Source: Candidatus Kapaibacterium sp. (GTDB lineage: Bacteria; Bacteroidota; Ignavibacteria; Kapaibacteriales; Kapaibacteriaceae). From it: DNA of 33,011 nt. The notes beneath the pieces were generated by a model that had not been told where the DNA came from, did not search any database, and saw only the letters and a list, made by a program, of their open reading frames with translations. Positions 1-33,011 of this stretch are shown here, one piece after another. The translations under genes were made by a program, and so were the position numbers. Within the stretch, counting starts at the first letter, position 1, and the number at the start of each line of letters is the position of its first letter. The stretch spans positions 1-33,011 of the forward strand of contig JAURGP010000023.1 of assembly GCA_030833725.1 (NCBI GenBank), read 5' to 3'.

Positions 1-209
1 TGCACGACCGCGAGGAACTGCAGGCGTTCATCGACCGCCTCGCAGAACGCTTCCCGCTCGGGCCCGTCCCGCGGCCCGCGCACTGGGGCGGCTACACCCT
101 GCAGCCCGCGACCGTCGAGTTCTGGCAGGGGCGTCCATCGCGGTTACACGATCGTATCCGCTATCGACGCGATGGAGATCTCTGGCACGTGGATCGACTA
201 GCTCCGTAG
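1..209 (+). CDS. pdxH: Pyridoxamine 5'-phosphate oxidase, C-terminal fragment
   Basis: The 5' end lies outside the window. Reading frame 3 is open from the first base to a TAG at 207-209 and gives 68 codons. The peptide carries the family's C-terminal signature: WGGYTLQP, then EFWQGR, then RLHDR, and finally the closing RLAP. In characterised PdxH this region contributes FMN and PLP contacts. The enzyme oxidises pyridoxamine- or pyridoxine-5'-phosphate to pyridoxal phosphate in the cytosol, using FMN and oxygen. The stop codon overlaps the end of the convergent ABC permease gene by 12 bases, so no terminator lies between them. The family assignment is secure from the motif series; the N-terminal part cannot be judged. 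Confidence 0.93.
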
Positions 210-1241
210 TCGAGGGTCCGTGGCATCGCGAAGGGCGTCGCCAATGAAGTTGAAGGCACTCACCGTGATGAAGATCATCAGTCCGGGGAAGACGGCCAAC
301 CACCACGAGTAGGTGCTCTCCCGCGCCTTGTACAGCACCGAACCCCAGGTGACCACCGTGGGTGGCACGCCGAAGCCAAGAAACGACAACGCACTCTCGA
401 AGAGAATCGCACTCACGATACCGAACGCGGCGTAGATGAGCACCGGTGCGATGGCATTTGGCAGGACATGTCGGAAGATGACGCGTGGTGTGGAGTAGCC
501 CAACGCCGTAGCCGCACTCACGTACTCTAGGTTGCGCACGCGTAGAACCTCGCCCCTCATGAAACGGGCGATGGGCGTCCAACCGGTTAGTCCAATCAGC
601 AGCATCAGGAGTTCAATCGAACCCTGCTGGAGCATGGCAACGATGGTGATGATCAAGAAGAATGTCGGAAACGTGATCACCACTTCAATCAGGCGGGAGA
701 TGATGATGTCCGTAAGGCCGCCAAAGTAGCCAGCAACGGCACCCAGGACCAGACCAATCGCCAGGGCAATGGACATGGCCACGATACCGATGGCCAGTGC
801 ATACCTCGAGCCATGAATCAGACCCGACAGCACATCGCGACCGATGCCGTCGGTACCCAGCCAGTGCTGAGCAGACGGCGCACGATCGGCCAACGAGATC
901 AGGGATTTGTCGGTTGTTCCCGGTGCATAGGGTACGGGAGGGAACACGGACCACGTATAGTCCAACTCGCGCCAATCCACCGTGGAGAATTCCGGCCCCC
1001 ACGTCGTCCATCCCAGATCAACGGCATACTGCTTGAAGATCGGGAACATGACATCGTTGTTGTAGGAGGCAACGATGGGTTTATCGTTGGCCAGCACGTC
1101 GGCCAAGAGGGCAATGGCCACGATGGTTCCTACCACCCACAGGGAAATCATGCCGAAGGTTGACTTGCGAAACTGGCGCCGGACAAAGGCACCATAGCTC
1201 TCACCAGTATAATCTTGAGAGATGGTAGTGTTGGCGCTCAT
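198..1241 (-). CDS. Peptide/nickel-type ABC transporter permease (DppC/OppC family)
   Basis: This 347-residue inner-membrane permease has a first transmembrane helix at about residues 30-50. A long periplasmic segment follows (about 50-140) and contains the family's [21 protein letters not shown] block. Five further helices follow, with the EAA-type cytoplasmic loop ([24 protein letters not shown]), which docks on the ATPase. The periplasmic loop after helix 1 is longer than in E. coli DppC and resembles the longer permeases of the OppC/YejE group. The start codon overlaps the end of the upstream permease gene by 4 bases, so the two are translationally coupled. No substrate-binding protein or ATPase is adjacent, so the substrate (oligopeptide, dipeptide or other) cannot be fixed. 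The family call is firm. Confidence 0.93.
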
Positions 1242-2317
1242 GACGACTTCCTCCCAAAGGAAATCCGTGGATCCACAACGGAGTAGAGGATATCACTCAC
1301 GAGCATGCCCAGAAGTGTCAGCGTTGCCGAAATGGTGAACACGGCCATAATCATCGGATAGTCCCGACCGATCAGTGCCTTGTACGACAGCTCGCCCATC
1401 CCCGGAATGCTGAAGATGGTTTCTACGATCACCGATCCGCCAATCAGTCGCGGTAGCACGGCGGCAAGAATGGTGATCAACGGAATCAGGGCGTTGCGCA
1501 AGGCGTGCTTGAAGACCACCGTGCGGTTATCCAAGCCCTTTGCCCGTGCCGTGCGGACGTAATCCATCCGAATCACTTCGAGCATCGACGATCGCATCTG
1601 ACGCGAGATGAAGGCAAAGTCGGCGTACACATACACCACCATGGGCAGCACGAGGTGCCAAGCATAATCGGCAACCTGTTGGCCAACACTCCAGCCTGCC
1701 GCACCTGGGGTTTGCAGTCCGCCGCTGGGAAACCACGAGATGAACTCCGGATTGGCCAGAAAGGTCACGGCCAGGGTGCCAACCCAGAACACGGGGAGGG
1801 AGTACAGCGCAAACAGGACAAACGTGGAAAGGCGATCCAGACTCGACCCAGGGTGGGTGGCCGAATACACGCCCAACGGCACGGCGATGACGTAGGCCAG
1901 AATGATGGCCAAGATGTTCATCGTAAGTGTGATCGGCACGCGCTCCAGCATCTTGTCGAAGACGGGACGATTGTCCATAAAGGACATGCCGAAGTCGGGC
2001 ACACCAGTGAACGATGCCTTCTGCAGATCGGTCTGACCGTCTTGAAAGCATGGTGCCATCTGAAAACCCAGAATCCCACCCGTCCAGATCACGTACTGCT
2101 GCCAGATCGGTTTATCAAGGTGCCACTGCTGTCGGATGAGTTCGATCGTCTTCTCGTTGATTGAAGAGCGCTCCGACATACCTCCTTCCGCCCCCTGACC
2201 AACCTTGGCTGCCGCAGGATCTCCCGGAGCCAGCCGACTCACGCCAAAGGAAATCAGCGTGATGATGAACAGCGTTGGCAGGAAGAGCAGAACGCGTTTT
2301 GCAATGTATTGCCACAT
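1238..2317 (-). CDS. Peptide/nickel-type ABC transporter permease (DppB/OppB family)
   Basis: This is a 359-residue integral membrane permease and the partner of the downstream DppC-like subunit. It opens with the family N-terminus (IAKRVLLFLPTLFIITLISF, then RLAPGDPA). A roughly 100-residue periplasmic loop contains WHLDKPIWQQYVIW and GMSFMDNRPVFDKMLERVP. The EAA loop is MDYVRTARAKGLDNRTVVFKHALRNA. The loop is longer than in E. coli DppB. An exact TAnnTTTG box (TATCTTTG) ends 5 nt before the ATG, so the message is probably leaderless and the operon starts here. The partner genes for binding protein and ATPases are not in the window, so transport direction and substrate are inferred only from the family (usually peptide import). 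Confidence 0.93.
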   Translation of the reverse strand: MWQYIAKRVLLFLPTLFIITLISFGVSRLAPGDPAAAKVGQGAEGGMSERSSINEKTIELIRQQWHLDKPIWQQYVIWTGGILGFQMAPCFQDGQTDLQKASFTGVPDFGMSFMDNRPVFDKMLERVPITLTMNILAIILAYVIAVPLGVYSATHPGSSLDRLSTFVLFALYSLPVFWVGTLAVTFLANPEFISWFPSGGLQTPGAAGWSVGQQVADYAWHLVLPMVVYVYADFAFISRQMRSSMLEVIRMDYVRTARAKGLDNRTVVFKHALRNALIPLITILAAVLPRLIGGSVIVETIFSIPGMGELSYKALIGRDYPMIMAVFTISATLTLLGMLVSDILYSVVDPRISFGRKSS

Positions 2318-2322
2318 GGCGG

Positions 2323-2330
2323 CAAAGATA
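2323..2330 (-). promoter_or_regulatory. Bacteroidota-type -7 box (TATCTTTG) for the ABC permease operon
   Basis: This is an exact match to the Bacteroidota primary sigma -7 consensus TAnnTTTG on the minus strand. Five bases (CCGCC) separate it from the ATG at 2317. With the usual distance from this box to the transcription start, the mRNA should begin at or next to the start codon. I saw no clear -33 TTG partner. Confidence 0.6.
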
Positions 2331-2346
2331 GGACGGCGTCACACTC

Positions 2347-2700
2347 TCAGATGCAGCCGATGAGATGGCGTACCACTGGACAGCCCCCTACAAGATCTAC
2401 CGCGACAACGTCGAACCGCACCGGAGTTCCATGTCGGTTGGTCACGGTAAGCCACAGCGTGGCTGTTCGGCGCAGGCGTTTGATCTTAGCGGGGGTGATC
2501 GATGCTTCGGGCGTGCCGTAGGCCGTGCTGGTGCGGTGTCGCACTTCAACGAACACGATGTAGTCGCGATCCTGCATGATCAAGTCGATCTCACCAATGT
2601 TGTGGTATCGGTAGTTCCGCGTGATCAGGACAAATTGTTTCCGCTCGAGGTACTCTTGGGCGATGTCCTCGGCATAGGTGCCGATGTCGGTCGTATTCAC
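2347..2700 (-). CDS. yraN: YraN / UPF0102 family endonuclease-like protein
   Basis: This small cytosolic protein of 117 residues is normal in size for UPF0102. It has the restriction-endonuclease-like fold signature: GTYAEDIAQEYL near the N-terminus, then RNYRYHNIGEIDLIMQD, then IVFVEVRHR. The acidic residues in GEIDLI and the E of VEVR correspond to the predicted PD-(D/E)xK metal site; the usual lysine of VEVK is arginine here. Family members are linked to DNA processing, but the cellular role is not settled. It is divergent from ruvA, with 25 bases between the two start codons, and lies 29 bases from the ABC operon start. The decamer GTAGGGGGCT falls in its 3' part (codons V-G-G). Confidence 0.9.
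   Translation of the reverse strand: MNTTDIGTYAEDIAQEYLERKQFVLITRNYRYHNIGEIDLIMQDRDYIVFVEVRHRTSTAYGTPEASITPAKIKRLRRTATLWLTVTNRHGTPVRFDVVAVDLVGGCPVVRHLIGCI
2382..2391 (-). repeat. Decamer GTAGGGGGCT, copy 1
   Basis: Exact copy inside yraN, on the coding strand, read as Val-Gly-Gly. See the finding on this recurrent word. Confidence 0.75.
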
Positions 2701-2725
2701 GGTGTTTTTTCAGAGTTTTGCGGTG

Positions 2726-3325
2726 ATGATTAGCCAACTATCAGGTACGGTCGTACACAAGGGTGCCATGGACGTGGTGATTGACTGTCACGGCGTGGGC
2801 TACGCCGTGAGTGTACCACTGTCCACCCTCGATCACGTGCCTCCGGTTGGGGAAAATGTGACCCTCCTCACCATCCTAGCCGTGCGCGAGGATGCCATGC
2901 AGCTCTACGGCTTTTTCAGCGACGCCGAACGCGAGGCGTTTCGTTTGCTTACCACCATTCAAGGTATCGGTGGGCGAACGGCGCTGGGGATTCTGTCGGC
3001 AACGACCCTCGACGGCCTGCGCACGGCGATCGGCACGGGAAATACGTCGGCGCTCACCCGCCTTCCAGGGATAGGCAAGAAGACGGCCGAACGCATGGTG
3101 GTGGAGCTCCGGGAGAAGATCATCGGCATTGTTCCGGATCCTCATGCTGCACAACCATCGATGGTAGGGGGCTTGTCGCCTGCGGCCGACGATGCCGTGC
3201 GGGCATTGCAGGCACTCGGCTACACCCGCGCTGCTGCAGAGAAGGCCGTTGCCGGAGTGCTGCAGACCGATGCATCGCTGGCAACATCCACAGAGGCGCT
3301 CATCCGCGGGGCGCTGCGACAATGA
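2726..3325 (+). CDS. ruvA: Holliday junction branch migration protein RuvA
   Basis: RuvA (199 residues, the usual length) tetramerises on Holliday junctions and recruits the RuvB motor for recombinational repair. The N-terminal OB-fold begins MISQLSGTVVHK and contains DCHGVGYAVSVP. Two helix-hairpin-helix motifs follow: LLTTIQGIGGRTALGIL and LTRLPGIGKKTAERMVVELREKI. The flexible RuvB-binding domain III is at the C-terminus (DDAVRALQALGYTRAAAEKAV). I chose the ATG at 2726 because it gives the family N-terminus; longer in-frame starts add unrelated residues. A one-mismatch -7 box (GAGTTTTG, 2713-2720) ends 5 nt upstream of this ATG, which suggests another leaderless start. The stop overlaps the next gene's start as ATGA. 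Confidence 0.96.
   Translation: MISQLSGTVVHKGAMDVVIDCHGVGYAVSVPLSTLDHVPPVGENVTLLTILAVREDAMQLYGFFSDAEREAFRLLTTIQGIGGRTALGILSATTLDGLRTAIGTGNTSALTRLPGIGKKTAERMVVELREKIIGIVPDPHAAQPSMVGGLSPAADDAVRALQALGYTRAAAEKAVAGVLQTDASLATSTEALIRGALRQ
3164..3173 (+). repeat. Decamer GTAGGGGGCT, copy 2
   Basis: Exact copy inside ruvA, in the linker before domain III, read as Val-Gly-Gly. Confidence 0.75.
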
Positions 3326-4152
3326 GCCGCCTGCGTCCGTTACTGATCATCCCCGCCATTGATCTTGCCGATGGTCACTGTGCCCGACACGTCTGTGGTA
3401 GTCCGGGCACCGAGCAGCTCTACGCCGAGATGGCCCACCATCCGGTAGAGATTGCTCAGCTCTGGCGCCGAGAAAATGCCAAGTGTCTTCACGTGACGGA
3501 TACAGATTCGTTTGCTGGCCGCAGCGACTCAGCCACCCTCGAGCAGGTGATCGCGATCCAGAAGTCCGTAGACATTCCGGTGGAACTCGTCACGTTTCAG
3601 TCGCAGTTGGACGTGGTGCGTGCCTTGCTCAAAGAAGGCGTCTACCGCGTGGCGGTGAATATCACCGCATGGACCGATCCGGACGGTGTGCAGTCGCTGA
3701 TCTCGGAGTTCACTCCCAGCAGGGTGCTCTTTGGCATGCGCTCGCACGACGGAGCGGTAAACCTTGGTACGACGGCCGGACTGGTGGCCGATGCGGACTA
3801 CCTTGAGCGCGTGGCTGTGCTTGGGGGCCAGCGCATAGTGTACACCGAACAGGATTGGGAGGGGGCTCTCACAGGGGAGGACCTGGCAACGGTGCAACGG
3901 GTGGCCGAAGCTGCTGGACCACGAATGAGGATCACGATGGCTGGAGGGATTGCCTCACCAGAACACCTCTGGGAACTCCAACGTAGTGCTCCAGCAAACG
4001 TTGACTCCGTGGTGATCGGCCGGGCGCTGTACGAAAACCGGTTTCCGTGTCAGGGAATCTGGCGGGAAGTGGAGGCGAAGCTGGAACCTCAGATCCATGC
4101 TCATGCCACGGACAACATCCAGCAGAGCTCGATCTCGCGCCTCTCGCGGTAG
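3322..4152 (+). CDS. HisA/HisF-fold TIM-barrel protein, divergent HisA paralog
   Basis: This 276-residue protein aligns by eye along the whole HisA (ProFAR isomerase) barrel. It has the N-terminal IPAIDLADG with the first catalytic Asp (D14), LHVTDTDSFAGR after strand 2, and the C-terminal phosphate-binding motifs AGGI (207-210) and VIGRALYE (231-238). Two hallmarks of HisA are missing. The strand-3 GGGIR loop is replaced by LVTFQS (about 89-94), and the strand-5 Asp (D127 in Thermotoga maritima HisA) aligns with Arg140 in FGMRSHDG. ProFAR isomerisation is therefore doubtful. The gene is coupled to ruvA by an ATGA overlap and no histidine genes are nearby. It has roughly 30 extra C-terminal residues. 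I call the fold with confidence but not the reaction. Confidence 0.8.
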   Translation: MSRLRPLLIIPAIDLADGHCARHVCGSPGTEQLYAEMAHHPVEIAQLWRRENAKCLHVTDTDSFAGRSDSATLEQVIAIQKSVDIPVELVTFQSQLDVVRALLKEGVYRVAVNITAWTDPDGVQSLISEFTPSRVLFGMRSHDGAVNLGTTAGLVADADYLERVAVLGGQRIVYTEQDWEGALTGEDLATVQRVAEAAGPRMRITMAGGIASPEHLWELQRSAPANVDSVVIGRALYENRFPCQGIWREVEAKLEPQIHAHATDNIQQSSISRLSR

Positions 4153-4173
4153 TAGATCGCGGTAGATCCTACA

Positions 4174-4749
4174 TCACAGAGCGTATACCACTCCAACGTG
4201 TGCTGACATCGCCGACAGCCGATCGGTGGTGAACGTGGTATGGTAGCGTCCGTAGACGTCGATATCGATGGTCTCGTTCAGGGGAATCAACAGGCCTGCC
4301 GACAGGGCATAGGTGAACTTGACTTCACTCAGTCCATCAATCCGCTGAGGGACGTTGCCCACTTCCATGTCGGCAAACACGATACCCAATCCCGCTTCAC
4401 CGGCAACGTACGGTGTGAATCCGTGCTTGAAGAACCGATACTGCAAGCCCCCTACGATCCCCACGTGGGTGAGGCCGAAGTCCGAGAAGTCCAGCGTGTC
4501 GCCAGCATCGACCACCGTACCCAGCTGCATGCGCATCCACGTGGCGCGGGCAGTGAGTCGCAGATGCTTGCTCGAGCCGTAGGCATATCCCAGCGAGAAG
4601 CCCAAGGCCGGCTGGGCGTCCACGCCGCGTGCCAGGGTGTCGGAGGGCCAGCTATAGCTCACGGACAAGGGCACGAAGCTGTCGGGCGTACGTGCGGTGG
4701 CGGGCAGCGCAGATAGGAGCGCGAGGAGAAACAGGATCATGTGCTTCAT
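4174..4749 (-). CDS. Outer-membrane beta-barrel family protein
   Basis: This 191-residue protein has a signal peptide (MKHMILFLLALLSALPATA, cleaved before RTPDS). The mature part alternates hydrophobic and polar residues in a series of amphipathic strands, for example LGFSLGYAYG, LRLTARATWMRM, VGIVGGLQYRFF and FTPYVAGEAGLGIVF, and ends MSAHVGVVYAL. This matches small 8-10 stranded outer-membrane barrels of the OmpA-beta or OmpW-like type common in Bacteroidota; no specific function can be named. I chose the ATG at 4749 rather than the upstream one at 4773 because it gives the signal peptide and because a perfect TATGTTTG box ends 4 nt before it. The gene is convergent with the HisA-like gene, with 21 bases between them. 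Confidence 0.82.
   Translation of the reverse strand: MKHMILFLLALLSALPATARTPDSFVPLSVSYSWPSDTLARGVDAQPALGFSLGYAYGSSKHLRLTARATWMRMQLGTVVDAGDTLDFSDFGLTHVGIVGGLQYRFFKHGFTPYVAGEAGLGIVFADMEVGNVPQRIDGLSEVKFTYALSAGLLIPLNETIDIDVYGRYHTTFTTDRLSAMSAHVGVVYAL
4446..4455 (-). repeat. Decamer GTAGGGGGCT, copy 3
   Basis: Exact copy in the outer-membrane barrel gene, on the coding strand, read as Val-Gly-Gly. Confidence 0.75.
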
Positions 4750-4753
4750 GCGG

Positions 4754-4761
4754 CAAACATA
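4754..4761 (-). promoter_or_regulatory. Bacteroidota-type -7 box (TATGTTTG) for the outer-membrane barrel gene
   Basis: Exact TAnnTTTG on the minus strand, with only CCGC between it and the ATG at 4749. This predicts a leaderless transcript and supports the shorter start. Confidence 0.6.
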
Positions 4762-4822
4762 CATGACGTCCAATCGAATCGTCCAATCGAATCATCGAAT
4801 CGTCGTATTATTGCCGCATTAC

Positions 4823-4829
4823 GGAAGGA
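4823..4829 (+). promoter_or_regulatory. Shine-Dalgarno GGAAGGA for nuoG
   Basis: The purine-rich GGAAGGA lies 5 nt before the ATG at 4835 and fixes that start; the open frame extends further upstream without homology. A one-mismatch -7 box (TATTATTG, 4806-4813) lies about 20 nt upstream, which would give nuoG a short leader, unlike the leaderless genes in this window. Confidence 0.6.
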
Positions 4830-4834
4830 CCTTC

Positions 4835-6610
4835 ATGCCCCTGATCCATATTGATGGCCAGGCAATTCAGGCCAACGACGGACAAACGATTATCGAAGCG
4901 GCTCTTCAGGCCGGCATTACGATTCCACACTTCTGTTGGCATCCGGCATTGTCCGTGGCCGGCAACTGTCGCATGTGCCTCGTGAACGTGGGGATGCAGC
5001 GAAAGGGGACCGATGGTGCCCTAATGTTTACCGACAGCGGTGCTCCGGAGATCGGTTGGATGCCGAAGATGCAGATTGCTTGCGCCACACCGGTGAGCGA
5101 TGGCATGTACATCGACACCATCAGCAAGCGTACCGAAGACGCGCAGAATGCTGTCATGGAGTTCCTGCTCGTGAACCACCCTCTGGACTGCCCCATCTGT
5201 GATGAGGCGGGCCAGTGCAAGCTGCAGGAGTATGCCTTTATGCACTCCAAGGGTCAGAGCCGGTTCGATGAAGAAAAAACACACAAGGACAAGCGCGTCG
5301 AGCTTGGTCCACAGATCATGTTCGACGGTGAGCGCTGTATCTCGTGCTCCCGCTGTATCCGATTCGCCGAAGAGGTGGCCGAGCAGCCCGTGCTGTCGTT
5401 TGTGCAGCGGGGCGACAAGGTCACGATTCGCACCTTCCCTGGTACCACCTTCGACAGTCCATACTCGATGAACGTGATCGACATCTGCCCGGTAGGCGCG
5501 TTGACGAGCATGGACTTCCGCTTCAAGGCACGGGTGTGGGAGATGTCGTTTACCGACTCGGTCTGCCCAGGCTGTGCACGTGGCTGTAACGTATCGATTG
5601 GCGTGATGAATAACGAGGTGCTCCGTACTGAGCCACGCACCAACATGCACGTGAACACGTACTGGATGTGCGATCATGGCCGCCTGGCCATGCCGGCGAT
5701 GGTGAACGAGCAGCGACTGAGCGGCCCGATGATTCGCAAGACCGGCACCCTCGTAGAAACCACGTGGGACGAAGCCATTGCAGCTGCTGCTACAGCCCTG
5801 CAGTCGGTTTCGACCAATCAGATTGCCGTGCTCGGCTCGGCGAAGGCCTCGAACGAAGACAACTACGCCCTGGTACGCCTTGCGACGCAGGTACTGAAGA
5901 CGCAGAACATCGACGCCATCAAGCACATCGATCACGGCTTTGCTGACAGCAAGCTCCGCGTCAATGAAACGGCGCCCAATGCCATCGGTGCGCACGAAGT
6001 GGGTATCAAGCCTGGCACCGGCGGACACGGCGTGGACACATGGGCTGATCGCATTCGTCGTGGCGACATCAAGGCGGTGATCGTGCTGGGAGATTCTGCC
6101 GAAGCCCACTCCGAGGCACTCTCGGCTGCACTGGCTGGTGTAGAGCACCTGATCGTACTGGATGCCAACAGCACCGTGACAGCTCATCAGGCGAGTGTCC
6201 TGCTGCCGATCGCCACGTGGGCCGAGAGTGAAGGGACCTTCACGAACGTTACGCATCGCGTGCAGCACTTCCAGCCGGCTGTTGCAACCAAGGACAACGA
6301 GCGTACCATGGGCCTGCGAATGAGCCGCTGGGACAAGTTCGGAGCGCCCAACGATCGCTGGTCGCAGGGAGAACGTCGGGACGTCAAGCCGGCGTGGAAG
6401 ATCCTACAGAGTCTGGCTGCGGCGTTGGGGACATCGTGGTCGTTTGCGAAGTCCAGCGACGTGTTTGCCGACCTTGCTTCACACAACGGCCCCTTCAAGG
6501 GCATGACGTACAACGGTCTGCATGCACATCACGGTCTGGTGTTGGGTAAGGCCGACCAGTCTGAAGCCATAGGCGTGGTGTACGAGTCGCACGTGATGAA
6601 ACCACAATGA
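4835..6610 (+). CDS. nuoG: NADH-quinone oxidoreductase subunit G
   Basis: This 591-residue subunit of complex I carries electrons through its iron-sulfur clusters. All ligand sets are visible: 2Fe-2S N1b (C34, C45, C48, C83), N5 with its histidine (H115, C119, C122, C128), N4 (C168, C171, C174, C218) and the optional N7 cluster (C244, C247, C251, C279). The N7 spacing, C-x2-C-x3-C-x27-C, matches E. coli. N7 is found in many menaquinone-using bacteria. A molybdopterin-oxidoreductase-like domain follows (about 285-500) but is shorter than in E. coli NuoG (about 900 residues). It is the first gene of a nuoG-H-I run. NuoE/F (NADH site) and NuoJ-N are not adjacent, so the complex I genes are dispersed. 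Confidence 0.95.
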   Translation: MPLIHIDGQAIQANDGQTIIEAALQAGITIPHFCWHPALSVAGNCRMCLVNVGMQRKGTDGALMFTDSGAPEIGWMPKMQIACATPVSDGMYIDTISKRTEDAQNAVMEFLLVNHPLDCPICDEAGQCKLQEYAFMHSKGQSRFDEEKTHKDKRVELGPQIMFDGERCISCSRCIRFAEEVAEQPVLSFVQRGDKVTIRTFPGTTFDSPYSMNVIDICPVGALTSMDFRFKARVWEMSFTDSVCPGCARGCNVSIGVMNNEVLRTEPRTNMHVNTYWMCDHGRLAMPAMVNEQRLSGPMIRKTGTLVETTWDEAIAAAATALQSVSTNQIAVLGSAKASNEDNYALVRLATQVLKTQNIDAIKHIDHGFADSKLRVNETAPNAIGAHEVGIKPGTGGHGVDTWADRIRRGDIKAVIVLGDSAEAHSEALSAALAGVEHLIVLDANSTVTAHQASVLLPIATWAESEGTFTNVTHRVQHFQPAVATKDNERTMGLRMSRWDKFGAPNDRWSQGERRDVKPAWKILQSLAAALGTSWSFAKSSDVFADLASHNGPFKGMTYNGLHAHHGLVLGKADQSEAIGVVYESHVMKPQ

Positions 6611-6641
6611 CATACTACAGTCAGGACACTTCGAGAACGGT

Positions 6642-7703
6642 ATGACACTTACCAACCTGATCATCATCCTTGTGCAAGCGGGGATCCTCGTCAACCTGAT
6701 GCTGGTGGCAGCTGCCTACATGGTACTGGCCGAGCGGAAGGTGTCGGCCTACATTCAGAATCGGATTGGCCCAAACCGCGTAGGCCCGTGGGGATTGTTC
6801 CAATCCTTTGCCGACGTGTTCAAGTTGTACCTCAAGGAAGACATCGTACCAGCAGCAGCGGACTACAAGTTCCACGCGCTGGCTCCGGTGATTGCCATCG
6901 GTGTGGCCATTACGGTGTATGCCGTGATTCCGTTCAGTGGTCCGCTGGTCACCATCGACGGCGTCCAGTACGGCCTGACGATGGCGCCGGATATGAACGT
7001 AGCCGTCTTGGTCGTGCTGGCCATGACGTCCGTAGGTGTCTACGGTGTTGCCCTGGCTGGATGGTCGTCCAACAGTAAGTACTCGCTCCTCGGGGGCCTG
7101 CGGTCGTCGGCTCAGATGATTTCGTACGAACTGTCCATGGGTTTGTCGGTTGTTGGCGTGGTCCTCATCGGTGGAACCCTGAACATTGTCGAGTTGATTG
7201 AACAACAAGCAGCCAATGGCTGGAACATCATCTATCAGCCACTGGGCTTCATCATCTTCCTGGTGACGGCGCTGGCGGAAACCAACCGCGCTCCATTCGA
7301 CCTTCCGGAGGCGGAACCGGAGCTGGTAGGGGGCTATCACACCGAGTACTCCAGCATGAAGTTCGGTCTGCTCTACCTTGCCGAGTATGCCAACATCTTG
7401 GCGTCGAGCGCCATCATGGCGGCGTTGTTCTTGGGTGGATGGGACGCTGTTCCGTTCGTAGATGAAGCAGCCCTCTTGGGCTTGGAACCCACGAGTCTTC
7501 CGATGGTGTTGATGGGACATGTGATCTTCCTTTCAAAGGCCTTCCTGTTGGTGTTTGTCTTCATCTGGATTCGGTGGTCACTTCCTCGCTTCCGGTACGA
7601 CCAGCTGATGAATCTGGGTTGGAAGGTTCTCCTTCCGCTGGCACTGGCCAACATTGCCGTGACGGGTACCGTTATTCTGATCATCGAGCACTTCACCAAG
7701 TAA
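6642..7703 (+). CDS. nuoH: NADH-quinone oxidoreductase subunit H
   Basis: This 353-residue membrane subunit (ND1 homolog) forms much of the quinone-binding chamber at the junction of the peripheral and membrane arms of complex I. It has the usual eight or so transmembrane helices and the signature loops AERKVSAYIQNRIGPNRVGP, QMISYELSMG, and ETNRAPFDLPEAEPELVGGYHTEYSSMKFG, whose acidic residues face the quinone cavity. The C-terminal block has IWIRWSLPRFRYDQLM. The length is slightly above that of E. coli NuoH (325). It lies 31 bases after nuoG with no terminator, and 17 bases before nuoI. Confidence 0.97.
   Translation: MTLTNLIIILVQAGILVNLMLVAAAYMVLAERKVSAYIQNRIGPNRVGPWGLFQSFADVFKLYLKEDIVPAAADYKFHALAPVIAIGVAITVYAVIPFSGPLVTIDGVQYGLTMAPDMNVAVLVVLAMTSVGVYGVALAGWSSNSKYSLLGGLRSSAQMISYELSMGLSVVGVVLIGGTLNIVELIEQQAANGWNIIYQPLGFIIFLVTALAETNRAPFDLPEAEPELVGGYHTEYSSMKFGLLYLAEYANILASSAIMAALFLGGWDAVPFVDEAALLGLEPTSLPMVLMGHVIFLSKAFLLVFVFIWIRWSLPRFRYDQLMNLGWKVLLPLALANIAVTGTVILIIEHFTK
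7326..7335 (+). repeat. Decamer GTAGGGGGCT, copy 4
   Basis: Exact copy in nuoH, in the conserved ELVGGYH loop, read as Val-Gly-Gly. Confidence 0.75.
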
Positions 7704-7720
7704 GGTAATGCAGTAGAATT

Positions 7721-8221
7721 ATGGCAAACGTTACCGAGAATACCGAATCGCAACGGATGACGTTCTGGGAGAAGATCTACCTCCCAGAGATCGCTCGTGG
7801 ACTTGGCCTGACGCTGCGCCAGATGTTCCGTCCGAAGTTCACCCGTCAGTATCCCGAAGAGCGCTGGATTCCTGAGGGATCCTACCGCGGCCGCCCTGTA
7901 TTGGTGCTTGAGGAAGAGGGCGAGCGCTGCGTGGCCTGTGGTCTCTGTTCCCGTGTATGTCCGGCTCTGGCCATTGAGGTCCGTGCTGGTGAGACCACGC
8001 AGGAAAAAGAGCGCTACCCCGAAAAATTCGAAATCAACATGTTGCGCTGCATCTATTGTGGTTTCTGCGAGGAAGTCTGTCCCGAAGAGGCCATTGTGAT
8101 GAGCAAGGACTACGAGCTGGTGTTCAGCTCGCAGGAGGAGGGCATTCTGGGCAAGGACAAGCTGCTGGTACCAGTAGCTCAGCTCCAGGAGCGCTTGGAG
8201 TTCCTCCGACAGTGGCGCTAA
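7721..8221 (+). CDS. nuoI: NADH-quinone oxidoreductase subunit I
   Basis: This 166-residue ferredoxin-like subunit of complex I holds clusters N6a and N6b, which pass electrons toward N2 and quinone. Two classical C-x2-C-x2-C-x3-C-P motifs are present: C70, C73, C76, C80 and C110, C113, C116, C120. The N-terminal amphipathic part ([21 protein letters not shown]) anchors the subunit against the membrane arm. It ends the nuoGHI run; the next gene (lemA) follows after 21 bases with its own strong ribosome-binding site and is functionally unrelated. Confidence 0.97.
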
Positions 8222-8230
8222 CGGATTTGT

Positions 8231-8236
8231 AGGAGG
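8231..8236 (+). promoter_or_regulatory. Strong Shine-Dalgarno AGGAGG for lemA
   Basis: A perfect anti-16S match 6 nt before the ATG at 8243. It is unusual in this window, where most genes show no clear site, and it rules out the in-frame TTG at 8237, which overlaps its last base region. Confidence 0.7.
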
Positions 8237-8242
8237 TTGATC

Positions 8243-8806
8243 ATGTCGGTTGCCCTGATTATTCTAGCCGTAGTGGTTGGTGGAGCACTGCTGATTGGCA
8301 TCTATGCCATCTCCGTGTATAACACGCTGGTGCGCCAGCGCAATGAGGCCGAAGAAGCGTTCAAGACGATCGACGTCTTCCTGAAGCAGCGCTACGACCT
8401 GATTCCCAATGTGGTCAACACCGTCAAGGGCTATGCCCAGCACGAGTCCGGCACCCTAGAAAAGGTGATTCAGGCACGGAACGTAGCCATGGCTGCCGGC
8501 GGTCACGACGGCGGTATGGCCGAGGCCGGTTTGGCTACGGCCCTGAAGTCCGTGTTTGCGCTTGCCGAGCAGTATCCCGATCTGAAAGCCAACACCGAGT
8601 TCTCGAAACTCCAAGACACCCTCACGCAGATTGAAGAGGGGATCCAGCGAGCACGCCGCTACTACAATGCCACGGCACGAGCGATGAACGACGCCGTGCA
8701 GACCTTCCCGAACAACATCATTGCCGGGATGTTCAACTTCAAGGCCATGGACTACTTCGACGTAGACGAGGCCAGCAAGGAGAACGTGGTTGTCTCGTTC
8801 GACTAG
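8243..8806 (+). CDS. lemA: LemA family protein
   Basis: This 187-residue protein has one N-terminal membrane helix (about 2-24) followed by the LemA core: YNTLVRQRNEAEEAFKTIDVFLKQRYDLIPNVVNTVKGYAQHE, a long helical bundle, and RRYYNATARAMNDAVQTFPNNIIAGMFNF near the end. LemA proteins are widespread membrane-anchored helical proteins of unknown biochemical role and are often encoded next to DUF2207 or TPM-domain proteins, as here. The downstream DUF2207 gene starts 10 bases after the lemA stop (or overlaps it if an upstream TTG is used), so the two are probably co-translated. The start is set by the AGGAGG site. Confidence 0.95.
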   Translation: MSVALIILAVVVGGALLIGIYAISVYNTLVRQRNEAEEAFKTIDVFLKQRYDLIPNVVNTVKGYAQHESGTLEKVIQARNVAMAAGGHDGGMAEAGLATALKSVFALAEQYPDLKANTEFSKLQDTLTQIEEGIQRARRYYNATARAMNDAVQTFPNNIIAGMFNFKAMDYFDVDEASKENVVVSFD

Positions 8807-8816
8807 CACCACGGTG

Positions 8817-10493
8817 ATGCTCCGACTCCTGCTCACGCTCATTCTGGGCTGCAGCACGCTGCTTGCCCCGCACCTCGCAGCTCAACAATACAAGCTGGTG
8901 GTGAAACATCTGCACGTGCAGATGCAGTTCGACACGGCAGGCTATGCCGACATACGTGAAACGATCGACGTTGAGTTCCTCCAGTCCATGCGAGGCATCT
9001 TCCGCACGATTCCTACGCGCAGTGTCATCAACGGTACAACCGTCGACCGCGTGATCGAGGACGTGGATTGTGCGGGCGATCCCTGGCAGCAAACAGACGA
9101 TGGAACGGGGCTGACCCTTCGCATTGGCGATCCCGACGTCTACCTCGACCCGGGACTGAAGCGCTACACCGTCTCGTATCGCATTCGCAATCCCTTGAAT
9201 CGGTTCGAATCCCATCAGGAGTTCTACTGGGACCTCCTGGGTACGCAGTGGCAGATCCCCATCGAGCACTTCTCGGCCCAGCTAGACTTCCCACCAACCG
9301 TCAATCTGGACAGTACGGACGTTGCCGGTGTTGCTGGCGACCGCGCCTCGGTAGGGCAACGAGGATCGCTCGTGGTGCTGCCTCAGCAGATTCTCATCGA
9401 CGTGCCAGAGCTGTTTGTTCCAGGCCAGGGCTACACGCTGGCTGTCCGGGTTCCACTGGCCGCCATTGCCGAGATGCCTGCGCCACAACCCTCGTGGGTG
9501 GTGCGGTTTCACGTGGTGCTGATCCTGTCGGTCCTTGTGCTGGTAGGGGGCTTGCTGGTGGTGTTCCGCGCGCGGAACCGGCCCCTTACCATCGCCACGG
9601 AGTACTTTCCACCCGAAGGCATCTCACCGGCCGTGGCCGGAGGTTTTGTGGATCACTCCGTGGATCAGCACGATGTGATCAGCTTGATTCCGTACCTGGC
9701 TTCGCATGGATACATGACGATTGAACACCGAGAAGACGGCGATCTGGTGTTCCACCGCACGAACCGTTCTGTAGCCGAGACTTCCCATCGCCTCCAACCA
9801 TTCGAGCAGACGTTCTACAGTGCACTCTTTGCCACGGGTAACACGGTTGAACTCAGCAGCTTGAAGAACCACTTCTACCAGCATCTTCAGCGAACACGCT
9901 CGCAGGTGCAACAGTGGATTAGCCGCCAGGGCTGGTACGCTGCCACGAAGACGAGGGCAGGCATTGCGTTGGGAATCTTCGGAACCCTCTCTGCCTTTGC
10001 CGGGGTGCTGTCGATTGCGGCAGGGAATCTCGAGGGGATCGCACTGCTGATCGCCGGCGGTGTGCTCCTGCTGTGCATTCGTTTGGTGAACACCCGCTCA
10101 GCCGAGGGCAACCTGATTCATCAGCGGGTTGAAGGCTTCCGACGCTTCGTCCAACGTGCCGAGCAACCCATGCTGGAAAAGCTCGTTGCCGAAGATCCTG
10201 CCTACTACGATAAAACCATGCCCTATGCTCTGGCCTTTGGCTATCTGAAGCAATGGAATCGCCGCTTCGCCAGCCTGAACGTCCAACCCCCAACGTGGTA
10301 CGCAGCCCCCTTCATGATGGGCATGCCCCACGGTGCCGCGTTCAACAGTTTCTCAGATTCCTTCACACACGAAGTCGACACCATTGGCAGCGTCTTTTCC
10401 AGCACACCCCAAGGCACCGGTGGTGGTAGCAGCGGTTTCAGCGGCATCAGCGTGGGTGGCGGCTCCGGCGGCGGTGGTGGCGGGGGCTGGTAA
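8817..10493 (+). CDS. DUF2207 family membrane protein
   Basis: This 558-residue protein has a signal peptide (MLRLLLTLILGCSTLLAPHLAAQ). An extracytoplasmic beta-rich DUF2207 domain follows (about 25-220), with IDVEFLQSMRGIFRTIP and FYWDLLGTQWQIPIEHFSAQLDFP. A transmembrane helix lies near 235-255, and a cytoplasmic region follows with two further helices near 390-430. The C-terminus is extremely Gly/Ser-rich and ends in GGGGGGGW, a hallmark of this family. It is paired with lemA, the usual arrangement for DUF2207; the role is unknown but probably at the cell envelope. An in-frame TTG at 8790 would overlap lemA; I prefer the ATG at 8817, which begins the signal peptide. Confidence 0.88.
   Translation: MLRLLLTLILGCSTLLAPHLAAQQYKLVVKHLHVQMQFDTAGYADIRETIDVEFLQSMRGIFRTIPTRSVINGTTVDRVIEDVDCAGDPWQQTDDGTGLTLRIGDPDVYLDPGLKRYTVSYRIRNPLNRFESHQEFYWDLLGTQWQIPIEHFSAQLDFPPTVNLDSTDVAGVAGDRASVGQRGSLVVLPQQILIDVPELFVPGQGYTLAVRVPLAAIAEMPAPQPSWVVRFHVVLILSVLVLVGGLLVVFRARNRPLTIATEYFPPEGISPAVAGGFVDHSVDQHDVISLIPYLASHGYMTIEHREDGDLVFHRTNRSVAETSHRLQPFEQTFYSALFATGNTVELSSLKNHFYQHLQRTRSQVQQWISRQGWYAATKTRAGIALGIFGTLSAFAGVLSIAAGNLEGIALLIAGGVLLLCIRLVNTRSAEGNLIHQRVEGFRRFVQRAEQPMLEKLVAEDPAYYDKTMPYALAFGYLKQWNRRFASLNVQPPTWYAAPFMMGMPHGAAFNSFSDSFTHEVDTIGSVFSSTPQGTGGGSSGFSGISVGGGSGGGGGGGW
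9543..9552 (+). repeat. Decamer GTAGGGGGCT, copy 5
   Basis: Exact copy in the DUF2207 gene, in the first internal membrane helix, read as Val-Gly-Gly. Confidence 0.75.
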
Positions 10494-10524
10494 GGGGCTA
10501 CCCAACTCGATGGTCGTCTCGTGG

Positions 10525-11826
10525 CTAGGCAAGCTCCCTGAGGAGGGCTTCACGCTCGATCTCGAGTTGGCGTATGCGGCGCTCGAGGTTGTCGAGCTCC
10601 TCGGGCATGGAGTCGATTTCGATGCGGAGGCGTGAGGCTGCTTCGTCGACGAGGTCGATGGCTTTGTCTGGGAGGAAGCGGTCGGTGATGTAGCGGTTCG
10701 ACAGTTGGGCAGCGGCTACGATGGCAGCATCGGTGATGCGTACGCCATGGTGGACTTCGTAGCGGTCCTTGAGGCCACGGAGGATGCTGATGGTATCGTC
10801 TACTGTCGGCTCGGCTACGAAGACCTTCTGGAAGCGACGCTCCAGGGCGGGGTCCTTTTCGACGTGCTTGCGGAACTCGTCTAGGGTGGTGGCACCAATA
10901 GCGCGTAGTTCGCCGCGAGCCAGAGCAGGCTTGAGGATGTTGGCAGCGTCCATGGCTCCGGAGGTGGCACCGGCCCCAATCAAGGTGTGCATCTCGTCGA
11001 TGAAGAGGATGAACTCGCCATCGGAGTCGGCAACTTCCTTGACCACGGCCTTGATGCGCTCTTCGAACTGGCCACGGTACTGCGTGCCGGCAATGAGTGC
11101 TCCCATGTCCAGGGCGAAGATGGTCTTCGACTTCAGTGATTCGGGTACGTCCTGCGACACAATGCGTTGGGCGATGCCCTCTACGATGGCCGTCTTACCC
11201 ACGCCCGGTTCGCCAATCAGCACTGGATTGTTCTTCGTGCGGCGCGACAAGACTTGTAACACGCGACGGATCTCGTCCTCGCGCCCAATCACCGGATCGA
11301 TCTTGCCCTTGCGTGCCTCGTCGTTGAGGTTGCGAGCGTACTTCTGCAGAGACTGGTAGGCATCCTCGGGATTCTGACTGGTAACCGTGCGATTGCCGCG
11401 AATCTCCTTGAGCACCTTCATGACGGCATCGCGCTGCACGCCCTGATCCTTCAGCAGCGCAGCAGCCTTGGAGGTACCGCTGAGCATGGCCAGCAAGAGA
11501 TGCTCCACGGAGACAAACTCATCACCGAGATTCTGCGCCTCGCCGAAAGCCCCTTGCAGGATCTTTTGCACGTCATTGGATACACTGGCGCTGGAGCTGC
11601 CCTGAACCGTCGGCAGAGCGCTGAGAGCTTCGTTGACCTTGGTACTGAGGAAGCCATGGTTGACGCCCAGCTTGTTGAGGATGGGCAGGGCAATCCCCTC
11701 GGAATCGCTCAGAATGCCCTGGAGCAGGTGAATCGCCTCTATCGTGCCATGGCCGGACGTCGTGGCCAGCTCCTGGGCCGATTGAATGGCTTCCTGGGAC
11801 TTGAGGGTGAGTTTGTTCATGTTCAT
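10525..11826 (-). CDS. clpB: ClpB disaggregase, N-terminal half only (N domain and first AAA module)
   Basis: The 433 residues match the first half of ClpB (about 860 residues when complete). The Clp-N double repeat spans about 1-145. NBD1 has Walker A GEPGVGKT (205-212), Walker B ILFIDE (273-278), a pore loop YRGQFEERI and the arginine-finger region ERRFQKVFV. The protein ends about 25 residues into the coiled-coil M domain ([25 protein letters not shown]) at a clean TAG. NBD2 and the C-terminal domain are absent; the next 31 bases lead straight into the convergent DUF2207 gene, so no remnant follows. It may be a partial copy, one half of a split disaggregase, or a degenerate paralog. A GGAG-type site precedes the ATG at 11826; a second ATG lies at 11820. 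I see no CIRCE element. Confidence 0.9.
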
Positions 11827-11885
11827 GATAGCGTCTCCATTAACGGAGATGTACGACGAACAAGACGTCGGAATAGTTCGACACC

Positions 11886-11893
11886 TAAGTTTG
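11886..11893 (+). promoter_or_regulatory. Bacteroidota-type -7 box (TAAGTTTG) for the thioesterase gene
   Basis: Exact TAnnTTTG with only CCTG between it and the ATG at 11898, so the transcript should be leaderless. It sits in the 71-base divergent region between clpB and this gene. Confidence 0.6.
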
Positions 11894-11897
11894 CCTG

Positions 11898-12341
11898 ATG
11901 CAACTCACACCAAAAACACCGCGATTCCGCGAAATCATCCGCCATCACCTGCACCGCCAGGAGTTCATGAAGCACATTCGCTGTGAGCTTACGGTGATTG
12001 AACCCGGCTACGTGGAGGCCGTCATTGAGCTGGACACCATCCACCAGCAGCAGATTGGCCTTGTCCACGGGGGCGTGACGGCTACCATTGCCGATGTGGC
12101 CGCAGGGTTTGCTGGCTTTACGCTCGTGGGTGAGGACGAACACACCGTCACGGCCGAGATCAAGATCAGTTACTTCCGTAAGGGGCTTGGGCAGCGCTTG
12201 CGGGCTGTGGGCAGGGTGGTCAAGGCGGGTACGTCGATGCATTTTTGTGAAGCCGATGTCTTCTGCGTGCAGGCCGACGGCACGGAAGATCTGATTGCCC
12301 GGGCAACGACTACAATGGCCGTGATCGTTCCACGTATGTAG
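11898..12341 (+). CDS. PaaI-type hotdog-fold thioesterase
   Basis: This 147-residue protein is of normal length for the PaaI/YbgC-like hotdog acyl-CoA thioesterases. The characteristic central helix and loop are present as [21 protein letters not shown], where HGG and the following D belong to the catalytic region. The five-stranded sheet that follows ([29 protein letters not shown]) is also typical. The substrate acyl-CoA cannot be told from sequence. It is divergent from clpB, and the next gene (porX) starts 42 bases after its stop in the same direction. Confidence 0.85.
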
Positions 12342-12383
12342 AGCGACGCTAGCCACCCTTCATTCACCACTGCATGGTAGTTC

Positions 12384-13952
12384 ATGAACCGAATCCTGTG
12401 GGTCGATGATGAGATCGAACTACTGAAGCCACATCTGATGCTGCTGGAGCAGCGTGGCTACCACGTCATCACCGCCACCAACGGCGAGGACGCCATCGAG
12501 TTGGTGCAGACGGAACCACTGAATCTGGTGTTTCTGGATGAAACCATGGTGGGAATCTCTGGCCTGGAGACACTATCCGTGATCAAGGAGATGCATCCGT
12601 CGCTGCCGGTGGTGATGGTCACGAAGAACGAGCAGGAGTCGCTCATGGAGGATGCCATCGGTCGTAAGATCGACGACTACCTCACCAAGCCGGTGAATCC
12701 TACGCAGATTCTGGCAGCCTGCAAGAAGTTCCTCGACTCACGGCGAATCGCCGAAGCACGCATCACGCAGGATTTCCAGCAGGAGTACAGCTCGATCACG
12801 CGCCGCCTGATGGATCGACTGGACTGGAGTGAGTGGCTGGACATCTACCTGAAGCTGGTGCAGCGCAGTGTGGAACTCGATCATCATGCCGATGTAGGGT
12901 TGTCGCAGTCCTTGAACGATCAGTGGAAGGAGTGCAACGCCGCCTTCTGCAAGTTCATAGAGCAGGACTACCTGTCGTGGCTGGGTGATCGTGATAAGCG
13001 TCAGGAGGGGATGCCCCTGCTGTCTCCGCACATTCTGGATCAGTTCCTCGTTCCACGGCTGCAGAACGGACGACCGACGTTCTTTATCGTGGTGGACTGC
13101 ATGCGCCTGGATCAGTGGTTGGTGATGGAACAGCATCTGCGTGGCATGTTCTCGATCGATCGCCACTACTACTGTGGCATCCTGCCAACGTCAACACCCT
13201 ATGCACGCAACTCCATCTTTGCTGGCCTCTTTCCAACCGACATCAACAAACACTACCCGCAGTTTGCCATCGATGAACGGGGGACCGACGAGCACACACT
13301 GAACAAGAATGAGAAGGAACTGCTCCAGCTCTTTTTGAAGCGCCGACGCATCACGCTCAAGAACGATCTGCAGTACATCAAGATCATCGACACGGACTTC
13401 GGCAAACGCATCGAACAGGACATTCTGCGCTATGCCAAGAATCAGCTCACGGCGATTGTCATCAATGCCGTCGACATGATTGCCCACTCCAGGTCGGACT
13501 ATCCTATCCTGAAGGAGATTGCTCCGGACGAACCTGCCTACCGAACCCTCACGAACTCTTGGTTCCAGCACTCCTCCTTCTACGGCATCCTGAAGTACCT
13601 GTCCACGGTAAAGGACGTCCAGATCGTGATCACGACGGACCATGGTAGCGTGCGGTGCCTGCGCCCCAGCAAGGTGATCGGGGATCGTGATACCACCACA
13701 AACCTCCGGTACAAGATCGGCCGAAACGTCAAGGGCGAGGAACGCGACGCCATGATCATCCGCAACCCCGAGGAGTACAAGATTCCTGCTCCTGGCTTGG
13801 CCACAACCTGCGTGATTGCCAAGGAGGATCGTTACTTCGTGTATCCAACGGACTACAACAAGTACGTCGCCAAGTACCGGGACTCATTTCAGCATGGTGG
13901 AATCTCCCTCGAGGAGATGATCCTTCCTGTTGTAGTTTTGGAGCCCCGGTAA
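12384..13952 (+). CDS. porX: PorX-type response regulator with PglZ domain (type IX secretion regulator)
   Basis: This 522-residue two-domain protein begins with a receiver domain (1-115) with D8, D9, phosphoacceptor D52 (FLDETM) and K102 (YLTKP). A helical linker follows. A PglZ/alkaline-phosphatase-fold domain (about 230-520) holds VDCMRLDQW (D238, D243), LPTSTPYARNS (T271, matching the expected nucleophile position), NAVDMIAH (D364), TTDHGS (D419, H420) and a terminal HGGISLEEM. This is the architecture of PorX, which acts with the histidine kinase PorY to control type IX secretion genes in Bacteroidota; PglZ-domain phosphodiesterase activity on oligonucleotides has been reported. No PorY or por genes are nearby. 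I see no Shine-Dalgarno sequence. Confidence 0.92.
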   Translation: MNRILWVDDEIELLKPHLMLLEQRGYHVITATNGEDAIELVQTEPLNLVFLDETMVGISGLETLSVIKEMHPSLPVVMVTKNEQESLMEDAIGRKIDDYLTKPVNPTQILAACKKFLDSRRIAEARITQDFQQEYSSITRRLMDRLDWSEWLDIYLKLVQRSVELDHHADVGLSQSLNDQWKECNAAFCKFIEQDYLSWLGDRDKRQEGMPLLSPHILDQFLVPRLQNGRPTFFIVVDCMRLDQWLVMEQHLRGMFSIDRHYYCGILPTSTPYARNSIFAGLFPTDINKHYPQFAIDERGTDEHTLNKNEKELLQLFLKRRRITLKNDLQYIKIIDTDFGKRIEQDILRYAKNQLTAIVINAVDMIAHSRSDYPILKEIAPDEPAYRTLTNSWFQHSSFYGILKYLSTVKDVQIVITTDHGSVRCLRPSKVIGDRDTTTNLRYKIGRNVKGEERDAMIIRNPEEYKIPAPGLATTCVIAKEDRYFVYPTDYNKYVAKYRDSFQHGGISLEEMILPVVVLEPR

Positions 13953-13980
13953 CGGTTGTTCTGTAGTACGTGAGGTAGAG

Positions 13981-14517
13981 ATGAGCGTTCAAATCCTTCG
14001 ATCAGAAGGTGAAGCGCAAACCATCGAGCTTGGTGAGCAGTTTGCAACGCAGCTTCAGCGTGGTGATCTGGTGGTTCTGCACGGAGATCTTGGGGCTGGA
14101 AAGACGGAATTCGTCAAAGGCGTGTGTCGGTTTCTCGAAGTGGATGATCTGGTGACGAGTCCCACCTTCTCCATCATCAACCAGTATGAGGGAAGGCTCC
14201 AGGATGGCAGCACGGTTGCGATCTACCACGTGGACCTCTACCGCATCGAGCGGCCTGAGGAACTCGCCGAGGTGGGATTCGACGACATGGTGTTTGCCCA
14301 CGACGCCATCAAACTCGTGGAATGGCCCGAGCACGCTGGTACCCATCTGCCGGAGCAGTACTGGAGTGTCACGATCCAAGCGAATGAGGAAGACCAGGGC
14401 CATGATGATTTGCGGACGATTACCATTCGCCGCATTCAGACGCAGGAGATACCAACGCACGAGATATCAACGCACGAGAATTCATTGACCACGTCGTCAC
14501 TACCACCCATACCATGA
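13981..14517 (+). CDS. tsaE: tRNA threonylcarbamoyladenosine biosynthesis ATPase TsaE
   Basis: TsaE is the P-loop ATPase that supports TsaB/TsaD in making t6A at position 37 of ANN-decoding tRNAs. The Walker A motif GDLGAGKT is at 35-42, followed by SPTFSIINQY and the conserved YHVDLYRI..PEEL and LVEWPEHAG blocks. The core ends near residue 155. The remaining tail of about 23 residues is unusual: it encodes three degenerate 15-bp tandem repeats (QEIPTHEISTHENS region). A GAGG-type ribosome site precedes the ATG. The stop overlaps the next gene's start (ATGATG at 14514), so tsaE and the aminotransferase are coupled. TsaB and TsaD are not in the window. Confidence 0.94.
   Translation: MSVQILRSEGEAQTIELGEQFATQLQRGDLVVLHGDLGAGKTEFVKGVCRFLEVDDLVTSPTFSIINQYEGRLQDGSTVAIYHVDLYRIERPEELAEVGFDDMVFAHDAIKLVEWPEHAGTHLPEQYWSVTIQANEEDQGHDDLRTITIRRIQTQEIPTHEISTHENSLTTSSLPPIP
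14440..14484 (+). repeat. 15-bp tandem repeat, three units, in the tsaE tail
   Basis: The units are ACGCAGGAGATACCA, ACGCACGAGATATCA and ACGCACGAGAATTCA. They are in frame (15 = 5 codons) and encode roughly T-x-E-I-x repeats outside the conserved TsaE core. This looks like a recent slippage-type tail extension. Confidence 0.85.
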
Positions 14518-15692
14518 TGCAAATAGCTGATCGCATGTCCCGCCTGGGCACCGAAACTGCCTTCGAAGTTCTGTTGAAAGCCCGTGCGCTGGAGGCTCAG
14601 GGTAAGCACATTGTGCACCTCGAGATTGGTGAGCCGGATTTCGATACTCCGCAGAACATCATTGAAGCGGCAAAGAAGGCTCTCGATGACGGCTTTACGC
14701 ACTACGGACCCTCGGCAGGATTGCCCCAGGCACGTGAGGCTGTGGCCAACTACGTCAACGCCACACGCGGCTACCAGATGTGGGATGCCGACAACGTGGT
14801 GATTACGCCCGGTGCCAAGCCCATCATGTTCTTTGGCATGATGGCTGTGCTGAACGAGGGCGATGAAGTGATCTATCCCAATCCGGGCTTTCCGATCTAC
14901 GAGTCGGTGATCAACTTCCTTGGCGCCAAGCCCGTTCCATTGCAGTTGAAGGAGGAAAAAGAGTTCCGCTTCGACATTGCCGACCTCGAGGCTCTGATCA
15001 CCCCCCGCACGAAAATGCTCATCATCAACACGCCGCAGAACCCCACCGGTGGTATCCTCACGCGCGAGGATCTGCAGCAGATAGCCGAGCTGTCGGTGAA
15101 GCACAACCTGATCGTCCTGAGTGATGAGATCTACAGCCAGGTAGTGTACGGTGACTTCCAGCACACGTCGATCACGGAGTTCGACGGCATGGCCGAGCGC
15201 ACGATGATCCTAGACGGTTTCTCCAAGACCTTTGCGATGACAGGATGGCGCTTGGGCTACGGACTGTTTCCCAAGGACATCGCCAAGCTGGTGGCCAAGC
15301 TGCAAACCAACTGTACCTCGTGCACCAGCTCCTTCTCCCAGATTGCTGGAATCGAAGCCCTGAGCGATCGCACGCTACCTGCGGTAAACATCTTCCTGAA
15401 GGAGTTCGAGAAGCGCCGCGACTTGATTGTCGAGCACCTGAATACCATTCCAGGGTTCCGCTGTCACAAGCCTCACGGAGCCTTCTACGTGTTTCCGAAC
15501 ATCGCCGATACGGGAATGACCAGTCAGGAAATGGAAACCTTCCTCCTGAACGAAGCAGGTGTAGCCTGTCTGTCGGGCACAGCATTCGGCGCCCACGGCG
15601 AGGGCTTCATTCGGTTCTCCTACGCCAATAGCCTTGAAAACATCGAAGAGGCCATGCACCGCGTGAAGGCTGCCCTTGAGCGTCGTGGATGA
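14514..15692 (+). CDS. PLP-dependent class I/II aminotransferase (AspC-like)
   Basis: This 392-residue fold-type I aminotransferase has the expected motifs: LEIGEPDFDTP near the N-terminus, HYGPSAGLPQAREAVA, ITPGAKPIMFFGMMA, NTPQNPTGG (around 172-180), SDEIYSQVVYG, and the PLP Schiff-base lysine K238 in DGFSKTFAMTGWRLGYG. The C-terminal arginine block is FIRFSYANS. This group (class Ib) usually transaminates aspartate, and some members also act on prephenate or aromatic amino acids; I cannot fix the substrate. It is translationally coupled to tsaE upstream and overlaps the AlkD-like gene downstream. Confidence 0.9.
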   Translation: MMQIADRMSRLGTETAFEVLLKARALEAQGKHIVHLEIGEPDFDTPQNIIEAAKKALDDGFTHYGPSAGLPQAREAVANYVNATRGYQMWDADNVVITPGAKPIMFFGMMAVLNEGDEVIYPNPGFPIYESVINFLGAKPVPLQLKEEKEFRFDIADLEALITPRTKMLIINTPQNPTGGILTREDLQQIAELSVKHNLIVLSDEIYSQVVYGDFQHTSITEFDGMAERTMILDGFSKTFAMTGWRLGYGLFPKDIAKLVAKLQTNCTSCTSSFSQIAGIEALSDRTLPAVNIFLKEFEKRRDLIVEHLNTIPGFRCHKPHGAFYVFPNIADTGMTSQEMETFLLNEAGVACLSGTAFGAHGEGFIRFSYANSLENIEEAMHRVKAALERRG

Positions 15693-16359
15693 TTCTACCG
15701 TAGCGTACGTTGATGATCTCACGGCACGCTTGGCATCGTATGCAGATGCCGAGCGTGCCGTTTCCATGCGTGCCTACATGCGCGATCAGTTCGGCTTCTT
15801 TGGCATTCCGGCCCCACTTCGTAGGCAGATCACCCGGAGCGTTCACGTCGATTGGCAGTACCCACTATTAGCAGCGGAGCTCCTGTTTCAACGCGAGCAT
15901 CGCGAGTGTCACTACGTTGCCTGCGATCTGCTGGCAACTCCTCGTACGTTGCGGTCGCTTACGATCACGGACGTCCCCAGCATCGTTCGCCTGATCACCA
16001 CCAAGAGCTGGTGGGACACCGTCGACGTGTTGGCTCCCACCGTGCTCGGAGGCATCCTGCGCGCGGATCGTGTCCGCTTGCGGGAGCTGGCGATGGACTG
16101 GTGTGCGTCGGACAACATCTGGCTGCAACGAACGGCGATCATCATCCAACTGAAGTACAAGGCAGACACCGACGCAGATCTCCTCTTCGAACTGATCCTG
16201 CAGCGGGCAGCGTCGAAGGAGTTCTTTGTGCGGAAGGGGGCTGGATGGGCGCTTCGCGAGTATGCCAAGGTAGCACCCGAAGCTGTCATCGGTTTTGTGG
16301 AGACGCACCGATCTCGGTTATCACCCCTGACGGTTCGAGAAGCTCTGAAGCATCATTGA
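15685..16359 (+). CDS. AlkD-like DNA alkylation repair protein
   Basis: The protein of about 224 residues is built of ALK/HEAT-like helical repeats, as in AlkD DNA glycosylases, which excise alkylated 3-methyl- and 7-methylpurines. Recognisable blocks are FGIPAPLRRQI near the N-terminus, KSWWDTVDVLAPTVLG, which carries the Trp and Asp positions of the AlkD catalytic cleft, WLQRTAIIIQLKYK, and FFVRKGAGWALREYAK near the end. The start is uncertain. A GTG at 15685 overlaps the aminotransferase stop by 8 bases, and an in-frame TTG at 15676 would add three residues. The stop codon lies inside a perfect 8-bp hairpin. Confidence 0.82.
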   Translation: MDDSTVAYVDDLTARLASYADAERAVSMRAYMRDQFGFFGIPAPLRRQITRSVHVDWQYPLLAAELLFQREHRECHYVACDLLATPRTLRSLTITDVPSIVRLITTKSWWDTVDVLAPTVLGGILRADRVRLRELAMDWCASDNIWLQRTAIIIQLKYKADTDADLLFELILQRAASKEFFVRKGAGWALREYAKVAPEAVIGFVETHRSRLSPLTVREALKHH

Positions 16360-16370
16360 ACGCAATGATG
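16351..16370 (+). terminator. Hairpin across the alkD stop codon
   Basis: A perfect 8-bp stem, CATCATTG and CAATGATG, flanks an AACG loop. It contains the TGA stop of the AlkD-like gene. No T-tract follows, so it is a candidate bidirectional termination or mRNA-end structure between convergent genes, not a classical intrinsic terminator. Confidence 0.4.
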
Positions 16371-16388
16371 GGCTCATATAACATGTAT

Positions 16389-16406
16389 GGGCTCATGTAT
16401 GAGCCC
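16389..16406. terminator. Palindrome between convergent alkD and CDF genes
   Basis: GGGCTCA and TGAGCCC form a perfect 7-bp stem around a TGTA loop, 2 bases from the end of the CDF gene. A direct partial copy (ATGGGCTCATAT) lies 20 bases upstream. It probably serves as a bidirectional 3'-end structure; the lack of a T-run keeps confidence low. Confidence 0.4.
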
Positions 16407-16408
16407 TC

Positions 16409-17344
16409 TCACACGTGACCGTCAGGTTGGGTGACACTCTCCAGATGGGTAAAGACCTCGGACGGTAGGGCGATGGCTGCTTGAACGCGATCCTCTAGAC
16501 GTGTGGCCAAGGCATGCGCCTCGATCATTGGCGTGGCATCGGGAAGGAGGAGGTGGTAGTCGACGTGAACAATCGTTCCCGACGTCCGCAAACGCAGACG
16601 ATGGTAGCTACATCCGTATTCCGTGCAAAAGGATGCAAGTGTATCATGCACGCGTTCCAGGAGCTTTGGATCGGAAGAGTCCATGAGCCCCTTCACAGAG
16701 AGTGCAATGAGTTTGCCGCCCTCCCGGATGATGTTGGCACCAAACACCATGGCAATCACGGGATCTAACCAGAGCAAACCCGTCCACTTGGCAAGAAACA
16801 ATCCACCCAGTGCACCTACACTCGTCCAGACATCCGTCATGACGTGCCGACCATTGGCCTCTACCACCAGTGACTGGTGACGCTTACCAGCGCGGATCAG
16901 GAAGGTACCAAGTGCGAGGTTCACTGCTGCCGCACCGGCTGTGATCGACATGCCGATATCGAGTTTCTGCAGCTGCACGCCCACGATGAGCTTTTCCGTA
17001 GCGCTGGCAATGATCACGATGGCAGCGATGCAGATGAGAGCCCCTTCCACACCGGCCGACATAAAGCTGATCTTGTCATGTCCGTAGGGATGTTCCTCGT
17101 CGGGTGGCTTGGAACCCACACGAAGGGCGTACCAAGCAAACCACACGGCAATGACGTGAACGACACTTTCAGCAGCATCGGAGAAAATCACCGACGAGCC
17201 AGTCAGGACGTAGGCAGCCCATTTCGCCGCCAGCATCATGAAGCCGATGGCAAGGGAGAGATTCATCGCCCGGTTCAGAATCGCTGACGGCACCACCGAC
17301 GACGATTGGGAACTAGCTGTTGAGACCTTTGAGGAATTCCTCAT
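16409..17344 (-). CDS. Cation diffusion facilitator (CDF) family metal transporter
   Basis: This 311-residue inner-membrane protein has six helices and a cytoplasmic C-terminal domain (about 235-311), the CDF plan for proton-coupled efflux of Zn, Fe, Mn or Co. Helix 2 carries [11 protein letters not shown] and helix 5 carries HVMTDVWTS; both supply metal ligands in the family. The interhelix loop has PYGHDKISF. The specific metal cannot be assigned. The listed ATG lies 32 bases inside the end of rho on the same strand. Alternative GTG codons near 17296 lie just downstream of the rho stop and would remove a poorly conserved Ser-rich leader. Translation is probably coupled to rho. Confidence 0.9.
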
Positions 17345-18743
17345 TCGACTTTGTTGCCTTCATCCGTTCAAGGAGGGTCTCCATGGCTTCGATGGGTGGA
17401 TCGTCGCCCAGAACCTTGCGCAGAATCCACACCTTGTTGAGTTCATCAGCCGTCATCAAGAGCTCCTCACGCCGTGTGCCCGATCGGTTGACGTCGATGG
17501 CCGGGAAGATGCGGCGTTCCGAGAGCTTGCGATCCAACACGAGTTCCATGTTACCCGTGCCCTTGAACTCTTCGAAGATCACCTCGTCCATCCGTGAGTT
17601 CGTCTCCACCAAGGCCGTGGCGATGATGGTGAGCGAGCCCCCTTCCTCAACATTTCGGGCCGCACCGAAGAAGCGCTTGGGCTTGTGCAGTGCGTTGGCG
17701 TCGACACCACCAGAGAGGAGTTTGCCGGACTGGGGAATCACGGTGTTGTGGGCCCGCGCTAGACGTGTGATGGAGTCGAGCAGGATCACCACGTCCTGTT
17801 TGGCTTCTACCAGACGCTTGGCCTTGGCAATCACCATATCTGCCACATGCACGTGGCGCTCGGGTGGCTCATCGAAGGTAGAGGCAATCACTTCGGCATT
17901 AACGCTGCGCTGCATGTCGGTGACTTCCTCCGGCCGCTCGTCGATGAGCAACACGATGAGTTTCACTTCCGGATGGTTCCGGGCAATGGCGTTTGCCATC
18001 TTTTGCAGGAGGATCGTCTTGCCAGCCTTGGGAGGCGACACGATCAACCCGCGCTGGCCCTTACCAATCGGAGACACGAGGTCGATGATGCGCGTACTGA
18101 ATTCCGAGGGAACGGTTTCCAGGATGATGCGTTTGTCGGGATAGAGTGGTGTGAGGTTCTCGAACAACGTCCGTTCGGTCTGTTCGACGAACGGGATGTA
18201 GTTGATCGACTCAACACGAATGAGCGAGAAGAACCGCTCACCCTGTTTTGGTGGCCTCACGTAGCCCTTCACGGTGTCGCCGGTACGCAGGCCGTACTTA
18301 CGGACTTGCGATGGCGAAACGTAGACGTCGTCGGGGGAGGGGAGGTAGTTATAGTCTGCCGACCTCAGGAAGGCATAGCCGTCGGGAAGTACCTCCACTA
18401 CACCCACGGATGTGGTCAAGCCCTCGCGGTGCTGTTCCTTCATCTGTCGAAGGTTTTCCGCCTCGACGATCTTGACGATCAGGTCCTGCTTCCGCAGATC
18501 GCCACTGTGCTCTACGCCCAATTTGTGAGCGATCTCCAGGAGCTCGGCGATCTTCAGCGACTTGAGTTTGGGGATGTCGATCACCAGTGCCGGCTCTGCC
18601 GGTGCCTCTGGGGTATCTGATGATGCTGCTGCTTCTGCAGCTTCTTCTGCGACATCCTGGGGAAGACCCTCTGGTCGTGGCTGTCGGTTGCGTCGATCAC
18701 GTGATCCGCGAGGACCACGGCTCGGCCGTGGACGGTTCGTCAT
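17313..18743 (-). CDS. rho: Transcription termination factor Rho
   Basis: This 476-residue hexameric RNA helicase terminates untranslated transcripts. It has an N-terminal arginine/glycine-rich and acidic extension of about 60 residues ([19 protein letters not shown], then an Ala/Glu stretch), as seen in Bacteroidota and Actinobacteria. The Rho-N helical domain is [16 protein letters not shown]. The RNA-binding cold-shock-like domain contains [15 protein letters not shown]. The ATPase core has Walker [34 protein letters not shown], the Q/R-loop region [11 protein letters not shown], and [27 protein letters not shown] chose the ATG at 18743; the open frame continues upstream without homology. 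A three-unit 10-bp repeat lies just upstream. Confidence 0.95.
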
Positions 18744-18750
18744 AGATGCT

Positions 18751-18780
18751 CTGGGATTTTCTGGGATACTCTGGGAAGTT
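18751..18780. repeat. 10-bp tandem repeat, three units, upstream of rho
   Basis: The plus-strand units are CTGGGATTTT, CTGGGATACT and CTGGGAAGTT, starting 8 bases upstream of the rho start codon. In a rho transcript this would be a C-rich, purine-poor leader (CCCAG every 10 nt), the type of RNA Rho itself binds. An autoregulatory role is my inference only. Confidence 0.7.
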
Positions 18781-18936
18781 GTACTGCGACAGGAGAGCAG
18801 CGTTGGGGCGGCGACGGGAGTCGACCACACCGGCAGGCGTCGATTCAAGCGACGTTTCCGTGCCACCACGAAATTGCCACGGAATCGCGCCGAAAGCAAG
18901 TCCCGATCTGGCGCCGTGCCGGTACGACCAGAAATG

Positions 18937-19362
18937 ATGAAGACAACAATCAGTGCTCTGTCCATCTGTCTGTCGATGCTGGCAGTGGCACAGATGTCGG
19001 CGCAGCCCCCGCACCTGGTGCGGCCAATCGATGCCATGGTGACTCACGTTGCCGGTGTGGCGAGGAGTAGCTCGGTCCTGGCTGTCATTGGCCTACGCCT
19101 ACCAGCTCGTGCTCCAACGCAGGCAGCTACGGATTCTACGCGCGATCGCGTACCTGACTACCTCGGGTCAACGATTCAGTGGAGTGCCTATACCGTCGAT
19201 GGCAGGGCAGCGGGCAGAGGAACGCGCGTGTTCAGGCCGTCGGACGCTCGGACACTATCGCTGTCGGTGGCGGAGGTTCACGGACCTGGGCTGCGCATGG
19301 TCGTGTGCCGTGGAGTTGGTTCGGCTGTGATCTGGCGTACGCGGCTGTGGATTTCTGAGTGA
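18937..19362 (+). CDS. Small secreted protein of unknown function
   Basis: This 141-residue protein opens with a convincing signal peptide ([22 protein letters not shown], cleaved before QPPHL). The mature part is rich in Ala, Arg and Val, with short beta-like stretches ([43 protein letters not shown]). I recognise no family. The same frame is open further upstream, but that part is the shadow of the rho coding strand; the ATG pair at 18934/18937 gives the signal peptide. It is divergent from rho, with about 190 bases between the starts. That gap contains the rho-side repeat and a 7-bp inverted repeat (TTCCGTG at 18856-18862, CACGGAA at 18878-18884). No Shine-Dalgarno sequence is seen. Confidence 0.55.
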
Positions 19363-19370
19363 TTCCTTTC

Positions 19371-19378
19371 TATCTTTG
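19371..19378 (+). promoter_or_regulatory. Bacteroidota-type -7 box (TATCTTTG) for tRNA-His and probably the downstream operon
   Basis: Exact TAnnTTTG, 32 bases upstream of the tRNA 5' end. Transcription should start near 19383, inside the palindrome at 19381-19400. It is the only promoter-like element I see before the GH57 gene. Confidence 0.6.
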
Positions 19379-19380
19379 TG

Positions 19381-19400
19381 GCCGTAGAGTTCTCTACGGC
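19381..19400 (+). promoter_or_regulatory. Palindrome at the predicted tRNA-His transcription start
   Basis: Two perfect 9-bp arms, GCCGTAGAG and CTCTACGGC, flank a TT. It begins 2 bases after the -7 box, so it could be an operator overlapping the start site or a hairpin in the pre-tRNA 5' leader. No regulator can be named. Confidence 0.5.
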
Positions 19401-19410
19401 TATCTACACG

Positions 19411-19483
19411 GCGAACGTAGCTCAGTTGGTAGAGCCCCGGATTGTGGTTCCGGTTGTCGCGGGTTCAAGCCCCGTCGTTCGCC
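19411..19483 (+). tRNA. tRNA-His (GTG anticodon)
   Basis: The 73-base cloverleaf folds cleanly. The acceptor arms are GCGAACG and CGTTCGC, the D stem GCTC/GAGC has loop AGTTGGTA, the anticodon stem CCGGA/TCCGG encloses TTGTGGT (anticodon GTG), and the T stem GCGGG/CCCGT has loop TTCAAGC. The discriminator is C73 and the base before the acceptor (19410) is G, giving the G-1:C73 pair specific to histidine tRNAs. CCA is not encoded. Only 17 bases separate it from the GH57 start codon. Confidence 0.96.
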
Positions 19484-19500
19484 CTCACAACACTCCCGGC

Positions 19501-21168
19501 ATGGTAGCATTCATCCTGCATACGCACCTGCCCTACGTCCTCCACCATGGAACGTGGCCCCACGGCAGCGACTGGCTGTACGAGGCTATCTGCGAGTGTT
19601 ACCTCCCGTTGATTCAGATGTGCGACCGGTTGCTGGCCGATGGCATCAGGCCGGGGCTTTCAATCGATGTGTCGCCGGTCCTCCTCGAGCAACTTGCTCA
19701 TCCCGATCTTCCGGAACTCTTCGAAAACTACTGCGCTCACCATGCTGTGCTGGCGCGAGCAGACGCAGATCGATTCCAACAGGAGAGCAAAGAGGAGAGC
19801 AACGAGGATGGCAACGAGGACAGCAACGATACCCTAGCAGCACTGGCACTGCAGTGGAGTGATTGGTACGAGCAGGCACGGAGGAGCTTCACCGAAACCT
19901 ACGATCGTGATGTGGTTGGTGCGCTGCGTCGGCTGCAAAACGAAGGTGCCATCGAACTCATGACCTGTGGCCTGACCCACGGCTATCTTCCGCTGATTGC
20001 CGAGGATACGCTTGTCGAGGCCCAGATCGACCTGGCCGTGCAGGTTCATCGCAGGCATTTTGGCAAGCTACCTGCCGGCATCTGGCTGCCAGAGTGCGCC
20101 TATCGCCCTGCCTACCATTGGCAGACGCTGCTGCCGCATCCGGTGTACAGTACGGCATGTGCTCGTCAGGGGATGGAGCAGATCTTACACCGTCACGGGC
20201 TACAGTTCTTCGTGACGGATCAGCCGGCACTGTCGCCATACACCTTGGTTCGGGCAGGGGGACGGCATCACCCCGAAACGGCAGTCGTCTTCAATCGTCA
20301 CCGTGAGATTGCCCTACAAGTGTGGAGCGGTCAGACGGGGTATCCGGGCGACGGTGATTATCTCGACTTCCACAAGAAGTACTATCGGTCGGCACTGCGG
20401 TATTGGCGCGTCACGGGTGCCGCTGTCGACATGCAGGATAAAGCCCCTTACCAGTGGGAGTGGGCAGCCAGCAAGGCACGGGAACACGCTGCGCATTACG
20501 TCCGTATTCTGGAGGTTACCCTGCAACATGAACGCAGTGCCAGCGGAGGAGATCCCGTGATTGCACTGCCCTTCGACACCGAATTGTTCGGACACTGGTG
20601 GTTTGAGGGTCCCATGTTTCTGGAACACGTGATTCGTGGTCTGGCGGCATCTGATGTGGCGAAGACCGTCACGGCTTCGGAGGCGATTGCGCGTCAGCAG
20701 CCAGAGCGTGTCGTCGAGTTGCCAGAGTCGTCGTGGGGTAGGAATGGCAACCACGACGTCTGGATGAACCCGGAGGTGCAGTGGATCTGGGAGCGTGAAT
20801 ACCAGCTCGAGTACCGACTGCGGATGTTCTATGAGAAACACCGACGCGTGGGGGAGGATCGCCTCCTGCATCGGCTCTTGGTGAATGCCTGGCGGGAGAT
20901 CTTTCTTGCCCAGTCATCCGACTGGCCCTTCTTGATCTCGACCTTCTCCAGCAAAGAGTATGCTGAGAAGCGGTTCTACCATCATGCCGAAGATGCCGAA
21001 CACCTGCTCGAGGTGGCCGAGCGCTACTGTGCCGTTGGAACCGTGCGCGCTGAGGACCTTGACTTCCTCGACGCCTGCGAACGCCGCAACGGTATCTTTG
21101 AGGTAGAGCTGTCGGCATGGGCCGACCAGCCTCATTTCAGTGAAGGGACGTCGTGGCCAGCACAGTAA
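19501..21168 (+). CDS. GH57 family 1,4-alpha-glucan branching enzyme-like protein
   Basis: This 555-residue glycoside hydrolase of family 57 shows the conserved regions FILHTHLPYV (H7, H9), GLTHGYLPL, GIWLPECAYRP with predicted nucleophile E198, and FDTELFGHWWFEG with predicted acid/base D359. The C-terminal helical region (SSWGRNGNHDVWMN, then LLVNAWREIFLAQSSDWPF) is typical of GH57 branching enzymes, which create alpha-1,6 branches in glycogen-like glucans. An insertion near residues 95-110 is made of a four-unit 12-bp tandem repeat (ESKE, ESNE, DGNE, DSND). The open frame runs back through the tRNA, but ATG 19501 gives the family N-terminus. It appears to be co-transcribed with tRNA-His; the downstream gene overlaps its stop. 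Confidence 0.88.
   Translation: MVAFILHTHLPYVLHHGTWPHGSDWLYEAICECYLPLIQMCDRLLADGIRPGLSIDVSPVLLEQLAHPDLPELFENYCAHHAVLARADADRFQQESKEESNEDGNEDSNDTLAALALQWSDWYEQARRSFTETYDRDVVGALRRLQNEGAIELMTCGLTHGYLPLIAEDTLVEAQIDLAVQVHRRHFGKLPAGIWLPECAYRPAYHWQTLLPHPVYSTACARQGMEQILHRHGLQFFVTDQPALSPYTLVRAGGRHHPETAVVFNRHREIALQVWSGQTGYPGDGDYLDFHKKYYRSALRYWRVTGAAVDMQDKAPYQWEWAASKAREHAAHYVRILEVTLQHERSASGGDPVIALPFDTELFGHWWFEGPMFLEHVIRGLAASDVAKTVTASEAIARQQPERVVELPESSWGRNGNHDVWMNPEVQWIWEREYQLEYRLRMFYEKHRRVGEDRLLHRLLVNAWREIFLAQSSDWPFLISTFSSKEYAEKRFYHHAEDAEHLLEVAERYCAVGTVRAEDLDFLDACERRNGIFEVELSAWADQPHFSEGTSWPAQ
19783..19830 (+). repeat. 12-bp in-frame tandem repeat, four units, in the GH57 gene
   Basis: The units are GAGAGCAAAGAG, GAGAGCAACGAG, GATGGCAACGAG and GACAGCAACGAT. 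They encode an acidic, Asn/Ser-rich insertion of 16 residues in a surface segment between conserved regions 1 and 2. Confidence 0.9.
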
Positions 21169-22049
21169 TGCTCCTTGTTCGACAGTTGCGCCCGCACCAG
21201 TGGTCGAAGAACCTCCTGGTCTTCATCCCCATGATTCTTGCCCACGACGTAGGACTCGGTAGCAACCACGCACCGGGTGTGTGGCAGGCGTTGCTGGCGT
21301 TTCTGTCGTTTTCCTTTGTTGCTAGCGCCGTGTACACGCTCAACGACCTTGCCGACCGGCACAGTGATGCAGCCCATCCTCGCAAGCGATTCCGGCCACT
21401 GGCATCAGGCGCGATCTCTCCCCGTTTGGCGGTGATGATGATCGTGGTGCTGCTTGCGGCGGCTGCTCCGATGGCCGCACAGTTGTCAGCATCGTTTACG
21501 GTGTTAGTGGCCATCTATCTTGCCAGTACCACTCTATATTCCTTCTGGCTGAAGCGGCTGGTGTTGATCGACGTCATTGTGCTGGCCGGTTTGTACACGT
21601 TGCGCATCATTGCCGGAGGTGCTGCCACCGAGACACCTGTGTCTACCTGGCTGCTCATGTTTTCTCTGTGCGTGTTCACGAGTCTGGCCTTCCTCAAACG
21701 CTACACCGAGCTTCGCGATACCGTGGAGCGCGAGGGGCGCACGATCAGTGGAAGGGGCTACCGAGTGGGGGATGCCCACTTCGTGCTGATTGCTGGCACG
21801 GCGATCGGCTACCTGGCCGTCTTTGTGTTTGCGTTCTACCTGAGCGGTACGGACGTTACTCGCCTATATGCACATCCAACGCGACTCTGGGCCATGGTGC
21901 CAGTGTTGCTCTACTGGATCAGTCGGATGTGGCTGAAGGCTCATCGTGGGGAAATGCACGATGACCCGATCATCTTTGCCCTGCGTGATCGAGCAACATA
22001 CATCCTTGGGGTGATCATGGTTGTCATCTTCGTGGTGGCCGGACAATGA
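21153..22049 (+). CDS. UbiA-family decaprenyl-phosphate phosphoribosyltransferase-like protein (DPPR synthase)
   Basis: This polytopic UbiA-superfamily prenyltransferase of about 298 residues has the first acidic motif NDLADRHSDAAHPRKRFRPLASG. Its N-terminal LRPHQWSKNLLVFIPMI is typical of the Rv3806c-like subgroup, which transfers phosphoribose from PRPP to polyprenyl phosphate rather than prenylating quinones. The second region includes YSFWLKRLVLIDVIVLAGLYTLRIIAGG and FLKRYTEL. DprE1- and DprE2-like genes follow immediately, which supports the subgroup call. A GTG at 21153 has an AAGGGA site upstream; an ATG at 21168 overlaps the GH57 stop (TAATG) and is the alternative start. The gene ends with a 4-base overlap into the next. 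Confidence 0.88.
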   Translation: MASTVMLLVRQLRPHQWSKNLLVFIPMILAHDVGLGSNHAPGVWQALLAFLSFSFVASAVYTLNDLADRHSDAAHPRKRFRPLASGAISPRLAVMMIVVLLAAAAPMAAQLSASFTVLVAIYLASTTLYSFWLKRLVLIDVIVLAGLYTLRIIAGGAATETPVSTWLLMFSLCVFTSLAFLKRYTELRDTVEREGRTISGRGYRVGDAHFVLIAGTAIGYLAVFVFAFYLSGTDVTRLYAHPTRLWAMVPVLLYWISRMWLKAHRGEMHDDPIIFALRDRATYILGVIMVVIFVVAGQ

Positions 22050-23377
22050 CCACTCCTGACGCAGTTGGAACATCCTGGGGACGTCTACCTGAGCCCCCTG
22101 CAGCCGCCTTCGTACCCTTTCGTGGAGTGCTCCCAGAAGATCGACCGTACCTGCCGTACGGTGCCGGTCGGTCGTACGGTGATGTGTGCTTGAACGATGG
22201 GGCAACGCTGGTTGCCATGACCGAGCACCATCGCATCCTGGAGTTCGATCAACAGCTTGGCACACTGGTCGTCGAGTCGGGCTGCACAATTGCCCAGGTG
22301 CACCAGACCATCATCCCCAGTGGATGGCATCTGCCCGTTATTCCTGGGACGCAATGGGTAACGATCGGTGGTGCCGTTGCCAACGACATCCACGGGAAGA
22401 ATCACCATCGTGATGGATCCTTTGGCTGTCATGTTCTGGAATTGGAACTTCTACGCTCTGACGAGGGCGTGGTGCGGTGTTCACCCACACAGCGATCGGA
22501 TCTGTTTTACGCAACCATTGGTGGAATGGGGCTTACCGGTATCATCACCTGGGTGAAGGTGCGCTTGATGCCGATACCGTCGGCCCAGATTCAGACCGAG
22601 TCGATCAAGACATCGTCGATGGCGGAGACGGTCGATGTGCTGCTGGCATCCGATGAACAGTGGCTCTACTCTGTTGCCTGGGTGGATCTTGCTACGCGGT
22701 CTGGCTGTGCTGGGCGCGGACATGTCCTCGTGGGTCAGCATGCCTCCGCTGAACATGGCCTGCAGCCACCGTCGCTGCGACAATCCTATGGTTGGCTTGC
22801 ACCGGTGGCTCGTCCGTTTCTGCAACCAACCACCGTACGACTTGGCAACAGCATCAAGTACCATGGGCAGCGCACACCTGTGCGTTCGTCGGTGATGGAT
22901 CACGGAGCCTTCTTCCATCCGCTCGATGCCATCCGTGGCTGGAATCGTGTGTACGATCCCAAGGGCTTTGTGCAGTATCAGTTCGTGATTCCAGAGGAGG
23001 AAGCGTCGGAGGTAGGCAAGGTCCTCTCCAGCATCACGACCGTGTTGCACGAGGCCGACCTCGTTCCGTATCTGGCAGTGCTGAAACGGTTTGGGTCGCG
23101 CTCGTCTGGGGGAGTGATGTCGTTCCCGCGTCCGGGTTGGACGCTGGCGATGGATTTGCCGTGGAGTGGTCGGCCGATGCTCCATGCACTAAACCGCCTT
23201 GATGCCATGGTACTGGAGCGTGGTGGTAGAGTCTATCTGGCAAAGGATGCACGCCTAGAGACGGCCATGTTTCGCGCGATGTATCCGCAATGGACGCGAT
23301 TTTCCGAGCTTCTCGATCCCGCCGTATCCAGCACGATGTGGCGTCGGCTTCAGTTGACAACGAAAGGATATCAATGA
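22046..23377 (+). CDS. DprE1-like FAD-dependent decaprenylphosphoryl-ribose 2-oxidase
   Basis: This 443-residue VAO/PCMH-type flavoenzyme has PYGAGRSYGDVCLN and PGTQWVTIGGAVANDIHGKNHHRDGSFG (FAD-binding region), then GGMGLTGIITWV. The C-terminal substrate domain contains YQFVIPEE, VLKRFGSRSSG and SFPRPGWTLAMDLP. These match DprE1, which oxidises the 2'-OH of polyprenyl-phosphoryl-ribose as the first epimerisation step toward polyprenyl-phosphoryl-arabinose. The position of the mycobacterial benzothiazinone-reactive cysteine (GWNICVDFP, from memory) is alanine here (GWTLAMDLP). It overlaps the DPPR synthase gene by 4 bases and the DprE2-like gene by 4 bases. Confidence 0.9.
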   Translation: MTTPDAVGTSWGRLPEPPAAAFVPFRGVLPEDRPYLPYGAGRSYGDVCLNDGATLVAMTEHHRILEFDQQLGTLVVESGCTIAQVHQTIIPSGWHLPVIPGTQWVTIGGAVANDIHGKNHHRDGSFGCHVLELELLRSDEGVVRCSPTQRSDLFYATIGGMGLTGIITWVKVRLMPIPSAQIQTESIKTSSMAETVDVLLASDEQWLYSVAWVDLATRSGCAGRGHVLVGQHASAEHGLQPPSLRQSYGWLAPVARPFLQPTTVRLGNSIKYHGQRTPVRSSVMDHGAFFHPLDAIRGWNRVYDPKGFVQYQFVIPEEEASEVGKVLSSITTVLHEADLVPYLAVLKRFGSRSSGGVMSFPRPGWTLAMDLPWSGRPMLHALNRLDAMVLERGGRVYLAKDARLETAMFRAMYPQWTRFSELLDPAVSSTMWRRLQLTTKGYQ

Positions 23378-24120
23378 CACTCTCACCAAAGCGTGTGGTG
23401 GTGTTGGGCGCAACCAGTGCCATCGGTGCTGGTATTGCCGAACGCTATGCTGCTGCAGGCAGCTCCATCTTCCTCGTAGGCAGAAACGAGCAGCGTACAC
23501 GGCAGGTTGCTGAGACCATGACCATGCTGGGTGCCACGAAGGTGGGTATCTACCTAGCGGATCTTCGGGCACGGGATCAGTTTGGTGATATCGTGCGCAC
23601 AGCCGTTGAGGCCCTGGGCGGTATTGATCTGGTGATCATTGCCCACGCCGTGCTACCGGTCCAAGCCGAGCTGGACTACGATGTGGACGCCTCGATGGAC
23701 ACCCTCATGACGAACATGATGAGTCCGATCGACCTGATGCACCGGTTTGCGCTGGTGCTGGAGGGTTCTGGTGGAGGAAGTCTCGTCGTGCTCTCGTCGG
23801 TGGCTGGTGATCGCGGACGAAAGGGGATGACGGCCTATGCTGCGGCCAAGGCGGCGGTGTCGGCCTATGCCGCTGGACTGCGTGGACGCTTCGCCGATCA
23901 CAACGTCCACGTTCTCACCGTCAAACCCGGTCCGGTGCGAACACCAATGACGGAAGGCAGAGCCTTGCCCTTCATGGCAGGATTAGAGCCGGTGGTGACC
24001 TCCATCGTGCGAGCCATCGAGAGAAAGGCCGTGGTGATCTACACGCCGTGGTTCTGGAGGCCTATAGCAGCAGCGCTCCGGCTGTTGCCGGAGCGCGTGG
24101 TGATGAAGCTGTCGCTGTAA
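23374..24120 (+). CDS. DprE2-like short-chain dehydrogenase (keto-arabinose reductase)
   Basis: This 248-residue SDR protein has the Rossmann motif GATSAIGAGIAERYA at the N-terminus, the active-site serine in LVVLSSVAGDRGRKG, and YAAAK as the catalytic Tyr-x3-Lys. The tail VKPGPVRTPMTEG is also typical. Together with the preceding DprE1-like gene it would reduce the 2-keto intermediate to polyprenyl-phosphoryl-arabinose with NAD(P)H. The start at 23374 is coupled to the DprE1-like stop (ATGA); the longer upstream frame overlaps that gene and lacks homology. A strong hairpin lies in the last 50 bases of the coding region. It converges on ftsH with only 18 bases between stops. Confidence 0.88.
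   Translation: MTLSPKRVVVLGATSAIGAGIAERYAAAGSSIFLVGRNEQRTRQVAETMTMLGATKVGIYLADLRARDQFGDIVRTAVEALGGIDLVIIAHAVLPVQAELDYDVDASMDTLMTNMMSPIDLMHRFALVLEGSGGGSLVVLSSVAGDRGRKGMTAYAAAKAAVSAYAAGLRGRFADHNVHVLTVKPGPVRTPMTEGRALPFMAGLEPVVTSIVRAIERKAVVIYTPWFWRPIAAALRLLPERVVMKLSL
24073..24096. terminator. Strong hairpin near the end of the dprE2-like gene
   Basis: A perfect 10-bp G+C-rich stem, GCGCTCCGGC and its complement GCCGGAGCGC, closes a TGTT loop 22 bases before the stop codon. It lies inside coding sequence between convergent operons. No T-tract follows; it may act as a bidirectional 3'-end structure. Confidence 0.4.
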
Positions 24121-24138
24121 GCTGAGACGTGGAAGCAG

Positions 24139-26172
24139 TTACGACGGATTGAGGGCCAGCCCGTCGGCGCCATGGTCGCTCGTATCCTCCGAAGGGGAAG
24201 ACGGCGCAGCTTGAGCGCGTACCTTTTCACGGAATTCCTCAACATTCTTGACCATTGGTGGTAGCTCGCCACCACCAATCAGGACATCCAGTTCTTGGGC
24301 ATCCAGAATCTCACGCTCGATGAGCGCTTTCGAGAGGGTATGGAGCAGTCCAAGGTTGTCGCGCATGATCTGCTCGGCACGCTGCTCGGCATCAACGATG
24401 ATGCGTCGCACCTCGGAATCGATGGCACGTGCTGTTTCCTCGGAGTGATCGCGCGGCTGCGTCAGCTCCCTACCAAGAAAAACATTGTCGTTTTGTCCGG
24501 CATACCGCACCGGGCCGATGACATCGCTCATGCCAAACTCGCAGACCATCCTACGGGCGATCTCGGTTGCACGTTGCAGGTCGTTGGAAGCACCCGTGTT
24601 CAGGGTGTTGAACACAACTTTTTCCGCAGCACGTCCGGCAAGGAGCACAATCAGTCGTGAGGTGAGCTGATCGCGACTCATCGTGTGCATCTCTTCGTTT
24701 GGCAGATAGGACGTTACTCCCAAGGCACGTCCACGCGGAATGATCGTGACCTTATGGACCTGATCTCCCTCGGGAACAAGCTTGCCTGCCAATGCGTGAC
24801 CGATTTCGTGATAGGCCGTGGTTTCTTTCTCCTTGTCGCTCATCACCATGCTCTTCCGCTCAACGCCCATGAGAACCTTGTCCTTGGCGTTCTCGAAGTC
24901 GTACATGGTGACCTCGGTGCTCTTCCTGCGGGCGGCCAGCAGTGCTGCTTCATTTACGAGGTTGGCAAGGTCGGCACCACTCATGCCTGGCGTGCCTTTG
25001 GCAATCACCTCGATGTTGACATCCTTTGCCACCGGTACTTTTCGCGTGTGAACCTTCAGAATGCCCAAGCGCCCGTTCATATCAGGGCGATCTACCACCA
25101 CCTGGCGATCGAATCGGCCTGGTCGGAGCAAAGCGGGGTCGAGGACGTCCGCACGGTTGGTGGCGGCAATGATGATGACGCCGGAGTTCTGTTCAAAGCC
25201 ATCCATCTCTACCAGCAGCTGGTTCAGCGTTTGTTCCCGCTCGTCGTGTCCACCGCCTAGGCCAGCACCACGATGGCGGCCTACGGCATCGATTTCATCG
25301 ATGAACACGATACACGGTGAGTTCTTCTTCGCTTGCTCGAAAAGGTCGCGTACCCGGCTGGCACCAACACCTACGAACATCTCCACGAAGTCCGCACCCG
25401 AGATGGTGAAGAACGGAACGCCAGCCTCGCCGGCAACGGCTCGGGCAAGCAGTGTTTTTCCCGTTCCTGGAGGACCAAGCAGGAGAACACCGCGAGGAAT
25501 CTTTCCACCCAGCTTCGTAAACCGTGAGGGTTCCTTCAAGAATTCAATGATTTCGTATAGCTCTTCCTTCGCCTCGTCGGCACCAGCAACATCTTTGAAC
25601 GTTACCTGGATGTTCCCGTCGGTGAGCATGCGAGCGCGGCTCTTGCCAAACGAGAAGATGCCTTTTGTGCCGCCGCCACCCATCTGCATCCGTCGGGTGA
25701 TCAGGAAGAAGGCTACGAGGAGAATCACCCACGGCAGGAACTGGACGATGGCCATCCACCACGGGCTGTCGCCTTCCTCGTACGTCCACGTTACACCATT
25801 GGCTCTCCAGAACGACTCCACACCGGAATCCACCACACCCAACTTGGTGGTGATGTTGGTGACACCTTCAACGGTACGTCCTTGAAACACGATGGTAATC
25901 GGCTCGCGCGTGGTTCCATGGAAAACGAAGTCGTTCAATTGCGTCTTCGTGATGCGCGCCTCTCCAATGTTGCGCGCCGAGACGATCTCGAGGTACTTGT
26001 TGTAGGATACAGGGAATTCTTTACCCTGCTGTCCAGTCATCATCAGACCCACAACAACCAGGGTCACGAGAATCGAGACCCAGATCAGCACATTCCGCAA
26101 CACCTTGCTCACGGTAAGGTCGTTGTCGTCGTTCTGTTCAGGCTTGCGGGGTGGTTTGGTACGTTGATCCAT
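24139..26172 (-). CDS. ftsH: ATP-dependent zinc metalloprotease FtsH
   Basis: This 677-residue membrane AAA protease has two transmembrane helices (about 25-45 and 142-159) flanking a periplasmic domain. The AAA module has Walker A GPPGTGKT (233-240), Walker [10 protein letters not shown] (287-295) and the second region of homology [21 protein letters not shown]. The zinc site is HEIGH (455-459), with Ile in place of the commoner Ala. The aromatic-glycine pore motif is [14 protein letters not shown]. FtsH degrades misfolded membrane proteins and regulators. I chose the ATG at 26172 because the earlier in-frame ATG adds only ten non-conserved residues. It follows hpt by 63 bases in the tilS-hpt-ftsH arrangement seen in many bacteria. 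Confidence 0.97.
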
Positions 26173-26235
26173 GAGCAGGGGCCAAGGAAGATGTTGGAAC
26201 AAGAAGAAGGCGGGTAGACGAACAGAACAACCGGA

Positions 26236-26796
26236 TCATGTATCGGAGGCTTCGTCCACAACCCAGATGGCATCCAGGTGCCGTCCGTATCCGGCGTAGT
26301 CCATACCGTAGCCAACCACGAAATCCAGTCCGATGTCACGTCCGATATAATCGATGTCGATCGTACCCTTATGCACGTCGGGTTTACTCAACAGGGTTGC
26401 CACGGCAACGCTCAAGGGCTCGAGTGTGCCGAGGTGTTTGACCAACTCGCGCATCGTGTGGCCCGTATCGATGATGTCTTCCACCACCAGGATATGCCGT
26501 CCGCGCACGTCCGGAAGCACGTCTTCCAACAGCACCGCACCGCTCGACTGCATGGCATTGCGATACGACGATGCGCGGAGCGTCTCGATGGTGACGGGAA
26601 TCGTTAGCTGTCGCATGAGGTCCGAGGCGAATACCATCGCCCCCTGTAAAATCACGAGCAGGGTAACCTCACTTCCAGCATAGGCAGCATCAATGGAGCT
26701 GGCCATACGGCGCACCATGTGGTGAATATCATCGGCCGTGATGTAGGGCCGGAAGGTCCGATCATGGACCTGTACGCGATTGTCAGCGGCACTCAT
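26236..26796 (-). CDS. hpt: Hypoxanthine phosphoribosyltransferase
   Basis: This 186-residue purine salvage enzyme converts hypoxanthine or guanine plus PRPP to IMP or GMP. The type I PRPP-binding motif is VVEDIIDTGHT (104-114). The pyrophosphate-loop region LLVILQGAMVFASDL (46-60) and the C-terminal DFVVGYGMDYAGYGRHLD are as expected for the family. A near -7 box (CTATTTTG, one base short of TAnnTTTG spacing) lies about 7 nt before the ATG. It sits between tilS and ftsH on the same strand. Confidence 0.95.
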   Translation of the reverse strand: MSAADNRVQVHDRTFRPYITADDIHHMVRRMASSIDAAYAGSEVTLLVILQGAMVFASDLMRQLTIPVTIETLRASSYRNAMQSSGAVLLEDVLPDVRGRHILVVEDIIDTGHTMRELVKHLGTLEPLSVAVATLLSKPDVHKGTIDIDYIGRDIGLDFVVGYGMDYAGYGRHLDAIWVVDEASDT

Positions 26797-26858
26797 AGGT
26801 GCGCAAAATAGGACATCAGCTCACGGGAATGTGTACGAACGTCACAATATCTTCCAGA

Positions 26859-27857
26859 TCATGAGATCTTCCTGATCACGATGCCCTCGCGATCCTTGAC
26901 GGCCACCAAGCCCTGCCGCAACGTTGCTTGTGTACCCACGTCTGCACGCATCAGACTCAGAATCCGATCCAGATCGATCCGAGAAAGAGGGTAGGGGGCT
27001 AGCCCCCGCGTGCTGCGGCGCACAACTTCGGGTACCAGCGTCGGATGGATGGTCTCAAGCACCGACGTCCGGAGTACGACGCCGTCGTTGATCACCAGGA
27101 GCAGGTCGTCCATCCATGGTGCCAGTGCATGCTCGAGCAATGCATCGGTATCACGCAGGATTCCGGCAGAATGATGGATCGCAGTGATGATGCGTTCTCC
27201 AAACACCTCGCGCAGCGCCGGCATCACGGTGTGTCGCACGTTGTTCCGCAGGTACCGTGTGTCCGTGTTGGTGTCGTCGTTGTGCCACTGCCAGCCCTGC
27301 AGCCGTGCCTCTGCTTCAATCTCGGATCGCTCAATGGCATGGAATGGACGGAGAAGCTGGAATGCTCCATGCTGGCGGGTTTCAGGCAGTGAGCCGAGCC
27401 CTGCCACACCACTACCACGAGCGAGGTGCATCAGAAAGGTTTCGGCAACATCATTGGCCGTGTGTGCAAGGGCAATCACCGAAGCACCAACCGCGCTGGC
27501 GGTATGCTCCAAGGCCTTGTAGCGCAACTCCCGAGCAACCATCTCCACAGTGGCATTCGCACGTCGGGCCTGTTCGGCAAGAACATCTACCCGCACACAG
27601 GAGTAGGGTAGGTTCAAGGTTGTGGCCAGTGATTGCACGAAGGCTTCATCGCGATCGGCGGCGCTGCCACGTAATCCATGGTGAACATGAACAACATGCA
27701 GTGCGAGGTTGTACTGCGCTCGACACATCGCCAACGCGTGCAGGAGTGCCACGGAGTCCAAACCGCCGCTCACTGCCACGAGAACACCGCGCGACTCAAT
27801 GCGAAGACGGGTAAGAACCGACGACACGTGTTGGAGAAGTGGGGTGGAGGCCGTCAT
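26859..27857 (-). CDS. tilS: tRNA(Ile)-lysidine synthase
   Basis: This 332-residue PP-loop ATPase modifies C34 of the CAU-anticodon isoleucine tRNA to lysidine, switching it to AUA decoding. The PP-loop is SGGLDS (30-35). Further family blocks are HVHHGLRG, REXRYxAL as RELRYKAL, IALAHTANDVAETFLMHLARGSG and LRPF. The C-terminal part of the N domain has the WHNDDTNTDTRYLRNNVRHTVMPAL signature. The C-terminal domain is short compared with E. coli TilS (432). The 3' part contains one decamer copy within a 14-bp palindrome. Confidence 0.95.
   Translation of the reverse strand: MTASTPLLQHVSSVLTRLRIESRGVLVAVSGGLDSVALLHALAMCRAQYNLALHVVHVHHGLRGSAADRDEAFVQSLATTLNLPYSCVRVDVLAEQARRANATVEMVARELRYKALEHTASAVGASVIALAHTANDVAETFLMHLARGSGVAGLGSLPETRQHGAFQLLRPFHAIERSEIEAEARLQGWQWHNDDTNTDTRYLRNNVRHTVMPALREVFGERIITAIHHSAGILRDTDALLEHALAPWMDDLLLVINDGVVLRTSVLETIHPTLVPEVVRRSTRGLAPYPLSRIDLDRILSLMRADVGTQATLRQGLVAVKDREGIVIRKIS
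26991..27000 (+). repeat. Decamer GTAGGGGGCT, copy 6, within a palindrome
   Basis: Exact copy, antisense to tilS (coding strand reads Ala-Pro-Tyr). It overlaps the perfect 14-bp palindrome GGGGGCTAGCCCCC (26994-27007). Confidence 0.75.
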
Positions 27858-27870
27858 CGCAGAGACAAGC

Positions 27871-28860
27871 TTACTCCAGCACCGAGGCTGGCGTTTGATC
27901 CAGCTCGCCGGCGAAGCGCATCAATCGATCCTCGATTTCTGCGTAGCTGTCCATACGCACCACATCCTGGCGAGCTAGGGAATTGTTGGGCAGCCCCTTG
28001 AGGTAGCCACCGTAGTGCTTGCGGAACTCATGGATGGCACGGCGCTCGGGCTTGTACTCCAGCTCCAGACGCAAGTGTTCTAGGCACGTGCTAATCTTTT
28101 CCCGGTGGTGCACCTCGGCTGGTTCTTCGCCCGTGCGCAGGTAGTCCTTTGCCTTTTTAAACAGGAAGGGATGACCAATGGCAGCGCGCCCGACCATCAC
28201 GGCATCTGCGCCAGTGGTATCGAAGGCCCGCTTGACGTCCTGCGGAGTCTTCACATCGCCATTGAGAATCACGGGAATATTCACGGCCTGCTTCACGCGA
28301 GGAATCCATGTCCAGTCGGCCTCACCATCATGGCCCATGTCGCGCGTACGACAGTGCACCGTGAGTGCAGCCGCTCCGACGTCTTCCAGCATCCTTGCAA
28401 CGTCTACAATCACGATGGAGTCGCGCGACCATCCCAGACGGGTCTTGACGGTTACAGGGAGTTTCACGGCGTCGACGATGGCCTTGGTGAGGGCCTGCAT
28501 CGTGTCGGGCTCTTTGAGGAGGGCCGCGCCGGCATTTCGAGCCACCACGTTTTTCACCCAGCAGCCAAAGTTGATATCGATGAAATCCGGTCCGGCTGCT
28601 TCTGCCATTTTGGCTGCCTCAACCATCACGTCCAGGTTGCCTCCGAAAATCTGGATGGACACCGGTCGCTCCTCCGGGTGGAGACGCAGTTTTTCGAGTG
28701 ATCGGCGCGCGTCGCGAACCAATCCTTCGCTGGAGATAAACTCCGTGTACACGATGTCAGCCCCATACCGCTTGCACATCATCCGGAAGGGAAGATCCGT
28801 AACGTCCTCCATGGGGGCCAGGAGGATGCCGTGGTCAACATCGACAGTTCCGATTCGCAT
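27871..28860 (-). CDS. dusB: tRNA-dihydrouridine synthase (DusB family)
   Basis: This 329-residue FMN enzyme reduces uridines in the tRNA D-loop. Its TIM barrel has LLAPMEDVTDLPFRMMCKRYGADIVYTEFIS at the N-terminus, the catalytic cysteine C100 in DINFGC, TVKTRLGW with the FMN-contacting Lys/Arg, TVHCRTRDMGHDGEADW, and NGDVKTP plus VMVGRAAIGHPFLF for FMN phosphate. The C-terminal helical tRNA-binding domain has FRKHYGGYLKGLPN. The residue after the catalytic Cys is Trp where Pro is usual. A perfect TAGTTTTG box ends 4 nt before the start. It ends 13 bases before tilS and is divergent from the GT4 gene. Confidence 0.95.
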   Translation of the reverse strand: MRIGTVDVDHGILLAPMEDVTDLPFRMMCKRYGADIVYTEFISSEGLVRDARRSLEKLRLHPEERPVSIQIFGGNLDVMVEAAKMAEAAGPDFIDINFGCWVKNVVARNAGAALLKEPDTMQALTKAIVDAVKLPVTVKTRLGWSRDSIVIVDVARMLEDVGAAALTVHCRTRDMGHDGEADWTWIPRVKQAVNIPVILNGDVKTPQDVKRAFDTTGADAVMVGRAAIGHPFLFKKAKDYLRTGEEPAEVHHREKISTCLEHLRLELEYKPERRAIHEFRKHYGGYLKGLPNNSLARQDVVRMDSYAEIEDRLMRFAGELDQTPASVLE

Positions 28861-28864
28861 GGTG

Positions 28865-28872
28865 CAAAACTA
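28865..28872 (-). promoter_or_regulatory. Bacteroidota-type -7 box (TAGTTTTG) for dusB
   Basis: Exact TAnnTTTG on the minus strand, with CACC between it and the ATG at 28860. It stands back to back with the GT4 box, separated by three cytosines. Confidence 0.6.
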
Positions 28873-28875
28873 CCC

Positions 28876-28883
28876 TACCTTTG
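28876..28883 (+). promoter_or_regulatory. Bacteroidota-type -7 box (TACCTTTG) for the GT4 gene
   Basis: Exact TAnnTTTG, with TGTTCC between it and the ATG at 28890. It shares the 29-base divergent region with the dusB box. Confidence 0.6.
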
Positions 28884-28889
28884 TGTTCC

Positions 28890-29978
28890 ATGGAGCGATA
28901 TCCACAACACGACCCACAACACGGCTCTTCCATTCGCGTGATGATCGTGCCGCAAGCCCCCTACGCTTTTGGTGGCGGCGGTATCGAGATTCAGCAGGAT
29001 CAAACAATTGAAGCGCTGGAGCGTAGGGGGCTCCACGTGACCCGCTACAGTCCGTGGATGGAGTCCGTTGATGCCGACGTGGTGCATGTCTTCGGCAGTG
29101 AGTACGCCAATGCCGATCTGGTTGCCCGTCTGCGCAAAGCCGGGATTCCGGTTGTGGTGACGTCCATGTTCATGCCATCACATCCGTTGTGGACCTACAG
29201 AGCATGGGCTGGTGTGGGGCGTTTCATCAACGCGACGACGGCTCGACTACGTCAGAGCATCTTGCAAAGCGCCGGCCACATCATCACCATTTCGCAGAGA
29301 GAACGCCAGGAACTCCAGCAAGCTTTCGGACCGCTTGACGTGCCGATGGAGGCACTAGCCAACGGCATCGAATCACGCTTTTTTCATGCCACGAAGCAGG
29401 CGTTTGTTGAGAAGTTTGGATTGGACAACATCATCCTCTGCGTTGGCTCTATCGAGCCGCGTAAAAATCAGCTTCTCACTGCCCAGGCGCTGTCCGGCGG
29501 AGAGCATGATGTTGTCTTCATCGGGCCAGCGGCCTATCACGGTGGAGAGGCTACCAACGCCTACGTTGAGGAGTTCCAGCGTTACGTCCAGACGAACGAG
29601 CGTATCCATTGGTTGGGTGCGCTTCCGCATCACGATCCGGTGTTAGCGTCGGCCTATGCGGCAGCACGAGTTCACGTGCTGGCCAGTACGATCGAGGCCC
29701 AAGGGCTGGTAAGCATGGAGGCGACGGCAGCTGGAGCATGGGCCGTGGTCTCGGATCTACCCCAGTTGCGGGAACTCTTCACGTCGCATGTGGAGTGGTG
29801 CGACCCCACCAACGCAGACAGCATTCGGCAGGCAGTTGATCGGGCAGCAGGGCATCCCCGTCATGATTGGACGCGAGAACCAGTTCCGCACTGGCTGCTA
29901 TCCTGGGATCACATCGCTGAACGTCTGGAACGGATCTACCGCTCCCTCCTCGTGACCACAGAGATGCGCCAGAGATAG
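28890..29978 (+). CDS. Glycosyltransferase family 4 protein
   Basis: This 362-residue GT-B fold retaining glycosyltransferase has the N-terminal acceptor loop APYAFGGGGIEIQ, the inter-domain segment ITISQRERQEL, and the donor domain starting ILCVGSIEPRKNQ. It also has WLGALPHHDPVLASAYAAA and the E-x7-E motif STIEAQGLVSMEA that contacts the nucleotide sugar. It probably builds a surface polysaccharide or lipopolysaccharide; donor and acceptor are not predictable. The start at 28890 is supported by the adjacent -7 box; the earlier in-frame start would lie inside that box. The 3' end overlaps the convergent MATE gene by 43 bases. Confidence 0.88.
   Translation: MERYPQHDPQHGSSIRVMIVPQAPYAFGGGGIEIQQDQTIEALERRGLHVTRYSPWMESVDADVVHVFGSEYANADLVARLRKAGIPVVVTSMFMPSHPLWTYRAWAGVGRFINATTARLRQSILQSAGHIITISQRERQELQQAFGPLDVPMEALANGIESRFFHATKQAFVEKFGLDNIILCVGSIEPRKNQLLTAQALSGGEHDVVFIGPAAYHGGEATNAYVEEFQRYVQTNERIHWLGALPHHDPVLASAYAAARVHVLASTIEAQGLVSMEATAAGAWAVVSDLPQLRELFTSHVEWCDPTNADSIRQAVDRAAGHPRHDWTREPVPHWLLSWDHIAERLERIYRSLLVTTEMRQR
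28955..28964 (-). repeat. Decamer GTAGGGGGCT, copy 7
   Basis: Exact copy on the minus strand in the GT4 gene (plus strand reads Ala-Pro-Tyr). It forms an inverted pair with copy 8, with 58 bases between them. Confidence 0.75.
29023..29032 (+). repeat. Decamer GTAGGGGGCT, copy 8
   Basis: Exact copy in the GT4 gene, here in a third reading frame (Arg-Arg-Gly). A one-mismatch copy (TTAGGGGGCT) follows in mreC at 32490-32499. Confidence 0.75.
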
Positions 29979-31273
29979 CCCACGCTGGCCACAGACAGAC
30001 CTACGAGGTAGCCCAGCCACACACCGGTAGCACCCATGGAGAAATGGAACGCTGCGACGTATCCAACAGGAATGGCAACACCCAGGTAGGCAACCGTCGC
30101 CAGGATCGTCGGGATACGAATGTCATTGTATCCGCGAAGCACACCCAGACTCACCACCTGCACTCCATCGAACAAGGAGAACAGTCCTGCCCAGAGAAGC
30201 AGTGTTGCGGCGAGATCAATAACGGTCGGATCCTGCACATAGAGATGGGGTAGCTGCCATCGAAGGGTGGCATACACGACTACCACCATCACCTCGTAGA
30301 GGAGCACCATCGTGAGAGCCGTCCGTCCGGCTGCCGCAGCCTGGTCGAATCGGCCCTCACCGCGCAGGTTGCTCACAAGGATGGTTGCCGCGCTTCCCAG
30401 ACCGAGGGCAATCATGAAGGTAATGGAGGCCATATTCAGGGCAATGGTATGAGCTGCAAGCGCCGTTGCCCCGATCCATCCCATCATCAATGCGCCAGAG
30501 GCAAAGCCGAGCACCTCCACGACAATCTGTAGGCCGATTCCCGTTCCCGTGCGAAACACCATGGCCATGGTTCGGCGCAGCTCCGCCCGGGCCTCGGTTG
30601 TATGCATGGCCGTGCGAAGGTTTCTGAAGAAGCCACTAGTGCGATACACCCACCAGGCGGCTCCTGCAGCACATCCCCGCGCCAGAAACGTGGCTAGGCC
30701 AGCCCCCTCCGCACCCAGAGCGGGCGCTCCAAGATTTCCATGGATGAATACCCAGTTCAGCGCAATGTTCAGCACATTGGTGCCGATGTTGATGATCATG
30801 GCAACACGCGTGTTGCTGAGTGCTTCGGCCAGCTGTTTGAATGTGCCAAACCAGATGCGGAAGATGGCTGATGGCAGCAACCACTGCAAATAGGGCAGGG
30901 CATGGGCGTTGACGTCCGATTCGGCGCCCAGGAGATGGAACCATGGCGATGCTCCGAGCAGCAAAGCCACGATGGCCGACACAACGATGGTGGACGTCCA
31001 TACGCCGGCACGCCCAACCCGTGCAGCAGCCACAAGATCGGCCCTCCCGACGGCCTCACCTGCCAGCGGGGTGATGGCTACGGTCATTCCCACGGCAAAC
31101 ATCATAAAGATCATGGCCGCAGAGCCGGCAAGGGAGACCCCGGCCAGCTGCACAGCCCCAAGGGTGCCTACCATGATGCTGTCGGCCGTATGAACCAGCA
31201 TGTCGCTGACCTGCGAAGCCGCAACGGGTACGGAAAGCCGAACCAGGGGACGCCAGTGATGATGTTGCTGCAT
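29936..31273 (-). CDS. MATE family efflux transporter
   Basis: This 445-residue protein has twelve transmembrane helices in two homologous halves. The MATE pattern starts with RLSVPVAASQVSDMLVHTADSIMVGTLGAVQLAGVSL. The half-linker region is near NLRTAMHTTEARAEL, and the second half has FASGALMMGWIGATALAAHTIALNM. MATE proteins export drugs, dyes or metabolites against sodium or proton gradients. It has the plain N-terminal Asp/Pro features of the NorM/DinF group, but substrate and coupling ion cannot be told. It is divergent from mreB, with 75 bases between starts, and convergent with and overlapping the GT4 gene. Confidence 0.92.
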   Translation of the reverse strand: MQQHHHWRPLVRLSVPVAASQVSDMLVHTADSIMVGTLGAVQLAGVSLAGSAAMIFMMFAVGMTVAITPLAGEAVGRADLVAAARVGRAGVWTSTIVVSAIVALLLGASPWFHLLGAESDVNAHALPYLQWLLPSAIFRIWFGTFKQLAEALSNTRVAMIINIGTNVLNIALNWVFIHGNLGAPALGAEGAGLATFLARGCAAGAAWWVYRTSGFFRNLRTAMHTTEARAELRRTMAMVFRTGTGIGLQIVVEVLGFASGALMMGWIGATALAAHTIALNMASITFMIALGLGSAATILVSNLRGEGRFDQAAAAGRTALTMVLLYEVMVVVVYATLRWQLPHLYVQDPTVIDLAATLLLWAGLFSLFDGVQVVSLGVLRGYNDIRIPTILATVAYLGVAIPVGYVAAFHFSMGATGVWLGYLVGLSVASVGYLWRISVVTRRER

Positions 31274-31348
31274 TTCTGCAATATCGGCGTTCTTCCGGCG
31301 CGTCGCTTTCGTAACTTCGCATCTCTACCACGAACAACCACGAAATCC

Positions 31349-32374
31349 ATGGCGCGGTTCGGACTCTTTTCGAACGATGTCGGTATCGACCTCGGCACAG
31401 CAAACACGCTCATTTGGCAGCGCGGTAAGGGTATCGTGCTCAACGAACCTTCGATTGTGTCGTTCGATCGCAGTACGAAGGCCATCATTGCCATCGGTCA
31501 CGAAGCACAGGACATGGTGGGGAAAACCCACCGTGATATCCGTACCATTCGCCCGTTGAAAGACGGCGTGATTGCTGACTTCGAAATCGCCGAGGGCATG
31601 CTCCGTGCGTTTATCCGTAAGATGTCGGCCAACTGGCAACCAGCCCGCCGCATGGTGATCTGCGTACCTTCGGGCATCACGGAAGTCGAGAAGCGTGCCG
31701 TGCGCGACTCCGCCGAGCATGCGGGAGCCAAAGAGGTGCACCTGATTGCGGAGCCGATGGCGGCTGCCATTGGTGTGGGACTGGACGTTCACGAGGCCAT
31801 GGGTAACATGATTGTGGATATCGGCGGTGGTACCACCGAGATTGCCGTGATTGCTCTGAGCGGTATCGTCGCCGACGAATCCATCAGGATTGCCGGTGAT
31901 GAGCTTACCAACTCTATTGTGAATTGGTTCAAAAAGCAGCATAACATTCTAATCGGTGACCGAACCGCCGAGGTCATCAAGGTGAATGTGGGATCGGCCT
32001 GGCCGTTGGCAGAAGAACTGGAAATCGAGGTGAAGGGTCGTGACATGGTCACGGGCATTCCAAAATCGATTGTGGTCAGCAGCGAGGAAATCCGCGAGGC
32101 GCTGAACGAGAACGTGACGGTAATTGTTGAAGCTGTTCTCAATCTGCTCGAAAAGACTCCGCCAGAACTCTCGGCCGACATCTACGACCGCGGTATTGTG
32201 CTTACGGGCGGTGGTGCTCTCTTGAAGGGTCTTGATGAGCGACTGCGCCGTGAAACGTCGCTGCCTGTGCATGTGGCCGAGGATCCCCTTACGGCCGTTG
32301 CTCGGGGAACCGGAAAGGTCTTGGAAGACCTCTCGGCCTATTCGTCCGTGCTGATGAAGTCGAAGCGTTACTAA
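31349..32374 (+). CDS. mreB: Rod shape-determining protein MreB
   Basis: This 341-residue bacterial actin forms membrane-bound filaments that orient cell-wall synthesis. The N-terminal amphipathic MARFGLFSND is followed by phosphate-1 GIDLGTANTL, then PSIVSFD, PLKDGVIADFE, CVPSGITEVEKRAV, EPMAAAIG, the phosphate-2 loop VDIGGGTTEIAV and the adenosine motif IVLTGGGALLKGLD. The length is standard. The start at 31349 is the family start; upstream in-frame sequence is antisense to the MATE gene. A one-mismatch -7 box (TAACTTCG, 31312-31319) lies 29 nt before the ATG. mreC follows after 9 bases, the usual mre operon order. Confidence 0.97.
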   Translation: MARFGLFSNDVGIDLGTANTLIWQRGKGIVLNEPSIVSFDRSTKAIIAIGHEAQDMVGKTHRDIRTIRPLKDGVIADFEIAEGMLRAFIRKMSANWQPARRMVICVPSGITEVEKRAVRDSAEHAGAKEVHLIAEPMAAAIGVGLDVHEAMGNMIVDIGGGTTEIAVIALSGIVADESIRIAGDELTNSIVNWFKKQHNILIGDRTAEVIKVNVGSAWPLAEELEIEVKGRDMVTGIPKSIVVSSEEIREALNENVTVIVEAVLNLLEKTPPELSADIYDRGIVLTGGGALLKGLDERLRRETSLPVHVAEDPLTAVARGTGKVLEDLSAYSSVLMKSKRY

Positions 32375-32383
32375 GCCACCGTC

Positions 32384-33011
32384 ATGCAGCGGTTATTCGA
32401 GTTCGTTGTACGGTATCGGAACTACATCACCCTGGCCCTCCTGGTGGTCATCTCGTTTTCGCTCATGAGTGTGGGAGAACTGTCTCGGTTAGGGGGCTTT
32501 CGAGCAGTGGTTGTGGGCTCGATTGGCTGGATGCAGTCTGTGTTTGCATGGGTACCCAATCCCGTAGCGTTGCAAAGCGAGAATACGGCACTCCGCGAAC
32601 TGAACTTGCAGTTATCGATAGAGTCCGCGCGCTATAGGCAGGCCATGGTGGAAAATGCCACCTTACGGAGCATGCTGGAGCTCCTTCCGCACACGGACTA
32701 CTCCATGATTGCTGCCGACGTTGTCGGTAAGACCACCGCTGAACTCCGCAACTTTGCGACCATTAACCGTGGCAGTGTCCACGGCGTCGAAATGGGCATG
32801 CCCTGCATCACTGATGCAGGACTGGTTGGGATCGTCGTTGGCACATCCGAGAACTATGCCGTGATTCGCCTGTTGGAGAATCGGGATACACGGATTGCGG
32901 CGCGCGTCCATCGCTCATCGGTAGATGGCATCGTTCACTGGCAGGGAGACGCCTTCCTGTCGCTGAAGGATGTCCCCAAGAATGCCGACGTCAAAGCAGG
33001 GGATGTGGTCG
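32384..33011 (+). CDS. mreC: Rod shape-determining protein MreC, 5' part
   Basis: The gene runs off the window end after 209 codons. The product begins with a short cytoplasmic tail and one transmembrane helix (YITLALLVVISFSLMSVG, about 13-31). A periplasmic coiled coil follows (ALQSENTALRELNLQLSIESARYRQAMVENATLRSML, about 62-100). The start of the beta-barrel MreC domain has VVGKTTAELRNFATINRGSVHGVEMGMPCITDAGLVGIVV and RVHRSSVDGIVHW. MreC is the periplasmic scaffold linking MreB with MreD and the PBP2/RodA elongasome. Confidence 0.94.
   Translation, partial: MQRLFEFVVRYRNYITLALLVVISFSLMSVGELSRLGGFRAVVVGSIGWMQSVFAWVPNPVALQSENTALRELNLQLSIESARYRQAMVENATLRSMLELLPHTDYSMIAADVVGKTTAELRNFATINRGSVHGVEMGMPCITDAGLVGIVVGTSENYAVIRLLENRDTRIAARVHRSSVDGIVHWQGDAFLSLKDVPKNADVKAGDVV

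Follow-up and report, generated by a model that had tools for sequence, protein, structure and literature searches.

Does a HisA-like gene that has lost parts of the HisA active site still serve histidine biosynthesis, and if it does not, what has the gene been kept for? The question is raised by a contig of Candidatus Kapaibacterium sp. (JAURGP010000023.1), of which the analysed stretch of 33,011 nucleotides is further referred to as the window. The original prediction, made from the letters of the window, was a HisA-fold protein that lacks one catalytic Asp and one phosphate-binding loop, acts on a one-phosphate substrate by a different chemistry and takes no part in histidine synthesis. The features under consideration are listed in Table 1.

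Table 1. Features at the HisA-like locus (nucleotide positions in the window; residue numbers of the HisA-like protein in brackets)
Feature	Position	Strand	Observation
ruvA	2678..3325	+	4-base ATGA overlap with the HisA-like gene
HisA-derived protein	3322..4152	+	276 aa, ATG start; PF00977 barrel, probably repurposed
D14, strand-1 acid	3361..3363	+	D (28) or E (11) in the 39 Kapabacteria-type rows
LWRREN (47-52), end of helix 1	3460..3477	+	R49, E51, N52 in 71/71 retained homologues
VTFQSQ (90-95), at the site of the GGGIR loop	3589..3606	+	From the alignment
R140, in place of the strand-5 Asp	3739..3741	+	From the PriA alignment
TEQDWEG (175-181), strand-6 motif	3844..3864	+	W179-E180 replaces R-D; E180 at the catalytic Asp
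AGGI (207-210), kept strand-7 phosphate motif	3940..3951	+	
GRALYEN (233-239), kept strand-8 phosphate motif	4018..4038	+	
FPCQGIWREVE (241-251), where the C-terminal helix and extension begin	4042..4074	+	F241, C243, Q244, W247, R248, E251 in 71/71
QSSIS in the low-confidence C-terminal tail	4123..4137	+	QS[ST][IL][ST] in 22/22 own-family orthologues fetched
Outer-membrane beta-barrel protein gene, PF13505	4174-4773	-	

Fold and active site of the window protein

The ORF is a real gene. Its product matches the Pfam family His_biosynth over residues 9–241 (E-value 1.1e-33, 117.1 bits) and has the PF00977 (beta/alpha)8 barrel of HisA (EC 5.3.1.16). Its score against the HisA equivalog TIGR00007, 116.7 bits, is about half of the cut-off of 228.95 bits, and it stays under the cut-offs of all other NCBIfam HisA equivalogs matched at the E-value of 0.001. 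The scores against the HisF2/WbuZ families of glycosyl amidation are far below the cut-offs as well (29.2 vs 299.7 and 27 vs 310 bits). TIGR00734 (hisAF_rel), likewise an uncharacterised HisA-like barrel, is matched marginally (E-value 0.0032, 17.3 bits vs the cut-off of 179.85); 21 of 24 orthologues match it at the E-value of 0.01 (best 3.8e-10), but all 24 match TIGR00007 better or far better at the best E-value. A defence gene was considered and dropped, given no match for the protein in PADLOC.

The AlphaFold2 model, built from the 24 orthologues, has pLDDT of 91.1 and pTM of 0.89. HisA, PriA, HisF and engineered HisF are among the matches listed for this model and for that of an eroded homologue described below. 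The best one listed for the window protein is HisAp (4tx9; Z 26.8, rmsd 2.4 over 226 residues); for PriA (2vep and 2y88) Z equals 26.6 in both cases, and HisF appears in the same list from Z 25.2. The predicted HisA fold is thus borne out by the Pfam match and the model. As the best fold match of the model is with HisA and PriA, the motif losses are not an accident of frame or alignment, and misalignment is ruled out as their cause.

D14 is situated at what we take to be the general-base position of HisA. The strand-5 Asp is presumably D127 in the T. maritima HisA numbers, the strand-6 Asp is assumed here to be that of D176 in Salmonella HisA and D175 in PriA, and the R of the GGGIR loop is presumably Arg83. 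In the parts of the cited papers available to us, D176 of Salmonella HisA (SeHisA) and D175 of PriA are described as catalytic (PMC9088769), Asp9 and Asp169 as the catalytic pair of PriA, and Arg83 as contacting the second phosphate of ProFAR (both PMC5404923). In the alignment with PriA, the strand-5 Asp is matched by R140 and the strand-6 Asp by E180. Hence D14 alone is kept of the HisA Asp residues on strands 1, 6 and 5; similarly, of the PriA pair, by which TrpF and SubTrpF function was judged, the first residue is present (D14) and the second one is E180. The phosphate sites of HisA are also altered: VTFQS stands for GGGIR and NI (positions 113–114) for the strand-4 GT, with the strand-7 and strand-8 motifs retained. 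All four features named in the original prediction, namely the presence of D14 and of the C-terminal phosphate site and the loss of GGGIR and of the strand-5 Asp, are therefore seen, and two losses, those of the strand-4 GT and the strand-6 Asp, are added to them. The loss of the second-phosphate loop, together with R140 and E180 at the positions of the strand-5 and strand-6 Asp, makes it very probable that the protein has ceased to be a ProFAR isomerase.

Homologues were compared in 35 functional-type rows and 71 retained rows, the latter consisting of 39 Kapabacteria-type, 19 Ignavibacteria and 13 eroded ones. The conservation rows exclude L050 (partial), L067 (with a masked stretch) and two near copies, L109 and L115 (the latter close to L096), and the focal ORF was not found in four of the 81 sources (L068, L085, L103, L105). 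The 35 functional-type rows count two genes twice (L104/L119, L108/L134), include two rows without the FPCQ extension (L170, L174), and possibly have L108/L134 misfiled among them, with E at both Asp positions and a genome without a HisD match. Position 94 (R of GGGIR) is R in all 35 functional-type rows, and positions 140 and 180 are D in 33 rows each. Kapabacteria-type rows, in contrast, have R at position 94 in 8 of 39 only; R occupies position 140 in 36 of them, with L in the other three, and E occupies position 180 in 38. The phosphate glycines G208, G209 and G233 and an acid at position 14 are kept in all 39, W179 of the pocket has the conservation of 0.92, and G181 and G185, of 1.0. D14 and R140 are thus kept in most Kapabacteria-type rows, with E at position 14 in the rest and R140 falling short of universal. 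The 19 Ignavibacteria copies retain R94 and D140 (18 each), and their position 180 is D in six only (N in six, V in five, H in two). None of the 13 eroded rows has D at 180; D/E14 is found in five of them, G208 in four, G209 in seven and G233 in ten. Read across the groups, with no ancestral reconstruction, the order of losses seems to have been the catalytic Asp first, the second-phosphate loop next and the pocket last.

Pathways, origin and gene neighbourhood

The genome of the window, of Kapabacteria/Ignavibacteria kin, has the length of 1.98 Mb and is 98.4% complete. HisG, HisD, HisF, a second HisA, TrpF, TrpC and TrpD over the cut-off were not found in it, and the sole other PF00977 match is a Dus protein (27871–28860). 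HisD, HisG and HisF represented the histidine pathway in this search, and TrpD, which makes PRA, and TrpC (IGPS), which uses CdRP, represented the tryptophan one; neither pathway is seen by these marks. The original prediction that the gene does not serve histidine synthesis is thereby upheld, and the explanation that it is the only HisA of a complete pathway was rejected.

We extended the search to a panel of 40 genomes (the own one and 39 kin). The window protein has matches in 34 of them at the E-value of 1e-3 and orthologue-grade matches in 32, the own genome included. The eight non-carriers are G012, G023, G025, G026, G034 and G035, with no match, and G028 and G036, whose matches, at 25% identity, reach the Pfam score of a full HisA and were not counted. 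Two carriers, G032 and G039, match at just 30–32% identity and were not fetched; in G039 the match is interrupted by a stop. The five genomes with HisD (G011, G013, G028, G031, G036) are also the five with HisG. Both are missing from 29 of the 32 carriers, and each of the remaining three possesses a separate HisA and a HisF; one more His_biosynth protein, at 187.7 bits, was found in G037, a carrier without HisD. TrpC/IGPS was found in G028 and G036 only, along with TrpD over the cut-off, and both lack the HisA-like gene. TrpF (PRAI) homologues, with no TrpC match or TrpD over the cut-off, are present in G029, G032 and G037 and are possible orphan barrel enzymes.

A scan of named genomes yielded 391 relatives; the best 80, which were retained, are named as Kapabacteria, Ignavibacteria, Chlorobiota, Melioribacter and Stygiobacter, with Rhodothermales at the far end. 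HisD was searched for in the 50 genomes behind 61 loci. After setting aside three from Rhodothermales/Rubricoccaceae (L096, L104, L108), 47 genomes with a retained copy remained; HisD was found in seven of these genomes of unstated completeness, all seven with a separate HisA-HisF pair. As a control, HisD was found in 29 of 30 genomes with functional-type HisA. The FPCQ extension is present in 28 of these 30 HisAs, and in 23 of the 30 loci (L145–L174) the piece that was fetched also contains HisF.

In the IQ-TREE tree of 68 rows, FPCQ-type proteins, both functional and retained, form one group (support 100/99), with seven his-operon HisAs outside it. Kapabacteria-type and eroded proteins are grouped together with support 100/100, the eroded ones being nested inside (100/96). 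Two constraints were not rejected by the AU test, one grouping the retained rows with his-operon HisA (p 0.307) and the other uniting all retained rows (p 0.451), so that the vertical origin rests on the bootstrap support and the shared C-terminal extension. Most likely, the ancestor was a HisA of the Chlorobi/Rhodothermota type with the C-terminal FPCQxxW extension. The available part of PMC8305728 reports an extra C-terminal region shared by HisA of Chlorobi and Rhodothermota, and a shorter, maybe horizontally acquired, HisA in I. album and M. roseus. That picture fits an old HisA kept in a new guise and a new HisA brought in. The Rubricoccaceae gene of L108 (5817–6542; the same gene as L134) has Glu at the strand-5 and strand-6 Asp positions in a genome without a HisD match; it is possibly an independent retained copy in Rhodothermota.

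The predicted coupling to ruvA is real, as seen from the ATGA overlap and from ruvA situated directly upstream in 38 of 81 sources (in 12 of 13 eroded rows). As evidence of function it is weak, since ruvA linkage is missing in all 19 Ignavibacteria rows and nuoG is also nearby in 27 of 81 sources. In the window, the HisA-like ORF and nuoG are separated by the reverse-strand outer-membrane barrel gene; the forward ORF 4240–4716 that overlaps the latter has no Pfam or NCBIfam match and is probably spurious. PfkB is close by in nine of the 19 Ignavibacteria rows, four of which also have PurE, and the set of DapB, DapA and DapD, in six. In four Ignavibacteria loci (L084, L089, L092, L100) the HisA-like gene is directly followed by PurE (AIR carboxylase) and then by PfkB, three of them being near dap genes. 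No single neighbour spans the lineages of the family in the neighbourhoods compared.

Further along the window, the ORF 10525–11826 (−) encodes a Clp-like protein of 433 aa (Clp_N, one AAA, AAA_lid_9), presumably about half of the usual ClpB/ClpC length. Clp-like copies of 433–451 aa recur in nine sources, the window included. The product of 12384–13952 (+) is a response-regulator receiver fused to a PglZ domain, which we take to be the domain combination of PorX from the type 9 secretion system. In L110 a PorZ-like gene precedes the HisA-like one.

Selection and the constrained surface

dN/dS was calculated for 22 hand-picked close pairs. In the 17 pairs with computable dS (it is saturated in the other five and near saturation in some more) it varies from 0.024 to 0.175, with the range of 0.064–0.100 in the eroded clade. 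The gene is under strong purifying selection, the eroded clade included. On this ground a pseudogene was rejected. A decaying relic without function is consistent with the stepwise loss of the active site across the groups, and yet is highly improbable in view of these dN/dS values, the open frames, the confident barrel models and the 22 columns conserved in at least 97% of the 71 retained homologues. The eroded L075 protein still yields a HisA-type barrel (pLDDT 91.1), whose closest structures among the matches listed are SubHisA (4axk; Z 25.4, rmsd 2.2 over 221 residues) and then PriA.

The constraint is distributed differently in the groups. With the faces of the barrel assigned from the DSSP string of the model and not from coordinates, and the rows thinned at 80% identity (22 functional, 16 Ignavibacteria, 30 Kapabacteria-type and 10 eroded), the normalised column entropy of the catalytic face is 0.19 in functional, 0.33 in Ignavibacteria, 0.38 in Kapabacteria-type and 0.56 in eroded rows. 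That of the N-terminal face with helices 1 and 8 is 0.24–0.28 across the groups. The shift of entropy between eroded and functional rows has p of 1e-12 over columns, treated as independent. Regional dN/dS for the catalytic and the other face is 0.048 and 0.070 in functional, 0.074 and 0.056 in Kapabacteria-type, and 0.097 and 0.045 in eroded proteins; for Ignavibacteria, where dS is saturated (3.0), the values are 0.042 and 0.044.

In addition to the residues of helix 1 and of the extension marked in Table 1, the residues invariant in the 71 retained rows include, among others, P86, R109, G168, R171, D228, S229 and N239. In functional HisA the E51-R248 pair swaps jointly with Q/M51 and C/A248. 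This swap makes part of the invariant patch look like an internal contact and thus argues against a partner surface. Seven functional rows (L164-L166, L168, L171-L173) already have E51, R248 and E251; as they carry all three, the suggestion that these residues were newly fixed in the retained copies was dropped. The QS[ST][IL][ST] tail, judged by its motif, looks like a short binding motif.

Explanations and known relatives

The explanation we favour, with about an even chance of being correct, is that a HisA homologue outlived histidine biosynthesis and is now a HisA-derived binding or scaffold protein, its one-phosphate pocket surviving in Kapabacteria. Starting from the ancestral HisA proposed above, the his pathway in Ignavibacteria and Kapabacteria would have been lost, or taken over by a his operon that has a HisA and a HisF of its own, and the old copy would have stayed. 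The selected function would most likely be located on the constrained surface of the barrel N-terminal face, helices 1 and 8 and the extension, and the constraint on this face and helices suggests that a partner is bound or scaffolded. The Kapabacteria pocket (R140, W179-E180-G181 and the strand-7/8 site) probably still binds a single-phosphate metabolite modulating this role, and in the sister clade most of the pocket has been eroded, with the protein still under purifying selection. Several points count against a binding or scaffold role. The remodelled Kapabacteria pocket is well conserved, as in an enzyme; the N-terminal face is also the structural face of the barrel, so its conservation need not mean a partner; dN/dS of the catalytic face in the eroded clade is still about 0.1; and no partner of the HisA-like protein was found.

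More tentatively, we suggest that an old second, non-catalytic role on the N-terminal face and the C-terminal helix of HisA in Chlorobi, Rhodothermota and Ignavibacteria may have kept the gene through the loss or replacement of histidine synthesis. The groups would then form a series from the enzyme, via a catalytically dead protein with both phosphate motifs, to a pseudoenzyme almost without a pocket.

A binding or scaffold role is favoured over the main alternative, a possible but less probable one, that the protein is an active enzyme of new specificity. This alternative extends the original prediction: the protein would be an isomerase or a related sugar-phosphate enzyme with a one-phosphate substrate, D/E14 and E180 serving as the acid and base and R140 holding a carboxylate or a similar group. 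Such an enzyme is consistent with the conservation of these residues and of the strand-7/8 glycines in Kapabacteria-type rows, and with the PfkB kinase, in part together with PurE, near Ignavibacteria copies; according to the available part of PMC5404923, Arg83 of this second-phosphate loop was lost in SubTrpF too. However, the eroded clade has lost the catalytic acids and most of the phosphate glycines and is nevertheless under purifying selection, position 180 is N, V or H in 13 of the 19 Ignavibacteria copies, with R94 kept in 18 of the 19, and no neighbour is common to all lineages. The originally predicted one-phosphate substrate is consistent with the motifs; as to the different chemistry, the eroded sister clade, still under purifying selection with its pocket mostly lost, points at least equally to a non-catalytic role.

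It is very unlikely that the protein is a PRA isomerase (TrpF activity) like the SubTrpF family, which arose from PriA after histidine gene loss. It would have a precedent in Actinomycetaceae (PMC5404923, available part), the loss of the second-phosphate Arg would suit a one-phosphate substrate and TrpF was not found in the own genome; but TrpC/IGPS and TrpD over the cut-off are confined to two of the 40 genomes, the own one not among them, and in both there is no HisA-like gene. With no TrpC and no TrpD over the cut-off in the own genome, TrpF replacement was rejected. The least probable explanation, the sole, diverged HisA of a working histidine pathway, agrees with the sequence family and fold, but HisD, HisG and HisF were not found in the own genome and the carriers with the pathway have a separate HisA.

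The nearest functional kin of the window protein in the tree is HisA of Chlorobi and Rhodothermota, with which it shares the barrel, the FPCQxxW extension, WRxxN of helix 1, R109, R171 and the strand-7/8 phosphate motif. Unlike that HisA, it has no GGGIR, GT, strand-5 Asp or strand-6 catalytic Asp, and its genome has no his pathway match. SubTrpF and SubHisA2, descendants of PriA, are likewise HisA homologues kept after the loss of histidine or tryptophan genes, and the Arg holding the second phosphate was lost in SubTrpF; they differ in having measured isomerase activity in a surviving pathway, and the available part of the paper reports no loss of the catalytic Asp pair (PMC5404923). In the window protein, by comparison, both Asp positions are changed, and the searches showed neither of the two pathways. 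AdeK and SubTrpF2 are similar in that a HisA/PriA homologue beside another such enzyme was recruited to another context, but AdeK is encoded in a cluster for a nucleoside antibiotic and shows detectable HisA activity (PMC13055916, available part), whereas the window gene is surrounded by ruvA, nuo and transport genes. Among the matches listed in the open-licence literature, no prior description of the family was found for this lineage.

HisA and PriA are a textbook example of how enzymes evolve once genes are lost, and the published cases seen move between two isomerase substrates. Here, a HisA persists in most of the Kapabacteria genomes examined and in many Ignavibacteria with no histidine pathway left and, as far as Kapabacteria were tested, no tryptophan pathway either; the constraint moves off the catalytic face. 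The second role, if true, may exist unnoticed in ordinary HisA of Chlorobi and Rhodothermota and can be tested there. The name HisA, when given by family membership, misleads metabolic reconstruction of these largely uncultured bacteria.
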